Shown piece after piece: positions 1 through 64,000 of a stretch of 64,000 nucleotides of DNA. The translations under genes and the position numbers were made by a program. Numbering within the stretch: the first letter of the stretch is position 1; the number at the start of each line of letters is the position of its first letter. Below the pieces are notes generated by a model. It was not told where the DNA came from and ran no database searches. It was given only the letters and a program-made list of their open reading frames with translations. This DNA is from Streptomyces diastaticus subsp. diastaticus. GTDB taxonomy: Bacteria; Actinomycetota; Actinomycetes; Streptomycetales; Streptomycetaceae. The stretch is from NCBI RefSeq assembly GCF_011170125.1, contig NZ_BLLN01000005.1:310001-374000 (forward strand). Reading direction: 5' to 3'.

Positions 1-580
1 GCCGTGGTCGTAGCCGCGGTCGCCCAGCACGATGTCCGGACGGCGCCGGGGTCGGCCGCGTTTGCCACGCACGGGTGGCACCGACTGGAGCAGTGGAATG
101 AGCTGAGTGACGTCGTTGCGGTTGCCGTCGGTCAAGGTGACGGCGAGCGGCATCAGGTGGCACCTACCGCCCGTCCCGCCCCGGTCGACAGGGCTTCGTC
201 CCGCCTTTGAGCCCCTTTTAACGCCCGGATGCGGGAGCCGTCGACGGCCGCCCGGGAGAAGTGCAGGGCGTTCGCGCTGCGGAGTTCGGCGAGGAGGGCC
301 TCGTGCAGTCGGGGCCACACACCGGCCTCGATCCACTCCGCCAGACGGCGCCAGCAGGTCATCCCCGAGCTGAAGCCGAGTTCCCGCGGTAGGTGTCCCC
401 AGGCGATCCCGGTGTGCAGAACGAACAGGGTGCCCTGGAACACAAGCCGGTCCGGATGCCGCTTGCGCCCGGGTGACAAGTTCGGCGCTCGACCATGGGC
501 AGCAGCAGCTCGATCACCGCCCCCAATTCGTCATCGACATACCACGACTTCGACCGAGCCACTCCATACCCCCGGATCAA
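1..580 (-). pseudogene. IS5-family transposase remnant
   Basis: Reading the minus strand from 580 towards 1 gives, in three different frames, the pieces of one IS5-type DDE transposase. The first begins ARSKSWYVDDELGAVIELLL (N-terminal helix). The second (about 470-180) has the CWRRLAEW and DGSRIRALKG blocks around the first catalytic Asp. The third (about 160-1) reads TDGNRNDVTQLIPLL and then GDRGYDHG, the region of the second Asp. At least two frameshifts separate them, and the gene runs off the left edge of the window, so the C-terminal Glu region is not seen. The element end probably lies just past the start, near 600-630, but I could not define a terminal repeat. Non-functional as it stands; it is a different subgroup from the intact IS at 27.4 kb. 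Confidence 0.8.
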
Positions 581-599
581 CAGCCCCAGAGCGATCCAA

Positions 600-1181
600 C
601 CACCTTGAAGATCATTTTGTTAGGAGTCCTTCAGACCCCCCGCCCGCGCGACAACGACCGCGCTCGCCGAAGCCGGCCGGGCGACGGCAGTACCTGGCGG
701 CACTCGGCGTTCCGGCGTTCGGCGTCGGCTTCTCCCGAAGAGGGTCGCGCCGGCCCGCGCCGCCCCTCCGGATTCGCGGTCCACCGTCGGCGCCACGCCC
801 CGCACCGGACCTCGGTGACGACGCTCACGGCGGCGTACTGGCCCACCACTCGACCCACCGCACTCCGCCCGGGTCGCTCACCGCGCGTTCGCGGAGCCCC
901 ACCGCACCCCGGCTCTCGGCGGCCGCCTTCCGCCCGCAGACCAAGTGGACGCCGCCCGCACCACAGCCGGACGCACGCTACGGCGGCCATCCGTCTCGTA
1001 CACCTCCCGCCGCCTGCCGCCGTACCCACCTGGCGGGACCTCTCGGCGAGGCCGCGTTCACCGCCGTCACCGCCCAGCTCGCGCAGGCGCCCGACGCGTG
1101 GCTGACCTGCGCTTCACCGGCCCCATCACCCACAAGCGGATCGGCGGCCGGACCGCCCGGCCGCCTCCACCCCGAGGAGCC
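600..1181. other. Gene-free stretch next to IS remnant
   Basis: Frames here are open only because of high GC; their translations are Pro/Arg/Ser-rich with no recognisable domain, and no good ribosome binding site precedes a start. It may hold unrecognisable debris of a regulator lost next to the transposase, but nothing can be assigned. Confidence 0.5.
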
Positions 1182-1210
1182 TTGACATCACACCCACCAA
1201 ACGAGACGAT
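1182..1210 (+). promoter_or_regulatory. Promoter of alpha/beta hydrolase
   Basis: A consensus TTGACA at 1182-1187 is followed after 17 bp by GACGAT (1205-1210), which fits the A at position 2 and T at position 6 of a sigma-70-type -10. It points at the hydrolase starting at 1278 and its -10 lies inside the palindrome at 1200-1220. Confidence 0.55.
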
Positions 1211-1220
1211 ACGTCTCGTT
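1200..1220. promoter_or_regulatory. TetR-type operator palindrome
   Basis: AACGAGACG-ATA-CGTCTCGTT is a perfect 9-bp inverted repeat with a 3-bp centre. Palindromes of this shape are typical TetR-family operators, and this one covers the -10 of the promoter, so bound repressor would block it. No TetR gene lies in the flanking 3 kb; the upstream side holds only the transposase remnant. Confidence 0.7.
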
Positions 1221-1277
1221 GCGCTGATGGCCGGCGCATCACCCAGACCGGCCCGGCTTGAGGACCGAGGAGTACGC

Positions 1278-2180
1278 ATGACCCCACCAGCCACGACACC
1301 CCGCACACACTGGATCGAACCCGTACCCGGCGTCCGCCTGTGGGTGGAGGAGCACGGCGACCCGGACGCCCCCGCCCTCCTCCTGGTGATGGGCGCCGCC
1401 AGTTCCGGACTCGCCTGGCCCGACCCGCTCGTCCACGGCCTGGCCCTGCGCCACCGGGTGATCCGCTACGACCACCGCGACACCGGCAGATCGACCTGGT
1501 CCTACGCCGAGCAGCCGTACGCGGTGTCCGACCTGGCGGGGGACGCGGTCGCGGTCCTCGACGCCCTGGGCGTGGAGCGCGCACACGCGGTCGGCATGTC
1601 GCTGGGCGGCATCCTCGTCCAGCTCCTGGTCACGGACCATCCGGACCGCCTGCTGAGCGCCACCGTGCTCGGCACCTGCGCCGCCAGCGAGGCGCCGTGG
1701 ACTAGGGCCGACGGCACCCGGGCCACCCCGGCCGACCTGCCGCCCGTCGACCCACGGCTGATCGAGGCGTGGTCCCGGCCCCCCGAGGAACGGGACGAGG
1801 CAACGGAGATCGAGCACCGGCTGCGCCACTGGAAGCTGCTCAACGGCGACCAGGTCCCCTTCGACGAGGCGTTCTTCCGCGACCAGGAAGAGCGGATCAT
1901 CCGCCACACGGGCCACAGCGGGGCCAGTACGGCCCATGCCCAGGCCGACCAGTCCGGCCTGGTGCGCACCGCCGGACTGGCCCGCAACCAGGTGCCGTTC
2001 CTGGTGATCTCCGCACCGGCCGACCCGGTCTACCCGCCCGGGCACGCCGTGCACCTGAGCCAGGCGGTGGGCGCCGCCCGGCTGGTGGAGGTCGCGGGCC
2101 TGGGCCATGCGCTGCCTCCGGCGGTCTGGCCCCGGCTGGCCCGCGCGATCGAGGAGCACACGGCGCGAACCGGATCGTGA
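1278..2180 (+). CDS. Alpha/beta hydrolase
   Basis: A 300-residue alpha/beta-hydrolase-fold protein of the RdmC/aclacinomycin-methylesterase-like type. The nucleophile elbow is GMSLGG with the serine near residue 108; the acid is probably the Asp in APADPVYPPGH and the catalytic His is in GLGHALP near the C-terminus. The oxyanion region VMGAASSGLAW and the RYDHRDTGRS strand are typical. The ATG at 1278 was chosen because GAGGACCGAGGAG lies just upstream and because the fold begins within 20 residues; the longer reading frame upstream crosses the promoter. No signal peptide, so cytosolic. It sits alone between a transposase remnant and a P450 pseudogene and is probably controlled by the TetR operator at 1200. 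Substrate unknown: esterase, lactonase or epoxide hydrolase are all possible. Confidence 0.88.
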   Translation: MTPPATTPRTHWIEPVPGVRLWVEEHGDPDAPALLLVMGAASSGLAWPDPLVHGLALRHRVIRYDHRDTGRSTWSYAEQPYAVSDLAGDAVAVLDALGVERAHAVGMSLGGILVQLLVTDHPDRLLSATVLGTCAASEAPWTRADGTRATPADLPPVDPRLIEAWSRPPEERDEATEIEHRLRHWKLLNGDQVPFDEAFFRDQEERIIRHTGHSGASTAHAQADQSGLVRTAGLARNQVPFLVISAPADPVYPPGHAVHLSQAVGAARLVEVAGLGHALPPAVWPRLARAIEEHTARTGS

Positions 2181-2209
2181 ACGGCCGACGGCGCCCGGGA
2201 AGCCCGTCC

Positions 2210-3400
2210 GCGTCACGGCAGGGTCGGTGCAGGCGGACGGGAAGGCGCCGGACGCTGCCGCCGACGCACCCGGCGATCGGCGGCAGCGTCTCCTCCGGCT
2301 CGGCCAGGGCCGGCCCGGGGAACCGGCCGAGGAGGCGTTCCGGCGTGACGGTCGCCTCCAGCCGGACCGGCGGCGCGCCGAGGCAGGAGTGCGGGCCGAG
2401 CCCGAGCGAGAGGTGCCGGGGCCCGGTCCGGGTGAAGCGAAGCGGTCGGCGTCCGGCGCGTGCGTGGCGGGGTCCCGGCCCGCGGTGGAGTACCCGGCGA
2501 GCACCGGCGTACCCGAGGCCTCACCCTCTACTTGAGGCTGAGGCCCCGGGTGGCGTAGCGGAAGGGGAAGGCGCTGACGGGGCTGTCCCGGCGCAGGAGC
2601 TCCTCGACGGCCTGGCCCCAGGTGGCATGCCCGCGCAGGACGAGGCGAGCTGGTCCCGGCGGGAGCACAGGGCGCGGACGGCGTTGGTGACGAGGTGGAG
2701 GGTGGTCCCGAGCCTGGCGACCACCAGGAGAAACAGGGGACCGAGCAGTTCGGCGGGTGCGAGCCGTCCGCCGCCCTCGTCGCGTGCGGTGGTCAACGCG
2801 CTGGTGAGGTCGCCACCGGGAGCGGCGGCCCGGGTTTCGGCGACCTCGCCGAGCAGCACGAGCAGGGCGCGGTGCGCGCTGAGGGTCTCCCCGGGGTCGG
2901 CGCCGGTGGCGACCACACGTTCCGACAGGGCGGACAGGCGGTCGTGGTGGGCCGGGTCGACACCGAGGAGTTCGCCGATGACCGCCATCGGCAGGGGCAG
3001 CGCGAACAGACGCCGCGGGTCGGCGGCCCTCCGCCACCGCCTCTGCCTCGTCGAGCAGGGAGTCGGCCGGCGCGACGATGCGCGGGCGCGGCGCCTCGAC
3101 TCGGGACAGAGTGAAGGCGGCGGCGACCGGCACGCGCAGCCGGCGGCGACCGGGGTCGTCCGCGGTGGTCACACCGGGCACGGTGGCGAAGGTCCGCAGC
3201 GGCCGGCCGTCGGGGAGGCGCCCCTCGCGCAGGTCGGTGAAGCGGCCGGACCGTTGGCCACGTCAGGACGGGCGAGGAAGGCCCCGCGCATTCTCGTGTC
3301 CGAGAAGGGCCACACCCGCGATCTCCCCCGGCGGCACGACCCGCGCCACCAGCCCCCCGGGCGAGCAGCGCGGCGTTGTCCGCGTGCGGACACCCTCCGC
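2210..3400 (-). pseudogene. Cytochrome P450 pseudogene, multiply frameshifted
   Basis: All landmarks of a bacterial CYP are present on the minus strand but spread over all three frames. In order: HENARG and TDLREGRLPDGRPLRTF (N-terminal half, about 3320-3200), PGVTTADDPGRRRLR (C-helix, about 3170), the I-helix VVARLGTTLHLVTNAV (about 2710), the K-helix AVEELLRRDSPV (about 2600), YSTAGRDP with DADRF (about 2470), and the heme loop HLSLGLGPHSCLG (about 2405) carrying the axial Cys. At least five frame changes are needed to join them; at about 2643, 2531 and 2443 each is repaired by one added base. The expected AGxxT of the I-helix reads ARLGTT. No functional product is possible as sequenced. 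Natural decay is the simplest reading, but repeated one-base losses also fit sequencing error. Confidence 0.85.
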
Positions 3401-3662
3401 CGGGTCTCATCCGGTGCACCTCGTCAGCCGGGGCCCGGTCCCTGCGCGGATGTGGGTCCACCGGCCAGCGGGGCCTCTCGTCCGGCGGGGCGCCGTCCGG
3501 ACCGGCCGCGGGTGTGTCCCGCGGCGGACGGTGGAGGCGGCCCCGCGCCACGCGCCCGCCCGGCCACGTCAGCCGGTCCGGCGGCCCCGAGGGGGCGCAC
3601 GGCGGCCCGCCCGGCGCCGAGCGGGAACCGGGCGGGCCGTGACGGTGCGTCACCGCGGACGG

Positions 3663-4385
3663 TCAGCAGCTGAGGTTGGCGCCGGGCTCGACGCCGAGGA
3701 CGTCGGTGAAGCTCTCGTAGAGGTCGATACGGCTCTGGACCTGGCCGGGATTTCCGCCGTTGCATTCGATGCTGCCGTTGATCGCGCGAATGGTCTCACC
3801 GAATCCGGCACCGTTCACGATGGCGTCGTGCGGGGTCATGCTGCCCGCTCCGGACTGCGTGTTCCAGAACCAGAGGCCGGTTTTCCAGGCGACGGCGGAG
3901 TCATTCTGCACGAGGTCGGGATTGTTGAGCAGATCGATTCCGAGGTCGTCACCCGCGGCCTTGTAGTTGTAGTTCCAGCTGAGCTGGACCGGTCCGCGTC
4001 CGTAGTACTTGTCGTTGCCCGCGGGGCAGCCGAAGGGCTGGGTGCTGTCGCAGTAGTGCGGGTAGTTCGCCTCGTTCTGCTCGACGACGTGGACGAGGCC
4101 GCCCGTCTCGTGGCTGACGTTGGCGAGGAAGGCGGCGGCCTCCTGCTTGCGCGTGGTGTCGCTGCCGGAGTTGGTGAAGCCCGGGTAGGCGCTGAGCGCG
4201 TCGGTGAGGCCGGAGTAGGTGTAGAAGGAGTTCCGGTTCGGGAACATCGACTCGAACTGCGCCTCGCTGACGATGAAGTCGTCGGCGGCGCGCGGCTCGG
4301 CCTGCGCGGTGGGCGAGAGGGCGAGCGCGGAGAGGGCCAGCGCGGAGGTGGCCGCGGTCAGCAGCCCGATCAGGCGGGTACGCAT
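3663..4385 (-). CDS. Secreted GH19 chitinase, catalytic domain only
   Basis: A 240-residue family 19 chitinase that hydrolyses beta-1,4 bonds of chitin outside the cell. Residues 1-29 form a Sec signal peptide ending AQA. The GH19 domain starts at FIVSEAQFESMFPNRNSFY. The acid/base pair is E93 in SHETGG and E102 in VEQNEANY, nine residues apart as in S. griseus ChiC. The loop YYGRGPVQLSWNYNYK is the substrate-binding signature. There is no carbohydrate-binding module, unlike the paralogue at 26.5 kb. The start at 4385 has AAGGAG six or so bases upstream. It lies 265 bp downstream of the LPMO gene on the same strand; no dre site was seen in that gap, so co-transcription with the LPMO or read-through is possible. 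Confidence 0.95.
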   Translation of the reverse strand: MRTRLIGLLTAATSALALSALALSPTAQAEPRAADDFIVSEAQFESMFPNRNSFYTYSGLTDALSAYPGFTNSGSDTTRKQEAAAFLANVSHETGGLVHVVEQNEANYPHYCDSTQPFGCPAGNDKYYGRGPVQLSWNYNYKAAGDDLGIDLLNNPDLVQNDSAVAWKTGLWFWNTQSGAGSMTPHDAIVNGAGFGETIRAINGSIECNGGNPGQVQSRIDLYESFTDVLGVEPGANLSC

Positions 4386-4494
4386 GGGGTCGCTCCTTGG
4401 TCCGGCCGCCGCCGCACCATCGGCGGCGGCCCGGGGGCACGTGGGGGAAGGAGAGCCCGCGACGGCGAGGAGGTGCCGGGCGGGCCGGGGGGGG

Positions 4495-4512
4495 GTACGC
4501 CGTAGGGCGTAC
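4495..4512. other. Small hairpin between LPMO and chitinase
   Basis: GTACGCC-GTAG-GGCGTAC is a perfect 7-bp stem with a 4-base loop in the 265-bp gap between the LPMO and chitinase genes. It could be an attenuator or processing site; a T-tract is absent, so a terminator call is weak. Confidence 0.3.
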
Positions 4513-4650
4513 GGGCCGGTCAGGTGGCGCGGGGCTGCCCCACCGCGGCGGCCGGCTCGTCTCCGGCCGCCACGTACGCCCATGGGGTCCCCGTCCCGGG
4601 GAGTCCCGGCCGCCGGTCGTCAGGGCACGGTGCGGCCGGGGTCGGTCACG

Positions 4651-5166
4651 TCAGCTGACGTTGACGTCGATGCAGGCGTAGAAGGCGTTGCTGGTGTCGG
4701 CGACGTTCCACACCGCGAGCACCTTCTGCTGGCCCTTCAGCCCGCCGAAGTCGACCTGGTGGGTGACGGTCTCGCCAGGCTTGGCGCCGCCGTCGTCGAA
4801 CTCGGCGATCTTCTGGCCGCCCGCGTAGTACTCCCAGGTGGACGTGGCGTGCTGGGCCGTCAGCTTCCACTGGAAGGAGGTGGAGGAGGAGACCGGAGTC
4901 ACGGCCCACCCCTTGGAGTCGTCGTCCAGCTCGGAGAAGCGGGAGTTGCCGCCACTGCACGAGCTGAGCCCCTTGGGGCCTTCCACCGACTGGGGCTCGT
5001 AGGTGATGTCGCCGCAGCTGACCGTACCGGCGGCGCACTGGGCCTGGCGGCTCGGCGGGTCGGAGATGTAGCCGTGGGCGCTGGCCGTCGAGGCCGGCAG
5101 GCTGAGCGCGAGGGCGGGTGCGACGATCGCGCCGACGAATGCGGCGCGCTTCTTGAGACCACGCAT
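4651..5166 (-). CDS. AA10 lytic polysaccharide monooxygenase (chitin-binding protein)
   Basis: A 171-residue copper enzyme that oxidatively cleaves crystalline chitin and assists chitinases. The signal peptide ends TASA, leaving H31 (HGYISDPPSR) as the mature N-terminus, which is the first half of the copper histidine brace. H106 (TAQHATSTWEYY) is the likely second brace ligand, and F162 (SNAFYAC) fills the axial position usual for AA10. Cysteines at 44, 51, 70 and 165 allow two disulfides. It has no CBM, as in the small CHB1-like Streptomyces proteins. The start at 5166 is preceded by AAGGAG. A promoter with an overlapping DasR-type operator lies 165-200 bp upstream, so induction by N-acetylglucosamine or chitin breakdown products is expected. 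Confidence 0.95.
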   Translation of the reverse strand: MRGLKKRAAFVGAIVAPALALSLPASTASAHGYISDPPSRQAQCAAGTVSCGDITYEPQSVEGPKGLSSCSGGNSRFSELDDDSKGWAVTPVSSSTSFQWKLTAQHATSTWEYYAGGQKIAEFDDGGAKPGETVTHQVDFGGLKGQQKVLAVWNVADTSNAFYACIDVNVS

Positions 5167-5331
5167 GCAGAAACTCCTTCACTTCGTCCGGTTCGACGCG
5201 CCTGATTCGTGGGGGAATCCCTGGCGTGCTTCTCCGGCGACGGGTGTGGGGACCTGGAAGTGCAAGGCCGGCGGGAATTCCCCCATCTCGCAGGCAGGCG
5301 GCAACGGGCCCCCGCCGTAAGGGAATTCTCA

Positions 5332-5347
5332 CTTGGACTAGACCATA
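5332..5347. promoter_or_regulatory. DasR-responsive element (dre) of LPMO gene
   Basis: TGGACTAGACCA at 5334-5345 matches the dre core TGGTCTAGACCA at 11 of 12 bases and sits on the -10 of the LPMO promoter, the usual arrangement for DasR repression of chitinolytic genes in Streptomyces. Confidence 0.75.
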
Positions 5348-5369
5348 CAGGCCGTCACGTACGCGTCAA
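5342..5369 (-). promoter_or_regulatory. LPMO promoter
   Basis: On the minus strand TTGACG (5369-5364) is followed after 16 bp by TATGGT (5347-5342), a TAnnnT -10. The dre overlaps the -10 and start region. The predicted leader is about 170 nt long. Confidence 0.6.
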
Positions 5370-5429
5370 GAGTGATGCGGAACATGCGCCTCTGCTTCCC
5401 TCCGGTCGCCGGGTGCGCCGAGAACGCCA

Positions 5430-5478
5430 CGGGCCCGCTCCTCCGCCACCCGGGGAGGGCGGACGGAAGGCGGGCCCG
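5430..5478 (-). terminator. Hairpin after carboxypeptidase gene
   Basis: Outer stem CGGGCCCGC/GCGGGCCCG (5430-5438 with 5470-5478) encloses a second short stem TCCGCC/GGCGGA. It begins 14 nt past the stop codon of the M15 peptidase gene, as expected for a GC-rich actinobacterial terminator. Confidence 0.6.
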
Positions 5479-5491
5479 CGCGGGGCGTCGG

Positions 5492-6226
5492 TCAGATGCC
5501 GCAGGTGGGGGCGGACCAGTGGCGCGAGGCGCGGTGGTCCACGTGGGTGTGGTCGTTGTGGCCCGGGTAGCCGGGGCCGAGGATGCCCCGGAAGCCGTGG
5601 TTGCGGGCCTGCTTGGCGAGGGTGCACAGCGAGTGCGGGCCGGCGCCGAGGTCGGCGGAGTCGCCGTAGAGGTGGCGGCTGTTGGTGGCACCGCCGACGG
5701 CGGAGTTGCAGGACTTGGAGCGGAATCCGCTGGTGACCCGGATCGGCTTGTCACCGAGGGCGTGGCGCAGCGCCTCCAGCTTCCACATGGTGCGCAGGGC
5801 GTTGGACTTCGCGGTGGCCGCGCCGACCGCCCCGCCCGACCAGGTGCTGTTGCACTTGTTCAGCTCGGCGTACGTGAAGTGGACCGGGGTGCAGTCGTTG
5901 TCCTGGAGCGCGTAGATCTTGTTGTACGTGGCGGGGCCGGCGACGCCGTCCGAGGCCAGGCCGTAGGCGGACTGGAACCGCTTGAGGGCCGCCTTGGTGG
6001 CCGGCCCGAAGGAGCCGTCGACGGCGAGGACGGCTCCCTGGCCCGGGTAGCCGCCGAGGCGGATCTGGAGCTGGGTGACGTCCGCCCCGCTCGCCCCCTC
6101 GCGGAGCGTCCGCGACCAGGTGTAGCAGCCGTCGGCCTGAGCGGGTCCGGCCGCGACGACCGCCGTACCGGCCATGAATGCCATGACCATGACACATCTG
6201 AGCAGAGTCTTGAGGATGCGCGACAC
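5492..6226 (-). CDS. Secreted zinc D-Ala-D-Ala carboxypeptidase (M15)
   Basis: Removes the terminal D-Ala from peptidoglycan stem peptides. The 244-residue protein has a signal peptide ending AQA. An N-terminal peptidoglycan-binding domain follows (DGCYTWSRTLREGASG to GVAGPATYNKIY, about 32-106), then the M15 domain. If the mature enzyme starts at D32, the metal ligands H185 (SRHLYGDSAD), D192 and H228 (NDHTHVDH) fall at mature positions 154, 161 and 197, and H226 at 195. These are the positions known in the Streptomyces albus G enzyme, so it is almost certainly the orthologue. The GTG at 6226 was chosen because GGGAGGA lies seven bases upstream; the longer frame adds 16 residues before the signal peptide. 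Confidence 0.94.
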   Translation of the reverse strand: MSRILKTLLRCVMVMAFMAGTAVVAAGPAQADGCYTWSRTLREGASGADVTQLQIRLGGYPGQGAVLAVDGSFGPATKAALKRFQSAYGLASDGVAGPATYNKIYALQDNDCTPVHFTYAELNKCNSTWSGGAVGAATAKSNALRTMWKLEALRHALGDKPIRVTSGFRSKSCNSAVGGATNSRHLYGDSADLGAGPHSLCTLAKQARNHGFRGILGPGYPGHNDHTHVDHRASRHWSAPTCGI

Positions 6227-6400
6227 CGGGGTCCTCCCGTGGCTGGGCGAAAGTTGGCACGAGCGTGACGGCACCGGGGCGATCCGTCAACGCGTGAGAG
6301 GCCCACCGCCAGGCCCATCGCGGACCCACTCGCGAACGCCGCGGGCCCGGCCTGCGCGTGGCAGGCCGGGCCCGGGAGGCGGCGTCGCGCGCCGGGGGGG

Positions 6401-7696
6401 TCAGCCACTGGTGCGGGCGGCGTCCTGAGCGGCCTCGGAGGCGGCGTCCAGAGGGGCGGCCGTCTCGGCGCCGGCCCCGCCGCCGTCGGACACGTCCCGC
6501 ACGGCCGCACCGGCGGGCGCCGCCGGGAGCGGGGCGCCCGGCTTGCGGGCGGGCGAGAGGCGGCGGGCGATCGGCTCGGTCCAGCGGGCGGCGAGCGGGC
6601 CGACGATGACCAGGATCAGCACGTAGGCGGTGGCGAGCGGGCCGATGCGCGGCTCGACGCCGACGGCGAGACCGGCGATGACGATGGAGAACTCGCCCCG
6701 GGCGACCAGGGTGCCGCCCGCGCGCCAGCGGCCGGCGGGCTTGATGCCCGCCCGGCGGGCGGCGTAGTAGCCGGTGCCGATCTTGCTCAAGGTGGTGACG
6801 ACGGCCAGGATCAGGGCGGGCACGATGACCGGCGGGATCGCGGCCGGGTCGGTGCTCAGGCCGAAGAAGACGAAGAAGACGGCGGCGAACAGGTCGCGCA
6901 GCGGAGTGAGGAGGCTGCTGGCGCCCTCGGCCACCTCGCCGGAGAGGGCGATGCCGACGAGGAAGGCGCCGACGGCGGCGGAGACCTGGAGTTCCTGGGC
7001 GATGCCGGCGACGAGCAGGGTCAGGCCGAGCACGACGAGGAGCAGCATCTCGGCGTTGTCCGAGGAGACCGCGCGGCTGATCAGGCGGCCGTGCCGCAGG
7101 GCGACGTAGAGGACGGCGCCGACCGTGCCGAGCGAGATGAGCAGGGTGATGCTGCCGCCCGCGAAGCTGACGCCGGCCAGGAGGGCGGTGAGGATGGGCA
7201 GGTAGACCGCCATCGCCAGGTCCTCGATGACCAGGACGCCGAGGATCACCGGCGTCTCGCGGTTACCGAGCCTGCCGAGGTCGCCCAGGACCTTGGCGAT
7301 GACGCCGGAGGAGGAGATCCAGGTGACGCCGGCCAGGGCGACGGCGGCGACGGGCCCCCAGCCGAGCAGCAGCGCGGCGGCCGCGCCGGGCAGCGCGTTG
7401 AGGGCGAAGTCGACCGCACCGGACGGGTACTGCGTCTTGAGGTTGGTGACCAGCTCCGAGGCGCTGTACTCCAGGCCGAGCAGGAGCAGGAGCAGGATCA
7501 CCCCGATCTCCGCCCCCGTGGCGACGAACTCCTCGCTGGCCTGGAGCGGGAGGATCCCCCCTTGGCCGAAGGCGAGTCCGGCCAGGAGGTAGAGGGGGAT
7601 CGGAGAGAAGCCCACCCGCCCCGCGAGGCGTCCGAGAATCCCGAGAGCGAGGATGATCGCCCCGAGTTCGATGAGCATGGCTGTGGTGTTGTGCAC
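6401..7696 (-). CDS. CPA2-family K+(Na+)/H+ antiporter, membrane subunit
   Basis: A 431-residue integral membrane protein of the Na_H_Exchanger/KefB-like CPA2 family. About twelve hydrophobic segments run from IELGAIILALGILGRLAG to YVLILVIVGPLAARW, followed by a soluble Pro/Ala-rich tail from residue 385. It likely exchanges K+ or Na+ for protons across the cell membrane. Translation starts at a GTG overlapping the Shine-Dalgarno/stop region of the upstream gene: GGAGGATAG serves both the stop of the TrkA-C gene and the binding site, 9 bases before the GTG. The pairing of a soluble TrkA-C protein with a KefB-like pore resembles the Bacillus KhtT-KhtU K+/H+ antiporter, in which the soluble subunit gates the exchanger. 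Confidence 0.9.
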   Translation of the reverse strand: MHNTTAMLIELGAIILALGILGRLAGRVGFSPIPLYLLAGLAFGQGGILPLQASEEFVATGAEIGVILLLLLLGLEYSASELVTNLKTQYPSGAVDFALNALPGAAAALLLGWGPVAAVALAGVTWISSSGVIAKVLGDLGRLGNRETPVILGVLVIEDLAMAVYLPILTALLAGVSFAGGSITLLISLGTVGAVLYVALRHGRLISRAVSSDNAEMLLLVVLGLTLLVAGIAQELQVSAAVGAFLVGIALSGEVAEGASSLLTPLRDLFAAVFFVFFGLSTDPAAIPPVIVPALILAVVTTLSKIGTGYYAARRAGIKPAGRWRAGGTLVARGEFSIVIAGLAVGVEPRIGPLATAYVLILVIVGPLAARWTEPIARRLSPARKPGAPLPAAPAGAAVRDVSDGGGAGAETAAPLDAASEAAQDAARTSG

Positions 7697-7702
7697 GGGC
7701 TT

Positions 7703-8185
7703 CTATCCTCCGGTGATCAGTTCGGCGACGGCGTCCACGCCTTCGCGCGTTCCGACGACGACGAGGCTGTCGCCGATCGCGAAGCGGAAGTCGGGGGTCG
7801 GCGAGGGCACGGCGGCGGTGCGGCGCAGCACGGCGACGATGGAGGCACCGGTGCGGGTGCGGGCCTGGGTGTCGCCGAGGGTGCGGCCTGCGTACGGAGA
7901 GCGCTTGGTGACGGGGATGTGCTCGGTGACCAGGTCGATCTCCCTGTGCTGGAGGTGGGCGACGGGGTCGGGGGTGAGCAGCGGGACGAGTGCGGCCGCC
8001 TCGTGGGGTTCGAGCGGGGCGGCGTCACGGCAGTTGTCGTCGTCCTCGGGGTCGTGGAAGGCGAGGATGCGGCGGCCGTCGTGGTGGACGACGACGGAGA
8101 GGTGGCGGCCCGCCTCCGTCTCCAGGTCGTAGCGGGTACCGACGCCGGGCAGGGCGGTGCGGCTGGTGTGGGCGGTGGGCTCCAT
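7703..8185 (-). CDS. TrkA-C domain regulatory subunit of the antiporter (KhtT-like)
   Basis: A 160-residue cytosolic protein. The N-terminal part (about 1-75, LPGVGTRYDLETEAGRHLSV) is the KhtT-type beta domain, and the C-terminal part (about 80-160, LGDTQARTRTGASIVAVLRR, then FAIGDSLVVVGT) is a TrkA-C (RCK_C) domain, which in this family binds a nucleotide ligand. The ATG at 8185 was chosen because homologous sequence starts there and TGGAGCC precedes it; 23 further codons are open upstream. The stop is seven bases from the antiporter start, so the two are co-translated. Expected role: gate the CPA2 exchanger in response to pH or a nucleotide. Confidence 0.9.
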   Translation of the reverse strand: MEPTAHTSRTALPGVGTRYDLETEAGRHLSVVVHHDGRRILAFHDPEDDDNCRDAAPLEPHEAAALVPLLTPDPVAHLQHREIDLVTEHIPVTKRSPYAGRTLGDTQARTRTGASIVAVLRRTAAVPSPTPDFRFAIGDSLVVVGTREGVDAVAELITGG

Positions 8186-8909
8186 GGCGGGCTCCAGATG
8201 AGGCGCGGGTGACGGATGGCGGAAACCGCCGGGCGCGTCCGGGCAGGAGGGCACGACGGCGTTTCCGAAGGGGATTGTGTATCACCCGCGGTGGTCAGAA
8301 CACGTCAGCCCCGAACAGCTCGGAACATGTCCGTATCCGGGGGACTCGGTGTACCGGCGGTGCACCAGGTCAGGGGCGACGCCGCGTCAATAACCGGAAC
8401 GGCGCGCCGGGTCGCCGCAAGGATCCGGGACGCTGTCGCGCGGCGCGTTGTCCACCCGGTGCGACCTGGGAGGACACGGGGCCGACAGGGCGCCTGCGGC
8501 GGGCAGCGGCGCGAGGCGGTGACTGGCGCACCTCATGGTTCCCCCTCGCCGTGCCGTGGAACAGGGCCGTCATTCTCCCAGAAAGGGCCCTTGTGAAATG
8601 AGCAATTGCCTGCTCAACGGAGCGCAATGACTCGGTAAAGGATTGTAGCGCAGGGAAAAATGCACAAAGAGAATAAATGCGAATAAAGAGGGAGAAATAC
8701 GGCGTGAAATTGCCGCGAGTGGGGCAGCCGCCCGGGCGGGCGCACGGCCCGTCTCCCCACCGTCCGCCGGCGCCCGGCAGGCGCCCCGGACCGGCACCGC
8801 GGCGCGCTCACCGGCCCCCTCCCCCGGCCCGGCGGCCAGGGCGCCCCGGGCCCGGTTCCCGCCGTGCGCCCCTTTCCGCGAAGAAGCCGGCTCAGTCGCC
8901 GTGCGTCGG
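8186..8909. other. 724-bp gene-free region with AT-rich island
   Basis: No convincing reading frame. Positions 8581-8700 are about 55% A+T against roughly 27% for the surroundings, with purine-rich A-runs such as GGGAAAAATG and GAATAAATGCGAATAAAG. The region separates two leftward genes. It may hold promoters or a small RNA, or be the edge of a lost element. Confidence 0.6.
8599..8616. repeat. Inverted repeat in AT-rich island
   Basis: TGAGCA-ATTGCC-TGCTCA is a perfect 6-bp inverted repeat with a 6-base spacer, inside the AT-rich patch. It resembles a dimeric regulator site; the protein is unknown. Confidence 0.4.
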
Positions 8910-9200
8910 TCAGCGCGAGCTGAAGAGGCCGCGCGGGCGCGGACGGTCGGGATCGAAAAGGTGCACCGCGATCCCGGCCACGACGAGCCCCGTGGCGAGC
9001 AGCAGGCCGTGCCCGACCCCGATGCCGACGCCGAGGGCGGTCAGCCCCGCCAGGAGCAGCAGCCAGGCGCGGCCCCGGCGGTACTCGCGGGGCGGGCGCG
9101 GCTCTCCGGCGTCCATCGCCTCACTGAAGCGGGGGTCCTGGGCGTGCAGGTGATCCTCGAGCGCGCGCAGTCGCGCGTCCTGGGCCATGTCGTGTGCCAT
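8910..9200 (-). CDS. DUF3040 membrane protein
   Basis: A 96-residue protein of the actinobacterial DUF3040 family. The N-terminal amphipathic segment (RLRALEDHLHAQDPRFSEAM) is followed by two transmembrane helices (AWLLLLAGLTALGVGIGVG and GLLLATGLVVAGIAVHLF) and a basic tail. The ATG at 9200 is chosen because GGGGAGGAG lies just before it; 47 further codons are open upstream but lack a binding site. Function of the family is unknown. The gene is divergent from the sensor kinase at 9679 across 478 bp and probably single. Confidence 0.85.
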   Translation of the reverse strand: MAHDMAQDARLRALEDHLHAQDPRFSEAMDAGEPRPPREYRRGRAWLLLLAGLTALGVGIGVGHGLLLATGLVVAGIAVHLFDPDRPRPRGLFSSR

Positions 9201-9678
9201 CGGCTGCTCCTCCCCGCCTCGTGCCGGCCCGCCGCTGCCCGGCGTGCGCCCGGCGCCGTCCGGACCGGCCCTGACGGCACCTGCCCGCGCCGTCCGCTTC
9301 CCGTCGCTGACGCGCCCGGCCCCGTGCGCCGTCACTCGCACGTCCGGCGTTGCCGTCGGGTGGGCCCGTCACCGCTCTCACGGACCGGCGTCGGCGCCTC
9401 GCCGGTCGTCCCACGACTGGCAGTTGCCGCTCCGTATTCCACGATCGTCGGCCGAGGTCCGCGAGGCCATCGGGCCTGGCACCCAAATCGGTGGCTCCGC
9501 AACGTGCAGGCCGCGCGGGCGGAGCCCCCGGGGCATGGGTGCCGTCACCCATCGGACTGCGGTGAAGGCCCTCCGGCCTCACGCGCACCGGCGGTACGGC
9601 GGCACGTCGGGGGCCCGTGGCCCGGACGGGGCGGCGACGGGCGATAGTGGGGGCACGAACCGGAAAGGTGCGAGCGAC
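9201..9678. other. Divergent intergenic region, no gene seen
   Basis: This 478-bp gap separates the leftward DUF3040 gene from the rightward sensor kinase and should contain both promoters. No strong -35/-10 pair or palindrome stood out. Confidence 0.5.
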
Positions 9679-10734
9679 GTGACGCATGACAGGAATGAGG
9701 GCCGCCAGCCGGCCCTGTCGTTGTTCTGGCGGATCTTCCTGCTGAACGCGGCGGTGCTGGTGGCGGCGGCAGCGCTGTTGCTGCTGGGGCCGATCACCGT
9801 CTCCACCCCGGTGCTGCTGACCGAGGCGTTGATCCTCACCGGAGGGATCGCCTTCATGCTCACCGCCAACGCGGCGATGCTGCGGATCGGCCTGGCGCCG
9901 TTGCAGCGGGTGACGCGGGCGATGACCACGATCGACCTGTTGCGGCCCGTGCCCCGTACCGAGGTGGTGGGGCACGGCGAGATCGCCGATCTCATCCGCA
10001 CCTTCAACACCATGCTCGACCGGCTCGAGGCGGAACGCGCGGCCTCCAGCGCCCGCGCCCTCTCCGCGCAGGAGGACGAGCGGCGCCGCATCGCGCAGGA
10101 GCTCCACGACGAGGTCGGCCAGACCCTGACCGCCGTCCTGCTGGAGCTGAAGCGGGTCTCCGACCAGGCACCGGCGCCGGTCCGCGACGAGCTGCGCACG
10201 GTCCAGGAGATCACCCGGGGCAGCCTGGACGAGATCCGGCGCATCGCCCGCCGCCTGCGGCCGGGGGTCCTGGAGGAGCTGGGCCTGGTCAGCGCGCTCA
10301 AGTCGCTGACCACCGAGACGCCCACGCCGGACGGACTGGCCGTCCGACACCACCTGGAGCCCGACCTGCCGCAGCTCGGGCAGGAGGCCGAGCTGGTGGT
10401 CTACCGGGTCGCCCAGGAGGCGTGCACCAACACCGTGCGGCACGCCGCCGCCTCCCGGCTGGAGCTGCGGCTCGCCGGGACCTGGCGCGGGGTGGAACTG
10501 CGCATCCGCGACGACGGCCGGGGCGTGGGTGACAGCCCGGAGGGCGCGGGACTGCGCGGGATGCGCGAGCGCGCCCTGCTGATCGGTGCGGAGCTGCAGG
10601 TCGGCCGTCCGCCGGGCGGCGGGACCGAGATCCGGCTGACCGTGCCCACCGGCCGGCCCGCGTCCGCCGAGCCGGACCGTACGACCGCCCCCGCGGCTGC
10701 CGCCGCCGACCCGACCCCCGCCCGCCCCGACTGA
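9679..10734 (+). CDS. Sensor histidine kinase, NarL-partner type (HisKA_3)
   Basis: A 351-residue membrane sensor. Two transmembrane helices (residues 17-38 and 47-68) enclose only a short external loop, so there is no real extracellular sensing domain. A HAMP-like segment (LAPLQRVTRAMTTIDLL) leads to the HisKA_3 dimerisation helix with the phospho-acceptor H143 in RRRIAQELHDEVGQTL. A HATPase_c domain follows with N-box EACTNTVRHA and G-box DDGRGVG, ending in a Pro/Ala-rich tail. The GTG start at 9679 has GAAAGG upstream. The partner response regulator begins 20 bases after the stop. Such kinases usually monitor membrane or envelope state; the signal is not evident. Confidence 0.9.
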   Translation: MTHDRNEGRQPALSLFWRIFLLNAAVLVAAAALLLLGPITVSTPVLLTEALILTGGIAFMLTANAAMLRIGLAPLQRVTRAMTTIDLLRPVPRTEVVGHGEIADLIRTFNTMLDRLEAERAASSARALSAQEDERRRIAQELHDEVGQTLTAVLLELKRVSDQAPAPVRDELRTVQEITRGSLDEIRRIARRLRPGVLEELGLVSALKSLTTETPTPDGLAVRHHLEPDLPQLGQEAELVVYRVAQEACTNTVRHAAASRLELRLAGTWRGVELRIRDDGRGVGDSPEGAGLRGMRERALLIGAELQVGRPPGGGTEIRLTVPTGRPASAEPDRTTAPAAAAADPTPARPD

Positions 10735-10754
10735 AGCGACGGAAACACCTGATC

Positions 10755-11414
10755 ATGTCCGAGTCACCGAAGACCCGCATCCTGCTCGCCGACGACCACG
10801 CGCTGGTCCGCCGCGGGGTGCGGCTGATCCTCGACAGCGAGCCCGACCTGACCGTGGTGGGTGAGGCCGGGGACGGAGCCGAGGCGATCGAGCTCGCCCG
10901 CGCCGAACAGCCGGACCTCGCCATCCTGGACATCGCCATGCCCCGGCTGACCGGGCTCCAGGCGGCCCGCGAGCTGACCCGCCTCCAGCCGCAGCTGCGC
11001 ATCCTGATCCTCACCATGTACGACAACGAGCAGTACTTCTTCGAGGCGCTGAAGGCGGGCGCGGCGGGGTACGTGCTGAAGTCGGTGGCCGACCGGGACC
11101 TGGTGGAGGCGTGCCGCGCGGCCATGCGCGACGAGCCGTTCCTCTACCCCGGGGCGATCACCGCGCTGATCCGCAACTACCTGGAGCGGGCCAAGGACGG
11201 CGGGGAGCTGCCGCCGAAGGCCATCACCGACCGTGAGGAGGAGATCCTGAAACTCGTCGCCGAGGGCCACTCGTCCAAGGAGATCGCCGACATGCTCGTG
11301 ATCAGCGTGAAGACGGTCGAACGCCACCGCGCCAACCTGCTGCACAAGCTGGGCCTGCGCGACCGGCTGGAGCTGACCCGGTACGCGATCAGAGCCGGCC
11401 TCATCGAACCCTGA
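10755..11414 (+). CDS. NarL/LuxR-family response regulator
   Basis: A 219-residue two-domain regulator. The receiver domain (residues 8-125) has the acidic pair D13/D14 in LLADDHALV and the phospho-acceptor D59 in LAILDIAMP; the switch residues are in LTMYDNEQYF and the lysine in YVLKSV. The C-terminal LuxR helix-turn-helix (about 155-215) reads TDREEEILKLVAEGHSSKEI and then VKTVERHRANLLHKLG. It is co-transcribed with the kinase at 9679. The radical SAM gene starts 94 bases later on the same strand and could be part of the same transcript or its target. Confidence 0.93.
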   Translation: MSESPKTRILLADDHALVRRGVRLILDSEPDLTVVGEAGDGAEAIELARAEQPDLAILDIAMPRLTGLQAARELTRLQPQLRILILTMYDNEQYFFEALKAGAAGYVLKSVADRDLVEACRAAMRDEPFLYPGAITALIRNYLERAKDGGELPPKAITDREEEILKLVAEGHSSKEIADMLVISVKTVERHRANLLHKLGLRDRLELTRYAIRAGLIEP

Positions 11415-11508
11415 CCCGGCCCGCCCAGAGGCGATACGTCCGCATTACCGTGGGTCCGGGCGGCCGCCCCGCCGCCGCCCGGACCGTACGACCCCGAGGA
11501 GCACCCGC

Positions 11509-12864
11509 ATGACGAGCCCGACCGAGACCCGACGCACCGAGCTGGTCGAGCAGCTCATGGAGCGGTACCCGCACGTGCCACGGGAAGCGGTCATCAAGGA
11601 GGACCTGCTGCGCGGCGGCATGGCCTTCGACCCGTCCGCGCTCAGCGACAACGAGGGCGGCGAGGTGAAGCCGAAGTCGTACTTCATCTTCTCCTTCGAC
11701 CACGGCACCCTCCCCGAGCTGGGCGAGGCCGCGCTGCGGCGCCCCCCGGAGGAGATCGTCCTCACCGGCGGCCCGTACGAACTGCGGCGCACCGTCGTCT
11801 CGGTCCGCGTCAACCCGTCCTCGCCGTACCGGGTGGCGGCGGACGCGGACGGCGTGCTCGGCCTGTACCTGGACGGGCGGCGGATCGCCGACGTCGGCCT
11901 GCCGCCGATGCCGGACTACTACCGGCACACGCTGGCCAACGGCAAGTCGGTGATGGAGGTGGCGCCCACCATCCAGTGGGGCTACCTGATCTACCTGACG
12001 GTCTTCCGGGTCTGCCAGTACTTCGGCGCGAAGGAGGAGTGCCAGTACTGCGACATCAACCACAACTGGCGCCAGCACAAGGCGGCCGGCCGCCCCTACA
12101 CCGGGGTCAAGCCGGTCGAGGAGGTGCTGGAGGCGCTGGAGATCATCGACAAGTACGACACGGCGGGCGCCTCGACGGCGTACACGCTCACCGGTGGTTC
12201 GATCACCTCACAGGTCCAGGGGAAGGACGAGGCGGACTTCTACGGGCAGTACGCCAAGGCCATCGAGGACCGCTTCCCCGGCCGCTGGATCGGCAAGGTC
12301 GTCGCACAGGCCCTGCCCCGCGAGGACGTGCAGCGCTTCTACGACTACGGCGTGCGGATCTACCACCCCAACTACGAGGTGTGGGACCGCCGGCTCTTCG
12401 AGCTGTACTGCCCCGGCAAGGAGCGCTACGTCGGCCGCGACGAGTGGCACCGCCGCATCCTTGAGTCGGCGGAGGTCTTCGGCGCGCGCAACGTCATCCC
12501 CAACTTCGTCGCGGGGGTGGAGATGGCCGAGCCGTTCGGCTTCACCGACGTCTCCGAGGCGATCGACTCGACCACCGAGGGGCTGCGGTACTTCATGTCG
12601 CGCGGCATCACCCCGCGCTTCACCACCTGGTGCCCCGAACCCACCACCCCGCTGGGCAAGGCACAGCCGCTGGGCGCGCCGCTGGAGTACCACATCCGGC
12701 TGCTCGACTCCTACCGCTCGACGATGGAGGAGTTCGGCCTCTCCTCCCCGCCCGGATACGGTCCGGCCGGTGCGGGCCGGGCGGTCTTCTCGGTCAGCTC
12801 CTTCATGGACAGCCTGCGCCCCGGCTCCGAGGCACCCGAGCCGACGTCGGGCCGCAAGGGCTGA
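11509..12864 (+). CDS. Radical SAM protein with CX8CX2C cluster motif
   Basis: A 451-residue radical S-adenosylmethionine enzyme. The [4Fe-4S] ligands are C169, C178 and C181 in VCQYFGAKEECQYCDINHNW, i.e. CX8CX2C rather than the canonical CX3CX2C. The following YTLTGGSIT matches the GGE-like SAM-binding strand, and IPNFVAGVEM and FTTWCPEPTTPLG look like later strands of a TIM barrel. About 150 N-terminal residues precede the cluster and form their own domain. The family is found in actinobacteria, but I do not recognise a characterised member, so no reaction is assigned. The start has GAGGAGCA nearby upstream. No substrate peptide gene or partner enzyme lies beside it; the preceding two-component system is the only contextual clue. 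Confidence 0.85.
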   Translation: MTSPTETRRTELVEQLMERYPHVPREAVIKEDLLRGGMAFDPSALSDNEGGEVKPKSYFIFSFDHGTLPELGEAALRRPPEEIVLTGGPYELRRTVVSVRVNPSSPYRVAADADGVLGLYLDGRRIADVGLPPMPDYYRHTLANGKSVMEVAPTIQWGYLIYLTVFRVCQYFGAKEECQYCDINHNWRQHKAAGRPYTGVKPVEEVLEALEIIDKYDTAGASTAYTLTGGSITSQVQGKDEADFYGQYAKAIEDRFPGRWIGKVVAQALPREDVQRFYDYGVRIYHPNYEVWDRRLFELYCPGKERYVGRDEWHRRILESAEVFGARNVIPNFVAGVEMAEPFGFTDVSEAIDSTTEGLRYFMSRGITPRFTTWCPEPTTPLGKAQPLGAPLEYHIRLLDSYRSTMEEFGLSSPPGYGPAGAGRAVFSVSSFMDSLRPGSEAPEPTSGRKG

Positions 12865-13030
12865 CTGCCCGCCAGGCCCTCCGGCCGGTACGTGGCCAGG
12901 CCCCGCCCGGCACGGCCGGCCGCCGGGCAGGAACCGCCGCCGTCCGCCGCCCCGCCGCCGGCCGGGTGCGGTGCGGCGGTGCCGACACCGGGGCGGCCGC
13001 CTCCCCGGACGGCGGCACGGCCTTGCCGGC

Positions 13031-13051
13031 GGGGACGGTTCCACCGTCCCC
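13031..13051. terminator. Convergent terminator
   Basis: GGGGACGGT-TCC-ACCGTCCCC is a perfect 9-bp stem with a 3-base loop between the rightward radical SAM gene (ends 12864) and the leftward ctaG-like gene (ends 13136). It probably serves both. The rest of the 270-bp gap holds no gene. Confidence 0.6.
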
Positions 13052-13135
13052 GTTCCGCTCCGAGGAGGGCCCGGTCAGGCAGGTACGCGTGCGGGTGCCC
13101 CGCCGGGCGCCGGGGCTCGCCGCTCCGAGGCAGCC

Positions 13136-13969
13136 TCAGACGACCACGGGCGCTTGCCGGGCGGCTGCTCCCCGTCGGTCCCCGCGGCCGCGCTCCGGGC
13201 GCCAGGTGGTGACCAGGGCGGCGGCGAGCAGGAGTTCGGCGATGTCGCCGCCGTAGTACATGATCTCCGCGCCGCCCCGCACCTGGTCGGCCGGCGCGTG
13301 GACGTCCACCCAGAAGCCGCCGTACATCAACTGGGAGATCACCGCGTGCGCCGTGACGGCCACGCCGAGGCAGACCAGCCGCACGGGTACGGCGGGCCGG
13401 GCGGGAGCCGGGTCGGGGCCCGCGATGACGTAGGCGAACAGGCAGCCCGACAGCAGGAAGTGGGCGTGCAGCAGCCAGTGTGCCGCCGGGTGGCCCAGGG
13501 TGGCGTTGTAGAGCGGGGTGAAGTAGAGGACCGCGAGGCTGCCCGAGGAGAGCAGGAGCGCCACCGCGGGATGGGCGACCACCCGGGCGGGCGGGCTGTG
13601 CAGGACGGCGGTCAGCTGCCGTGCCCGGGCCGCGGGCAGGGTGCGCAGCAGGAGCGTGACGGGCGCGGCCAGGACCAGCGCGAGCGGCGCGTACATGCCG
13701 ATCAGCATGTGCTGGGCCATGTGGCCGCGGAAGTCCTCGTGGGCGAAGACGGCCACGGGCGGCAGCAGGGCGACGCCGAGCAGGGCGGTCCCCGTCAGGA
13801 AGCCGGCGGTCCGCCGGCGGCTCCAGCCGAGGGCCGCGTTGCGGTGGCGCGCCCGGCGGGCCAGCAGCAGGTAGCCGGCAGCGGCCGCGAGCAGGACGAG
13901 GCCGGGCAGCAGCCACTCCGCGAGGCCGCTCTCCGTGCCGTCCGCGTGCGCGGGCGTGTCGTGGTGCAT
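13136..13969 (-). CDS. CtaG-family (caa3 oxidase assembly) membrane protein
   Basis: A 277-residue protein of the CtaG_caa3 family with seven predicted transmembrane helices. Conserved histidines lie in VFAHEDFRGHMAQHMLIGMY, which in the family are thought to handle copper for cytochrome c oxidase. Further His/Trp-rich segments are HWLLHAHFLLSGCLF and GGFWVDVHAP. The start ATG at 13969 overlaps the stop of the DUF2243 gene by one base (TGATG), so the two are translationally coupled. This pairing of DUF2243 with CtaG is common in actinobacteria, but no oxidase subunit gene is nearby, so its target oxidase is unclear. Confidence 0.9.
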   Translation of the reverse strand: MHHDTPAHADGTESGLAEWLLPGLVLLAAAAGYLLLARRARHRNAALGWSRRRTAGFLTGTALLGVALLPPVAVFAHEDFRGHMAQHMLIGMYAPLALVLAAPVTLLLRTLPAARARQLTAVLHSPPARVVAHPAVALLLSSGSLAVLYFTPLYNATLGHPAAHWLLHAHFLLSGCLFAYVIAGPDPAPARPAVPVRLVCLGVAVTAHAVISQLMYGGFWVDVHAPADQVRGGAEIMYYGGDIAELLLAAALVTTWRPERGRGDRRGAAARQAPVVV

Positions 13970-14529
13970 CAGGCGCGCCGGTCCGCGGGGTCGGCCGGGG
14001 TCCCCGGGCCGAGGGGCCGGGCCCCACGCTGGATCAGGTGGCCGCCGACGACCAGCAGGGCGCCCAGGACGAGGAAGCCGATGTCCCACCAGAGCTGCTG
14101 GTCCCCGGCGTGGACGTGGTGGATACCGAGGATGTGGTGGTCCAGGACGCCCTCGACCAGGTTGAACAGGCCCCAGCCGACCAGGACCCACCCCCACAGC
14201 TTGCGTGAGGCCCAGACGCGACGGCGACGGTGGGTGACACGGGCGTGGAGGAGAGCCAGGCCGAGCAGGACCGAGAGCCAGCAGACCGTGTGGAAGATCC
14301 CGTCCCACACGGTGTTCATCTCCAGCCCGGAGACGGTGTCCGGGTTGTAGAACTTGACGCCGATGTTGTCCGTGTCGGTGCTGGAGAGCATGTGGTGCCA
14401 CTGCAGCAACTGGTGCAGGAGGATGCCGTCGACGAAGCCGCCGAGCCCCACACCGAGCAGGAGGCCCGGCAACCGGATGCTCACCGGTGGTGCCGCTGCC
14501 GCCCGGGGCTCGCCCGTCGTGGTGGCCAT
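13969..14529 (-). CDS. DUF2243 membrane protein
   Basis: A 186-residue membrane protein of family DUF2243 with four or five transmembrane helices. The family hallmark is a run of histidines near helix ends: DGILLHQLLQWHHM in the first third and DHHILGIHHVHAGDQQLWWD in the last third, which look like a metal or heme site. Two starts are adjacent (GTG 14532 and ATG 14529) behind GGAGAGAC; I use the ATG. It is directly upstream of, and coupled to, the CtaG-like gene, so a shared role in respiratory-metal handling is an inference from context. Confidence 0.85.
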   Translation of the reverse strand: MATTTGEPRAAAAPPVSIRLPGLLLGVGLGGFVDGILLHQLLQWHHMLSSTDTDNIGVKFYNPDTVSGLEMNTVWDGIFHTVCWLSVLLGLALLHARVTHRRRRVWASRKLWGWVLVGWGLFNLVEGVLDHHILGIHHVHAGDQQLWWDIGFLVLGALLVVGGHLIQRGARPLGPGTPADPADRRA

Positions 14530-14703
14530 CACGTCTCTCCGCTCCTCGTCCTGGCTGCCGGACGTACCGGCAGGGACAGGTTCGCCTCCCGGCGAGCGAG
14601 GGGCGCCCGCCGCTCCGCCATCCGGCCTAGCCGGGCCCGCGCGGTCACCCTCGCCGGGGGCCGCCGAGGGGCACCCGGGCCGGGACGGCGGCCGCCCGTC
14701 GGC

Positions 14704-15219
14704 TCATCCCCGCTCCTCCTCCGGCCCGTCCGGGCGGAAGGTGGCCGCGGCGGCCTCCTCACGCAGTTCCTCCAGGCGGGCCGTCTGCTCCTCGGCGCGC
14801 CGCAGGAGGCGGTCCAGGGCTTCCGGGTCGAGGCGTCGGTCCGTGCCGGCGAGGATGCGCAGAGTCCGCCAGCAGCAGGCCTTGCCCTCCACGCCCAGGC
14901 GCATGGCCTCCAGTTCCAGGACGTTGCTCAGCGGCGACCGGGAGAGGAGGTGTCCGTTGGTCTTCAGCCGCCCGGCCTTCTCACCCAGCCGCCCCAGCAG
15001 GAGGCGGCTCCGGCTGGGCGCGACGCCGAGGTCGCGCATGACGCGCATCAGCGAGGCCCGGTCCTCCGCCACCTCGTCCGCGAGGCGTCGCAACTGCCGC
15101 GCGGCGCTCTCGTCCCGTCCCGCCCGGGCCGCTCGCCGCAGAAGTTCGACGCCGCCGGCCGCTCCCGCGAGGTGATCGTTGAGGTAGATCGCCAGTGGGC
15201 TGGCGGAGAGCTTCGTCAT
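14704..15219 (-). CDS. Conserved hypothetical helical protein
   Basis: A 171-residue cytosolic protein, nearly all alpha-helical and rich in Arg, Leu and Ala. It begins TKLSASPLAIYLNDHLAGAA, a pattern seen in four-helix ferritin-like hypothetical proteins of Streptomyces, and ends in a charged helix. It lacks obvious metal-binding ExxH motifs apart from isolated acidic residues. GGGAAAGCC precedes the ATG at 15219. It is separated by 174 bp from DUF2243 and may be in the same transcript. No function assigned. Confidence 0.7.
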   Translation of the reverse strand: MTKLSASPLAIYLNDHLAGAAGGVELLRRAARAGRDESAARQLRRLADEVAEDRASLMRVMRDLGVAPSRSRLLLGRLGEKAGRLKTNGHLLSRSPLSNVLELEAMRLGVEGKACCWRTLRILAGTDRRLDPEALDRLLRRAEEQTARLEELREEAAAATFRPDGPEEERG

Positions 15220-15743
15220 GGCTTTCCCTTCTGCCCCGTGGGCAGTCCGAACGACGGAGTCCGGCCTGCCCGGGAGGCATGGGGCCTTCGGAGCTTCGCC
15301 GGCCGGCCGCCCGGCCCCGGACGGGGCGACGACGGCTTAACCCGCCTTCCCGGGAGTCCGGGCCCGTATGTGGGACCGTCGGAGTGACGCGGCCCCGCGG
15401 CCGGGGGCGGCGGCGCCCGGTGAGGTCTCCCCGGCCACCGGCACGCTGCCCCCGTACGGCCGCTCCGCTTTCCCCGCCCGCGCCTCTGTGCTCAGAATGC
15501 GCTACGAAGTCGAGCGACCCGAAGGAACGGCATGGCCCAGGGCTTCTCGCTGAACCCTCGCTGTCCGCGGGCCGCCGGCCGGTGCTCCGGAAGGGACGGC
15601 GCGCCGGTACGCGACTTGGCCGTCCGGGCCGGTGCGGCGGCTGCGGGCGCCGGGCACTTCGCCGTCCACCGGGCCGCAGGAGCCTCCCGACGGTCCCCCC
15701 GTTTCCGCCACGGTCCGACCGGGCCTCACCCCTTCGAGGCCGG
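15220..15743. other. Intergenic region between divergent genes
   Basis: Apart from the doubtful small frame at 15532, no gene is supported in these 524 bp. They should carry the promoters of the leftward hypothetical gene and of the rightward FUSC transporter. Confidence 0.5.
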
Positions 15744-15747
15744 ATGA
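15532..15747 (+). CDS. Possible small protein coupled to FUSC gene
   Basis: A 71-codon frame with a good binding site (GAAGGA, seven bases before the ATG) whose TGA overlaps the ATG of the FUSC gene (ATGA). The product, beginning MAQGFSLNPRC, is Arg/Ala/Gly-rich with no domain or membrane segment. The start signals favour translation, the composition does not; it could be a leader peptide that couples translation into the transporter, or the remains of a longer gene. Confidence 0.3.
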   Translation: MAQGFSLNPRCPRAAGRCSGRDGAPVRDLAVRAGAAAAGAGHFAVHRAAGASRRSPRFRHGPTGPHPFEAG

Positions 15748-16769
15748 GCCGGGCCGGCGAGGCGTGGGGACGCGTTCGCGGGAACTGGTGGCCGGTTCTC
15801 CAGCAGGCGGTCGCCGCCGCCGTCTCCTGGTGGGCCGCCGGTCTGGCCTTCGACCACCACCTGCCGGTCTTCGCCCCCATCGCCACCCTCGTCGCCCTCA
15901 ACACTCCTCTGGGGGGACGCGGCACCAACGCGGTCCGCGTGGTCTCCGGGGTGATCGTCGGGGTCGTCGTCGGGCATGCCGCCTTCCGGCTCCTCGGACA
16001 CGGAGCCCCCGCGATCGGCACGGCGGTACTCGCCGCGCTCCTGGCCGCCCTGCTCCTGGGCGGTGAGCGCATCACCATGGCCCAGGCGGCGGTGAGCGCC
16101 GTCGTCTCCGTCGTCGCCGGTCAGCAGGCCGGCCTCGTCCGCGTCGAGGACGCGCTGTTCGGGGCGGCGGTGGCGCTCGTCTTCAGCCAGGTCCTGTTCC
16201 CCGCCCACCCCGTCACCCTGCTCGTCCGGGCCCAGACGAAGGCACTGCGGGCGCTGGGCGACGTCCTCGACGTGACGGCGCGCACGCTGAGGTCGAAGAA
16301 CGAGCGGATCGACCGTTTCTGGGACGACCTGCGCCCGCTCTACTCGCTCCTCGACGACCTCGCCGAATCCCGGGAGCGCGCCACGGCCGTCGCCCGGCTC
16401 ACCCGCTACCGGCGCGGGAACACCGAGGCCGTCCGACGGGAGATCGCCTCCGCCCGGCACCTGAACCTGCTGGGCAACAGCTGCCTCACCCTCATCCGGG
16501 GCGCCATGGCCCTCGACGAGGGCCATCGGGCCGCGTTCGCCCCTGGCGTGGAGGCCCTGACCCGCACCGTCGGGCTCCTCGCCGACGAACCGCGTACCGA
16601 GGCCGTCCGCGGGCGCGCGACCCGCGCGGCGGAACACATCGTCCCAAACGCCCCGGACACCACGTCGCCGCAAGCGACCGCCGTCTGGCAGAACCTGCGA
16701 CTGGCCGTCGGGGACCTCACGGCCTTCGCCTCGGCGGAGCGGAACCCGCCCGGAGCCCGGCAAGGGTGA
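15744..16769 (+). CDS. FUSC-family inner membrane transporter
   Basis: A 341-residue protein with about six transmembrane helices in residues 20-165 (AVAAAVSWWAAGLAFDHH, LVALNTPLGGRGTNAVRVVS, GVIVGVVVGHAAF) typical of the FUSC/aromatic acid exporter superfamily, followed by a helical cytoplasmic domain (about 170-341). The stretch PLGGRGTNAVRVVSGVIVG is the signature segment. Full-size FUSC proteins have a second membrane half; this is the half-length form common in actinobacteria, which probably dimerises. GAGG precedes the ATG. Role in aromatic or xenobiotic export is inferred from the family only. No neighbouring catabolic genes point to a substrate. Confidence 0.85.
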   Translation: MSRAGEAWGRVRGNWWPVLQQAVAAAVSWWAAGLAFDHHLPVFAPIATLVALNTPLGGRGTNAVRVVSGVIVGVVVGHAAFRLLGHGAPAIGTAVLAALLAALLLGGERITMAQAAVSAVVSVVAGQQAGLVRVEDALFGAAVALVFSQVLFPAHPVTLLVRAQTKALRALGDVLDVTARTLRSKNERIDRFWDDLRPLYSLLDDLAESRERATAVARLTRYRRGNTEAVRREIASARHLNLLGNSCLTLIRGAMALDEGHRAAFAPGVEALTRTVGLLADEPRTEAVRGRATRAAEHIVPNAPDTTSPQATAVWQNLRLAVGDLTAFASAERNPPGARQG

Positions 16770-16971
16770 CCGGCGCTCAGTGCCGCTCCTCCACCGGTCC
16801 GGTTCCTCCGGCACGCTGAGGGCGCCCGGACGCCCGCTCGCACAGGACCGGACGCCGCCCGCGCGCGGCGCGCCGTTCTCGCCGACGCGCCGGCCGGTCA
16901 CCGCTCCCGGGGCCGGTCACCGCGTTGCCCGGGGACCTCGGGACGGGCCGTTCCCCGGGAGCGGGGCGCGG

Positions 16972-17703
16972 TCAGGCGTCGCGGTGGTCGAAGCGTGCCT
17001 TCGTGGCCATCAGTGCGCTGAGGTCGGCGCCCGGGGCGTACTCCACCGGTTCCGCCCCGGCGGTGAACAGCCGGGCGCCCGCCTCGATTCCGCCGAGCGT
17101 GAGAGTGTCGTCGTCCCCGCGCAGCCAGGTGCCTTCGCGCAGCCCGAGGACGGGGACGTCGTTCTCCTCCAGGAACTGGGAGAGGCGCTCCTCGCGGGTC
17201 TCGCCCATGTGCGTGCCGGAGGGGTCCGGGTCGAGGTAGTGCGGGTTGATCTGGAAGGGGACCAGACCGAGCGCGGCGAAGGAGGCGGGCTCGACGATCG
17301 GCATGTCGTTGGTCGTGCGCAAAGTCGGACAGGCCATGTTGGTGCCGGCGCTGGAGCCCATGTACGGCAGCCCGGCGCGTACCCGGTGCGCGAGGGTGTC
17401 CACCAGGCCGGTGCGCTGGAGGGTGGCCAGCAGGCGGAAACTGTTGCCTCCGCCGACGAAGACCGCCTGGGCCCGCGCGACCGCCGCGCGCGGGTCGTCC
17501 TCCGTGTGTATGCCGCGCACCCGCCGGCCGAGCTGCCGCATGAAGGCGGCGACCTTGGCGGTGTAGCTGTCGTGGTCGGCCAGGGCGTAGGGGACGAACA
17601 GCAGTTCCTCCACGCCGGCGAGGTGCTCCGCGACGGCGTCCCGGGCGTGGTCGAGGTAGGGGCGTCCCGGCGCGGCGGAGTTGGACAGGAGGAGCAGCTT
17701 CAC
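16972..17703 (-). CDS. pepE: Dipeptidase E (peptidase S51, alpha-aspartyl dipeptidase)
   Basis: A 243-residue cytosolic serine peptidase that in the family cleaves dipeptides with N-terminal aspartate. The nucleophile is S118 in MGSSAGTNMA; the substrate-recognition segments INPHYLDPDP and HMGETREERLSQF, and VGLREGTWLR-like strand near the C-terminus, match PepE. The usual length is 230-240. It starts four bases after the IclR-type regulator stop, so the two form an operon, and it is divergent from a DUF1177-OPT-AroM operon; together these suggest uptake and breakdown of a short peptide, probably one with aspartate. Confidence 0.9.
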   Translation of the reverse strand: MKLLLLSNSAAPGRPYLDHARDAVAEHLAGVEELLFVPYALADHDSYTAKVAAFMRQLGRRVRGIHTEDDPRAAVARAQAVFVGGGNSFRLLATLQRTGLVDTLAHRVRAGLPYMGSSAGTNMACPTLRTTNDMPIVEPASFAALGLVPFQINPHYLDPDPSGTHMGETREERLSQFLEENDVPVLGLREGTWLRGDDDTLTLGGIEAGARLFTAGAEPVEYAPGADLSALMATKARFDHRDA

Positions 17704-17707
17704 GGGA

Positions 17708-18541
17708 TCAGTCCTTCGGAGATGAGGTACGGGGGATCGGGGCGGGGGCGGGATCCGGGCGGCGGGTGTGCATCTGGCGGGGGGTGAGCAGTTCGCCGAG
17801 GGACTCCCCCGCCGAACGCAGTGGCACGAGCAGCTCGTTCTTCCGGTCGTCGAGCTGGTCGTGGGGGCCGACGAGGGTGAGCGAGCCTATGGGCTGGGAG
17901 CGCACGAGGACGGGCACCGCCAAGCCGGCCGTCGCGGGGTCGTACTCGCCTTGCGAGTAGGCGAAGCCCTCGGAAGGCACCCGGGACATCAGCGCCTCCA
18001 CCTCCGCCGGGTCGGTGACGGTCAGTTCGCTGAAGCTGGCCATGGGCCGCCCGTAGAGGAGGCCGGCGCGGGTTCCGGGGGCGAGCATGCCGAAGTAGGC
18101 GCGTGAGGTGGCCCCGGCGTGTCCGGGGTAGAGCTCGCCCGCGAGCCGGTAGGCGCGCAGGGGGCCGGAGGTGCCGTCGGCGGAGTCGACGCAGCGCAGG
18201 TGGGTGCCGTCGGGGACGGCGAAGAGGGCGGTGACGCCGCTGGCCGCGGCCAGCTGGCGCAGGGTGGGGCGGACGAGGCCGGCCATGCCGCTGTGCCGCT
18301 CCCAGGCGGTGGCCATGTGCCAGACGGCGGGGCCCAGCCGGTAGCGGCGCGTCACGGGGTCGGACACCAGGAAGCCCCGGTGCGCGAGGGAGGCCAGGAG
18401 CCGCTGGGCGACGGACTTGTCCCAGCCGAACTCCGCGGCCAGGTCGGTCACGCCCCACTCCTCGCGGTCGTGGGAGAAGGCGAGCAGGGCCAGCAGGGCG
18501 CGGTCCGCGGTCTGGAGTGGTGCTCCTCGATCGGTGGTCAC
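17708..18541 (-). CDS. IclR-family transcriptional regulator
   Basis: A 277-residue regulator. The N-terminal winged helix (about 8-65) reads LQTADRALLALLAFSHDREE, then WDKSVAQRLLASLAHRGFLV. The C-terminal IclR effector domain (about 80-250) includes GHAGATSRAYFGML and AYSQGEYDPATAGLAVPV, the ligand pocket of this family. The GTG at 18541 is used because the domain starts just after it; a longer frame to 18628 would cross the palindrome at 18570. It is the first gene of an operon with pepE and most likely controls both itself and the divergent DUF1177-OPT-AroM genes through that palindrome. The ligand is probably the peptide or its product. Confidence 0.9.
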   Translation of the reverse strand: MTTDRGAPLQTADRALLALLAFSHDREEWGVTDLAAEFGWDKSVAQRLLASLAHRGFLVSDPVTRRYRLGPAVWHMATAWERHSGMAGLVRPTLRQLAAASGVTALFAVPDGTHLRCVDSADGTSGPLRAYRLAGELYPGHAGATSRAYFGMLAPGTRAGLLYGRPMASFSELTVTDPAEVEALMSRVPSEGFAYSQGEYDPATAGLAVPVLVRSQPIGSLTLVGPHDQLDDRKNELLVPLRSAGESLGELLTPRQMHTRRPDPAPAPIPRTSSPKD

Positions 18542-18569
18542 GCCCGGCACTCTACCCCGGGCGCATCTG

Positions 18570-18588
18570 CTTCTCTCATATAGAGAAG
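18570..18588. promoter_or_regulatory. Palindromic operator between IclR gene and DUF1177 operon
   Basis: CTTCTCT-CATAT-AGAGAAG is a perfect 7-bp inverted repeat with a 5-base spacer, 29 bp from the IclR gene start and 103 bp from the DUF1177 start. It is AT-rich for its surroundings and well placed to regulate both directions; IclR-type regulators bind sites of this size. Confidence 0.65.
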
Positions 18589-18690
18589 TGGTTGCGTTCC
18601 GGGGGAGGCCGGAGAGAGCCTGACCCACCTGCGCACCGCTTCGGCGATCAGGCCGCGCAGCACCGCACCACTACGCACCAGGGAGCCGCA

Positions 18691-19683
18691 GTGCTCAAGC
18701 ACGTACTCGACGTCATCGAACTCCTCGACCGTCCACAGGCCGACGGACACGCGCTCGCCGCCCACCTGCGGAGGGTGCTCGAACGCGCGGCCGAGGAGAG
18801 CGGCCGCCTCTCCCCCGCGGCCGTCCTCGACCAGGTCGAGGTGACGGTGACCCGTGTCGAGGGCCCCAAGGGCGGCACCGACTTCGTCAAGGTCGTCGTT
18901 CCCGGCAGCGCCGGGGCCCGCTGTGGCGGCGGCGCGCCCACACTCGGAATCCTCGGACGCCTCGGGGGCGTCGGCGCCCGCCCCGAACGCACCGGCATCG
19001 TCTCGGACGCGGACGGCGCCGTCGCCGCGCTCTCGGCCGCCGCCAAGCTCCTCGACATGTACGGGCGCGGAGACGTGCTCCAGGGGGACGTGATCCTCAG
19101 CACGCACGTCTGCCCGGACGCGCCGACGCGGCCGCACGACCCGGTGCCGTTCATGGACTCGCCCGTCTCCGTCCTGGACTGCAACCGCCAGGAGATCGAC
19201 GAGGCCATGGACGCCGTCGTCTCCATCGACACGACCAAGGGCAACCGGCTGCTCAACCACCGGGGCATCGCCCTGTCGCCTACGGTCAAGGAGGGCTGGA
19301 TCCTGCGGGTCAGCGACGACCTGCTCGGCGTCCTGGAGACCGTGACGGGCGAAGCCGCCCGCGTACTGCCCATCACCACGCAGGACATCACTCCCTACGG
19401 CAACGGTGTGCACCACATCAACTCGATCATGCAGCCCTGCGTGGCCACCTCCGCGCCCGTCGTGGGGCTCGCGCTGACGGCCCAGTCCGCCGTGGCGGGC
19501 TGCGCCACCGGCGCCAGCCACGAGGGCGACATCGCGGCGGCGGGCCGCTTCGCCGTCGAGGCGGCCAAGGAGTACGGGCGGGGAGTCGTCCGTTTCCACG
19601 ACCCGGAGGAGTTCGCACGCCTCGTGTCCCTCTACGGCCCGATGACCCGCCTGCAGTCGACCGTCGGAGCCACCGAGGACTGA
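18691..19683 (+). CDS. DUF1177 family protein
   Basis: A 330-residue cytosolic protein of family DUF1177. Conserved blocks visible are VVVPGSAGARCGGGAPTLGI, GDVILSTHVCPDAPTRPHDP, FMDSPVSVLDCNRQEIDEAM and the glycine-rich C-terminal GCATGASHEGDIAAAGRFA. Repeated His, Cys and Asp residues in these blocks look like a metal-dependent hydrolase or racemase, but no reaction is established. The GTG at 18691 follows GGGAG. The family is typically encoded beside OPT transporters and AroM proteins, as here (41 bp to the OPT gene), which links it to metabolism of an imported peptide or amino-acid derivative. Confidence 0.87.
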   Translation: MLKHVLDVIELLDRPQADGHALAAHLRRVLERAAEESGRLSPAAVLDQVEVTVTRVEGPKGGTDFVKVVVPGSAGARCGGGAPTLGILGRLGGVGARPERTGIVSDADGAVAALSAAAKLLDMYGRGDVLQGDVILSTHVCPDAPTRPHDPVPFMDSPVSVLDCNRQEIDEAMDAVVSIDTTKGNRLLNHRGIALSPTVKEGWILRVSDDLLGVLETVTGEAARVLPITTQDITPYGNGVHHINSIMQPCVATSAPVVGLALTAQSAVAGCATGASHEGDIAAAGRFAVEAAKEYGRGVVRFHDPEEFARLVSLYGPMTRLQSTVGATED

Positions 19684-19724
19684 GACGTCCCCGGGCAAGA
19701 CCCACCCCGAGCACGGAGCCCCCT

Positions 19725-21398
19725 ATGAGCGACACCACACCTGCGGCGGCAGACACCGCGCAGGCCAGGTCACACCCCAGAGCGCTGGAACCCGTCACGC
19801 TGATCCTGACGGTGATCCTCAGTGTGCTCGGCGCGGTCATCGGCCTGGTGCTGATCACCACCCTGGGCATCGCCCCCAACACCTCGGTGATCGGCGCGCT
19901 GATCGCCATGCTCATCGGGCGCCTCTCCTTCGCCGCACTGGCCCGGATGCGTGATCCGCACCGTCAGAACCTCGTCCAGTCCGCGATCTCGGGCTCCACG
20001 TTCGCCGCCGCGAACTCGCTGGTCACACCGATCGCCGTCCCCTTCCTCCTCGGCGAGCCCGGGCTGGTGTGGCCGATGCTCGGCGGCGCGGTCGTCGGAC
20101 TGCTCGTCGACAGCTGGGTGCTCTACCGGGTCTTCGACTCCAAGCTGCTGCCCGCCTCGGCGGCCTGGCCCGCCGGGATCGCGGCGGCCGAGACGATCAA
20201 GGCGGGCGACGAGGGCGGCCGCAAAGCCCGCCTGCTGGGGATCAGCGCGGTCGTCGGCTTCGTCGGCTCGCTCTTCAAGCTGCCGATGAGCGCCGCGGGC
20301 GTCGCCTTCCTCGGCAACATCTGGGCGCTGCTGATGTTCGGCGTGGGTCTGCTGGTCGCGCAGTACGCCCCGGGGCTCCTCGACACCGACCTGAGCGCGA
20401 ACTACGTACCGCACGGCGTCATGATCGGCGCCGGGCTCGTCGCTCTCGTGCAGGCGGTGCTGATGATGCGCGACCGCAAGAGCTCCCGGGAGACGACACC
20501 GCCTGGCCAGGCGGCGGACGTCTTCGACGAGGCGAACCGCACGGTCGACCGGGGACGGCTGCGGCGCGGGCTGCTGGAGGGCCTCGTCCTGTTCGTGGCG
20601 GGCGCCCTGCTCATCGCCCTCATGGGCGGGGTCGTCTCCGAGATGAGCGGGTGGGGTCTGGTGGGGTGGGTGCTGCTGGCCGGCGCCGCCGCGCTGGTCC
20701 ACCAGCTCATCGTGGGGCTGGCCGCGATGCACTCGGGCTGGTTCCCCGCCTTCGCGGTCACCTTGATCTTCCTGATCCTGGGCCTGGTCCTGGGCATCCC
20801 GATGGTGCCGCTCGCCCTGCTGGTGGGATACGCCGCCTCGACCGGACCGGCCTTCGCCGACGTCGGGTTCGACTTCAAGGCCGGGTGGCTGCTGCGCAAG
20901 GGCGCCCTGCCGTGGCATCCGTACGAGATGGCGGGCCGGCGGCAGCAGTACATCGCCCAGCTCGTCGGGTTCGCCGTCGCCGTCGTGGTCGTCATGATCG
21001 CCTGGAAGCCGTTCTTCGCGGACGGCCGCGTCCCGCCCGTCGCCCAGGTGTACGTCGACACGATCAAGGCCGGCCTCACCGACACCCACGCGCTGACGAT
21101 GATGGTGCTGTGGGCGATCCCCGGCGCACTGATCCAGTTCTTCGGCGGCTCCTCCCGCCAGATGGGCGTGCTGCTCGCGACCGGTCTCCTCGTCGCCACC
21201 CCGCAGGCGGGATGGCTGGTGCTCGCCGCCCTCGCCGTCCGCGTCGCGTACTCCCGCTGGAAGGCACGCGGCGGCGGGGACGCGCCGGACGAGGCGAACG
21301 CCCAGCCCGACGCCGACAACGACCTCGCCCTGGTCGGCGCCGGCCTGGTGGCGGGAAGTTCCCTCAACGACGTGAGCCAGATCTACAAGGCCGTGTGA
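19725..21398 (+). CDS. OPT/YSL-family oligopeptide transporter
   Basis: A 557-residue integral membrane protein of the OPT superfamily, with about fourteen transmembrane helices. The first helix follows EPVTLILTVILSVLGAVIGL; conserved segments include SAISGSTFAAANSLVTPIA, VGFVGSLFKLPMSAAGVAF and YAASTGPAFADVGFDFKAGW. The C-terminal sequence LVGAGLVAGSSLNDV is the usual OPT ending. Proton-coupled uptake of small peptides or metal-chelate amino acids is the known family activity. It lies between DUF1177 and AroM in an operon divergent from the IclR regulator and dipeptidase E, so a short peptide is the most likely cargo. Confidence 0.92.
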   Translation: MSDTTPAAADTAQARSHPRALEPVTLILTVILSVLGAVIGLVLITTLGIAPNTSVIGALIAMLIGRLSFAALARMRDPHRQNLVQSAISGSTFAAANSLVTPIAVPFLLGEPGLVWPMLGGAVVGLLVDSWVLYRVFDSKLLPASAAWPAGIAAAETIKAGDEGGRKARLLGISAVVGFVGSLFKLPMSAAGVAFLGNIWALLMFGVGLLVAQYAPGLLDTDLSANYVPHGVMIGAGLVALVQAVLMMRDRKSSRETTPPGQAADVFDEANRTVDRGRLRRGLLEGLVLFVAGALLIALMGGVVSEMSGWGLVGWVLLAGAAALVHQLIVGLAAMHSGWFPAFAVTLIFLILGLVLGIPMVPLALLVGYAASTGPAFADVGFDFKAGWLLRKGALPWHPYEMAGRRQQYIAQLVGFAVAVVVVMIAWKPFFADGRVPPVAQVYVDTIKAGLTDTHALTMMVLWAIPGALIQFFGGSSRQMGVLLATGLLVATPQAGWLVLAALAVRVAYSRWKARGGGDAPDEANAQPDADNDLALVGAGLVAGSSLNDVSQIYKAV

Positions 21399-21418
21399 GA
21401 CAAGGAGAGGCTGACACC

Positions 21419-22135
21419 ATGCGCACCCCAGGGCTCGGAATGGTGACCATCGGGCAGGCCCCCCGGGCCGACCTGGCCGCGGACGTCGAGCCGTGGCTCG
21501 GCGGGCTGACGCGGTACGAGCACGGCGCCCTCGACGAGGACGTGTTCGACGGTGAGCGCGGAGAGGCGGCGCGCTCCGCACTCGCCCCCGACCCGGGAGA
21601 GCCACCGCTCGTCTCGCGGCTACGGGACGGCACCTCCGTCCTGCTGGGCCACCGCGCGCTCGCCCCCCGTATGCGGGACGCCGTCGCGCGCTGCGAGCAG
21701 GACGGCGCGGCCGCGACCCTGCTGCTGTGCACCGGCAACTTCCCGCCCGTGCCCGCACGCCGCCCCGTGCTGTACGCCGAGCCTCTCGTCCAGCACGGCG
21801 TGCGCGCACTGGCCGGCGAGGACCCCGTCGGCATCGTCTGCCCGCTGCCCGCCCAGCGTGAGGATGTCGAGCGGCGCTGGTCGGGCCTGCTGCCGGGCCC
21901 CGTACGCGTGGAGCCGAGCGACCCGTACGCACCGGACGCACCCGCCCGGGCGGCGGCCGCGGCACGGCGTCTGGCGGAGGCCGGCAGCCGCTGGGTCGTG
22001 CTGGACTGCATCGGCTACACCGAGACGATGCGCCGGGCGGCGGACACGGCGGGCCGCCCCGTCCTGCTCGCCCGCGCCCTCGCCATCCGGCTGGCCGCCG
22101 AAGCCGCTCACGCGGCAGCCGCGGTTGCCCCGTGA
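21419..22135 (+). CDS. AroM family protein
   Basis: A 238-residue cytosolic protein of the AroM family, related in fold to Asp/Glu racemases. The N-terminal signature GMVTIGQAPRADLAADVEPW is clear. The strand-turn LLLCTGNFP carries a cysteine where racemase-like folds place one catalytic thiol, and WVVLDCIGYT near residue 200 carries a second one, so a two-cysteine racemase or isomerase mechanism is plausible but untested. AAGGAGAGG precedes the ATG, 21 bases past the OPT stop. It is the last gene of the DUF1177-OPT-AroM unit. E. coli AroM itself has no defined function. Confidence 0.88.
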   Translation: MRTPGLGMVTIGQAPRADLAADVEPWLGGLTRYEHGALDEDVFDGERGEAARSALAPDPGEPPLVSRLRDGTSVLLGHRALAPRMRDAVARCEQDGAAATLLLCTGNFPPVPARRPVLYAEPLVQHGVRALAGEDPVGIVCPLPAQREDVERRWSGLLPGPVRVEPSDPYAPDAPARAAAAARRLAEAGSRWVVLDCIGYTETMRRAADTAGRPVLLARALAIRLAAEAAHAAAAVAP

Positions 22136-22401
22136 ACGCCGGCTTCAGGCCCACCGCGGCCGGCTCGGGCCGGCACGTCGACACGGTGCCTCCGCGGCCG
22201 GGGGAACCGCGACGACTGCTCCGCCCGGTCACCGACGACTTCGACCGGGGCTGATCCCGGTTCCGTACGGACCGGAAATCGCGGCGGTCGCGGAGGCGGC
22301 GGGCGGAGGGTGCTTCGGAAGGGGCGGTGCGGGTGACGGGAGTGTGTCGACTCCGTCGGACCGCGCGTGAGCGGGGGGTGCGCGGGGGCAGGGTCAGGAC
22401 C

Positions 22402-24528
22402 ATGGCAGACACCGTCACGGTCACGACCCCTTCCCGGCGCCCCCTGCGGCAGCTCCTCGCCGCCTCCGTCGGCAACGCTGTCGAGTGGTACGACTGGTAC
22501 GCCTACACGTTCCTCGCGACCTACATCGCCGCTCAGGTCTTCCCCGAGGACGCCGACGACTCGCTGGTGCCGCTGCTCGCGGCCTTCGCCGTCTTCGCGG
22601 TCGGGTTCTTCATGCGGCCGGTGGGCGGCCTGTTGATGGGTGCCGTCGCCGACCGGCGTGGCCGGCGCACGGCGTTGACGGTGACGATCCTGCTGATGGG
22701 CGGCAGCAGCCTGTTGGTGGGGCTCACCCCGACCTACGCCTCGGCGGGACTGCTCGCGCCGGTGGTGCTGGTGGTCGCGCGGCTCCTCCAAGGGCTGTCC
22801 GTGGGCGGGGAGTTCGCCGCCTCGACCACCTTCCTGGTGGAGTCGGCCGGGCCGGGCAGGCGCGGCCTGTTCTCCAGCTTCCAGTACGTCTCGACCACCG
22901 TCGGGCAGCTGGCCGCCTCCGGCGTCGCCGCGCTGCTCGTCTCCTCGCTGTCGTCGGGGCAGATGGACGGCTGGGGCTGGCGGGTGCCCTTCGTCCTCGG
23001 CGCGGTGCTGAGCCTGGTCGGCTTCTGGATCAGGCGCGGCGCGCACGAGACGCGCAGCGCGGAGCAGCGGGGCGCGCCCGAGCCCCGCCTGTTCGACGCG
23101 CTGCGCCACCACCCGCGCCAGTCCCTGCTGATCTGCGGGATCACCGCGGGCGGCACCCTCGCCTACTACACCTGGACCTCCTACCTGCCGACCTACGCCG
23201 AGCTGAACGTCGGGATGGACAAGGCCGACGCCCTGCTGGTCGGGACCGTCTCGCTGGCCGTCTTCGCGCTGCTCCAGCCGGTGGGCGGGATGCTCTCGGA
23301 CCGGTACGGGCGCAAGCCTGTGCTGCTGTTCTTCGGGATCGGCTTCGCCCTGCTCCCCGTGTCACTGCTACGGGCGCTGACCGGGTCGTGGCTGTCGCTG
23401 CTGCTGGTGCAACTGGCGGGCATGGTGCTGCTGACCGGGTTCACCTCGGTCTCGGCGGCGGTCAACGCCGAGGTGTTCCCGGCGAGGGTGCGGGCAGCCG
23501 GGATCGGCTTCCCCTACTCGCTGACGGTGGCGCTCTTCGGCGGTACCGCGCCGTACGTGGGGACGCTCTTCAAGGATCTCGGCCACCCGGGGCTGTTCCC
23601 CTGGTACGTGAGTGTGCTGTGCCTGGTCTCGTCCGTGGTCTACCTACGGCTGCCGGAGACCGCCACAAGGAACTGGACCGGTGAGCCGCTGAGCCGGCGG
23701 GCCTCAGTCCGCGTGCGCCGCCGCCAGCCAGGGCCGCAGGACGGGCAGCACGGCACCGGGCTGCATGGCGCCGGTGTGGTCGAGGCCGTCCAGGACCCGG
23801 ACCTGCCACCCCGCCGCCTCCAGGCGCGCGCGCTCACGGGTCAGCGGTCCTGCCATGTCCACGGTCACGCCGCCCCACTCGGGCCCGTAGGGGATCACGT
23901 CCGCCGATCCGGCGAAGCAGAGCCGGGGGCAGTCGACCAGGCACTGTGCCGCCGCCTCGTCGAATCCTTCGAGGGCCTGGTAGAGGCCGAGGAACTGGCC
24001 GGTCTGCGCACCGTCCGCCGCGATCTGCACGCCGGACCAGTCGTACTCCTCTCCCCCGCCGGACGGGGTGTCCCGCTCCGGCCCGGCGGCGGGTGTCCTC
24101 GGGCGCAGCGCCATGGTGTGGGCGGCGGCGGTGACGCGCAGCATCTGGGCGTAGGGGCCGCCGAGCGGCGGGAAGCCGCCCATGGCGAGGGCGGTGAGAC
24201 GGTCGGTGCGCAGGGCGAGCTGGAGTCCGGCGAGCGCGAGCCACGAGTACCCGTAGTACGCGAACCGGCCGGCGCCCGCCGCGTCGGCGACCGCCAGCAG
24301 GTCGGCGGCGAGGTGGGTGGGGGTGAGGGCGGCGGCGGGGTGGCGCATGCAGTGGCCCTCGTAGTCGAAGGCGACGACCTGGAAGGCGTCGCCGAGTCCC
24401 TCCGCCAGGGCGCGCGGCCCAGGGCCGGGTCCATCCCCCAGCGGCGCAGTTCCCCGGCGGCCGCGCCCTCCTTCGGTACCGGGTCGACGGGGAGCAGCAC
24501 GGTCGGTCCGCTTCCGTGGATCTGGTAG
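22402..24528 (+). CDS. MHS-family MFS transporter, run-on reading frame
   Basis: Residues 1-430 are a complete metabolite:H+ symporter of the KgtP/ProP-like MHS family. It has VGNAVEWYDWYAYTFLATYI at the start, the loop signature GAVADRRGRRTA, the ARLLQGLSVGGEFAAS segment, and a second-half motif SDRYGRKP. The transport domain ends at YLRLPETATRNWTGEP near 23690. No stop follows: the frame continues about 278 codons antisense through the whole neighbouring hydrolase gene to 24528, giving Arg/Gly-rich sequence unlike any domain. A single added base in GGACCGGTGAG would create TGA at once, so the real gene probably ended near 23685 and has suffered a one-base loss (or the sequence has). Cargo is likely a small organic acid. 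Confidence 0.85.
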   Translation: MADTVTVTTPSRRPLRQLLAASVGNAVEWYDWYAYTFLATYIAAQVFPEDADDSLVPLLAAFAVFAVGFFMRPVGGLLMGAVADRRGRRTALTVTILLMGGSSLLVGLTPTYASAGLLAPVVLVVARLLQGLSVGGEFAASTTFLVESAGPGRRGLFSSFQYVSTTVGQLAASGVAALLVSSLSSGQMDGWGWRVPFVLGAVLSLVGFWIRRGAHETRSAEQRGAPEPRLFDALRHHPRQSLLICGITAGGTLAYYTWTSYLPTYAELNVGMDKADALLVGTVSLAVFALLQPVGGMLSDRYGRKPVLLFFGIGFALLPVSLLRALTGSWLSLLLVQLAGMVLLTGFTSVSAAVNAEVFPARVRAAGIGFPYSLTVALFGGTAPYVGTLFKDLGHPGLFPWYVSVLCLVSSVVYLRLPETATRNWTGEPLSRRASVRVRRRQPGPQDGQHGTGLHGAGVVEAVQDPDLPPRRLQARALTGQRSCHVHGHAAPLGPVGDHVRRSGEAEPGAVDQALCRRLVESFEGLVEAEELAGLRTVRRDLHAGPVVLLSPAGRGVPLRPGGGCPRAQRHGVGGGGDAQHLGVGAAERREAAHGEGGETVGAQGELESGEREPRVPVVREPAGARRVGDRQQVGGEVGGGEGGGGVAHAVALVVEGDDLEGVAESLRQGARPRAGSIPQRRSSPAAAPSFGTGSTGSSTVGPLPWIW

Positions 24529-24566
24529 GCGACGCGGGTGCCGTCGTGCAGGGGCGCGGTGGGCAT
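23704..24566 (-). pseudogene. Alpha/beta hydrolase (proline iminopeptidase-like) with one frameshift
   Basis: The minus strand starts at 24566 with PTAPLHDGTRVAYQIHGSGP and continues in frame to GMDPALG near 24420. It then needs one extra base (a C in the CTGGGCCGCG stretch) to go on as RALAEGLGDAFQVVAFDYEG and run to the stop at 23704. Joined, it would be about 287 residues. The nucleophile elbow reads YYGYSWLALA, where the GxSxG pattern appears as GYSWL; the acid would be in FAGSADVIPYG and the His in LDGLDHTGAM. The frame break means no full-length product unless it is a sequencing error. It is divergent from the TetR gene at 24695, which probably regulates it. Confidence 0.75.
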
Positions 24567-24606
24567 GAAGCCTCCCTGGTCGGGTGCCGTGGCCCGGCAC
24601 CGGCAG

Positions 24607-24661
24607 ATTCCGTACAGCGTAAGGAATTACCTGCCGGACGATACCGTACGGCGTGAGAAGT
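24607..24661. promoter_or_regulatory. Two TetR operators between hydrolase and TetR genes
   Basis: ATTCCGTAC-AGC-GTAAGGAAT (24607-24627) is a 21-bp palindrome with 8 of its 9 flanking pairs matched on close inspection apart from one mismatch. A second copy, ATACCGTACGGCGTGAGAAG (24641-24660), repeats the CCGTACnGCGTnAG core 34 bp downstream. They fill the gap between the divergent genes and are the obvious targets of the adjacent TetR protein. Confidence 0.65.
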
Positions 24662-24694
24662 CGTGCGGCGCAGGGAGCCGCACGGTGGGAAGAG

Positions 24695-25501
24695 GTGACA
24701 GCGTTGAGCATCATCGCCGGTCAGGGGGACGCGGCCCGCTCGCTGAAGTTGCTGTGGGGTGCGGCCGGGGGCGAGCGCAGGAGCCCGGGGCCCAAACCGG
24801 CGCTCACCGTGGAGGCGGTGGTCGCGGCGGCCGTCGAGGTGGCGGACGAGGGCGGTCTCGCGGCCCTGTCGATGCGGGCGGTCGCCGAAAGGCTGGGCCG
24901 CTCGTCGATGGCCCTGTACACCTACGTGCCGGGCAAGGCGGAGCTGGTCGACCTGATGTACGACCGGGCGCACGCGGAGCTGCCCGGCTCGTACCCGCTG
25001 GACGAGGGGTGGCGGGCGGCGGCGACCGCCTGGGCGGCCGACCTGCGCGCGCTGTACCTGCGCCACCCGTGGCTGCTCCAGGTCTCCTACGCGCGGCCGG
25101 TGCTCGGGCCCTGCGAGCAGGGCGTACTGGAGGCGCTTGCGGGCATCCTCTTCGCGACCGGCCTGCCCGCGGACACCCTGCGGGCGGCGGCCAGTTCCCT
25201 CTTCGACCTGGTGCGAGGCGCGGCCCGGACGCGGGCGGAGGCGCGGCTCGCGACGGCGACGACGGGGGTGGCGGACGCCGAGTGGTGGGCGGAGCGTTCG
25301 GCGCGGCTCGGCGAGGTGGCGCCCGATTTCGCGGACCGGTTCCCGCTGTCGGTGCGGCTCTCGGCCGAGGACGCGGGCGGCGGGGCGCCGGCCTCGTGGG
25401 AGGAGCGGATGGACGCCACCCACGCGGCCGGGCTCGCGCTGCTGCTGGACGGGGTGGAGGCGACCGCCGGGGCGCCACCGGGCGGGGTCAGCCCGCGCTG
25501 A
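24695..25501 (+). CDS. TetR/AcrR-family regulator
   Basis: A 268-residue repressor. The helix-turn-helix (about 45-90) reads LTVEAVVAAAVEVADEGGLA, then AVAERLGRSSMALYTYV. The C-terminal domain (about 105-235) is of the TetR_C type with LRALYLRHPWLLQVSYARPV. A long N-terminal extension of about 35 residues precedes the HTH. The GTG at 24695 is preceded by GGGAAGAG; a TTG at 24704 behind GAGGTG and an in-frame GTG at 24653 are alternatives. It is divergent from the frameshifted hydrolase with two operator copies between them, the classic self-regulating TetR arrangement. It overlaps the RNase H gene tail-to-tail by 14 bp. Confidence 0.9.
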   Translation: MTALSIIAGQGDAARSLKLLWGAAGGERRSPGPKPALTVEAVVAAAVEVADEGGLAALSMRAVAERLGRSSMALYTYVPGKAELVDLMYDRAHAELPGSYPLDEGWRAAATAWAADLRALYLRHPWLLQVSYARPVLGPCEQGVLEALAGILFATGLPADTLRAAASSLFDLVRGAARTRAEARLATATTGVADAEWWAERSARLGEVAPDFADRFPLSVRLSAEDAGGGAPASWEERMDATHAAGLALLLDGVEATAGAPPGGVSPR

Positions 25502-26183
25502 CCGCCTCCCGGCAGTCGGGGTGGCCCCAGCTGCTGCCGTTCTTGGTGATCTTCTCGCCCGCCGCGTAGGGGCGGCCGCAGCCGCAGCGGCCGGGGAACT
25601 TCGCGGTGATGGCGCGGGCGGTACCCGTACCCTTGCGCGCGCCGGAGCGGGCACCGCCCTTGGCCTTGGCCTTGGGGGCGGCCGCACGGGAGGGGTCGGG
25701 CTCGGGCCAGGGCGAGCCGAGTGCGCTGCCCGCCGCCGCCTGGGAGGCGGCGACGTCGGTGGCGGCCTGGTCGGCGAGGGCGTTGAGGGCGTCGCCGCCC
25801 ACCTGGTGCGCGGCGACGTGCACGAAGGCGACGTCGCGCCCGGCCAGCAGGGCGTCGATGGCCACCACCAGTTCCTGATTGGCGACGGGCTTGCCGGCGC
25901 TGGTCCGCCAGCCGTTCCGCTTCCAGCCGGGCAGCCAGGTGGTGACCGCCTTCATCGCGTACTGCGAGTCCATCCGCACCTCCAGCGGCACGGACGGGTC
26001 GGTGGCCTTCAACAGCTCCTGGAGGGCGGTCAGCTCGGCGACGTTGTTGGTCGCGGTGCCGAGCGGCCCCGCGGCCCAGCGCTCGGGGCTGCCGTGGGCG
26101 TCGGCGGCGACCCAGCCCCAGGCGGCCTTGCCCGGGTTTCCCTTGGAGGCTCCGTCACAGGCGGCGATGATGCGATCGTTCAT
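25488..26183 (-). CDS. rnhA: Ribonuclease HI with C-terminal zinc-finger-like tail
   Basis: A 231-residue enzyme that cuts RNA in RNA-DNA hybrids. The RNase H domain (1-150) has the carboxylate set: D9 in ACDGASKGNPG, the Glu of NNVAELTALQ, the Asp of RMDSQYAMKAV, and the late HQVGGDALNALADQAA block with Asp. This is followed by a Pro/Ala/Lys-rich linker and a small C-terminal module GRCGCGRPYAAGEKI...GHPDCR, whose three Cys and one His could bind zinc; this tail is seen in Streptomyces RNase H proteins and is absent from E. coli RnhA. The start at 26183 lacks a clear Shine-Dalgarno; ATGs at 26192 and 26195 are also possible. Confidence 0.9.
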   Translation of the reverse strand: MNDRIIAACDGASKGNPGKAAWGWVAADAHGSPERWAAGPLGTATNNVAELTALQELLKATDPSVPLEVRMDSQYAMKAVTTWLPGWKRNGWRTSAGKPVANQELVVAIDALLAGRDVAFVHVAAHQVGGDALNALADQAATDVAASQAAAGSALGSPWPEPDPSRAAAPKAKAKGGARSGARKGTGTARAITAKFPGRCGCGRPYAAGEKITKNGSSWGHPDCREAVSAG

Positions 26184-26410
26184 GGCCCGCATCATGCCAG
26201 CGCGGGTACGGGGTACGTCCACTCCGTGCCGGCCCGGACGCCCGGGACGGGCCGGGACGGACCGGCGTCGGCGCGGGTCAGCTCACGGCGGCGAACGGCA
26301 CCAGGGTGGGCGCGGTGGCGGACGCGCCGCCGGGCCGGGCCCACAGGCCACGGGCGGCGGCGGGGTCTCGGACGACGGGACGCACGGCGGGACGGGGAGC
26401 GCGCGCGGGA

Positions 26411-26450
26411 CGGGGGTGCGTCCGGCGCCTCGGCGCCGGGCACACCCCCG
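26411..26450 (-). terminator. Strong terminator after chitinase gene
   Basis: Positions 26411-26429 pair with 26432-26450 to form a 19-bp stem (one mismatch, one G-U) with a 2-base loop; the core is CCGGCGCC-TC-GGCGCCGG flanked by CGGGGGT/ACCCCCG. It begins 17 bases after the chitinase stop. The remaining gap up to RNase H holds no gene. Confidence 0.7.
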
Positions 26451-26466
26451 TCCGGGTGAGGCCGGG

Positions 26467-27348
26467 TCAGCAGTACAGGTTGGCGCCGGTGGTGGTGCCG
26501 AGGATCTGGGCGAAGGAGGTGAACTTGTCGACGCGGCTCTGGACCTGGGCCGGGTTGCCGCCGTCGCACTCGATCGAGCCGTTGATCGAGCGGATCGTCT
26601 CGCCGAAGCCGTGGCCGTTCACGATGGCGTTGTGCGCGGTCATGGTGCCCGGGCCGTTCTGGGTGTTCCAGTACCACAGGCCGGTCCGCCAGGCGACGGA
26701 GGCGTTCTGCTCGACCAGGTAGGGGTTGTTCAGCAGGTCGATGCCGAGGGCGTCGCCGGCGGCCTTGTAGTTGTAGTTCCAGCTGAGCTGGACGGGACCG
26801 CGCCCGTAGTAGGCGGCCTGGCCGGCCGGGCAGCCGTAGGGCTTGCCGCCGTCGCAGTAGTGGGGGTAGTTGGCCTCGTTGGTCTCCTTGATGTGCACCA
26901 GGCCACCGGTCTCGTGGTGGACGTTGGCGAGGAAGGCGGCCGCCTCGCGCTTCTTGACCTCGTCGCTGCCGGTGTTGGCGAAGGCGGGGTAGGAGCTGAG
27001 GGCGGCGGTCAGGCCGCTGTAGGTGTAGAAGGAGTTCCGGTTCGGGAACATCTGGTTGAACTGGGCCTCGCTCACGACGAAGCCGCCGGGCTGTTCCCCG
27101 CCCCCGCCGGTGCCGCAGGCGCCCTGGTCGGCCCAGACGTCGGAGCTGCCCGGCCGCTCGTTCTGCGTCCACCACTTCGCGGTGTAGTTGCGGCCGTCGT
27201 ACGAGGCGCTCTGGCCGCCGGTGTAGACGGCGGTGGCGTTCCAGGCGGTGGCGCAGGTGGCGGCCTGTGCGGTGGCCGCGGGGAGGACGACGAGCGCCGC
27301 GACGACCGCGCTCAGCGCGATCAGCAGGCTCATGACACGTCGGATCAC
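26467..27348 (-). CDS. Secreted GH19 chitinase with N-terminal CBM5/12
   Basis: A 293-residue secreted chitinase. The signal peptide ends AQA (1-29). A chitin-binding module of family 5/12 follows (about 31-79: WNATAVYTGGQSASYDGRNY, AKWWTQNERPG, with Cys at 32 and 78). A Gly/Gln linker leads to the GH19 domain (about 90-293) with E146 in HHETGG and E155 in KETNEANY as the catalytic pair, and YYGRGPVQLSWNYNYK. It is strongly similar to the catalytic domain at 3.7 kb, so the two are paralogues. The native promoter and dre element are now 930 bp upstream because an IS sits 64 bp before the start codon; expression must come from the IS side or read-through. Confidence 0.95.
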   Translation of the reverse strand: MIRRVMSLLIALSAVVAALVVLPAATAQAATCATAWNATAVYTGGQSASYDGRNYTAKWWTQNERPGSSDVWADQGACGTGGGGEQPGGFVVSEAQFNQMFPNRNSFYTYSGLTAALSSYPAFANTGSDEVKKREAAAFLANVHHETGGLVHIKETNEANYPHYCDGGKPYGCPAGQAAYYGRGPVQLSWNYNYKAAGDALGIDLLNNPYLVEQNASVAWRTGLWYWNTQNGPGTMTAHNAIVNGHGFGETIRSINGSIECDGGNPAQVQSRVDKFTSFAQILGTTTGANLYC

Positions 27349-27412
27349 GTGATCACACTCCTTGGGTGCGGCGCGACGTCGGCCGCGCGCCGCCGTGGAT
27401 GCGGCCAGCTAA

Positions 27413-27431
27413 GAAGTCATCTCATTTGGTG
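27413..27431. repeat. IS terminal inverted repeat (transposase-3' end)
   Basis: GAAGTCATCTCATTTGGTG; pairs with the copy at 28251-28269. The transposase stop codon (27424-27422) lies inside it. Confidence 0.9.
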
Positions 27432-28230
27432 AGCCTGCGGTAGCAGATGAGAGTGCAGGCGATGCTGGTGAAGGCGAGGAAGTGGTCGGCCTTGCGTTCG
27501 TAGCGTCGGTGGAGGCGGCGGCAGCCGGCAAGCCAGGCCATGGTGCGTTCCACGGTCCAGCGGTGACGGCCCAGCCGTTGCGAGGACTCGACTCCCTTAC
27601 GGGCGATGCGGTGGGTGATACCTCGCTCGCGTAACCATCGCCGCAGATGGGCATAGTCGTAGCCCTTGTCGGCGTGAAGCTTGCCGGGCTTGCGCCGTCG
27701 TCGGCCGCGCCGCGAGCGGATTGGCGGGATGCCCTTCACGAGCGGGATCAGTGCCTGGCTGTCGTGGAGGTTGGCCCCGGAGATGCCGACGGAGACGGGC
27801 AGACCCGACCGTTCCGTGACCAGGTGGATCTTCGAGCCGTACTTGCCCCGGTCGACAGGATTCGGACCCGTCAGGTCCCCCTTTTCAGGGCCCGCATGTT
27901 CACCGAGTCGATTGCGCACCGCGACCAGTCCAGCTCCCCGCGGGCACCGAGTTCGTCGAGAACCAGGCGGTGGAGTTTGGCCCACACCCTGGCCTTCGAC
28001 CACTCCGAGAACCGTCGGTGAGCAGTCGCTCCGGACGGGCCAAACGACGCCGACGGCAGCTGCTGCCAGGTACAACCCGACGTGGCTACGAAGACGATCG
28101 CGGCCAGCACCTCCCGGTCGCCGTGCCGACGCCGACCACCGCCCTGAGGTCGCGACGGCGCCTCCGGCACCACCCGCTGGAACAACTCCCACAACTCGTC
28201 CGGCACCAACCGCTCAACGATCCCCACCAT
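27422..28230 (-). CDS. IS5-family DDE transposase made by -1 frameshift
   Basis: Phase 1 runs from the ATG at 28230 to a TGA at 27871 (119 residues): DUF4096-like N-terminal part VERLVPDELWELFQRVVP, CTWQQLPSASFGPSGATAHR, and the first catalytic Asp in DWSRCAIDSVNMRALK. Phase 2 starts in the overlap and ends at 27422, with GPNPVDRGKYGSKIHLV, the second Asp in HADKGYDYAHLRRWL and the Glu in HRWTVERTMAWL. On the minus strand AAAAGGGGG (27885-27877) is a slippery run; slipping back one base joins ALK to KGDLTGPNPV, giving a 269-residue fusion. Programmed frameshifting is known in this IS group, so the element is probably active. Longer upstream reading (to 28296) lies outside the element. Confidence 0.9.
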
Positions 28231-28250
28231 GACGCACAGAATACCGAGTG

Positions 28251-28269
28251 CCCCAAATGAGATGGCCTC
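28251..28269. repeat. IS terminal inverted repeat (transposase-5' end)
   Basis: On the minus strand GAGGCCATCTCATTTGGGG, matching the other end at 16 of 19 positions. Confidence 0.9.
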
Positions 28270-28290
28270 TAAGCGAGCCGGGTCTGAGCA

Positions 28291-28309
28291 TGTCAAGGTC
28301 TAGACCAAG
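28291..28309 (-). promoter_or_regulatory. Displaced chitinase promoter: dre element and -35
   Basis: GGTCTAGACC (28297-28306) is a perfect palindrome and, read leftward, CTTGGTCTAGACCTTG matches the DasR dre core TGGTCTAGACCA at 11 of 12. TTGACA (28296-28291) abuts it. An 18-bp spacer would place the -10 at TTAGCT in the uninterrupted sequence, exactly where the IS inserted. Before insertion the dre lay about 90 bp before the chitinase start. Confidence 0.75.
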
Positions 28310-28371
28310 AGGCATCCCCGGAGCGTCCCGAAACGCGTCGGTCCGAGGACGCCCGCCCCTCCCCCGCGGCC

Positions 28372-29082
28372 TCACGCCTCCCCGGACGGGGCCTCGTCAC
28401 CACCCCCGCCCGCCGCGACCACCACGGCCGCCGCCACCAGCACCGCCGGGAGGAACAGGGCCACTTCGGGAGCGACCCCTCGGACCAGGACGGCGCCGCA
28501 CGCCCCCGCGAAGAGGCAGGCGAGACGGGCGAGGGCCCAGCCGTCCACCCCGCCGGGCTGACGCGCGGCGAACCCGGCCACCATCGTCGTCAGCGTGCTG
28601 GTGAAAAAGGTGGTGGGCGCCCCCTTGCGGCCCAGCGAGAGGACGGCGGTGGCCTGGGCGCCCATCGCCGCCGACAGCGGGACCAGCAGCAACCCGGCCG
28701 CCGGCCCTCCGGGGTCGGGCCGGTCCGCGACCGTCCAGACGGTGGCCACCGCGGCCAGCGCCACCGCCTCGACGCCCAGGCACAGGAGCGCACCACGCGG
28801 CCAGACACGTCGTCCTCCCTTGCGCCCGGCCAGCGGCACCGCCAGCACGGTGCCCACCAGATACCCGGCGAGCGCCAGCGCGGGCGCCCACACACCCTGG
28901 CTGCGCTCCCCCGCCGCGGCCGCGCCCAGCAGTACGAGGTTGCCGGTCATGATCCCGGCGAAGGCGCCGCCGAGCGCCACCACCGCCAGCACGTCGGCGG
29001 CCCCCGAGGCGAAGCTCAGCAGGAGGAGCGCCGAGCGGCCACGCCTGCGGGCGCCCTCGTCCACCGCTTCCCGGTCCGGCAC
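28372..29082 (-). CDS. YoaK/DUF1275 membrane protein
   Basis: A 236-residue membrane protein of the DUF1275 (YoaK) family with six predicted helices. The signature is LSFASGAADVLAVVALGGAFAGIMTGNLVLLG near the N-terminus and GAPTTFFTSTLTTMVAGFAA in the middle, where the paired MTGN and TxTLT motifs mark the family's two repeats. No function is established for the family; some members are linked to transport. It is next to the displaced chitinase promoter and reads the same way, 98 bp from the nearest site, and has no obvious partner. Confidence 0.88.
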   Translation of the reverse strand: MPDREAVDEGARRRGRSALLLLSFASGAADVLAVVALGGAFAGIMTGNLVLLGAAAAGERSQGVWAPALALAGYLVGTVLAVPLAGRKGGRRVWPRGALLCLGVEAVALAAVATVWTVADRPDPGGPAAGLLLVPLSAAMGAQATAVLSLGRKGAPTTFFTSTLTTMVAGFAARQPGGVDGWALARLACLFAGACGAVLVRGVAPEVALFLPAVLVAAAVVVAAGGGGDEAPSGEA

Positions 29083-29179
29083 TCCCCCACCTCCCGCCGC
29101 CCGCCGCCCGCCTGGGGCACCGGGCGGGCTCCGTCACGCAGGGCCGGTACTCGGGTGCGCCTTCGGGCCCTGCCCGGGT

Positions 29180-29542
29180 TCACCGTACCGAGGCGTCCGA
29201 GCTCACCTCGGGGTCCCACCCCAGTTCCCGCAGCCCCCGGCGGATGGCCTCGCGGCGGGGCGGGTCGATGGCGCCCATCTTCAGGTCGGCGCGGGCGCGT
29301 TCGTCGACGGCGAGGGCGAGGGCGCTGTCGAGCCGCCCGGTGCGGCGCCACGCCGCGCGGCGACCCTCCTCGGCGCGGAGGTAACTCTCCGTCTCGTCGT
29401 ACTCGGAGGTGCCCTCGGTGGCCGCGCCGAGCTGGCCCTCCCACTCGGAGAGCTGGCGGGCCAGGTAGACGTCCACCGCCTCCCGGGCCATGGCGGCGTC
29501 CTCGGACTCCTGCGGTTCCGCGCCCTGCGCAAAGTCGCTCAT
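29180..29542 (-). CDS. Hypothetical acidic protein
   Basis: A 120-residue cytosolic protein beginning MSDFAQGAEPQESED. It is mostly helical and rich in Glu, Ala and Arg (EAVDVYLARQLSEWEGQLGA, then RAEEGRRAAWRRTGRLDSAL). It ends with RREAIRRGLRELGWDPEV. No known domain was recognised. Codon use is normal for the window and the frame is the only one with sensible composition, so it is probably real. It lies 98 bp upstream of YoaK on the same strand. Confidence 0.6.
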   Translation of the reverse strand: MSDFAQGAEPQESEDAAMAREAVDVYLARQLSEWEGQLGAATEGTSEYDETESYLRAEEGRRAAWRRTGRLDSALALAVDERARADLKMGAIDPPRREAIRRGLRELGWDPEVSSDASVR

Positions 29543-29618
29543 ACCGGCACATTAATACGGCCGGGGAGGGCCGGGCAGCTCGGAGCGGGCGCCGGAGGGA
29601 CCGGCGCGGGGCACGGGC

Positions 29619-29647
29619 GCCGCCCCGGGGCAGGGCCCCGGGGCGGC
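29619..29647 (-). terminator. Terminator after M4 protease gene
   Basis: GCCGCCCCGGGGC-AGG-GCCCCGGGGCGGC is a perfect 13-bp stem with a 3-base loop, 29 bases past the protease stop codon. Confidence 0.75.
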
Positions 29648-29675
29648 GGTCGTGTCGCGCGCGGGCGCGGTGCGG

Positions 29676-31697
29676 TTACGGCAGGACGATCTTCCAGCTG
29701 TTGACGCGGCCGGTGTCCGAGCGGGCGGTGTCCTGGACGCGGAGCTTCCAGGTGCCGTTGGCGGTCTGCGCGGAGGCGTTGACGGTGTAGGTCTCCTGGA
29801 CGTCGTCGGCCGAGTCCGAGGAGCTGGCGTTCTTCAGCCGGTAGGCCGTGCCGTCGGGGCCGACCAGGTCGATGACGAGGTCGCCGCGCCAGGTGTGGCT
29901 GATGTCGACGGTGACCCGGAGGGCGGCGGGGGCGTTGCCGGCGCGGTTCGCGACGGTGATGTCCGAGGTGACCGCGGCGCCGGCGTCGGGGATGGCGACG
30001 GGCGTGGTGTTCTCGAAGGTGGTGCCGCCGCTGCCGCCGCCGGAGCGGGCGCCGACTGCCACGCCGGCCCAGGCGTCCTGGACGGCCTTGTACTCGGCGC
30101 TGCTGGTGCCGTACAGCTCGCCGGCGACGGCCAGGGTGCCGGTGCGGGCGCCTGCGTAGTTGGTGGTGGAGGTGAACTTGGTGGTGAGGGCCTTGAACCA
30201 GATCAGCGCGGCCTTGTCGCGGCCGATGCCGGTGACGGGCAGGCCGTCGGCGGTCGGCGAGTCGTAGCTGACGCCGTTGACCGTCCTGGCCCCGCTGCCC
30301 TCGGAGAGGAGGTAGAAGAAGTGGTTGGCCGGGCCCGAGGAGTAGTGGACGTCGACGGAGCCGATGCCGGAGTACCAGGAGTCCTTGGACTTGCCGTCGC
30401 GGGAGGGCTTGTCCATGTACCGCAGCGGGGTGCCGTCGCCGTTGATGTCGATCTTCTCGCCGATGAGGTAGTCGCCCTTGTCGGCGGCGTTGTTCTCGTG
30501 GAACTCGACGGCGGTGGCGAGGATGTCGCTGGTCGCCTCGTTGAGGCCGCCGGACTCGCCGGAGTAGACGAGCCTGGCGGTGACGGAGGTCAGGCCGTGG
30601 GTCATCTCGTGGGCGGCGACGTCGAGCGAGGTGAGCGGCTTGGCGTTGCCGGCGCCGTCGCCGTAGGTCATGCAGAAGCAGCTGTCCTGCCAGAAGGCGT
30701 TGACGTAGTTGTTGCCGTAGTGGACGCGGGAGTAGGCCCCGGCGCCGTCACCCCGGATGCCGGAGCGGCCGTGGACGTCCTTGTAGTAGTCCCAGGTGGC
30801 CTGCGCGCCGTAGGCGGCGTCGGCGGCGGCGGTCTCGGTGTTGCTCGCCCGGCCGTTGCCCCAGACGTCGTCGGGGCCGGAGAAGAGGGTGCCGGTGCCC
30901 GAGGTGGAGCGGTTGAGGTTGTTGGTGCGGTGGTTGCCGCGCCCGGCGTCGGTCAGGTTCCAGGTGGAGCCGGACCTGGTGCTGCCGAGGGTGACGGTGC
31001 CGCTGTACCGGGTGTTGCCGGTGCCGTTCTCGACGGCCTGCCACTCGTGGAGCTTCTCGCCGGTGGCGGCGTCGGTGACGACGTGCAGTTCGTTGGGGGT
31101 GCCGTCGTGCTGGAGTCCGCCGACCACCGTCTCGAAGGCGAGGACGGGCTTGCCGTCGGCGTTCCACACCACCTGGCGGGGCGCGCCGTCGGTGGTGGCC
31201 TTCTCGGCGTCGTGCGCCTCGGCGGCGTGCAGCGCCTGCTTCCTCGCGGCCGACGGGGCGATCTCCGCCTCGGTGGCGATGCCCTTGAGGGCGTTGCGGG
31301 ACGCCTTGGTCACCGTCGCGGGGGTGCCGTCGGGGGCGGCGGCGACCACGAGGTCGCCGCCGAGGACCGGCAGCCCGGCCCAGGTGCGCTCGTAGCGGGT
31401 GTGCAGGGTGCCGTCCCGGTCCTTGACGACGTCGCGGACCAGGAGTCTCTCCTTCTCGCCCAGGCCGAGTTCGGCGGCGACGGAGCCGGTCTTCGCCTCG
31501 GCGGCGCGGATCAGCGCGGCGCGCTGGGCCGGGCTGACGTCGGCGGGGAGGGCGCCGGTGCGCGCGGCGGCGGGTTCGGCGGCCGGTGCGGGGTCGGCCG
31601 CGGCCGCCGGGGCCGTGGTAGCGGTGACGGCGAGCAGCACGGCGGCGGCGAGGGCGCCGCCGGCGACGCCACGCCGGTGGGAGGTGGGTCTCAACAC
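29676..31697 (-). CDS. Secreted M4 (thermolysin-like) metalloprotease with P domain
   Basis: A 673-residue preproenzyme. A signal peptide (1-34) is followed by an FTP/PepSY-type propeptide (about 45-215: YERTWAGLPVLGGDLVVAA) that normally inhibits and folds the catalytic part. The M4 domain (about 225-540) has zinc ligands in AAHEMTHGL and the Glu of GGLNEATSDI, and the catalytic His in DVHYSSGPANHFFYLL. After a Gly/Ser linker (GGGSGG) comes a proprotein-convertase P domain (about 560-673: ISHTWRGDLVIDLVGPDGT) that is usually cleaved or helps stability. The GTG at 31697 follows AAGGAG. It is divergent from the sigma-factor module at 32.3 kb, which could sense envelope or extracellular conditions that involve it. 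Confidence 0.95.
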   Translation of the reverse strand: MLRPTSHRRGVAGGALAAAVLLAVTATTAPAAAADPAPAAEPAAARTGALPADVSPAQRAALIRAAEAKTGSVAAELGLGEKERLLVRDVVKDRDGTLHTRYERTWAGLPVLGGDLVVAAAPDGTPATVTKASRNALKGIATEAEIAPSAARKQALHAAEAHDAEKATTDGAPRQVVWNADGKPVLAFETVVGGLQHDGTPNELHVVTDAATGEKLHEWQAVENGTGNTRYSGTVTLGSTRSGSTWNLTDAGRGNHRTNNLNRSTSGTGTLFSGPDDVWGNGRASNTETAAADAAYGAQATWDYYKDVHGRSGIRGDGAGAYSRVHYGNNYVNAFWQDSCFCMTYGDGAGNAKPLTSLDVAAHEMTHGLTSVTARLVYSGESGGLNEATSDILATAVEFHENNAADKGDYLIGEKIDINGDGTPLRYMDKPSRDGKSKDSWYSGIGSVDVHYSSGPANHFFYLLSEGSGARTVNGVSYDSPTADGLPVTGIGRDKAALIWFKALTTKFTSTTNYAGARTGTLAVAGELYGTSSAEYKAVQDAWAGVAVGARSGGGSGGTTFENTTPVAIPDAGAAVTSDITVANRAGNAPAALRVTVDISHTWRGDLVIDLVGPDGTAYRLKNASSSDSADDVQETYTVNASAQTANGTWKLRVQDTARSDTGRVNSWKIVLP

Positions 31698-32339
31698 GGA
31701 CTCCTTCTGCGTGACCGCGGGTGCGCGGTCCGGGGGTGACGGGGCGGCGGGTGGCCGTCCCCGGGCAGAACGGAAAGCGGAGGAACACCGTGGGGGGAGG
31801 GCCGCGTGGCGGTGGGGCCGTGGGGTGCCGCGCGGCGGCCGAGGGGAAGATTCGCAGAGCCGGCCGCTCCTGTCAGGTGCGCGTCAACTAAATGGCCGGA
31901 TCGCGTCCGCGCCGACGGCCCCGGCCCGGACGCGGCACCGGTCGTCCCCGGGGTTGTCCGCCAGGTCGCCGCCGACCGGCCCGGAGCTGACGTGCGGCCG
32001 GCGCCGAGGCGGAACCCCGGACACGGCCACCGCGAGGCGGGGGCGGCGGGGTGCACGCCGCCTGCCGCGTACGGCCTTACCGCCCGGCGGCCCTCACCTC
32101 GCTTCCCCACCGCCCGTGTCCGCGCGCGAGCCGGCGCCGGAACGGTTCCGTCCAGATCCCGTCCGGCCGGAAAGCGCCCCTGGCCGCCGCATCCGGCCAC
32201 CGGCGCCCGAAAAAGATCCGGAACCGTGCAACCTCCCGCCCGCCGCCGGGGTGAGTAGGGCGAGGAGTCCACCTCGACCCGTGCCGGGGAGCGCCGATGC
32301 CCCGGGACGGCCGTACGCCACGCAGATCCGGGGAACACC
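31698..32339. other. 642-bp divergent intergenic region
   Basis: No gene is supported between the M4 protease and the secreted-protein gene. A TTGACG reading leftward near 31888 (within the AT-rich CATTTAGTTGACG) could be the protease -35 but a matching -10 is unclear. The right part must hold the promoter of the 32.3-kb module. Confidence 0.5.
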
Positions 32340-32840
32340 ATGCCGAAGAGACCACTCGTCCCAGCAGCCGCCCTCGTGCTGGCCGTCACCGGCCTGCTGG
32401 TGCCCGGGGCGGCTCACGCGGCCGAGGCCCGGCCGGCGGCCTCGTCCTGGAGCCGGTCCGCCGTCGTGGTGGCGCCCGGCGAGAAGCTGGAGCTGGGGCA
32501 CGGGTACGCCATGACGCTCACCCGCGAGGAGCGGTGCGTCGGTTCGGCGGGCGGGCGCATCTGCAAGAGCGTCACCGACGGCAACCAGCCGGCCGGCACC
32601 GTCAGCCTCCAGAGCTTCGGCGAGGAGGGCCGCACGCTGTACTCGCCGCTCTACGTCGGCCCGGGCCGCGCCGCCCGGATGACCGTCACCGCCGCCGGCC
32701 GGACCCTGGAGGCGCGGGTGGTCGCACTGGCCGGACGTCCCGGCTACGCCACCGGGTACGTCTGGAGCGCGGCCGAGGACCCCGCCGACCGGACCGTGAC
32801 CGTCTACGACGCCACCGGCCGTGTCCTCGCCCGATACTGA
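32340..32840 (+). CDS. Secreted protein sharing the anti-sigma ectodomain
   Basis: A 166-residue exported protein. The signal peptide ends AAHA (1-27). The mature part is a single domain (about 47-166): GEKLELGHGYAMTL, two cysteines (C66, C75) that could pair, CKSVTDGNQPAGTVSLQ, LYVGPGRAARMTV, and YATGYVWSAAEDPADRTVTV. The same domain, with the same cysteine spacing region and near-identical CKSVTDGNQP and GTVSLQ blocks, forms the outer part of the membrane protein encoded two genes downstream. No named family was recognised. It is followed by the sigma factor gene, which begins 43 bases after (or overlaps by 20, depending on its start). A role as ligand, decoy or co-receptor for the sensor is an inference. 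Confidence 0.85.
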   Translation: MPKRPLVPAAALVLAVTGLLVPGAAHAAEARPAASSWSRSAVVVAPGEKLELGHGYAMTLTREERCVGSAGGRICKSVTDGNQPAGTVSLQSFGEEGRTLYSPLYVGPGRAARMTVTAAGRTLEARVVALAGRPGYATGYVWSAAEDPADRTVTVYDATGRVLARY

Positions 32841-32883
32841 CCTGACGTCGCCGAGGCACCCGGCGCGGCTCCCGGAAAGGGCC

Positions 32884-33438
32884 GTGCCGGGGTTCCGGCC
32901 TGCCCGGACGGACTCCTCGCCGGATTTCGAGACCTTCGCCGCCGCCCGCTGGCCGGGGCTGCTGAGGACCGCTTACCTGCTGACCGGGGACCATCACGAG
33001 GCGGAGGACCTGGTACAGGTGACGCTGGCCAAGCTCTACCCGGCGTGGCCCCGGGTGCGGGGCCTGGACGAGCCCGACGCGTACGTGCGGCGCGCGCTGG
33101 TCAACAACAACCTCAGCCGGTTCCGCAAGCGGCGGGTGGTGCAGCTCCTCACGTCGAGGCTGCCCGAGCGGGCGCAGGAGGGCGGCGCGGCCCGTACCGA
33201 GGAGCGCTCCCTGCTGCTGGAGGCGCTCGGCACCCTGCCGCCCCGGCAGCGCGCGGTGGTCGTCCTGCGGTACTGGGAGGACCTCAGCGAGCAGCAGACG
33301 GCCGAGGTGCTGGGCTGCTCCCCGGGCAATGTGAAGAGCCAGGCCAGCCGGGGCCTGCGCAAGCTCCGGGACCACCCGGCGCTGGCGGAGTTCCAGCCCC
33401 GCCCCGGACGGGAGGAGCCCGCCGATGAACGCCTCTGA
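32884..33438 (+). CDS. SigE-family ECF RNA polymerase sigma factor
   Basis: A 184-residue extracytoplasmic-function sigma factor. Region 2 (about 15-80) has FAAARWPGLLRTAYLLTGDH and DLVQVTLAKLYPAW, which recognise the -10. Region 4 (about 115-165) has LPPRQRAVVVLRYWEDLSEQ and LGCSPGNVKSQASRGLRKL, the helix-turn-helix for the -35. The GTG at 32884 is preferred because GGAAAGG lies just upstream; a GTG at 32821, inside the preceding gene, would add 21 residues without homology. The next gene, an anti-sigma-like membrane protein, starts inside its 3' end (14-bp overlap), so the pair is translationally coupled. Released sigma factor probably autoregulates the three-gene unit. Confidence 0.9.
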   Translation: MPGFRPARTDSSPDFETFAAARWPGLLRTAYLLTGDHHEAEDLVQVTLAKLYPAWPRVRGLDEPDAYVRRALVNNNLSRFRKRRVVQLLTSRLPERAQEGGAARTEERSLLLEALGTLPPRQRAVVVLRYWEDLSEQQTAEVLGCSPGNVKSQASRGLRKLRDHPALAEFQPRPGREEPADERL

Positions 33439-34198
33439 TCCGGCCGGACGGGACGGCGTCCCGGCTGCCGGCGGGGCCGAGGACCAGGCGGCCCGGTCAC
33501 TGCGGCGTGCTCTGCACGGCGCCGCCGGCCCTCTGGTGCCGCCGCCCTACCCGGCGGCGCGCGTCCGCCGCATGGGCCGCCGCCGGGTACGCAACCGGCG
33601 GGTCGCGGCGGTGGTCCCGGCCACCGTGGCAGCCGTGCTGATGGTGGCCGCGGTGCCGCAGTGGCTCGGTTCCGGCACCGACCGGAGCCCCGCGGCGGCC
33701 GGTCCCGCTCCGTCCGCGACGCCCGGACCGGGCGGCGGCCCCACGCCGCTCCCGGAGGCCGCGCGGCCGCCCCGGCCGTCCGGCAACCCCTGGCCCGCCG
33801 TCCGGACGGCGGCGGCGGGTGAGCCGGTGGACGTCGGCCGCGGTCACCGGATGACGCTCGCCGGAAGTGAGGTGTGCCATCGCGACACGGGCGGGCCCGG
33901 TGGCGGTGTGGACAGCTGCAAGAGCGTCACCGACGGCAACCAGCCGACCGGGACGGTCAGCCTCCAGCAGTTCGGGGAGCTGGTCCGGCCTCTGTACATC
34001 GGCCCGGGACGGCCCGCCCGCATGACCGTGGAGACGGGCGGCGTGGTACACCGTGCACAGCTCCTGACCCTGGCGGGCGACCCGGGCTACGCGGTGGGCT
34101 ACACCTGGGCCGACCAGCCCCGCGACCCGTCGAACGAGCCGCCTCCGTCCGTCAAGGTCTACGACGCCGACGGCGAGGTGCTGGCGGAGTTCCCCTGA
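33425..34198 (+). CDS. Anti-sigma-like single-pass sensor with the secreted-protein domain
   Basis: A 257-residue membrane protein. The cytosolic N-terminus (1-58, ending ARVRRMGRRRVRNRR) would hold the sigma factor but lacks the HxxxCxxC zinc motif of ZAS anti-sigma factors. A transmembrane helix (about 61-79) is followed by a Pro/Gly-rich linker (83-120) and an external domain (about 132-257). This domain repeats the secreted protein of 32340: CKSVTDGNQPTGTVSLQ, LYIGPGRPARMTV, GYAVGYTWADQPRD, with cysteines C151 and C165. Position and coupling to the sigma gene make it the probable anti-sigma factor. How the ectodomain and its secreted copy communicate is unknown. Confidence 0.85.
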   Translation: MNASDPAGRDGVPAAGGAEDQAARSLRRALHGAAGPLVPPPYPAARVRRMGRRRVRNRRVAAVVPATVAAVLMVAAVPQWLGSGTDRSPAAAGPAPSATPGPGGGPTPLPEAARPPRPSGNPWPAVRTAAAGEPVDVGRGHRMTLAGSEVCHRDTGGPGGGVDSCKSVTDGNQPTGTVSLQQFGELVRPLYIGPGRPARMTVETGGVVHRAQLLTLAGDPGYAVGYTWADQPRDPSNEPPPSVKVYDADGEVLAEFP

Positions 34199-34215
34199 GG
34201 GCCCGCCCCCGTACC

Positions 34216-34258
34216 GACGGGCTCCGGAGCAGCGCGGGGGGCCGCTCCGGAGCCCGTC
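34216..34258. terminator. Bidirectional terminator
   Basis: GACGGGCTCCGGAGC (34216-34230) and its perfect complement (34244-34258) form a 15-bp stem with a 13-base loop, followed by CCTCTTTCCTCT. It lies 18 bases after the anti-sigma stop and 23 bases before the serine-hydrolase stop, so it can serve both genes. Confidence 0.8.
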
Positions 34259-34280
34259 CCTCTTTCCTCTCCCCCGCCTC

Positions 34281-35837
34281 TCAGTCGTGCGGCACGGCGG
34301 GCGGTCCTACCGGCGCGGCCTGCTCCGCCGCCACCGGGCCCGACCTGCTCCGGTGCTTCCGGAGGAGAGCCGCGCCCCGCGCCACGAGCACCGCCGCCGC
34401 GGCCAGAGCGGTTCCCGCCGACCACACGAAGAGGGCCGGCCAGACATAGGTGATCTGCTCCAGCGTCCCGGCCCGGCGCATCAACAGGCCCAAGACGTCG
34501 TTCAGGTGGAAGAACAGCAGCACGGGCAGCAGGTACGGGACGAGGCGCAGGCCGAGGCGGAGCGGGCCGCGGCCGGCGCGCCGTGCCCACCTCCCGGCAC
34601 GGGCCACGGCACGTACCGCCAGGGCGAGGGCCGACAGCGTCAGCACGGCGAGAACCGGGTCGGCGGTGTCGGTGAAGGGGGCCCGCTCGGCCGGAGCCCG
34701 GCCTTCGGCGAGGTCGACCAGGCCGTCCACGAGGAGCGGGGCGTCGTCCCCGGAGACCATGCCGGTGTTGGTGACCACCGCGATGCCGACGCCGGACTCG
34801 GGGAGCAGGGTGGCCATGGAGTTGTGCGTGAAGAGGCTCCCCGTGTGCTCGATCCGCAGCGGCTGCCCGCTCTCCGCCCGCCGGTTCCACCCCATCCCGT
34901 ACGTCTGGCCGGGCGGCGGGGTGCGGGTGAGCCGGACCGCCTCGGCGGGCGCGACGCGGCGCCCGGTGGGCGAGATCCCGTCCGTGTGCTGCGCGATCAG
35001 CCATTTCCCCAGATCCTCGGCGGTGCTGACGACGCCGAAGGCGCCTGCGGTGAAGAGGCGGGGATGGGCGCGTTCCCAGGTCCGCCCGTAGGCCCGGACG
35101 TGCCCGCGGGCCGCGTCCGGCATGTCGGCGGTGGTGTCGGCGGTCTCGGTGCGGCTCATGCCGAGGGGCGCGAACAGCCGCTCACGCAGGTGTGCGGCGT
35201 ACGGGGTTCCGGTGGCGGCCTCGACGAGGCGGGCGGCGACGGCGTAGTTGGTGTTGTGGTAGCTCCAGGTCGTCCCGGGGTCTGCCGCGAGCCGGGTGCC
35301 ACGCAGCGCGACGACCGCCTCCTTGAGCGTGTGCGGCTGCGGGAGGACGAGGTCGGGGTGGGCCGAGTCGGCCATCCCCGAGGTCTGGTGGAGGAGTTGG
35401 CGCGGGGTGATGCGCTCTGCGCGGGCGTCCGCAGGGGCGAACTCGGGCAACTGGTCGTGGACCGGCCGGTCGAGGTCGACCCGTCCCTCTTCGGCCAGCC
35501 CGGTCACCGCCAAGGCGGTCATCGCCTTCGACAGGGAGGCCACCGGCACGGGGGTCCGGGCGGTCATCTCCTCCCCCGCCGCGGTGTGCCCGTAACCGGC
35601 GGCGAGGACCACTCGGTCGCCGCGGGTGACCGTCACCGTCGCGCCCGGCACTCCCGTCCGCTCCAGGTGGTCGCGGACGAAGCGGTCGGCTGAGGCCCGG
35701 TCGAGGACCGGCGCCCGGGCCGGGACGGCGTGGGCGGGCAGGGAGGACGGGACGAGCAGGGCGGCCGTCAGCAGGAGGCCTCCGACGAGTCGGGCCGGCC
35801 GGCGGTGACCGGGGGGACGGGGTTGGGGTGTGGTCAT
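34281..35837 (-). CDS. Beta-lactamase-fold serine hydrolase with membrane C-terminus
   Basis: A 518-residue class C beta-lactamase/DD-peptidase-like protein. A signal peptide (about 1-38, ending AHAV) precedes the beta-lactamase domain (about 48-390): SxxK is VASLSKAMTALAV, the YxN is YHNTNYAVAA, and the HxG is IEHTGSLFTHN. After it, three or four transmembrane helices (about 400-495: VLAVLTLSALALAVRAVARA, LVPYLLPVLLFFHLNDVLGL, WPALFVWSAGTALAAAAVLV) anchor it to the membrane. This architecture is common in actinobacteria and its members are esterases, D-amino-peptidases or PG-modifying enzymes. The ATG at 35837 is chosen because the signal peptide starts there. It is divergent from a two-component system (start 35947), which probably controls it. 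Confidence 0.88.
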   Translation of the reverse strand: MTTPQPRPPGHRRPARLVGGLLLTAALLVPSSLPAHAVPARAPVLDRASADRFVRDHLERTGVPGATVTVTRGDRVVLAAGYGHTAAGEEMTARTPVPVASLSKAMTALAVTGLAEEGRVDLDRPVHDQLPEFAPADARAERITPRQLLHQTSGMADSAHPDLVLPQPHTLKEAVVALRGTRLAADPGTTWSYHNTNYAVAARLVEAATGTPYAAHLRERLFAPLGMSRTETADTTADMPDAARGHVRAYGRTWERAHPRLFTAGAFGVVSTAEDLGKWLIAQHTDGISPTGRRVAPAEAVRLTRTPPPGQTYGMGWNRRAESGQPLRIEHTGSLFTHNSMATLLPESGVGIAVVTNTGMVSGDDAPLLVDGLVDLAEGRAPAERAPFTDTADPVLAVLTLSALALAVRAVARAGRWARRAGRGPLRLGLRLVPYLLPVLLFFHLNDVLGLLMRRAGTLEQITYVWPALFVWSAGTALAAAAVLVARGAALLRKHRSRSGPVAAEQAAPVGPPAVPHD

Positions 35838-35934
35838 GCCGGAGAGCCAACCGCGCGGCAGGGGGCGGGCGCAGTCGTGCGGGTGGGACGGAAAAGGTGG
35901 TGCCGGCACTACCGACCGGCCCCGGCCCGCTCCG

Positions 35935-35940
35935 TACTGT
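35935..35940 (+). promoter_or_regulatory. -10 element for leaderless kinase gene
   Basis: TACTGT lies seven bases before the ATG at 35947 with no ribosome binding site between, so the kinase transcript is probably leaderless. A convincing -35 was not seen. Confidence 0.5.
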
Positions 35941-35946
35941 CGGGAC

Positions 35947-37152
35947 ATGCACGCGCGCACGGCCTGGCAGGCCCTGGCCCACCGTCCCCTCGCCTTCCTC
36001 ACCACCGTCTGGCCGTGGCGGGCCCTGGCCTATCTGCTCTCCGGAGTGCTGGCGGGGGCGCTCACGCTCTCGGTCCTGGTCACCGGTCTGCTGGCCGGGC
36101 TGGTGCTGCTGCCGGTCGGGGTGGGGGCCGCCGTGCTGCTCGCCGTGGTCCTCGGTGGCGGAACGGTCGCCCGGGTGGAGCGTTGGCGGCTGCGGCTGGT
36201 CGACCTCGACCCGGCCACCGCCGATCACCGGCCCGTGGAGCAGCCGGGCGTGCGAGCCGGGTTGCGGGAGCGGCTGCGGGAGCGGCGTACCTGGCGGGAA
36301 CTGGGGTTCACGGCGGTCTCCATGACGGCACTGTGGTGGATGGACCTGCTCGTCCTCGCCTTCGCCCTGGCGCTGCCGGTGCTGTGTGTGACCGCGCCGC
36401 TGGACGACCCGGGCGCCTGGCCGTGGGTACTGATCGGTCTCGCCCTGATGCCCGCGGCGCCGTACACGATCACCGGCTGGGCCGGGGCACGGGCGGCGCT
36501 GACCCGGCTGATGCTCGCGCCGCGGGACACGGAGCTGACGGAGGTCCGCGCCTCGCGGACCAGGCTGGTCGGGGCCTTCGACGCAGAGCGGCGCAGGATC
36601 GAGCGGGATCTGCACGACGGCGCCCAGCAGCGGCTGGTGTCGGTCAACGTCATGCTGGGGCTGGCGCGGCTCGACGCCGGTCCCGAATCACCGCTCGGCC
36701 GACGGCTGGCCACCGTGCAGGGCGAGTTGACGACAGCCCTCGGGGAGCTGCGCGAGCTGAGCAGGGGCGTCCACCCCCGCGCGCTGACCGACCAGGGCCT
36801 GGCGGCGGCCCTCACCAACCTCACCGCCCGCTCGCCGCTCCCGGTCTCCGTGGATGTGCTGCTGCCGGGCCCGCTGCCCGCGCCGGTCGCGAGCACCGCG
36901 TACTTCGTGGTCGCCGAGGCCCTGGCCAACGCGACGAAGCACAGCGGCGCCGACCGGGCCGAGGTGCGGGCGCGGCTGCGCACGGACACGCTCGTGGTCA
37001 CCGTCCGCGACGACGGGGGCGGGGGCGCGGACCCCACCGGGTGCGGCCTGACGGGGCTGGCCGACCGGGTGGCGGCGGCCGACGGCATACTGCGGCTGTC
37101 CAGCCCGCACGGCGGGCCCACCCTGCTCCACGTGGAGATCCCGTGTCACTGA
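35947..37152 (+). CDS. Sensor histidine kinase with four-helix sensor and HisKA_3
   Basis: A 401-residue membrane kinase. The N-terminal half contains four transmembrane helices in two pairs (about 26-70 and 122-178), matching the DUF/sensor_2 putative sensor domain of Streptomyces kinases. H223 in RRRIERDLHDGAQQRL is the phospho-acceptor in the HisKA_3 helix. The ATPase domain (about 310-401) has VAEALANATKHSGADRAEV and the DDGGGGADPTGCGLTGL glycine box. The transcript appears leaderless. The stop overlaps the response regulator start by 10 bases. No extracellular domain, so the signal is sensed in the membrane; the divergent beta-lactamase-like gene suggests a cell-wall stimulus. Confidence 0.9.
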   Translation: MHARTAWQALAHRPLAFLTTVWPWRALAYLLSGVLAGALTLSVLVTGLLAGLVLLPVGVGAAVLLAVVLGGGTVARVERWRLRLVDLDPATADHRPVEQPGVRAGLRERLRERRTWRELGFTAVSMTALWWMDLLVLAFALALPVLCVTAPLDDPGAWPWVLIGLALMPAAPYTITGWAGARAALTRLMLAPRDTELTEVRASRTRLVGAFDAERRRIERDLHDGAQQRLVSVNVMLGLARLDAGPESPLGRRLATVQGELTTALGELRELSRGVHPRALTDQGLAAALTNLTARSPLPVSVDVLLPGPLPAPVASTAYFVVAEALANATKHSGADRAEVRARLRTDTLVVTVRDDGGGGADPTGCGLTGLADRVAAADGILRLSSPHGGPTLLHVEIPCH

Positions 37153-37790
37153 AGGTCGTGGTCGCCGAGGACGCGGCGCTGATGCGCGAGGGGCTGGTGG
37201 GCGTGCTGACCCGCTTCGGCCACCAGGTGTGCGCGGCGGTGGGGGACGCCGAGGCACTGATGGCGGCGGCCCGCGCGCACCGGCCGGACCTCGTCCTCAC
37301 CGACATCCGCATGCCGCCCGGCCTCGGTGACGACGGGCTGCGCGCCGCCGTCGCGCTCCGCCGCGACCGCCCCGAACTGCCGGTGCTCGTCCTCAGCCAG
37401 TACCTCGAACAGTCCTACGCCACCCACCTGCTGGACCTCGGCGGCCAGAGCGGCGTCGGCTACCTGCTGAAGGACCGGGTGGCCGCCGTCACCGAGTTCG
37501 CGGACGCCGTGGCCCAGGTGGCGGGCGGGGGAACGGTGCTGGACCCGGAGGTCGTACGGCAGTTGCTGCGGCGGCGGCAGGACCCGCTGGGCCGGCTGAC
37601 GCCCCGCGAGCGCGAGGTGCTCGCCCTGATGGCCGAGGGCCGCTCCAACGCGGCCATCGCCCGCTCCCTGTACGTCTCGGTGGCCGCGGTCAACAAGCAC
37701 ATCGGCAGCATCCTGCAACGCCTCGACCTCCCGGTGGACGGCGACGCCCACCGGCGGGTGCTGGCGGTACTGGCCTACCTCCGGAACTGA
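37143..37790 (+). CDS. NarL/LuxR-family response regulator
   Basis: A 215-residue regulator paired with the kinase at 35947. The receiver domain (1-120) has acidic E9/D10 in VVVAEDAALM and the phospho-acceptor D54 in LVLTDIRMPPG; the switch Lys is in GYLLKDRVA. The C-terminal LuxR helix-turn-helix (about 150-205) reads LTPREREVLALMAEGRSNAA, then VAAVNKHIGSILQRL. The GTG at 37143 lies inside the kinase gene (10-bp overlap), so translation is coupled. Likely targets are the divergent serine hydrolase and its own operon. Confidence 0.93.
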   Translation: MSLKVVVAEDAALMREGLVGVLTRFGHQVCAAVGDAEALMAAARAHRPDLVLTDIRMPPGLGDDGLRAAVALRRDRPELPVLVLSQYLEQSYATHLLDLGGQSGVGYLLKDRVAAVTEFADAVAQVAGGGTVLDPEVVRQLLRRRQDPLGRLTPREREVLALMAEGRSNAAIARSLYVSVAAVNKHIGSILQRLDLPVDGDAHRRVLAVLAYLRN

Positions 37791-37909
37791 TACCCCGCCG
37801 GGTCAGGCGGGGGGACGCCGGCCGGTCGAGGCGTGCGGGGCAGGCGGAGGGGTGGGTGGCGGGGCTCTGCCAGGCGCTCCCGGGGGCGGTGGCCGGGGCG
37901 AGGAGGATC

Positions 37910-38240
37910 ACCGGACAGGGCCGAGGAGCCGGGTGGGAGCGACCCGTTCGGCGGTGGCGCCGCGTTCCGGCCGCGACCGGGGCCGGAACGCGTGGGTGCC
38001 GGATCGTCCGGTGAGGGGCGTGGGCCCTCGGTGAGGCGTTCCGCGACGGCACCGGTGCGGTACCGGCAGGCGGTGTCGACGAGCGTGATGCCGAGTTCGA
38101 CCGCGTGCCGGGCGACGGCCGGCGTGTTCCGCGCCCGGGCCGGGTCGCGGCGGCAGGTGCGCCGCCCCGGGGCCGAGCCGCCGGGCCTCCGGCTCCCCGC
38201 CGGTCCGTGACGCGCCCGCCGCCGCAGGCCACCGCGGCCC
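37910..38240 (-). pseudogene. Aldo/keto reductase remnant
   Basis: On the minus strand around 38130-38045 one frame reads ARHAVELGITLVDTACRY, then GAVAERLTEGPRP, which is the typical N-terminal stretch of aldo/keto reductases carrying the catalytic Asp and Tyr. Upstream RRLGPGAAHLP-like sequence in another frame fits the preceding strand. Downstream the homology ends and there is no full gene, so it is a short, frameshifted fragment. The rest of the 500-bp gap between the response regulator and the oxidoreductase holds nothing else recognisable. Confidence 0.6.
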
Positions 38241-38291
38241 CTGCCGGGACCGGGCCACGTCGGGGGCCGGTCCGGGCGTGCGGCCGGCCCC

Positions 38292-39242
38292 TCACTCCAC
38301 CGTGAGGACGATCTTGCCCGTGGTCCGCCCCGTCTCGCCCCGCCGGTGTGCGGCCGCCGCCTCGGCCAGCGGGAAGACCTCCTCGATACGCGGCCGCAGC
38401 GCTCCGGCGGCGACCAGGTCCGCGACCACGTTCATGCCCGCGTGGTCGGCCTCGACCAGCATCGTCACCATGCGCGCCCCCCGCTCGGCGGCCCGCGCCG
38501 TCTCCTCGGACGGGCCGGCGAGCAGGGAGACCAGGGTGCCGCCGGGGCGCAGCAGGCCGATCGAGCGGGACCGGGTCTCGCCGCCGACCGGGTCGAGCAC
38601 CGTGTCGACCTCCTCGACCGCCTCGGCGAAGTCGGTGGTGCGGTAGTCCACGACCTCGTCGGCGCCCAGTTCGCGCAGGAGGTCGTGCTTGGCGGCGCTG
38701 GCCGTGCCGATGACGTACGCGCCGTGCGCCTTGGCGATCTGCACGGCGGCGTGGCCGACGCCGCCCGCCGCCGCGTGGATCAGCACGCGCTGTCCGGGAC
38801 CGATGCCCGCGGTGTCGAGCAGCGCCTGGTAGGCGGTGAGGGAGACGAGCGGGAGGGCCCCCGCCCGGACGTGGTCGATCACCGAGGGCTTACGGGTGAA
38901 GGCGCGGGCGGGCCCGACGACGTACTCGGCGTGCGACCCCGGCCCGTGGGGGTAGGGCAGCATGCCGAAGACCTCCTCGCCGGGCGCGAAGAGGGTGACC
39001 CCGTAGCCCAGGGCCTCCACGACGCCGGAGACGTCCCAGCCGAGGACGAGGGGGAGGCGGTCGACGAAGCCGGCCTGTGCGCGGTGTTTCCAGTCGGTCG
39101 GGTTGACCCCCGCCGCGCGGACCGCGACCAGGATCTCCCCCGGCCCCGGCTCGGGCTTCGGCAGCCGGGTCTCGCGGAGGACGTCGGGGCCTCCGTAGGT
39201 GTCCTGGATGATGGCGCGCATCGTGGCTGCGTCCTGCGTCAT
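38292..39242 (-). CDS. NADP-dependent quinone-oxidoreductase-like protein (MDR)
   Basis: A 316-residue zinc-independent medium-chain dehydrogenase/reductase. The N-terminal catalytic part (about 1-130) starts MRAIIQDTYGGPDVLRETRL and contains GVNPTDWKHRAQ and VLGWDVSGVVEALG. The Rossmann domain binds NADPH with AAAGGVGHAAVQIAKAHG, the AxxGxxG-like signature of the quinone reductase subgroup. The end is GRTTGKIVLTVE. No zinc-ligand cysteines are present. It probably reduces quinones or enones; context gives no substrate. The start at 39242 has no strong binding site; an internal ATG eight codons on is possible. Confidence 0.92.
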   Translation of the reverse strand: MTQDAATMRAIIQDTYGGPDVLRETRLPKPEPGPGEILVAVRAAGVNPTDWKHRAQAGFVDRLPLVLGWDVSGVVEALGYGVTLFAPGEEVFGMLPYPHGPGSHAEYVVGPARAFTRKPSVIDHVRAGALPLVSLTAYQALLDTAGIGPGQRVLIHAAAGGVGHAAVQIAKAHGAYVIGTASAAKHDLLRELGADEVVDYRTTDFAEAVEEVDTVLDPVGGETRSRSIGLLRPGGTLVSLLAGPSEETARAAERGARMVTMLVEADHAGMNVVADLVAAGALRPRIEEVFPLAEAAAAHRRGETGRTTGKIVLTVE

Positions 39243-39358
39243 GGGTCCAGCTTCACGGACCGCCGCGTTCCGCACCACGCCGGGCCGGTGCCCGGGTGAA
39301 GGCCGGTCCCCTCCACCTCGCCGGCGGACACCGCCACGGGCGGCGCACGGCCGGCCGG

Positions 39359-40447
39359 TCAGCGCACGGGGCGCGTGAGGAGGTCGACGGCGTCCGCCGT
39401 GAAGGCGCCCCGGCCCCGCTCCACCTGGCCGGTGCGCTCCGGCCCGGGTCCGAGCAGCCGCCCGACCGCCGCCAGCAGCTCGCCCCGGTCGCGCGCGTAC
39501 GTGGTGAGGCCGGCGGCGGCCATGCTCCGCGCCCCGGCCAGGCCGTGGCCGGGCAGCGGCCGCCAGGTGACGACGGGCACTCCCGCGGCGAGGGCCTGGG
39601 CCGCCGTCTGCCCGGCGGCGTTGTCGACGAGGAGCCGGGCCGAGGCCATCAGCCCGGGCATGTCGTCCGTCCAGCCCAGGGCGAGGGCGCCGGGCACGCG
39701 GGCGGCCCGGCGGCGCAGCCGCTCGTCGCGGCCGCAGAGCAGTACGGGCCGGCAGCCGTGCCCGGCGAGCAGCCGGGCGGTGCTCACGGTGTGCGTACCG
39801 ACGCCCCACGCGCCGGTGGACAGGAGGACCGGCGGTGGCCCGGCCGGCACCCGGGGGGCGGTGGCTCCGAGGTCTCCGGAGTGGTCGGCCGCCCGGTGGA
39901 AGGACGGGTCGACGACGGGGCCGGAGACGGCCGCCGGGCGGCCGGTGGCGGCGCGGGCCGTGGTGGCACCCCGCTCGGTGAGGCAGACGTACAGGTCGTT
40001 GCCCGGGTGCAGCCAGCCGCGGTGGACGGCGAAGTCCGTGACGAAGACCGAGGCCGGGGTGGAGAGGGCGCCCTCGGTGCGGAGCCGTCCGGTGATCTGG
40101 GCGGCCAGATGGAAGGCGGGGACGACCAGGTCGGGACGGAAGGCGCGGACACGGCTCAGCAGCCGGTTGCGGGCCGTCGCCGCCAGGGGCGCGCTCCCGG
40201 GACGGGGTCCGTCACCCGGGGAGAGGAACAGGGCGTAGATCGCCGCGTACAGCGTGGGGGCGTGGCGCACGGTCCCCCGGTAGAAGGCGCGCAGCGCCGG
40301 TCCCGCGGCCGGCGGCAGGAGGGTGAGCACGTCGCAGATCTCGGCCGTGGCGCCCCGGGCCCGGAGCCTGCGGGCCAGTTCGGCGCAGACGGCGTCGTGC
40401 CCGGCGCCCATGCTCGCGCCGAGCAGCAGGACTCGCGGGCCTCCCAT
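39359..40447 (-). CDS. MGDG-synthase-like family 28 glycosyltransferase
   Basis: A 362-residue GT-B enzyme. The N-terminal domain opens RVLLLGASMGAGHDAVCAEL, the glycine-rich turn plus GHD of monogalactosyldiacylglycerol synthase-like proteins. Acceptor-side features are VPAFHLAAQITGRL and VFVTDFAVHRGWLHPG. The C-terminal domain has VLLSTGAWGVG, ALGWTDDMPGLMASARLLVD and NAAGQTAAQALAAGVPVVT, the sugar-nucleotide site of MurG/GT28 enzymes. It likely transfers a sugar from a UDP or GDP donor to a membrane lipid. The ATG at 40447 is preceded by GGGGAGGAG. It is divergent from an SDR, a DMT exporter and a polysaccharide deacetylase, suggesting a lipid-glycan pathway. Confidence 0.88.
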   Translation of the reverse strand: MGGPRVLLLGASMGAGHDAVCAELARRLRARGATAEICDVLTLLPPAAGPALRAFYRGTVRHAPTLYAAIYALFLSPGDGPRPGSAPLAATARNRLLSRVRAFRPDLVVPAFHLAAQITGRLRTEGALSTPASVFVTDFAVHRGWLHPGNDLYVCLTERGATTARAATGRPAAVSGPVVDPSFHRAADHSGDLGATAPRVPAGPPPVLLSTGAWGVGTHTVSTARLLAGHGCRPVLLCGRDERLRRRAARVPGALALGWTDDMPGLMASARLLVDNAAGQTAAQALAAGVPVVTWRPLPGHGLAGARSMAAAGLTTYARDRGELLAAVGRLLGPGPERTGQVERGRGAFTADAVDLLTRPVR

Positions 40448-40643
40448 GCTCCTCCCCTCGCCCGGCCGGTGGACTCGTCCAGGGCTTGCATGCCGCGTCC
40501 GGCCGGGGGCGCAATCGGCCCGTTCGGGTGACCTGGCGGCGGCGTGCCCCGGCGTTGGACGAGCGGTCCGCCCGCCGAGCACGGAAGCTGAGAGCCTGGC
40601 GTGCCGCGAGGAAGGGGACTGGCATGCGCGAGAAGTGGCCGGC

Positions 40644-41435
40644 ATGACGCGGCGTCCGGGACCCGTGGCGCAGCCCCGGCGCACCGTGCTGGTCACGGGT
40701 GCGTCCTCGGGCATCGGTGCCGCGGTGGCGAGGATGCTGCACACGGATCCCCGGTGGCGGCTGCTGCTCAGCGGTCGCGACGACGAGCGGCTCGCCGCGG
40801 TCGCGGCCCGGACGGGCGGCGAGGCGGTACCCGCCGATCTTTCGGCCGAGGGGGGCTGCGAGCACCTGGCCGAGGAGGCGCTCCGCCGTGCCGGGCGCGT
40901 CGACGCGCTGGTGGCGGGGGCGGGGATCGGCTGGGCGGGTCCGTTCGTGACGATGCCGCCCCGGGAGATCGACCGCGTCCTGACCGTCAACCTGGCCTCC
41001 ACCCTGCGGCTGGTCCGGCTGCTGCTGCCCCCGATGGTGGCTCGCGGTTCGGGCCGGCTGGTGCTGATCGGCTCGATGGCCGGCTGGGTCGGGGTGGGGG
41101 ACGAGGCGGTCTACTCGGCGTCCAAGGGCGCTCTGCTGACCTTCGCGGACAGCCTGCGCCGGGAGCTGGCCGGTACCCGGGTACGGGTCTCGGTGGTGTC
41201 GCCGGGCGCGGTCGACACACCGTTCTTCGCCCGGCGCGGCACCCCGTACCACCGCAGGCGCCCCCGTCCGGTCTCGGCCGAACGGGTGGCGCGCGGGGTG
41301 CGGGACGCACTGGTGCGGGGCCGGGAGAACGTCCTGGTGCCGGGCTGGCTGACGCTTCCGGCCCGGCTGCACGGGGCGGCGCCCGCCCTGTTCGGTGCCC
41401 TGGCCGACCGCGCGGACCCACACCGTGCCGACTGA
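40644..41435 (+). CDS. Short-chain dehydrogenase/reductase
   Basis: A 263-residue classical SDR. The cofactor motif is VTGASSGIGAAVARML, the NNAG-like strand reads VAGAGIGWAG, and the catalytic triad lies in VLIGSMAGWVG (Ser) and VYSASKGALLTF (Tyr, Lys). It ends with a short amphipathic helix that could bind the membrane. The ATG at 40644 is preceded by AAGTGGCCGGC without a strong Shine-Dalgarno; 197 bp separate it from the divergent glycosyltransferase. The DMT gene follows 15 bases after its stop. Substrate unknown; the neighbours suggest a lipid or lipid-sugar intermediate. Confidence 0.88.
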   Translation: MTRRPGPVAQPRRTVLVTGASSGIGAAVARMLHTDPRWRLLLSGRDDERLAAVAARTGGEAVPADLSAEGGCEHLAEEALRRAGRVDALVAGAGIGWAGPFVTMPPREIDRVLTVNLASTLRLVRLLLPPMVARGSGRLVLIGSMAGWVGVGDEAVYSASKGALLTFADSLRRELAGTRVRVSVVSPGAVDTPFFARRGTPYHRRRPRPVSAERVARGVRDALVRGRENVLVPGWLTLPARLHGAAPALFGALADRADPHRAD

Positions 41436-41450
41436 GGCGGAGGCGCCCCG

Positions 41451-42329
41451 GTGACCATCCTGACGGTCGTACTGGCGCTGCTGGCGGCCCTCGGCAACGC
41501 GGCCGCCTCTGTGCTCCAGCGGCGCGGCACGACGCTGGTGGACGACGGCGGGCTGGACGTCGCCCGGTGGTGGTCCTGGGCGGCACGGCTGATCCACCGG
41601 CGGGTGTGGTTGTGGGGCGCGGGACTGCTGGCGCTCTCCGGCCTCTGCCAGGCGGCCGCGCTGGCAGCGGGCCCGCTCGCCGTGGTGCAGCCGGTGATGA
41701 CCACCGAACTCCTGTTCACGATGGTGATCGGAAGCGTGGTCTTCCGCCGCAGGCCGGACGTGAGGACCCGGTGGGCCTTCGTCGCGATGGCCGTCGGACT
41801 GGCCGCGTTCATGGCGCTGCTCTCGCCCTCGGGGGGCGGCTCGACCGTGCCGGGTTCGCGATGGCTGTGGTGGGGAGTGGGGCTGGCCGCGCTGACGCTG
41901 CTGCTCACCGCGTCGGCGTGGCGGCTGCCGCCGGCGCCCGCCGCGGCGGTCCTCGGCACCGCCACGGCGATCGGCTTCGCCTGCACCGCCGCGCTGGTCA
42001 AGGACGCGGTGGGCCGGCTGCCGGACGGGGTCGGGGCGCTGGCCACCGCCTGGCAGTCGTACGCGGCGGTCCTGGTGGGACTGGGCAGTTTCCTGCTGCT
42101 GCAACTCACGCTGCGGGCCGGGCCGCTGGTGGCCTCGCAGCCCGCCATGACGCTGGGTGACGCCTTCCTCAGCGTGCTGCTGGGGTCGGTCCTCTTCGGC
42201 GAGGAGCTGTCCCTCGGGCTGCGGCTGCTGCCTCAGGTGCTGGCGCTGGCCCTGCTCATCGCGGGCACCGTCCAACTGGCCCGCTCCCCCTTGCTGACCT
42301 CCTCGGACGGTCAGGAGCGGCCGTGGTGA
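41451..42329 (+). CDS. DMT-superfamily membrane transporter
   Basis: A 292-residue protein with nine or ten transmembrane helices, of the EamA/NIPA-like DMT superfamily. The first helix carries LALLAALGNAAASVLQRRGT, the internal repeat boundary is near residue 150, and AGPLAVVQPVMTTELLF and AGPLVASQPAMTLGDAFLSV are the paired half-repeats. Starts with GTG behind GGAGGCG, 15 bases from the SDR stop, so the two are co-transcribed. Candidates for cargo include lipid intermediates or small metabolites; nothing in the sequence decides. Confidence 0.85.
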   Translation: MTILTVVLALLAALGNAAASVLQRRGTTLVDDGGLDVARWWSWAARLIHRRVWLWGAGLLALSGLCQAAALAAGPLAVVQPVMTTELLFTMVIGSVVFRRRPDVRTRWAFVAMAVGLAAFMALLSPSGGGSTVPGSRWLWWGVGLAALTLLLTASAWRLPPAPAAAVLGTATAIGFACTAALVKDAVGRLPDGVGALATAWQSYAAVLVGLGSFLLLQLTLRAGPLVASQPAMTLGDAFLSVLLGSVLFGEELSLGLRLLPQVLALALLIAGTVQLARSPLLTSSDGQERPW

Positions 42330-42558
42330 GCGCCCCGGACACGGCCGCGCGGCCGGCGCCGGAAGGCGTCGCGGCTCGTGCCGACCCGCGACGCTTCCGG
42401 GCCGCCGCCGCGCGGCCGGCGCACGGGGGCCGCCCCGCCACGCCGGAGGTGCCCGGGCCCGCGGCGGGCCCCCGGTGGGCACGGCCGAGGGGGACGTCGC
42501 GCCTCTCCGGCGTCCGAGGGGGCGCGCCGGCCCCGCCCCGGCCGAGAGGAGCCCGCCG

Positions 42559-43371
42559 TTGAACTCCCCCCACCCGGCCGGACGCGCCGGTCCCCCCACG
42601 GGCGCGGGCCGCGGCGGGGCTGTTGCCGGGGCGGTGGCCGGCGGAGCCCTGGCCGTCGCCGCGTGGCACATCGGCCCGGCGGTGACCTGGCTGCCCGGAT
42701 TCCGGGCGGTGTGCTGTCCCGGACTCGACGGCCGGGGAGCACCCGGCCGGGTGGCGCTCACCTTCGACGACGGGCCCGATCCGCTGAGCACACCACACTT
42801 CCTGCGGGTGCTCGACACGCTGTCGGTGCGGGCCACCTTCTTCGTCCTCGGCAGCCGGCTGGAGCGCCATCCCGAGCTGGGCCGCCGGATGGCGGCGGCC
42901 GGGCACGAACTGGCGGTGCACGGCTGGGAGCACGACCGCCCGTGGCTGCCCCGTCCGGGCCGGGACGCGGCGGAACTGGCCCGGTCGGTGGCCGCCGTCC
43001 AGCGGGTCACCGGGACGCGCCCGCTCTGGTACCGCCCGCCGTACGGCATCCTGACCGGCGGGCGGTGGGCCGCCGCCCGCCGGGCGGGGCTGCGCCCGGT
43101 GCTGTGGTCGGCGTGGGGCCGCGACTGGACCCCCTGGGCGACCGGGCGCGGGGTGGTCGCCGAGGCCGCCTCCCGGCTCGGCCCGGGTGGCACACTGCTG
43201 CTCCACGACTCGGACGCGTACGCGGCTCCGGGCGCCTGGCGGGCGACCCTGGCGGCGCTCCCCTGCCTGGTCGCCTACTGCGGAGCGCGGGGACTGGCGG
43301 TGGGGCGGCTCGCGGACCACGGGTGCCCGGGCACCGTGGGTCCGTTCGCCTCTCGGGGCACGGCGAGGTGA
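42559..43371 (+). CDS. Membrane-anchored polysaccharide deacetylase (CE4)
   Basis: A 270-residue carbohydrate esterase of the NodB family. A short N-terminal hydrophobic segment (AVAGAVAGGALAVAAWHI, about 21-38) anchors it to the outside of the membrane. The catalytic domain starts VALTFDDGPDPLST, where the first Asp is the base and the second binds metal; ELAVHGWEHD supplies the HxxxH metal ligands, WYRPPYGILT is motif 3, and GGTLLLHDSDAY is motif 5. It removes N-acetyl groups from glycans such as peptidoglycan, chitin or teichoic-type polymers. The TTG start at 42559 is chosen because AGAGGAG lies seven bases upstream; 230 bp of gap separate it from the DMT gene. Confidence 0.9.
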   Translation: MNSPHPAGRAGPPTGAGRGGAVAGAVAGGALAVAAWHIGPAVTWLPGFRAVCCPGLDGRGAPGRVALTFDDGPDPLSTPHFLRVLDTLSVRATFFVLGSRLERHPELGRRMAAAGHELAVHGWEHDRPWLPRPGRDAAELARSVAAVQRVTGTRPLWYRPPYGILTGGRWAAARRAGLRPVLWSAWGRDWTPWATGRGVVAEAASRLGPGGTLLLHDSDAYAAPGAWRATLAALPCLVAYCGARGLAVGRLADHGCPGTVGPFASRGTAR

Positions 43372-43553
43372 GCGTACGGGGCCGGGGCCGCTCTCCCCGT
43401 CGCACGTCCGGCAGGCAGGGCGTATCAGAGGCGGCCATCATGGGCAGGCGTTGCGGCGCACCGCGTTGCGTACGGCGGCGGTGGCCGTCGGGTGCGCGGT
43501 GAGGCCGGTCCGCAGCGGCGGCCGTACCGACGACGCGAGGAGTTCCGAGCAGT

Positions 43554-44348
43554 ATGCAGATCTCTCTGGACGGCAGGACCGCTCTGGTCACCGGTTCCAC
43601 CCAGGGCATCGGCGCGGCGATCGCCGCCGGCCTGGCCGGGGCGGGCGCCCGGGTCGGGGTCAACGGCCGCGACGCCGACCGGACCGAGGAGGCGGTGGCC
43701 CGGCTGCGGCGCGAGGTGCCGGGCGGCGAGCTGTTCTCGGCCCCCGGCGACCTGGCCACCGACGAGGGCCTGGCCGAGGTCCTGGACCGGCTGCCGCAGA
43801 CCGACATCCTCGTCAACAGCCTCGGCGTCTTCGGCGCGCGCGAGGCGCTGGAGATCGACGACGCCGAGTGGCGCCGCTACTTCGAGGTGAACGTGCTGAC
43901 GGCGGTCCGGCTGATCCGCGCCCACCTGCCGAGCATGAAGGAGCGCGGCTGGGGCCGGGTACTGAACATCGCCAGCGACTCGGCGGTGGCGGTCCCCGCC
44001 GAGATGATCCACTACGGGGTGTCCAAGACGGCGCTCCTCTCGGTCTCCCGGGGTTTCGCCAAGGAGGCCGCCGGGAGCGGCGTCACCGTCAACTCGGTGA
44101 TCGCCGGCCCCACCCACACCGGCGGCGTGGAGGAGTTCGTCCGCGGGCTGGTCGGGGACGACCTCCCGTGGGAGGAGGCGCAGCGGGTGTTCATGCGCGA
44201 GTACCGCCCGCAGTCCCTCATCCAGCGGCTGATCGAGCCCGAGGAGATCGCCCACCTCGTCGTCTACCTCAGCTCTCCCCTGGCCTCCGCGACGACGGGC
44301 GGCGCGCTGCGGGTGGACGGCGGATACGTGGACTCGATCCTGCCCTGA
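43554..44348 (+). CDS. Short-chain dehydrogenase/reductase
   Basis: A 264-residue classical SDR. It has VTGSTQGIGAAIAAGL, the LVNSLGVFG strand, and the triad in LNIASDSAV (Ser) and HYGVSKTALLSVSRG (Tyr, Lys), ending with the usual GGALRVDGGYVDS. The TGxxxGIG form and the C-terminal DGGYV point to a 3-oxoacyl-ACP-reductase-like or sugar/steroid dehydrogenase activity. AGGAGTTCC precedes the ATG at 43554. It is separated from the deacetylase by 180 bp and convergent with the phosphatase gene. No specific substrate is suggested. Confidence 0.9.
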   Translation: MQISLDGRTALVTGSTQGIGAAIAAGLAGAGARVGVNGRDADRTEEAVARLRREVPGGELFSAPGDLATDEGLAEVLDRLPQTDILVNSLGVFGAREALEIDDAEWRRYFEVNVLTAVRLIRAHLPSMKERGWGRVLNIASDSAVAVPAEMIHYGVSKTALLSVSRGFAKEAAGSGVTVNSVIAGPTHTGGVEEFVRGLVGDDLPWEEAQRVFMREYRPQSLIQRLIEPEEIAHLVVYLSSPLASATTGGALRVDGGYVDSILP

Positions 44349-44349
44349 G

Positions 44350-44375
44350 CGGCGGCCCGGCCGGCCTGGCCGCCG
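44350..44375. terminator. Convergent terminator
   Basis: CGGCGGCC (44350-44357) and GGCCGCCG (44368-44375) form an 8-bp stem with a 10-base loop directly after the SDR stop and before the convergent phosphatase stop (44430). Confidence 0.5.
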
Positions 44376-44429
44376 GTCCGAACGACGGGCCCCGGACCGC
44401 TGCCGCGCGCAGGACGCGTGCCCGGACGG

Positions 44430-45758
44430 TCAGTCGTCCCCGGGTACGCGCAGTGCGAGCAGGGCGGTGTCGTCGCTGGCCCAGCCGCCGTGGTGGGCGG
44501 CGAGGGCGCCGGTGATCCGGTCGACGGTGGCGGTGGCGTCCAGGCCGTGGGTGGCGGCCAGGGTGGCGTGCAGATCGGCCTCGCCGAACAACTCCCGGGC
44601 GGAGGCGGGCGGCGTACCGGGTGCGGGGCGGGCCTCCAGGGCGCCGTCGGTGTAGAGCAGCAGCAGGTCACCCGGGGTCAGCCGGAACCGGGTGTCGGTC
44701 AGGCCGATGGCGTCGAGGACCCCCAGCAGGGTCCCGGGGCGGCCCACTTCGCGGACCCGGCCGTCGGCACGGCGGACCAGGGCGGGCGGGTGGCCGGCCA
44801 GGCAGATCCGTCCGGCGACCCCGGCGCGGGTGCGGCGGAAGGTGGTGTGGACGGCGGTCAGGAAGAGCGGCGCCTCCTGCGTGATCATGGCGGTGTTGAG
44901 GCGGGTCAGCAGCCGCGCCGGGGACAGCACCTCGCCCGCGTCGGCGCGCAGGGTGTAGCGCGCCATGGAGGCGACCTGGGCCGCCTGCACGCCCTTGCCG
45001 CAGACGTCGCCGAGGACGGCACCGTAGTAGGGGCCCGCCGCGTGGAAGAGGTCGTAGAAGTCGCCGCCGACGCTCACCTCGTCGCGGGCGCTGGCGGAGG
45101 CCGGTGCGTACGCGGCGGCCGCGTCGAGTCCGGGGAGGGGGTGCAGGGCGGGTGGCAGCAGGCCCTGCTGGAGGGTGCGGGCGAGTTCGGCGGAGAGCCG
45201 GTGGGCCCGCTGGGAGGCGGCGAGGCTCTGCCGCAGGTGGATCTCGGCGGAGGCGGAGCCGGCCAGGGTCGCCAGGGTCGCGCGGTCCTCGGCGGTCCAG
45301 GGGCGCGGCGACTCGTCGACGACGCAGAAGCTGCCGAGCACCTCGCCGCCGGGGCCGAGCAGCGGGTAGCCGGCCCACGCGCCGATCCTCATGGGGCCGA
45401 TGCCGGGGTGGTCGCGGGTGCGCGGGTCGTGGGCGGCGTCCTCGACCATGAAAGGCTCCCCGCCGAAGCCGACGAGGTAGTAGCAGAAGCTCTCCCGTAC
45501 CGGGTTCTCGCGGCCGTCGATGACGTCGACGCCGACGCAGGACTTCCAGTACGAGCGGTCCTCGTCGACCAGGGTGACGAAGGCGCGTCCGGCGCCGGTG
45601 AGCCGGGCGGCGAGCGTGGCCAGGTCCTCGAAGACCGGCTCGGGACCGCTGTCCAGCAGGCCGGTCGCGCGGACCGCGGCCAGGCGCGCCGGGTCGGAGA
45701 GCGCGCCGGGCAGCCCGTCCGCCCGCACTCCTCCGGGAAACTCGCCGTCACCGGCCAC
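44430..45758 (-). CDS. GAF-domain PP2C (SpoIIE-type) protein phosphatase
   Basis: A 442-residue cytosolic regulator. A GAF domain (about 40-185: VFEDLATLAARLTGAGRAFV, SFCYYLVGFGGEPFMVEDAA) is followed by a short helix (LRQSLAASQRAHRLSAEL) and a SpoIIE/PP2C catalytic domain (about 220-440). The metal-binding acids are in VGGDFYDLF and VLGDVCGKGVQAA; LLLYTDGALEARP and WASDDTALLAL are the later motifs. Enzymes of this type dephosphorylate anti-anti-sigma factors in partner-switch cascades. The GTG at 45758 is preceded by AGGGGA. No anti-sigma or antagonist gene is adjacent. The SDR on the other strand ends 82 bp away. Confidence 0.9.
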   Translation of the reverse strand: MAGDGEFPGGVRADGLPGALSDPARLAAVRATGLLDSGPEPVFEDLATLAARLTGAGRAFVTLVDEDRSYWKSCVGVDVIDGRENPVRESFCYYLVGFGGEPFMVEDAAHDPRTRDHPGIGPMRIGAWAGYPLLGPGGEVLGSFCVVDESPRPWTAEDRATLATLAGSASAEIHLRQSLAASQRAHRLSAELARTLQQGLLPPALHPLPGLDAAAAYAPASASARDEVSVGGDFYDLFHAAGPYYGAVLGDVCGKGVQAAQVASMARYTLRADAGEVLSPARLLTRLNTAMITQEAPLFLTAVHTTFRRTRAGVAGRICLAGHPPALVRRADGRVREVGRPGTLLGVLDAIGLTDTRFRLTPGDLLLLYTDGALEARPAPGTPPASARELFGEADLHATLAATHGLDATATVDRITGALAAHHGGWASDDTALLALRVPGDD

Positions 45759-45903
45759 CCGATCCCCTGCCTTCCGCACCCTGGCCGCCCCCGGGCCGCC
45801 CGGCCGGCTTCCGGCGGGGACGGCGCCTTGTCCCTGGGAAAAGGCTAGGCGGAGCCGGGGCGGGTCACCACCGCTGGTGGTGGTCACCCGCCCCGGCGGG
45901 CGC

Positions 45904-46905
45904 CTACTCGGACCCGTGGTCGTGCGGAGCGCTCGCCGGCGGGCCGGCGGGCCGGGTGCGGCCGCCGTCGTGGCCGCTGATCGCGACGGCGAGGACGCCG
46001 GCGACGACCGCGGCGGCCGTGAGGCGGCCGAGCGCGCGGACGGCCCACTCCGGGAGCCTCGGCCCGCCCGGGCGGCCGGGGGCACCGAGGCGTTCCGCGC
46101 GGCGGGCCGGGCGGGCGAGGCGCAGGACGAGGAGGAGGGCGACGGGGATCTGGAGGAGCCAGAGCACGGTGCGCGGCCATTCCCCGTACCAGACGTTGGT
46201 GCCGTACAGCAGGGTGTGCCAGACGCTGAGCACGTAGACGGCGAGGACGAAGCGGTGCAGGCGGCGCCAGGTGCGGGCGCCGATGCGGTGGCGCACGTAG
46301 AAGAGCAGGCCCAGCGGGAGGGCGAGGTAGAGGGCTCCCTGGCCGATCGGGATGGCGACCTGGCCGGTGCCGGAGTCGTACCAGCCGGGCACGAAGGAGT
46401 CGGCGAAGGCGGACCAGAGCCGGGCGGCCCAGGCCGCGCGGGTGTCGTGGCGGACCAGTTCCGCCGCGAACATCAGGGCGTGCGCGAACATCAGGGCGGT
46501 GGTGGTGAGGCTGGTCGTGCGGTGCCACCGCTCCAGGGTCCGCCGGGGCGGCAGCCGTACGGCCCGGGGCCCGGAGAGCACCAGGCCGAGCATGACGGTG
46601 CCCCACGCCCAGAGCAGCGCGGACCAGCCGAACGCCTGGCTGAGCAGGTACATCCAGTAGGCGCGGGGGTCGTCCATGAACGGCATCACGGCGGCCGTCG
46701 AGGAGGTCCCCGTCTCCATACGGACCCAGAGGAGGGCGAACACGGCGGCGGTGACGCCGACGGCGGCGGAGGCGTCCGGGATCGCGGCACGCAGGTCTCC
46801 CCGGAGACGGGGCGCCGACTCCCGGCGCCCGCCCGTGCCTCCCCCCGCCTCTCGCGTGCGCGTCCTGTCCGGCTCCTCCGGTACGGGCGAAGCGGGGCGC
46901 TGCAT
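45904..46905 (-). CDS. Ferric-reductase-like heme membrane protein
   Basis: A 333-residue membrane protein with about six or seven helices. The heme-b ligands of the ferric reductase-like transmembrane fold are visible as two pairs: ERWHRTTSLTTTALMFAHAL and WRRLHRFVLAVYVLSVWHTL. The N-terminus is a Pro/Arg-rich cytosolic tail (1-45), and the C-terminus is a short tail ending HDHGSE. There is no flavin or NADPH domain, so it must take electrons from a partner or act like MsrQ. The ATG at 46905 follows AGGAAAGG. Neighbours give no further clue. Confidence 0.85.
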   Translation of the reverse strand: MQRPASPVPEEPDRTRTREAGGGTGGRRESAPRLRGDLRAAIPDASAAVGVTAAVFALLWVRMETGTSSTAAVMPFMDDPRAYWMYLLSQAFGWSALLWAWGTVMLGLVLSGPRAVRLPPRRTLERWHRTTSLTTTALMFAHALMFAAELVRHDTRAAWAARLWSAFADSFVPGWYDSGTGQVAIPIGQGALYLALPLGLLFYVRHRIGARTWRRLHRFVLAVYVLSVWHTLLYGTNVWYGEWPRTVLWLLQIPVALLLVLRLARPARRAERLGAPGRPGGPRLPEWAVRALGRLTAAAVVAGVLAVAISGHDGGRTRPAGPPASAPHDHGSE

Positions 46906-47086
46906 ACGTCGGCCTTTCCTCGCGGCGGGCAACCACGTGACTCGCGTGCACAGTGTGGCGGGCACCGGCCCCGCTGCCGAGAGCGGAACCGGCCGACATG
47001 ATCCGGCCCTCCGCCCCGGTCCGGTGCCTGGGGCGGTGTCGCCGGCCCCGGACGGCGCGTACACGCGCCCGCCCGGGGCCCGCCGG

Positions 47087-50000
47087 TCATCGGTCAGTCG
47101 GTCCTACGTTGTTGGTGGGTTGGACGGGCCGTCGTAAGGTGTCGCCCGCCGCGAGGTCGTCGCGGACAGCGGTCAGGATCTCCGCCGCCTCGTGCAGCCG
47201 GGCGCGCTCGCAGCGGGCGGCGGCCTCCGTCAGCCGGGTCACCGCCGCCTGCGTACGGCCGAGGCCCCGGCCTTCCACCAGGGCGGCGATGCGGACGGCC
47301 TCGGCCCGCCGTTCCTCGCCGTCCGCGCCGCCGGAGTCGAAGGCGGCGACAGCCTGTTCGGCCTCGGGGAGTGCCTCGGCGAAACGCTCGGCCTCGGCCA
47401 GGACGCGGGCCCGCCGGTAGTGGACGCTGCCCGCGGCGAACCAGTGGACGAAGTCCTCGTCGTCCTCGGGGACGGCGGTGCGCAGCGTGTCGGCGTCCGC
47501 GAGGTGACGCAGCGCCTCCTCGGTGCCCTCGGCCCCGCGGGCGGCCATCGTCAGACGCGCGAACTCGCAGGCGGTCTCCAGCAGCATCGGCGGGTCCGGC
47601 GCCTCGGCATGGGCGGCGAACGCCCGGGCGTAGGCGGCGCGTGCCGCCTCCCAGCGGCCGGCCAGCGCCAGCGCGGTGGCTGCCTCGGCGGCGACCAGGG
47701 TGAGAGTCGCCCCGGCGTCCTCCCAGCTCGCCACGGTGTCGGCCAGCCGGAGGAACTCCTCGGCGGCCGGAAGGTGTTCACCGAGCTCGCGCAGGCCCCG
47801 GCCGAGGGTCAGCCGGGCCTGGGCGAGCAGCCGCCGGTCGAGTCCGGCCGCCGACTCGTCGCCGACGACGGACTCCAGTACGGCGACCGCGTCGGCCTGC
47901 CGGCCGGTGCGGACGAGGAGATCGGCGAGCTGGAGCCGGGCGTCGGCGGCGTCGTCCGGCTCTCCCGCCCGGTCGAAACGGGTGGCCGCCTCGGAGAAGT
48001 GGCGCACCGCACCGGCCAGATCACCGGTGTGTGTCCCGGCGTGGCCGAGCAGCAGGTATGTGGGCGCCATCGGGAACAGCGCGTCCTCGTACCGGACCGC
48101 TTCGGCGAGTGCCCGGTGCAGCAGCGAGGCGGCTTCCCCGGGCTTGCCCAGGGCCAGGAGGACCTGGGCGAGCAGGGCCCGGACACGGGTACCGCGCCAG
48201 GGGCGGCCGGAGCCGTCGATCTCCTCCAGGGCGGCGCGCAGTTCCGGCTCGGCCACGGCGTGCTCGCCGAGCCGGGCGGCGACGTCACCGGCGAACACGC
48301 GGGCGGCACCCCGCTGGTGGGCCACACCGAGCCGGCCCGCCTCGGTGTGCAGAGTGGCGCGCGATGCCTCGAACCGCTCGCGGACGGGCGCGGGAATCTC
48401 CGGTGCGGAGGCGAGGAGCGCGTGGTACGCGGCGAAGACCCGGCAGTGCAGCACGGTGAGGTACTTCTCCGCGGTGGCCGAGCCCGGGGCGGGTCCGGTG
48501 GCGGGGAGCGGCCCGGGGTCGTCGCCGGTGGCGTCGTGGGCGGCGGTCCGCTGCTCCAGGAGCCGCTCCGCCTCCCGCAGGAGGGCGTCGAGCGCGGCCC
48601 GGAGCTCGGGGCTGTCGGGCGGGCCGGCCGCGGCCCGGCCGTCGCCGGGGCCGTCCTCGTCGTCCGCGGCCCCGGTGGTGACGACGGCCCAGGAGAGGGC
48701 GCGGGCCCGGGCGACCAGCGCGTGCCAGGGCATCCTGGCGGCCTCGTACAGCTCGGCGGTCTCCTCCATCGCGGTGCGCGCCGCCCGGTCGCGGTCCTCG
48801 GCGTGGAGGGTGTGGGCGCGCTGTTCGGCGAGTTCGGCGCGCAACCGCTGCTCGGGGCCGAGCGTGTCGTCGTGGCGGTACCCGTCGGCCGCCGCGGCCT
48901 CGGCGATCCGGTCCCAGAGCGGGGTGTCCCCGGGATGGCCGACGGCGGCCATCCGGCGTGCCTCACGGACCAGTGCGGCGAAGTCCTCGGGCATCTCGCG
49001 GGCGGGGGCGGCGGCGGGGGCCGGGACGGCGGCGGGGCCGGTGAGCACGGTGCGCAGGCCGAGCGGCAGCGGCTCGTCGAGCAGGGGGCGCCGCGCCACC
49101 CGAAGGCGGCGCGCGTCACCGACCGCGGTGGTGCCGTTGCGGGTGTCGAAGGCGGCGGCGAGCCGGTCCGCCTCCTCGCGGACCTCGGCGAGGAGTTCAC
49201 CCGCGGTCCGGTTGCGGCCGGGCGGACCGCCGACGGGCGTCCGCGCGTGGCCCTCCTCGACCAGCCGGGCGAGCAGCACCTCGGTGCCGGTGAGGAAGCC
49301 GAGGCGGGCCAGTGGGGCGCCGGTGGCCTCGAAGAGCGGGCGGTTCTCGGCGAGGATCTCCACACCGCGCGCGGTGTTGCGTGAGAGCGCGCAGAACTCC
49401 AGGTGCAGGCCGAGCTCCTCCTGCATACCGGTGCGGCCGCGGATCTTCCGGTAGCCGGTGAGGTGGTGCGAGCGGGCCTCGTCGGTGCGGCCGAGCCGCA
49501 GCAGCGGCAGCAGGGCGTGCGCCTGGCTCGTCTGCGGTTCGTCGGAGCAGCCGACGGCGCCGTCCAGGACGGGCCGCAAGGTGTCGAGCGCCCCGGTGTC
49601 GTCTCCCGCGTCGGCCTGGTGCAGCGCGTGGTGGCGGGTCTCGCAGGCCTCGCAGTCGCTCAGATCGGTGCGGGTCCTGGTGGCCCAGAGGTCGTAGGCG
49701 CCCGGCACACCGTCACCGGTGTGCCGGGCGACGTGGTAGCGCATGGCGGCCACCGGCTGCAGGCCGTGGCCGGCGTCCTCGTACCGTTCGCGCATCCGGT
49801 CGATCCAGCCGTGGACGGTGGTCAACGGCATGCCGGGGACCTGGAGCAGTGAGGTCGTGACCCACTTGAACCGCCAGTGGATCTGGTGCTCCGCCCACTC
49901 GCTGAAGGCGTCGGGGGTGCTCTCGTGCAGCTTCAGCAGCCGGGCGAAGACCACCGGCGACTTGCGGTGCTCCCCGGTGAACTCGTAGGCGGCCATCAGT

Positions 50001-50149
50001 TCGAGGAGCGCCGTGACCAGGAGGCCGGCGTCCTCGAACGCCTCCGCGGCCTCGGCCAGTTCCTCGGCGGTGACGGTGCGGTGCAGGCCGTACGGGCGGT
50101 CGTCGTTCTCGCGCAACGCGTCGAGCACCGCCTCCGGAGTCTCCAGCAT
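47087..50149 (-). CDS. Giant TPR-like helical-repeat protein
   Basis: A 1020-residue cytosolic protein made almost wholly of helix pairs of about 34-40 residues, as in tetratricopeptide repeats: for example LRALLAQVLLALGKPGEAAS, LLLGHAGTHTGDLAGAVRHF and DARLQLADLLVRTGRQADAV. A Cys/His-containing segment (SDCEACETRHHALHQ, about 177-191) near the N-terminus could bind metal. A low-complexity Pro/Ala stretch (about 375-390) splits it into two solenoids. Its ATG overlaps the stop of the Hsp90 gene by one base (TAATG), so the two proteins are translated together and should act together. TPR proteins are classic Hsp90 partners in eukaryotes, but the link here is an inference. No catalytic motif was found. 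Confidence 0.85.
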   Translation of the reverse strand: MLETPEAVLDALRENDDRPYGLHRTVTAEELAEAAEAFEDAGLLVTALLELMAAYEFTGEHRKSPVVFARLLKLHESTPDAFSEWAEHQIHWRFKWVTTSLLQVPGMPLTTVHGWIDRMRERYEDAGHGLQPVAAMRYHVARHTGDGVPGAYDLWATRTRTDLSDCEACETRHHALHQADAGDDTGALDTLRPVLDGAVGCSDEPQTSQAHALLPLLRLGRTDEARSHHLTGYRKIRGRTGMQEELGLHLEFCALSRNTARGVEILAENRPLFEATGAPLARLGFLTGTEVLLARLVEEGHARTPVGGPPGRNRTAGELLAEVREEADRLAAAFDTRNGTTAVGDARRLRVARRPLLDEPLPLGLRTVLTGPAAVPAPAAAPAREMPEDFAALVREARRMAAVGHPGDTPLWDRIAEAAAADGYRHDDTLGPEQRLRAELAEQRAHTLHAEDRDRAARTAMEETAELYEAARMPWHALVARARALSWAVVTTGAADDEDGPGDGRAAAGPPDSPELRAALDALLREAERLLEQRTAAHDATGDDPGPLPATGPAPGSATAEKYLTVLHCRVFAAYHALLASAPEIPAPVRERFEASRATLHTEAGRLGVAHQRGAARVFAGDVAARLGEHAVAEPELRAALEEIDGSGRPWRGTRVRALLAQVLLALGKPGEAASLLHRALAEAVRYEDALFPMAPTYLLLGHAGTHTGDLAGAVRHFSEAATRFDRAGEPDDAADARLQLADLLVRTGRQADAVAVLESVVGDESAAGLDRRLLAQARLTLGRGLRELGEHLPAAEEFLRLADTVASWEDAGATLTLVAAEAATALALAGRWEAARAAYARAFAAHAEAPDPPMLLETACEFARLTMAARGAEGTEEALRHLADADTLRTAVPEDDEDFVHWFAAGSVHYRRARVLAEAERFAEALPEAEQAVAAFDSGGADGEERRAEAVRIAALVEGRGLGRTQAAVTRLTEAAARCERARLHEAAEILTAVRDDLAAGDTLRRPVQPTNNVGPTDR

Positions 50150-52011
50150 TACGCGTCCTTCCGGGGCTGGGTGCCGGGCCCGGCCGGGCCCGCCGGGTGC
50201 ATGGCGTGGGTGAGCAGGCCGATGAAGGCCCGGTTGAGCAGGGCGCTCTCGCTCGCGCGGAGCGGGCGGCGGCTGAGCAGCAGGGCCTGGCCGTAGAGGG
50301 CTTCGGCGGTGGTGGTGGCGAGACCGCTCTCGGTGATGGTGAGGGCCTGGCGGACCAGGGGGTTCAGGTGGTTGAGGACCAGCTGGGCGCGGGGCGTCCC
50401 GTCGCGCAGCGAGCCGAGGATGTCGGCCCACAGGCCGTCGCTACCGGAGGCGAGGGAGGAGCGGATCCGCTCGTGGCGGGCCTCGCGGTTGTCGAGGAGC
50501 AGGGCGGGCGCGGTGACCGGCTGGAAGTCGCGGAGTACCACGTCGCATTCGTGGGCGCCGACGGTCTCGCGTGCCAGGGCGAGGAAGGCGGCGGCGCGGA
50601 GTTCGGCCGACGGGTCGACGGCGTCCAGGTGGGCGGTGACGGTGGCCGGGTCGAGGTCGGTGACGGTGCTGCCGGGCCGGATCTCGGGGAGCCGGTGGAC
50701 GAGGTCGCGGTCGTAGGTGTAGCCGCCGTTGACGACGCCGAGTCCGGCGGCCGAGGCGATGGGCGCGACCTGGCGGAACTCCTCGACGCTGCGGGTCACC
50801 AGGACGGTCGGGTGGTTGCGGGCGAACTCTTCGAGGGTGACGTCGCCGTCGGTGGTCTCGAAGGGCAGCCAGGGCAGGACGACCCGCAGGAGTTCGTCGT
50901 CGTGGCGGGCCAGGGCCTTCACCGCGAGGTGGTGGGTGTCGATGAAGCGGTGCAGGAGGGCGGGGTCGCTGGCGGCGAGGCCGGTGAGCCAGTCGCGGAC
51001 GCGCCGGCCGAGGGCGTCGCGGACGGCGGAGAGGGTGCCGTCCTCGTAGAGCGCCTCGCGGGAGGCGGTGGGGCGCAGGCTGGTCGTGTCGACGACGCAG
51101 CGGACGAAGAAGGCCCAGTCCGGAAGGAGTTCGGGCGCCTTGTCGGTGAGGAGCATCCCCTTGAGATGGACCCGGTGTCCGGCGCGCTGGGCGGGGCTGA
51201 CCGCGGTGGGCAGGACGTAGGCGACACCACGCAGTCCGGCGGCGGGCAGGTCCAGCTCGATGGTGTCGAGCGGGGTGAAGCCGAAGGTGGTGCGGCAGTA
51301 CGCGGTGAGGGCTTCCCGGCGGGCCAGCGGTGAGCCGTGCGAGCGCTCCCAGGGCGGGGTGTCGTTGATCCGCGTGACGGTGCCGCGCGGGTCGACGACG
51401 GTGACCTCGGGCTTCAGGAGGCCGCCGAAGTGGCGGGCGAGGCCGGTGACGCGTTCGGGGCTGGTCCACTCGGCGTTGTCGGCGCGCGGGGTGAGGCGGA
51501 CGGTGGTGCCCGGCTCGGGCATCGCGTCGGCCGGCAGGGTGCGGATGGTGTAGCGGCCGTCGGCGTGGCCGCGCCATTCGACGGTGGGCGCGCCGGGGTC
51601 GGCGGCGGGCCGGCTGATCACGGTGATCTCGTCGGCGACGACGAAGCAGGCGAGCAGACCGATGCCGAACTGGCCGATGAACTCCCCGCGGGCGGACTCC
51701 AGTCCGGCCCCGTCCAGGCCGCCCTCGGCGTGCCGCTTGGAGCTGCGGCCGATGGTGGCGAGGAAACGGTGCACGTCGGCCTCGGTGAGGCCGGCGCCGG
51801 TGTCGGTGACGGTGAGCGACTCGCCGGTCCGCACGGTGATGGTGGCGGGGGCGCCGGGGTCGGCGGCCCGCCGGGCGGTGATGGCGTCGGCCGCGTTCTG
51901 GAGGAGTTCGCGCAAGTAGACGCGGGGGCTGGAGTAGAGGTGGTGGGAGAGCAGGTCCACCAGGCCGCGCAGGTCGACCTGGAAGCTGTGGGCGGACTCG
52001 GAGTGGAGCAC
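50149..52011 (-). CDS. Hsp90-family (HtpG-like) ATPase chaperone
   Basis: A 620-residue GHKL ATPase of the Hsp90 fold. The N-terminal ATP site has YLRELLQNAADAITARR (Glu and Asn for Mg and hydrolysis), VTDTGAGLTEADVHRFLATI (DxGxG) and GQFGIGLLACFVVADE (the G2 lid). The middle domain begins near 230 with PPWERSHGSP and includes HRVHLKGMLLTDKAPELLPDW and SLRPTASREALY, containing the catalytic-loop Arg. The C-terminal dimerisation domain (about 420-620) is divergent from E. coli HtpG. It ends PGTQPRKDA, without MEEVD. GTG start behind GAGGGAA. It is coupled to the giant helical-repeat gene and 116 bp from another helical-repeat-like gene upstream. Client and trigger unknown. Confidence 0.93.
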   Translation of the reverse strand: MLHSESAHSFQVDLRGLVDLLSHHLYSSPRVYLRELLQNAADAITARRAADPGAPATITVRTGESLTVTDTGAGLTEADVHRFLATIGRSSKRHAEGGLDGAGLESARGEFIGQFGIGLLACFVVADEITVISRPAADPGAPTVEWRGHADGRYTIRTLPADAMPEPGTTVRLTPRADNAEWTSPERVTGLARHFGGLLKPEVTVVDPRGTVTRINDTPPWERSHGSPLARREALTAYCRTTFGFTPLDTIELDLPAAGLRGVAYVLPTAVSPAQRAGHRVHLKGMLLTDKAPELLPDWAFFVRCVVDTTSLRPTASREALYEDGTLSAVRDALGRRVRDWLTGLAASDPALLHRFIDTHHLAVKALARHDDELLRVVLPWLPFETTDGDVTLEEFARNHPTVLVTRSVEEFRQVAPIASAAGLGVVNGGYTYDRDLVHRLPEIRPGSTVTDLDPATVTAHLDAVDPSAELRAAAFLALARETVGAHECDVVLRDFQPVTAPALLLDNREARHERIRSSLASGSDGLWADILGSLRDGTPRAQLVLNHLNPLVRQALTITESGLATTTAEALYGQALLLSRRPLRASESALLNRAFIGLLTHAMHPAGPAGPGTQPRKDA

Positions 52012-52127
52012 CTGTCGGTTCCCTCGTCGGGCGCGCGGCGGCGGGCGGGGCGGGCGGCCCGCCGGCGGGCCCCGGTCTCTGCGGGGCCCGCGGTCACGGG
52101 CGGGCTGGGGTGGGGGCGCGGGCCGGC

Positions 52128-53099
52128 TCAGCGGGCGGCGGCGCGGTTCTCGCGGTAGGCGGTGGCCGGGTCGGCGTCGAGGTAGTACCAGGGGAAGCGG
52201 GTGATGATCCCGTCGGTGCCCTCGAAGCAGGGCTTGGCCAGTTCGCGGTCGCCGGTGAGCGAGAACGCCATGGCGAAGGTGTTGTACACCTGGAGCCAGC
52301 CCTGTTCGTAGGCGAAGTCCTCGTGCCAGATGGAGCGTTCGGCGGCCTCGGTGAGCGAGGCGGTGACCTCGGGCTGCCCCAGGTACTCGGCGTCGGCGCC
52401 GGAGTCGAGGGCGAGCCACTGCTCGATGTGGGCGAGGGCGACGAGCTGGCCGAGCATACTGCCGGCGGGCGCGTCGCGCACGGCCCGGTTCGCGAAGGCG
52501 TGCATCTCCTCGTGGGAGCCGCCCCACTTGTCGCAGAGCTGCTGGAGGTGCTGCTGGTGGGCGCCGAGGTGGTGAGGGTGGCGCCGGACGGCCGCCTCGA
52601 ACCGGCGGCGGGCGACGGTCTGCCCGGCCTGGAGGCCGCGGCCGCTCATCTGGAGGAAGTACCAGGGGCTGACCCACTCGGGCTCACGCTCGGCGGCCGC
52701 GTAGAGCCACTTCTCCGCGGTCCGCAGCCGGTTGTGGAAGACCTGGAACTGCTCGCGTGAGACGTGCTGGGCCCGGGCCCCGGTGCGCGCCTCCCAGCCC
52801 CAGTTGACGTGCCGCGCCCCGGCGACGAGCAGCGGCAGCGCCGAGCCGGGCTCGGCCTCGACGGCCTGGGGTATCCAGTTCTCCACGTTCGCGGTCTCGG
52901 CGACCGCCGTGATCAGCCAGGTGCGGTCCTCGGACTCGGGACGCTCCGTCAGCTGCTCGCGCACGGCCGCCCAGTCGGCCGCCTCGGCCGCCTCGCGGAT
53001 GCGCCCGACCTCGGGTTCCCCCTGGTTCTCGTCCACCTCGGCGGTGGAACGGCCCATCCATCTTTTCAGCGAGGACCCCGCCCCCCGGAGCAACGCCAT
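52128..53099 (-). CDS. Helical-repeat-like hypothetical protein of the Hsp90 unit
   Basis: A 323-residue cytosolic protein composed of helix pairs with many Trp and His: TWLITAVAETANVENWIPQA, RLRTAEKWLYAAAEREPEWV, RHPHHLGAHQQHLQQLCDKW and SMLGQLVALAHIEQWLALDS. The pattern is TPR/Sel1-like, and the Trp-rich HVNWGWEARTG block suggests a DUF4034-like family, but I could not confirm the family. It precedes the Hsp90 gene by 116 bp on the same strand and is likely the first gene of that transcript. The ATG at 53099 follows CAGGGGG. No catalytic motif was seen; an adaptor role for the chaperone is an inference. Confidence 0.75.
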   Translation of the reverse strand: MALLRGAGSSLKRWMGRSTAEVDENQGEPEVGRIREAAEAADWAAVREQLTERPESEDRTWLITAVAETANVENWIPQAVEAEPGSALPLLVAGARHVNWGWEARTGARAQHVSREQFQVFHNRLRTAEKWLYAAAEREPEWVSPWYFLQMSGRGLQAGQTVARRRFEAAVRRHPHHLGAHQQHLQQLCDKWGGSHEEMHAFANRAVRDAPAGSMLGQLVALAHIEQWLALDSGADAEYLGQPEVTASLTEAAERSIWHEDFAYEQGWLQVYNTFAMAFSLTGDRELAKPCFEGTDGIITRFPWYYLDADPATAYRENRAAAR

Positions 53100-53672
53100 G
53101 ACAACCCCCTGCCGCGCGCGGTCCCGACGGACCGTCCGCGCCTCGTCCGCAGGTAGTTGAGTATCACGCCCGGACGACATCCGCACACTCGTTTGACGTG
53201 CGGGTTCGCGGGACGGGGCGCCCGCGCGGCCGTGTTCCTGGCCTGTGCGGGAGCGTGCGGATCCCCCGCGCGGAATCACCGCCGCCGGAACCCGGCGAAT
53301 CCCGTACGGCGGGCCGCATTCGGTCCGCCCTCCCCTCACGCGCAGACACGGAATCCGGGCCTCGGGAATCCGTGGGCGGTCCTGGGATTACCTGCGGCGG
53401 CCGTTCCGGATATCCACTGCGTCGACCAGCGACACCGCCTCCTACCTGCCCGTTTTCCGTTCCCGAAGCCCCGATGGGGAGGCGTCCGGTCACTCCTCGG
53501 CGGAACGCACGCGCATTTCCTTCACCCCTTGATCACATTCCGTCCCCGGGAGCGGGCACGCGACAGCGCGCCGACGGCCAGAAATCGCCCGCGCGAATTC
53601 CCGCTTTCCGCTCCGGACTTCCGCCTTGTCGTTCCCCGCACCTCGGCGAGGGGACGCCCGTAGTCTGTAGCC
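53100..53672. other. 573-bp divergent intergenic region
   Basis: No gene is supported between the Hsp90-unit gene and the rightward membrane protein at 53673. It must contain both promoters. TAGTCT at 53661-53666 is seven bases before the downstream GTG and probably is its -10. Confidence 0.5.
53661..53666 (+). promoter_or_regulatory. -10 element for leaderless membrane protein gene
   Basis: TAGTCT ends six bases before the GTG at 53673 and no ribosome binding site lies between them, as expected for a leaderless transcript. No clear -35 was found at the usual spacing. Confidence 0.5.
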
Positions 53673-55157
53673 GTGCTGATCTACGACGAACTGACCGCGG
53701 CCGAGCGCGTGTTGTGGGACGCCTTCCCCGAAGGACGGTGGGTGGATCTGCGCACCGGGGTGGCCGAGGAGGACGATCCCGCCGGAGGCGCACGCTGGGG
53801 AGCCGCGCGCACGGTGCGCGCCGAGGTGGTGTCCGCTCTGCTGCTGGGGGGCGGCGACCAGCAGCCGGGGAGGGTCGCTTCGCTGCGCCTCGCCGGTGCC
53901 CGGATCACCGGTCCGCTCGACCTCTCCGGCGCGGAGATCAGCCACATCGTCTGGCTCAAGGGGTGCCGTCTGGAACATGCCGTCAGCCTCCACTCCGCCT
54001 CGACGCGCACGGTCCGCATCACCCGCAGCCGGGTGCCCGGCGTCGATGCCCGGCTGGCCCGCGTCGGCGGCCACCTGGATCTCACCGGAACGGCCGTGGA
54101 GTCGGGCCGCCTCGCCCTGATCAACGCCGAGGTGGCCGGGGAGCTCGTCCTGAACGGCACCCGGATCACGACGACCGGGAAATGGGCAGTGTTCGCGGGC
54201 GGCCTGGTCATGGGCGGCGGAGTCTTCTGCCGTAAGGGCTTCACCACGCGGGGCGGCGTGAGGCTGTCGGGTGCGCAACTGCCCGGCGGCCTTTTCATGC
54301 AAGGTGCGCGGCTGGCGAACCCCCACGGTGAGGCGCTGGTCGCGGACAGCGCGACAGCCTCGGTGGTGAACCTCTCCGAAGGCTTCAGGGCTGTCGGGAC
54401 GCTGCGCCTGCGCGGCGCCCGGATATCCGACCTGCTGACCCTCGACGGAGCCACCCTCGACGGCGAGGGGACGGCGCTGTTCGGCGTCGGCATGGAGGTG
54501 GGCACCTTCGACTTCGGCCTCGCCGCGACGCCCTCGGGCGCGGTCGACCTCCAGGGCGCCCGCGTGACCGCCCTGCACGACCGCGAGCGGAGCTGGCCCG
54601 ACGAGGTGCGGCTGGACGGCCTCGTCTACGGCTCGCTCCGCTCCGGGGGAACGCCCCGCCGGGGGGACGTGGCCCGGCGCCTGGCCTGGCTCCGCCGCAA
54701 CCCCGGCTACGCCCCGCAGCCGTACGAGCAGCTCGCCGCCTCCTACCGCCAGGCGGGGCACGACGACGACGCCCGGCGGGTCCTGCTGGCCAAGCAGCGC
54801 CACCGTCGCACCACGCTGAACCTGCCCGGCCGGGTGTGGGGCCGTCTGCTCGACGCCGCCGTCGGCTACGGCTACCGGCCCTGGCTGGCGGCGTTGTGGA
54901 TGGGCGCGCTCTGCCTGCTCGGCAGCCTGGTGTTCCGCACCCGCACGCCGGTGCAGACGAAGGACGGGGAGGGCGCCCCGTTCAACGCCTTCGTCTACAC
55001 CCTCGACCTGCTCTTCCCCGTCGGTGACTTCGGCCAGCGCGGTGCCTGGCACTGGACGGGCGCGACCCAGTGGCTGGCGTATCTGCTGGTCGCCGTCGGC
55101 TGGGTGCTCACCACAACGGTCGTGGCCGGCGTCTCCCGCACCCTGACGAGGAACTGA
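53673..55157 (+). CDS. Beta-helix membrane protein (annotated 'membrane-associated oxidoreductase' family)
   Basis: A 494-residue protein. The N-terminal 330 residues form short repeats of about 18-22 residues with an LxLxGAxI pattern (SLRLAGARITGPLDLSGAEI, LRLRGARISDLLTLDGATLD), i.e. a pentapeptide-like right-handed beta-helix. The C-terminal 120 residues contain two transmembrane helices (LAALWMGALCLLGSLVFRT and WLAYLLVAVGWVLTTTVVAG). Database entries call this family 'membrane-associated oxidoreductase', but no redox cofactor site is visible. The gene appears leaderless, with -10 TAGTCT. Function unknown; the beta-helix most likely binds protein or lipid at the membrane. Confidence 0.85.
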   Translation: MLIYDELTAAERVLWDAFPEGRWVDLRTGVAEEDDPAGGARWGAARTVRAEVVSALLLGGGDQQPGRVASLRLAGARITGPLDLSGAEISHIVWLKGCRLEHAVSLHSASTRTVRITRSRVPGVDARLARVGGHLDLTGTAVESGRLALINAEVAGELVLNGTRITTTGKWAVFAGGLVMGGGVFCRKGFTTRGGVRLSGAQLPGGLFMQGARLANPHGEALVADSATASVVNLSEGFRAVGTLRLRGARISDLLTLDGATLDGEGTALFGVGMEVGTFDFGLAATPSGAVDLQGARVTALHDRERSWPDEVRLDGLVYGSLRSGGTPRRGDVARRLAWLRRNPGYAPQPYEQLAASYRQAGHDDDARRVLLAKQRHRRTTLNLPGRVWGRLLDAAVGYGYRPWLAALWMGALCLLGSLVFRTRTPVQTKDGEGAPFNAFVYTLDLLFPVGDFGQRGAWHWTGATQWLAYLLVAVGWVLTTTVVAGVSRTLTRN

Positions 55158-55256
55158 CCACCACGCGCGCGTCGGCGAAGCCCCCGCCCGCCGGCGGGTG
55201 CCGCTGGGCCGGCCGGTCACCCGTCAGCCTGTCGGCGGCGTGAGACGCCCGGCGGC

Positions 55257-55643
55257 CTACCCGGTGTGCACGATCTGGATCAGGTTGCCGCAGGTGTCGT
55301 CGAGGACGGCGGTGGTGACCGGGCCCGTCGTCAGCGGTTCCTGGGTGAAGCCGACCCCCAGCCCGCTCAGCCGGGCGTACTCCGCCGCCACGTCGTCCAC
55401 GGCGAAGGAGGCGGCCGGGATGCCGTCGTGGACCAGTGCCTCCTTGTACGGCTTGACGGCGGGGTGGCCGTCGGGCTCCAGCAGCAGTTCGGTGCCCTCG
55501 GGGGCCTCCGGGGAGACGACGGTCAGCCACCGGGCCTCGCCGAGCGGGATGTCCTGCTTCTTCACGAACCCGAGCGCCTCCGTGTAGAAGCGCAGGGCCT
55601 TCTCCTGGTCGTCGACGAAGACGCTGGTCACGTAGATCCTCAT
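55257..55643 (-). CDS. VOC/glyoxalase-superfamily protein
   Basis: A 128-residue single-domain vicinal-oxygen-chelate protein. It starts MRIYVTSVFVDDQEKALRFY and has the two beta-alpha-beta-beta-beta repeats of the fold: TEALGFVKKQDIPLGEARWL and AASFAVDDVAAEYARLSGLG. The terminal DDTCGNLIQIVHTG carries the usual late metal-ligand region. Its ATG overlaps the stop of an upstream ArsR-like gene (ATGA), the common arrangement in which ArsR regulates a glyoxalase. That regulator is frameshifted here. Substrate unknown; antibiotic-resistance or methylglyoxal-like roles are both possible. Confidence 0.88.
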   Translation of the reverse strand: MRIYVTSVFVDDQEKALRFYTEALGFVKKQDIPLGEARWLTVVSPEAPEGTELLLEPDGHPAVKPYKEALVHDGIPAASFAVDDVAAEYARLSGLGVGFTQEPLTTGPVTTAVLDDTCGNLIQIVHTG

Positions 55644-55937
55644 GGCGCGCTCTCCGGTGTGTCGGGCCTGAGCCATCGGGTCGCGATGTGCTCCGGCGGC
55701 TCGGTGTTCAGGTCGTGGGACTCGTGGCGTCCCTGGCGCCGGGCGCGGACCGGCTCCGCGGCTTCCAGGACGGCCGGGTGCCGGCAGACCGCCTGCCGGG
55801 ACAGCCCGGGGCCGTGCTTGGTCACCAGCCGGGTACACAGCTCGCTCGAACACGGTCTGGCCGTCCCGCTCCACCAGCTCGTCGAGGGTGAGCCGTCGGG
55901 TGGGGGCGGCCGGCGCCTTGTGGACATCCTCCGCCAT
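55640..55937 (-). pseudogene. ArsR-family regulator broken by a 4-bp duplication
   Basis: From the ATG at 55937 the minus strand reads MAEDVHKAPAAPTRRLTLDE, then VERDGQTVFE, an unbroken start. At 55848-55841 the bases GAGCGAGC contain a tandem copy of CGAG; removing one copy lets the frame go on as LCTRLVTKHGPGLSRQAV, then HPAVLEAAEPVRARRQGR and HDLNTEPPEHIATRW to the TGA at 55640. That is the winged helix and C-terminus of an ArsR regulator. With the duplication the product is truncated. The VOC gene overlaps its stop. Consequence: the downstream VOC gene has probably lost its dedicated repressor and coupled translation. Confidence 0.8.
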
Positions 55938-56319
55938 GGCCCAGTCGAGAGCGAGCCGGCCCGGCCGCGCGCGACACCGGCCGAGGTCGCCCGCGCCGAT
56001 CCGGCGTTACCCTCGGCGGCCCTCTCCGGCCGGTGCTGTGCCGTACGGATGCGGCAGAGCGCCGGCCGGCCTGCCGGAGCGGGGCGGGCGCGGGCGCGGG
56101 AGGTGCGTCCGTACCGGCCGGGGTGGCGCCGGATCGCCGGGGCCGACGTCGTCGCGCGGGCCGAACAGGCGTGCCCCGGGGCGGCTGGACGCAGGTGCTG
56201 GAAGGCGCGGGGGACCCGCCGGCTCGGCGAGGGCCGACTCCGGATCACTTCCCATGCTCATCCGCCCCGCGGGACCGGAGACGCCGACCTGCTGTCGCTC
56301 CGGTCACGCCCCGCCGGGA

Positions 56320-56640
56320 CCGGGTGACCTGGGACAAGCCGCACCGGTACGCGATGGCTGCCCGTGCGACCGGGGTGATCACCGGGGCGGACCGGCGCCC
56401 GGCACCCGAACCGCTGCGCGCGCTCCTCGGCGCGGCGGGGGCGGAGATGCTCCTGCTGCTCGGCTCCCCGAGGAGCGCTACGCACCTGGTGGCTCCGACC
56501 GGCCAGGGACTCGGGCCGGTGGGACGCCACCTGAAGGTCCTGCACGAGGCAGGGCTGATCCGGCGCCGCCGCACCGGACGCTCGGTGCTGCACCACCGGC
56601 CCGCCGCCTGCGCGTCACCGGCCGAGGCCGCGGGCGGCGC
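56320..56640 (+). pseudogene. Fragment of ArsR/winged-helix regulator
   Basis: The plus strand reads WDKPHRYAMAARATGVITGA, then LRALLGAAGAEMLLLLGSPR, THLVAPTGQGLGPVGRHLKV and EAGLIRRRRTGRSVLHHRP. This is the C-terminal half of a large ArsR-like regulator, including its winged-helix domain. The N-terminal half is not present in the same frame upstream, and the frame runs on into the neighbouring gene on the other strand, so this looks like a decayed copy. Confidence 0.55.
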
Positions 56641-56706
56641 GCAGGAGCCGAGCGGGGACGCGGCCGGCCCGTGGCCGGCCGCGTCCCCGCCTCCGGAAAG
56701 GGCGGC

Positions 56707-57030
56707 TCAGCAGAGCGCGAGCCCGTCGAACTGCGGGGCGAGACCGCGCTTGGTCTTGAACTTCTGCCCGGGCTTCAGGGTGTTGCAGTCGGAGTCGGGG
56801 GCGAAGGACCACACCACCTTGACCCGCTTCGTGGTGGAGCACTTGTTCGTCACGTAGGCGGTCTTCGAGATGGTGCCCTTGTCGACCGTGACCTTGACGC
56901 ACGTGGGGGCCGCGGCGCTCGCCCGGAGACCGCCGGCGGAGGCGGCATGGGCGGTTCCGCTCATGGCCAGCACGGCGGCGCCGGTGAGGCCCACGGCTGT
57001 GAACCGCTTCATCCGCGAGGACTTGCGCAC
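56707..57030 (-). CDS. Small secreted protein, tendamistat-like cysteine pattern
   Basis: A 107-residue exported protein. The signal peptide ends AHA (about 1-30). The mature part has four cysteines in TCVKVTVDKGT, VTNKCSTTKRVKVVWSF, DSDCNTLKPGQKFKTK and GLALC. The spacing between the second and third (17 residues), the VKVV strand before the third and the PGQ after it match the alpha-amylase inhibitor tendamistat fold; the outer spacings differ (19 and 24 against 15 and 27). The inhibitory Trp-Arg-Tyr triad is missing, so a different target is expected. GTG start at 57030 is used because AGGAGAT lies eight bases upstream; the ATG at 57012 has no binding site. Confidence 0.8.
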   Translation of the reverse strand: MRKSSRMKRFTAVGLTGAAVLAMSGTAHAASAGGLRASAAAPTCVKVTVDKGTISKTAYVTNKCSTTKRVKVVWSFAPDSDCNTLKPGQKFKTKRGLAPQFDGLALC

Positions 57031-57380
57031 TCGACATCTCCTGTCTGTTGCTGTCGGGACGGTGATGAACTGTACGGCTGCCGTGCGGCGCCACCCGGCC
57101 TTGTCGCAGAGCGCTGACACTCGTGCGACGAAGCCATGACGCCACCCTCCGACCACCACCTTCGGCCCCGCCTCGACGGAGGACGGCAAGGCGGCGGAAG
57201 CCGCCCACAAGGGGGTGGTGCCGACGCGCGACGCCGGCCCCGGAGGCGGCGCGTGACGTTCACGCCCGTCCCGGAGTTCCCGTCAGTGGCCACGGGCGGC
57301 CGCCCGCTACCGGTGAGGGCCGGCCTGGACCGGCCGAGCCCCTCCCGTCAGATCCGCCTGGCCCGGCCTCCGACGTCCGA

Positions 57381-57461
57381 ATGTGTTTACTTCCCCGAGC
57401 AGCGCGCGTAGCATCCGGGAAACCCACAAGGTCGGTCATGGAAACGGATGTAAACCCACAT
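57381..57461 (+). promoter_or_regulatory. fruR promoter and self-operator
   Basis: TTTACT (57386-57391), 17 bp, TAGCAT (57409-57414) is a good sigma-70-type promoter. ATGTGTTTAC (57381-57390) and GTAAACCCACAT (57450-57461) are inverted half-sites, one overlapping the -35 and the other the fruR start codon. DeoR-type FruR is expected to bind such GTTTAC/GTAAAC sites, so the operon is probably autorepressed and induced by fructose-1-phosphate. Confidence 0.6.
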
Positions 57462-58221
57462 GTTCGCAGCGGAGCGTCAGCAGGAGATCCTGCGGCTGGC
57501 TCATGAGAGCGGCCGGGTGGACGTGCTCTCCCTCGCCGACGAGTTCCAGGTGACCGCCGAGACGGTGCGCCGGGACCTCAAGGCGCTCGACCGGGCCGGT
57601 CTGGTTCGCCGGGTCCACGGCGGCGCCATCCCGGCGGGCCACCTCGGGTTCGAGCCGGACCTCGCCGAGCGCGACGCCCTCGCCGCCGACGAGAAGGACC
57701 TCATCGCCCGGGCCGCCCTCGCCGAGCTGCCCGCCGACGGCAGCGTCATCCTCGACGCGGGCACCACCTCCGCCCGCCTCGCCGCGGCCTTCCCGGTGGA
57801 GTCGACGCTGACCGTGGTCACGCACGCGCTGCCGATCGCGGCCCGGCTCGCCGACCACCCGGGCATCGCCCTGCACCTGGTCGGCGGCCGGGTCCGGCAC
57901 CGTACGCGGGCGGCGGTCGACGCCTGGGCGCTGCGGGCACTCGGCGAGATCAAGGCCGACGTGGTCTTCCTCGCCACCAACGGCTTCGGCCCCGAGGACG
58001 GCCTCACCACACCCGACCTCGCCGAGGCGGCGGTGAAACGGGCGGCCGTCCGCGCCGCGCGGCGAGTGGTGCTGCTCGCCGACTCGGCCAAGTTCGGGCA
58101 GCAGCACTTCGCCCGCTTCGGCGACCTGGCCGACGTCGACCTGCTCATCACGGACTCCGGACTCAGCGACGAGGACGCCCGCGCCGTCGAGGCGCGGGGA
58201 CCGGAGGTGGTCCGGGCGTGA
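57460..58221 (+). CDS. fruR: DeoR-family fructose operon repressor
   Basis: A 253-residue repressor. The N-terminal DeoR helix-turn-helix (about 6-58) reads QQEILRLAHESGRVDVLSLA, then VTAETVRRDLKALDRAGLVR. The C-terminal DeoRC sugar-phosphate domain (about 80-235) has AGTTSARLAA and the phosphate-handling GGRVRHRTRAAVDAWA, and ATNGFGPEDGLTTPD. Expected effector is fructose-1-phosphate. The ATG at 57460 lies inside the proposed operator. Its TGA overlaps the GTG of fruK by four bases (GTGA), so the two are co-translated. Confidence 0.93.
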   Translation: MFAAERQQEILRLAHESGRVDVLSLADEFQVTAETVRRDLKALDRAGLVRRVHGGAIPAGHLGFEPDLAERDALAADEKDLIARAALAELPADGSVILDAGTTSARLAAAFPVESTLTVVTHALPIAARLADHPGIALHLVGGRVRHRTRAAVDAWALRALGEIKADVVFLATNGFGPEDGLTTPDLAEAAVKRAAVRAARRVVLLADSAKFGQQHFARFGDLADVDLLITDSGLSDEDARAVEARGPEVVRA

Positions 58222-59165
58222 TCCTCACCCTCACTCCCAACCCGAGCCTGGACCGGGCCTACGAACTCCCCTCGCTGGGCCGCGGTGCCGTCCTGCGGGC
58301 CACCCGCGACCGGGTCGATCCGGGCGGCAAGGGCGTCAACGTCTCCCGGGCCGTGGCCGCCGCCGGTCACCGCACCGTCGCGGTCGTCCCGCTCGGCGGG
58401 GCCGAAGGGGCGCTGCTGGCCCGGCTGCTCGGCGAGCACGGCATCGAGGCGGCGGGGGTGCCCGTCGCCGGTTCGACCCGGGTCAACATCACCCTGGTCG
58501 AACCCGACGGCACCCTGACCAAGGTCAACGCCGCCGGGCCCGAGCTGAGCGGCGCCGAGGCCGAGGCCCTGTTGGAAGCGGTGCGCTCGCGTGCCCTCGG
58601 AGCCGACTGGATCGCCTGCTGCGGCAGTCTGCCCCGGGGGCTGGGGCCCGAGTGGTACGCACAGTTGGTGGCCCGCGCCCACCGCGCCGGGCGCCGCGTC
58701 GCCCTCGACACCTCGGGGAGCGCGCTCGGCGCCACGCTCGCCGAGGAGCCCGACGTGGTCAAGCCGAACGCCGAGGAGCTGGCGCAGGCCGTGGGCCGGC
58801 CGCTGGCCACCGTCGGCGACGCCGTCAAGGCCGCCGGTGAGCTGCGGGAGCGCGGCGCCCGGGCGGTCCTCGCCAGCCTCGGCGCCGACGGCCAGTTGCT
58901 GGTGGACGCGACCGGCGCCTGGTTCGGGCGCGCCGATCCGGTGGCGGTACGCAGCAACGTCGGCGCCGGGGACGCCTCGCTCGCCGGGTTCCTCGCGGCG
59001 GGCGGCCGCGGCCCGGCCGCGCTGGCGGCGGCGGTGGCACACGGCACGGCGGCGGTGCAGCTGCCGGGCAGCGTGATGCCGGCCCCGGCCGACCTCGCGC
59101 CCGACGCCGTGACCGTCACCGACGCCGTCCCCACCGACCGTCCCCTCTCGGAGCCGGTCCGATGA
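58218..59165 (+). CDS. fruK: 1-phosphofructokinase
   Basis: A 315-residue PfkB-family sugar kinase that phosphorylates fructose-1-phosphate to fructose-1,6-bisphosphate. It begins ILTLTPNPSLDRAYELPSLG, the classic FruK N-terminus, with the substrate loop VDPGGKGVNVSRAVAAAG and the C-terminal PfkB signature VRSNVGAGDASLAGFLAAGG with catalytic Asp. The GTG start overlaps fruR. fruA begins 109 bp after its stop on the same strand. Confidence 0.95.
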   Translation: MILTLTPNPSLDRAYELPSLGRGAVLRATRDRVDPGGKGVNVSRAVAAAGHRTVAVVPLGGAEGALLARLLGEHGIEAAGVPVAGSTRVNITLVEPDGTLTKVNAAGPELSGAEAEALLEAVRSRALGADWIACCGSLPRGLGPEWYAQLVARAHRAGRRVALDTSGSALGATLAEEPDVVKPNAEELAQAVGRPLATVGDAVKAAGELRERGARAVLASLGADGQLLVDATGAWFGRADPVAVRSNVGAGDASLAGFLAAGGRGPAALAAAVAHGTAAVQLPGSVMPAPADLAPDAVTVTDAVPTDRPLSEPVR

Positions 59166-59274
59166 CCACCCCCGTCCCCCGCCCCGCCGCGCCCGTCCGC
59201 ACGTCCCGCCGGGCCGCGCCCTCGTCCCCGTCCCCCACCGCCGTCAGGGCGGTCCGCCCCCGAGGAGCCGTGCG

Positions 59275-61311
59275 ATGAGCCAGCTCATCACAGCAGACCT
59301 GGTCGATCTCGATCTCTCCGCCGACACGAAGGAGGCAGCCGCCCGGTCACTGGCCGAACGGATGGCCGCCGCCGGACGCGTCACCGACCTGGAAGCCTTC
59401 CTCGCCGATGTCGCGGCGCGGGAGGCGCAGATGCCGACCGGCCTGGACGGCGGCATCGGCATCCCGCACTGCCGCAGCGCCCATGTCACCGAACCGACCC
59501 TGGCGTTCGGGCGCAGCCCGGCGGGCATCGACTTCGGCGCGGCGGACGGACCGGCCGACCTGGTCTTCCTGATAGCGGCCCCGGCCGGGGCCGACGACGA
59601 CCACCTGACCATCCTGTCGGCGCTGGCCCGCCGGCTCGCCGACGGCGCCTTCACCGAGGCCCTGCGCGCCGAGCGGGCCCCGGACCGTGCCGCCGCCCTG
59701 GTCCGGGGTGAGACGCCGCCGCCCGCCGCGGAGACGATGCCCGGCGGCCGGCCGGACACCACGGATCCCGAGGCTCGCCAGGCCCCCGCGGCCGCCCCCG
59801 GTTCCGACGACTCGGGTCCCGTCCCCTTCCGCATCGTGGCGGTCACCTCCTGCCCGACCGGTATCGCCCACACCTACATGGCGGCCGAGGCGCTGCAGCG
59901 GGCGGGCGAGGAGGAGGGCGTCGATCTGCGGGTCGAGACGCAGGGGTCGGCCGGTTTCCGCCGGATCGACCCGGCCGTCGTGGCCGCCGCCGACGCGGTG
60001 ATCCTCGCCCATGACGTGGAGGTCCGCGAGAAGGCCCGCTTCGCGGGCAAGCCGGTGGTGGACGTGGGCGTCAAGGCCGCCGTCAACCGGCCGGCCGCCC
60101 TCATCGCGGAGGCCCGGGAGAAGGCCGCGCAGGCCGGTGCGGGGGCGCCCGCCGCCGCACCGGCGTCCCCGCGGACCACGGGGCCCGCGCCGATGGACGA
60201 GGACGCGGAAGGTGAGGGTTTCGGCACCCGGTTGCGTACCTGGCTGATGACCGGCGTGAGTTACATGGTGCCGTTCGTCGCGGCGGGTGGCCTGCTGATC
60301 GCGCTGGCGTTCGCCCTCGGCGGTTACCAGATCGGCGACGCGCCCTCGGTCGCCGAGCACTTCGCCTGGGGCGAGGCGGCGAGTTGGGCCGCGCTGATGT
60401 TCCAGACCGGGCAGGCCGCCTTCGGCTTCCTGGTGCCCGTCCTCGCCGGGTTCATCGCCTACGGCATGGCCGACCGGCCCGGGCTCGTCCCCGGCTTCGT
60501 CGGCGGCGCCATCGCCGTCGCCATCGACGCGGGCTTCCTCGGCGGCCTGGCCGCCGGTCTGCTCGCCGGTGCGGTGGTCGCCTCGATCCAGCGGCTCTCG
60601 GTCCCGGCGGCGCTGCGCGGGATCATGCCGGTGGTGGTGATCCCGCTGGTCTCCTCTGCGGTCGTCGGGTTCCTGATGTTCGTCGTGGTGGGCGGCCCCA
60701 TCGCCTCGTTCCAGAAGGCGATGACCGACTGGCTCGGCGGACTCTCCGGCGCCAACGCCGTCCTGCTCGGCGTGCTGCTCGGCCTGATGATGTGCTTCGA
60801 CCTGGGCGGCCCGGTCAACAAGGTCGCGTACGCCTTCGCCGTGGGCGGGCTCGCGACGCCGACCGACGGCAGCCTGAAGGTGATGGCCGCGGTGATGGCG
60901 GCGGGCATGGTGCCGCCGCTGGGCATGGCGCTGGCCACCACCGTCCGGGCCCGGCTGTTCGGAAAGGCCGAGCGGGAGAACGGCAAGGCCGCCTGGGTGC
61001 TGGGGGCCTCGTTCATCAGCGAGGGCGCCATCCCGTTCGCCGCGGCAGACCCGCTGCGGGTCATCCCGTCGGCGATGGCCGGCGGCGCGGTCACCGGCGC
61101 CCTCTCGATGGCCTTCGGCGCGACCCTGCGCGCTCCGCACGGCGGCCTGTTCGTCGTCCCGCTGATCGGCGACGCGCTGCTGTACGTGGTGGCGATCGCC
61201 GCGGGCACCGTCGTCACCGCCGCCCTGGTCGTCCTCCTCAAGAGCCACCGCGGGCGCACGGCGGCACCGGCCACGGCCGGCACACCGGCGGGCGAGCCGG
61301 TCTCCGCCTGA
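59275..61311 (+). CDS. fruA: Fructose PTS permease, EIIABC
   Basis: A 678-residue fused PTS enzyme II. The EIIA domain (1-145) has the phospho-His H65 in GGIGIPHCRSAHV. A Pro/Ala linker (about 148-180) leads to EIIB (about 183-290), with the active Cys C193 in VTSCPTGIAHTYMAAEAL. The EIIC membrane domain (about 315-655) has eight to ten helices, SYMVPFVAAGGLLIALAFAL, the signature DLGGPVNKVAYAF and IPFAAADPLRVIP. It imports and phosphorylates fructose to fructose-1-phosphate using phosphate from HPr. GAGGAG precedes the ATG at 59275. Confidence 0.96.
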   Translation: MSQLITADLVDLDLSADTKEAAARSLAERMAAAGRVTDLEAFLADVAAREAQMPTGLDGGIGIPHCRSAHVTEPTLAFGRSPAGIDFGAADGPADLVFLIAAPAGADDDHLTILSALARRLADGAFTEALRAERAPDRAAALVRGETPPPAAETMPGGRPDTTDPEARQAPAAAPGSDDSGPVPFRIVAVTSCPTGIAHTYMAAEALQRAGEEEGVDLRVETQGSAGFRRIDPAVVAAADAVILAHDVEVREKARFAGKPVVDVGVKAAVNRPAALIAEAREKAAQAGAGAPAAAPASPRTTGPAPMDEDAEGEGFGTRLRTWLMTGVSYMVPFVAAGGLLIALAFALGGYQIGDAPSVAEHFAWGEAASWAALMFQTGQAAFGFLVPVLAGFIAYGMADRPGLVPGFVGGAIAVAIDAGFLGGLAAGLLAGAVVASIQRLSVPAALRGIMPVVVIPLVSSAVVGFLMFVVVGGPIASFQKAMTDWLGGLSGANAVLLGVLLGLMMCFDLGGPVNKVAYAFAVGGLATPTDGSLKVMAAVMAAGMVPPLGMALATTVRARLFGKAERENGKAAWVLGASFISEGAIPFAAADPLRVIPSAMAGGAVTGALSMAFGATLRAPHGGLFVVPLIGDALLYVVAIAAGTVVTAALVVLLKSHRGRTAAPATAGTPAGEPVSA

Positions 61312-61403
61312 CTCCGTCCCGGACGCGGCCCGGGCCCTCCCCGGGCCGCACGCCCCCTCCGTTCCCCACCCTCAGAGTTCCCCTCTCCCAGGAAGGCCCT
61401 GCC

Positions 61404-61682
61404 ATGCCCGAGCGCAACGTCGTCATCGGTTCGAGCTCCGGACTGCACGCCCGCCCCGCCGCCCTCTTCGTCCAGGCCGCCGCGCGCCAGCCGGCCGCCG
61501 TCACCGTGGGCCGCCCGGGACAGCCGGCGGTCGACGCCCGCAGCATGCTCTCCGTGCTCGCCCTCGGCGCCAAGCACGGTGAGGCACTGGTCCTGACCGC
61601 CGAGGGCGACGGCGCCGACGCGGCCCTCGACGAACTCGCCGCCCTCGTCACCGCCGACCACGACGCCGTGGAGCCGGCATGA
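61404..61682 (+). CDS. ptsH: HPr phosphocarrier protein
   Basis: A 92-residue PTS phosphocarrier. The phospho-His is H15 in SSSGLHARPAALF, and the position equivalent to the regulatory Ser46 of Firmicutes is S47 in DARSMLSVLALG, though actinobacteria lack the HPr kinase that uses it. AGGAAGG lies just before the ATG. It is the fourth gene of the operon and overlaps ptsI by four bases (ATGA). Passes phosphate from enzyme I to FruA and to other PTS permeases of the cell. Confidence 0.96.
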   Translation: MPERNVVIGSSSGLHARPAALFVQAAARQPAAVTVGRPGQPAVDARSMLSVLALGAKHGEALVLTAEGDGADAALDELAALVTADHDAVEPA

Positions 61683-63349
61683 CCCCCGCTCCCCTGACCG
61701 GCATAGGGGTGGGCGGCGGCACCGCCTGGGGGCCGGTGGCCCGGATGGCGCCGCCCCCGGCGCTGCCCGCCCCCCGTGAGGTGGCCGCCGCCGAGTCGCC
61801 CGCCGAGGCCGCCGCCGCACGCGCCGCGCTCACCGCGGTCGCCGACGACCTCGCGCGCCGTGCCGCGGCGGCCGACGGCGAGGCGGCCGACGTGCTGACG
61901 GCCCTGGGCATGATGGCGGCCGACCCGGCGCTCGTGGACAGCGCCGAGGCCAAGGTGTGCGAAGGCCGCGACGCGCCGCACGCGCTGGCGGAGGCTTTCG
62001 CCGGGTTCGCCGCCACTCTGCGGGCCGCGGGCGGCTACTTCGCCGAACGTGTCGCCGACCTCGACGACCTGCGCGACCGGGCGGTGGCCCACGCGCTGGG
62101 CCTGCCGATGCCGGGGCTGCCGGACCCCGGGCACCCGTACGTGCTCGTCGCCGCCGACCTCTCCCCGGCCGACACGGCGCTGCTCGACCCGGCCCGGGTG
62201 CGCGCGCTCGTCACCGAGGAGGGCGGACCCACCAGCCACACGGCGATCCTCGCCAAGATCCTCGGCCTGCCGGCCGTCGTCGCCTGCGAGGGCGCCGCCC
62301 TCCTGACGGACGGCTCACCCGTCCTGGTGGACGGCGGCGCCGGGACCGTGCTCACCGACCCCTCCCCTGAGCAGGTGGCGGGCGCCGCCGCCGAGGAGGA
62401 GCGGCGCAGGCGGACGGCGGCCGCCTCCAGCGGCCCCGGGCGCACGGCCGACGGCCATCCGGTCCGGCTGATGGTCAACCTGGGGGCGCCGCACGAACTG
62501 GCGGCGGCGGCCGAGGCCGACAGTGAGGGCGTGGGGCTGTTCCGCACCGAGTTCCTGTACCTCGACCGCGCCACCGCGCCGGGCGCCGAGGAACAGCGCG
62601 AGACGTACCGGAGGGTCTTCGACGCCTTCGCGGGGCGCCGGGTGGTCGTCCGCACCCTGGACGCCGGTGCGGACAAGCCCCTGCCGTTCGCGACCGCCGC
62701 CGACGAGCCCAACCCGGCACTGGGCGTGCGGGGTCTGCGGACCGCCGTCCGCCATCCGGAGCTCCTCGACACCCAGCTCGCCGCGGTGGCCCACGCGGCC
62801 CGCACGACCGGGGCAGAGGTCTGGGTGATGGCCCCCATGGTGTCGGTACCGGCCGAGGCGCGGGCCTTCGCCGAACAGGCCCGGTCCCACGGGCTGCGTA
62901 CGGCCGGCGCGATGGTCGAGGTACCCGCGGCGGCGCTGCGTGCCGGGCAGTTGGCCGAGGGGTGCGACTTCCTGAGCATCGGGACCAACGACCTCGCCCA
63001 GTACGCGTTCGCCGCCGACCGGATGCTCGGGTCGCTGGCGGCCCTGCTCGACCCGTGGCAGCCGGCCCTGCTGGAACTGGTCCGGCAGAGCGCCGAGGCG
63101 GGGACGGCGCACGGGCGGCCCGTCGGGGTGTGCGGCGAGGCTGCCTCCGACCCGCTGCTCGCCCTGGTCCTGGTCGGCCTCGGGGTGACCAGCCTGTCGG
63201 CGGCCCCCGGCTGCCTGGCCGGCGTCCGGGGCTCGCTCGCCTCCCGCACGCTCGCGGAGTGCCGCGAGCTGGCCGGCCTCGCCCTGGCGGCGCCGGACGC
63301 GGCCGGGGCCCGTAGGGCGGTCACGGCGGCCGCCCGCCCAGCGGCGTAG
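61679..63349 (+). CDS. ptsI: PTS enzyme I
   Basis: A 556-residue phosphoenolpyruvate-protein phosphotransferase. The HPr-binding and phospho-His domain (about 1-230) contains H187 in EGGPTSHTAILAKIL. The PEP-binding TIM barrel (about 260-540) carries GVGLFRTEFLYLDR, PMVSVPAEARAF and FLSIGTNDLAQYAFAADR, with the conserved Cys in GRPVGVCGEAASDP. The length is near the 570-residue norm. Translation starts by an ATGA overlap with ptsH. It phosphorylates HPr using PEP and so powers the fruA permease encoded upstream. Confidence 0.96.
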   Translation: MTPAPLTGIGVGGGTAWGPVARMAPPPALPAPREVAAAESPAEAAAARAALTAVADDLARRAAAADGEAADVLTALGMMAADPALVDSAEAKVCEGRDAPHALAEAFAGFAATLRAAGGYFAERVADLDDLRDRAVAHALGLPMPGLPDPGHPYVLVAADLSPADTALLDPARVRALVTEEGGPTSHTAILAKILGLPAVVACEGAALLTDGSPVLVDGGAGTVLTDPSPEQVAGAAAEEERRRRTAAASSGPGRTADGHPVRLMVNLGAPHELAAAAEADSEGVGLFRTEFLYLDRATAPGAEEQRETYRRVFDAFAGRRVVVRTLDAGADKPLPFATAADEPNPALGVRGLRTAVRHPELLDTQLAAVAHAARTTGAEVWVMAPMVSVPAEARAFAEQARSHGLRTAGAMVEVPAAALRAGQLAEGCDFLSIGTNDLAQYAFAADRMLGSLAALLDPWQPALLELVRQSAEAGTAHGRPVGVCGEAASDPLLALVLVGLGVTSLSAAPGCLAGVRGSLASRTLAECRELAGLALAAPDAAGARRAVTAAARPAA

Positions 63350-63385
63350 CCGGACCGCGGACAGGGACGGGCCCGTACGGCGACG

Positions 63386-63409
63386 ACCGCCGGACGGGCC
63401 CGCGGCGGT
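63386..63409 (+). terminator. Probable terminator of fru-pts operon
   Basis: ACCGCCG (63386-63392) and CGGCGGT (63403-63409) form a 7-bp stem with a 10-base loop 37 bases past the ptsI stop. Confidence 0.45.
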
Positions 63410-64000
63410 GTGCCTTCCGGCCCGCACTCGTGCGCGCGGCCCGGCCCGGAAGGCGGCGGGAACGCTCGGAGCGGGCACCCGGCGTGGGCTCCGGGGCCGA
63501 GGCGCCGCCCGGGGCACCCGCGCACGTCGGCCTCTCGTCGGCGCTCGCGCGCACGAGCGGCCGCTGCCACGCCCGCGTTCGTTCCTGAGAGTGCCGGTCC
63601 CACGCGCGCGGCGTACCGCCCGTGGGGTGAACCCTGCCTCGGATCAGGACGCTCGTGCTCGTTCTTGGCCTCCCCGCCTCCGGCCGCGCGGTCTCTGCGG
63701 CCTCATCCGTGGCGTGCGGTCCCTGCTCCCGTCCTCGGCCTCCGCCCCCGGCACGGGGGCGCGCAGTCGTCCTCCGCAGCTCCCGAGCGGCATCACCCCT
63801 TCTGAGGAGACACGGTGCCCGGTACTCGGTACTCGGTACTCGGCTTGAGGGCCGGCATGTGCTGCCGACCGGCGGTCCCGGCGATGTCGGCGGGACGTCC
63901 GCCGTACGCCACCGACCCGCCCGGCGGACGGAGGCGCACGTACCGCCGGGCGGGGGGCCCAGCCGGCTTCCTCAAGCCCTTCCCGCGCCGTGTGCGTGCG
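63410..64000. other. Right end of window, no convincing gene
   Basis: No recognised protein is encoded on either strand. A GTG at 63815, behind GAGGAG, opens a frame that runs off the window edge, but its product is Pro/Arg/Gly-rich without a domain and is left unannotated. The three-copy 7-bp repeat lies at its start. Confidence 0.5.
63821..63841 (+). repeat. Tandem repeat GGTACTC x3
   Basis: Three exact 7-bp copies (63821-63827, 63828-63834, 63835-63841). Being out of phase with codons, a change in copy number would shift any reading frame that crosses it. Confidence 0.85.

Follow-up and report, generated by a model that had tools for sequence, protein, structure and literature searches.

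Genes and features of the locus

The window, a stretch of 64,000 nucleotides from Streptomyces diastaticus subsp. diastaticus, contains three genes, here called sec, sig and mem, whose products are a secreted protein, an ECF sigma factor and a single-pass membrane protein (Table 1). The initial annotation had described these genes as a tight unit, and the arrangement was confirmed: the three are adjacent on the plus strand, and the last 14 bp of sig (33425-33438) are also the start of mem. The sigma factor open reading frame, when taken from its first GTG codon, extends from 32821 to 33438 (205 aa), but the GTG at 32884 is the more likely start, since the sequence GGAAAGG was seen by eye just 5' of this codon. 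With this start, a gap of 43 bp separates sig from sec.

Membership of the sigma factor in the SigE family was established by its match to TIGR02983 (198.5 bits, versus a cut-off of 141.55), in agreement with the initial annotation, and both sigma region 2 (PF04542) and region 4 (PF08281) were matched above their cut-offs. The predicted signal peptide of sec has its hydropathy maximum at residues 6-24; an AHA/AE cleavage site was recognized by eye, and no lipobox was seen by eye in this protein. As judged from a topology inferred from sequence, mem has the general layout of membrane anti-sigma factors, that is, a sigma-linked gene encoding a cytosolic N-terminus, one transmembrane helix and an ectodomain, and it is probably an anti-sigma factor that restrains the sigma factor.

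Table 1. Coordinates of the genes and features of the sec-sig-mem locus in the window
Feature	Coordinates	Strand	Basis or remark
sec, secreted protein of 166 aa	32340..32840	+	Open reading frame list, sec/mem alignment, AF2, hydropathy
sec layout: predicted signal peptide, about residues 1-27, then predicted Ig-like domain, about residues 42-166	32340..32840	+	
sec domain (Ig-like by fold comparison), Cys66/Cys75	32463..32837	+	AF2 and fold comparisons
SigE-family ECF sigma factor (sig)	32884..33438	+	TIGR02983, Pfam regions 2 and 4, start by eye
mem, single-pass membrane protein, probable anti-sigma factor	33425..34198	+	257 aa
mem cytosolic segment, residues 1-59, without zinc motif	33425..33601	+	Like segments in other sigma-neighbor proteins
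mem transmembrane helix, residues 60-78	33602..33658	+	Hydropathy maximum 2.31
mem ectodomain, same domain as sec, Cys151/Cys165	33800..34195	+	Sequence comparison
Candidate 5'-UTR hairpin	32254..32286	+	RNA fold; position approximates that of the relatives' promoter-proximal hairpin

The domain shared by sec and mem

The ectodomain of mem and the secreted protein are copies of one domain, as had been proposed from the blocks CKSVTDGNQP, GTVSLQ, LY(V/I)GPGR and GYxxGYxW that both contain. The two proteins align with 49% identity over 145 columns at an E value of 9e-39, by which a chance likeness is ruled out. No third copy of the domain was found in the same genome at E ≤ 10, where only sec and mem were matched. 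Neither sec nor the mem ectodomain of the window matched a known Pfam or NCBIfam domain, and the RsiV-type families DUF3298 and DUF4163 were not matched in Pfam by either protein. Among the relatives, no Pfam family recurred in more than one of 14 mem proteins or more than one of 15 sec proteins; the source names of the relatives are "hypothetical" or "uncharacterized" protein.

Residues 28-166 of sec were modeled with AF2 as a confident all-beta domain (pLDDT 91.5, pTM 0.84), and fold comparisons of the model suggest that the sec/mem domain is Ig-like, with no close PDB match among those compared. A beta-trefoil, to which alignment A5 pointed by weak matches to designed trefoils (best E 0.00086), was rejected on the ground that the fold comparisons listed Ig-like entries. 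The cysteine pair that had been regarded as a common feature of the two copies is present in both proteins of the window, but it is not a property of the family, since at least two cysteines occur in only 4 of 143 domains. Cysteines recur in some outlying members (P0045 and L154-L156).

The cytosolic segment of mem

No cysteine is present in residues 1-59 of mem, and the protein lacks an HxxxCxxC sequence, which agrees with the earlier statement that it has no zinc anti-sigma motif. The additional suggestion that its contact with the sigma factor might be new was not sustained, because like segments sit beside sigma genes in proteins that lack the domain, and because zinc-free anti-sigma domains are already common, with about 48% of class I anti-sigma domains binding zinc (PMC7406223).

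The consensus of the segment preceding the helix in the relatives is RLREALAxAAxxVTPSxVPLxAVERxGRxRRRRRR. Four proteins from a second genus, described below, resemble mem only around the cytosolic segment and the helix. The domain is not matched in any of them, and all four adjoin a sigma gene similar to that of the window (118-154 bits). A hidden Markov model (HMM) of the segment recovered three of these four proteins, at 27.2, 9.7 and 7.0 bits, the latter two being weak. On the basis of these likenesses, the N-terminal segment of mem looks like a modular partner segment. The CU044_5270 family (NF038083) was matched by mem of the window over residues 23-115 at 16.5 bits, which is below the cut-off of 100 bits, and weak matches to the same family were present in 7 of the 14 mem proteins scanned, with a best E value of 0.0023.

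Distribution and locus architecture

Matches to sec were found at E ≤ 1e-5 in 17 of 150 genomes of the genus, the own genome included. A species-level genome collection was scanned with the closer sub-alignment A4, and the best 80 of the 117 relatives represented 78 distinct loci, 77 of which were titled Streptomyces and one of which was a MAG of Actinomycetota. Across a broad phylum sample, matches came from 4 of 396 genomes, all in the genus of the window; as only 10 candidates were scored per genome, distant members may be missed in this sample, and the second genus, which was found otherwise, demonstrates that they can be. This second genus belongs to the same order, may be Catenulispora, and had matches to the domain in 6 of 10 genomes. 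The nearest relatives of the window were P0002-P0009, and a DNA search returned matches that were mostly confined to the sigma gene.

The set of loci used for comparison comprised 97 loci including the window, from which seven were removed as same-contig duplicates, leaving 90; alignments A5 and A6 are subsets with 105 and 86 sequences. The order sec-sig-mem on one strand was found without exception in the 54 loci that contain all three genes (window included), and in 14 loci the sigma factor, the membrane helix and the domain are encoded in one fused open reading frame. The remainder included five loci with sec and sig (short loci in which mem was not seen), 11 with sec only, three with sig and mem, two with mem only and one of another kind.

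The initial annotation had raised the question of whether the domain always co-occurs with SigE-family sigma genes. Such co-occurrence was found in 76 of the 90 loci, either as a sigma gene with more than 100 bits to that of the window or as a fusion, but not in all of them, the loci having been collected by the domain and not by the sigma factor. A widespread secreted fold unlinked to sigma genes was rejected in view of this linkage and of the confinement of the matches in the phylum sample to the own genus.

In the second genus, a sigma gene is located directly 5' of mem in 9 of 10 loci, with no sec in the stretch fetched, and the tenth locus begins at a contig end. Because these loci have sigma and mem and no sec, the sigma factor and mem probably constitute the core of the module and sec an addition to it. 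At locus L096, the start and the signal peptide of sec are kept and its domain is lost, while the promoter motif described below, the sigma gene and mem remain, which indicates that the circuit can persist without sec. Dispensability of sec in some lineages is seen in L096, in the fused forms and in the forms of the sister genus. For L103, one of the fused relatives, the model (mean pLDDT 84.0, pTM 0.57) has a helix at residues 144-162 and one long helix at residues 176-212 that spans the membrane segment. As far as the searches extended, the module is a real, conserved and undescribed variant of ECF sigma/anti-sigma pairs.

Promoter-like motif and hairpin upstream of sec

A motif, TGTCATCC-N15-GGNGTT, was identified 5' of sec in 53 of the 59 loci that have both sec and a sigma gene. 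TGTCATC[CG] or TGTC[AC]TCC followed by a spacer and GGNGTT is carried by 48 of 70 sec genes, and the spacer is 15 in 47 of these cases and 14 in one. A promoter matrix was trained on 47 sec sites, and each locus was scored with that locus omitted and its relatives kept; scores of at least 15 were obtained for 53 of the 59 loci with sec and a sigma gene, for six of the 11 that have sec only, for none of the 14 fused loci and for one of five sec-less loci, namely L096. The full matrix, built with the window left out, gave 62 strong sites in 2.18 million positions of the loci, including 59 before sec, one before the L096 remnant and two elsewhere. Since the motif precedes sec in 53 of the 59 sec+sigma loci and is very rare elsewhere in the stretches covered by the scan, sec is probably the main output of the sigma factor. 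We infer that the motif is the sigma factor's own promoter and that sec is its first product.

In 30 genomes, 18 of which bear the domain, the exact motif was found 10 times, and seven of these matches were before sec, in seven domain-bearing genomes with one exact match each, at the sec promoter. The other 11 domain-bearing genomes, the own genome included, were without an exact motif. The remaining three exact matches came from two genomes without a detected module (two in G002, one in G013), and no convincing module part was found in the stretches around them (best E 0.008). A larger regulon was rejected because of the predominance of sec among the exact matches and because a one-mismatch scan of 12 genomes revealed no clear second shared target. 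One identical one-mismatch site is present in G087 and G027.

Ten sec genes with enough downstream sequence have no sigma gene nearby, and these orphans are split evenly with respect to the motif, which is lost in L054, L055, L059, L068 and L091 and kept in L081, L086, L089, L092 and L109.

A hairpin loop sequence is located 3' of the motif in 41 of 70 loci. When the stem was examined in 28 of these 41 upstream regions, compensatory changes on both sides were present in 10 cells versus 2.8 in shuffles; the 13 upstream regions left out mostly have a longer loop, or in some cases are near-identical to others, so that these counts lean towards structure. In the window itself, the promoter motif is not recognizable (score -12.6) and the hairpin sequence of the relatives is absent. 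A hairpin is predicted at the corresponding place, with -14.9 kcal/mol and a z value of -2.44, and 2 of 200 shuffles were as good.

Evidence for concerted evolution of the two domains

When 143 domains were placed on a tree, those of sec and those of mem did not separate into two groups; a 31-domain tree was also built. The labels sec, mem and fused change 26 times on the 143-domain tree, which has few columns and unsettled bootstrap values, and well-supported branches force at least 13 changes for sec and at least 14 for mem. Within 11 of the 54 complete loci, the identity of sec and mem at fourfold sites is 0.82-1.0, above all of the 2,860 values scored between loci, which reach at most 0.81. 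The mean identity is 0.62 within loci and 0.53 between loci, and the within-locus mean was reached in none of 2000 permutations; in 40 of the 54 pairs, the identity does not reach the 95th percentile of the values between loci. One in five of the loci with all three genes shows clear domain copying. No recent copying was detected in the window, where the fourfold identity of sec and mem is 0.50.

The DNA homology of six of the most similar pairs (L062, L073, L077, L079, L084 and L088) is confined to the domain, beginning 9-12 bases before it and stopping no more than about 30 bases from where mem ends. By eye, the signal peptides and membrane segments of these pairs remain of their own family types. 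This pattern is consistent with gene conversion of the domain, a renewed duplication of the domain by itself being a less likely source. In one clade of the tree (midpoint root), 10 mem domains are found among 37 sec domains, which suggests that copying there proceeded from sec to mem.

The amino-acid identity of sec and mem falls to 32-46% in some loci, including the S. scabiei group, with the lowest value, 32%, at L093, and a shared ligand is doubtful for loci of this kind. Rates of change were compared by NG86 on GC-rich codons; 1152 of 1431 locus pairs passed the filter, and in the 73 close pairs, which are not independent of one another, the median omega rose from 0.21 in sigma through 0.49 in sec to 0.73 in mem, the fastest-changing of the three. 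Orphan sec genes compared with their nearest module copies had an omega of 0.31-0.50 (L055, L081, L086, L089, L091, L092 and L109) or 0.68 (L054), and two, L059 and L068, were at about 1.06, without visible constraint.

That the copies overwrote each other in some species suggests that sec and mem recognize the same thing. Concerted evolution of this kind would fit copies that work best when they are alike, whether because both bind one ligand or because they share an interface.

Proposed mechanism and alternative explanations

The reading that we prefer, and to which we would give slightly less than an even chance, is that sec and the sensor bind one ligand and that sec serves as a feedback sponge or neutralizer. 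The N-terminal segment of mem would hold the sigma factor at the membrane until the ectodomain meets an extracellular ligand, upon which the sigma factor would be released, probably by proteolysis. The freed sigma factor would then transcribe mainly its own operon, with sec as the first gene, and the secreted sec, by binding the ligand of mem, would serve as a soluble sponge and terminate the signal in a negative feedback; it may also neutralize the ligand. Copying of the domain between the two genes would keep their specificity shared. The presence of one domain in both proteins, the conserved gene order, the linkage to sigma genes even where sec is missing, the placement of the motif before sec and the domain copying support this reading, as does the parallel offered by a neighboring sigma system in relatives that is described below. 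Counting against it are the loss of sec in L096 and its absence from the fused forms and the second genus, the unconstrained orphans L059 and L068, the 11 of 18 domain-bearing genomes without the motif, the 40 pairs whose fourfold identity stays under the 95th percentile, the low amino-acid identity of some pairs, and the fact that tandem paralogues may exchange sequence neutrally. The window counts against it as well, since it has the anatomy of the module and neither the relatives' promoter motif nor the signature of recent copying.

The domain identity and the concerted evolution would be explained equally well by a homotypic interface as by a shared ligand, and the Ig-like fold class is also compatible with such an interface. 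The secreted protein might then cap the mem ectodomain, or dimerize with it, and block its cleavage as a co-inhibitor, so that feedback would work by contact instead of by removal of a ligand. We consider this main rival of the sponge rather unlikely because sec genes with open frames persist as orphans in 10 loci that extend 1.5 kb or more beyond them, which a co-inhibitor would explain only if it acted in trans with a module elsewhere. The persistence of these orphans, with omega mostly below 1, mildly favors a role of sec beyond the regulation of mem, and for this reason the shared-ligand sponge is favored over capping and also over autoinduction and neutral homogenization. In autoinduction, sec would bind mem and activate the sigma factor in a positive feedback, and diversification would lead to strain-specific self-recognition. 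The apparent position of sec as the main output of the sigma factor's motif, the rapid change of the mem domain and the clade in which mem domains seem to have been overwritten by sec are in line with autoinduction, but a circuit without sec exists and persists, and the two domains have diverged strongly in some loci, so that we regard an autoinducer as distinctly improbable. A circuit of self-recognition, in which the near-only target of the sigma factor, sec, is recognized by the anti-sigma sensor through its own copy of the domain, is given a low but marginally higher probability. If it existed, a fast-changing sensor that is at times overwritten by sec would yield a matched pair of signal and receptor in each strain, a bacterial counterpart to the evolution of paired receptors or of kin recognition.

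The two genes could instead be tandem paralogues homogenized by neutral gene conversion, with an envelope function for sec and a different ligand for mem. Their homologous stretches are close together, and recent copying is seen in only 11 to 14 of the 54 loci, with strong divergence elsewhere, as would be expected from such a process. The repeated retention of the gene order and the regular occurrence of the motif before sec speak against neutral homogenization, which we judge to be as improbable as autoinduction.

Comparison with known systems

Pairs of ECF sigma and anti-sigma factors are a major means by which bacteria sense their outside, and their ligands are often not known. In the module described here, the predicted sensor domain has a natural soluble copy that could be purified and used as bait, which would make the question of the ligand directly testable. 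Among described receptor-type anti-sigma factors, RsiV is, to our knowledge, the nearest. In the Bacillus RsiV/sigma-V system, an ECF sigma factor is likewise paired with a single-pass anti-sigma factor, whose ectodomain is a lysozyme receptor, but this ectodomain consists of DUF4163/DUF3298, unlike the domain of the window, and the available part of the source describes no soluble twin of RsiV (PMC4183432). The Streptomyces pair RsbN/BldN also includes a membrane-anchored anti-sigma factor outside class I, for which, unlike for mem, no secreted twin of the ectodomain is described in the portions of the sources at hand (PMC8103513, PMC7406223).

The anti-sigma ectodomains of RsgI proteins of Clostridium thermocellum sense substrate and are related to the secreted machinery that they control. 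The two have carbohydrate-binding modules in common, and the secreted partners of RsgI are large enzymes, whereas here the secreted protein consists of the domain alone and is encoded by the first gene of the sigma operon. Fusions of sigma factors to membrane proteins are known from ECF48, ECF52, ECF53 and IutY, and ECF52 SCO4117 and IutY combine a sigma factor with a membrane extension, as do the 14 of 90 fused relatives of this module (PMC8999054, PMC5826349). A zinc finger and a carbohydrate-binding module are further parts of ECF52 (PMC5826349); neither was among the Pfam matches found for L048 and L050, two of the 14 fused relatives. An evolutionary parallel is offered by SIGLEC11 and SIGLEC16, paired receptors whose ectodomains are held alike by gene conversion (PMC5701461); these are two eukaryotic receptors, and the likeness is an evolutionary analogy only.

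Searches of open-licence literature yielded no secreted twin of an anti-sigma ectodomain and no concerted evolution of receptor ectodomains in a bacterial sigma-factor system. The module appears to be an ECF sigma/membrane anti-sigma pair of an already known kind, to which a putative Ig-like sensor domain and its secreted twin are added. What appears to be new is the promoter-like motif dedicated to sec in the relatives, together with the concerted evolution of the sec and mem domains.

Next door to the module in relatives, a second sigma factor has a partner with a YkuD-like ectodomain, and a nearby gene encodes an L,D-transpeptidase. This YkuD-like sensor near an L,D-transpeptidase repeats the theme of the module and hints at a general rule by which sensors are made from copies of the effectors that they control. 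An automatic count of SHGC in the neighboring transpeptidases (0 of 35) was not used, because several rows were in another frame. The neighboring transpeptidase of L050 reads THGC in place of SHGC.

Second ECF sigma factors and fused proteins

In relatives, a second ECF sigma factor gene was found near the module at 35 of the 90 loci, and none was observed adjoining the module in the window. The membrane partner of the second sigma factor carries a YkuD-like ectodomain (two loci and one stretch of locus L058 scanned) and is a further predicted sensor resembling a secreted effector. Near the second sigma gene, the three loci scanned have a gene encoding Big_10 and YkuD L,D-transpeptidase domains; by eye, the L050 L,D-transpeptidase contains THGC.

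All 14 genes encoding fused sigma-TM-domain proteins have a second sigma gene on the opposite strand within 2.5 kb. The sigma part of these proteins may be degenerate, because in the rows shown of alignment A6 (a subset of 86 sequences) it lacks a large part of the linker that joins region 2 to region 4.

Regions upstream of sec and neighbouring genes

The loop sequence of a promoter-proximal hairpin was found upstream of sec at 41 of 70 loci; among 28 aligned sequences, the hairpin displayed compensatory changes and its loop was almost invariant. The promoter motif was kept in five of the ten sec genes with neither sigma nor mem nearby, and lost in the other five. One promoter-like site with a single mismatch was identical in two scanned genomes (G087:C16:93428 and G027:C1:1453516), and may represent either a second target or a stretch of conserved coding sequence.

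Features of the window and of related loci (L-numbers)
Feature	Location	Strand
Second-sigma region	L050:5337-7691	
Second-sigma region	L037:5286-7665	
Second-sigma region	L043:9483-10331	
Fused sigma-TM-domain proteins	L048, L050, L097, L102, L103, L105, L108, L110, L112, L113, L122, L123, L124, L127	
Promoter-proximal hairpin, GGGTGGAG-AGGCGCC-CTCCACCC	before sec in relatives, for example L079:5705-5738	
sec genes with neither sigma nor mem nearby	L054, L055, L059, L068, L081, L086, L089, L091, L092, L109	
GH19 chitinase with CBM5/12	window 26467-27348	-
M4 thermolysin-like metallopeptidase with P-domain	window 29676-31697	-
Beta-lactamase-fold serine hydrolase	window 34281-36005	-
Sensor kinase/LuxR-type response regulator pair	window 35830-37790	+
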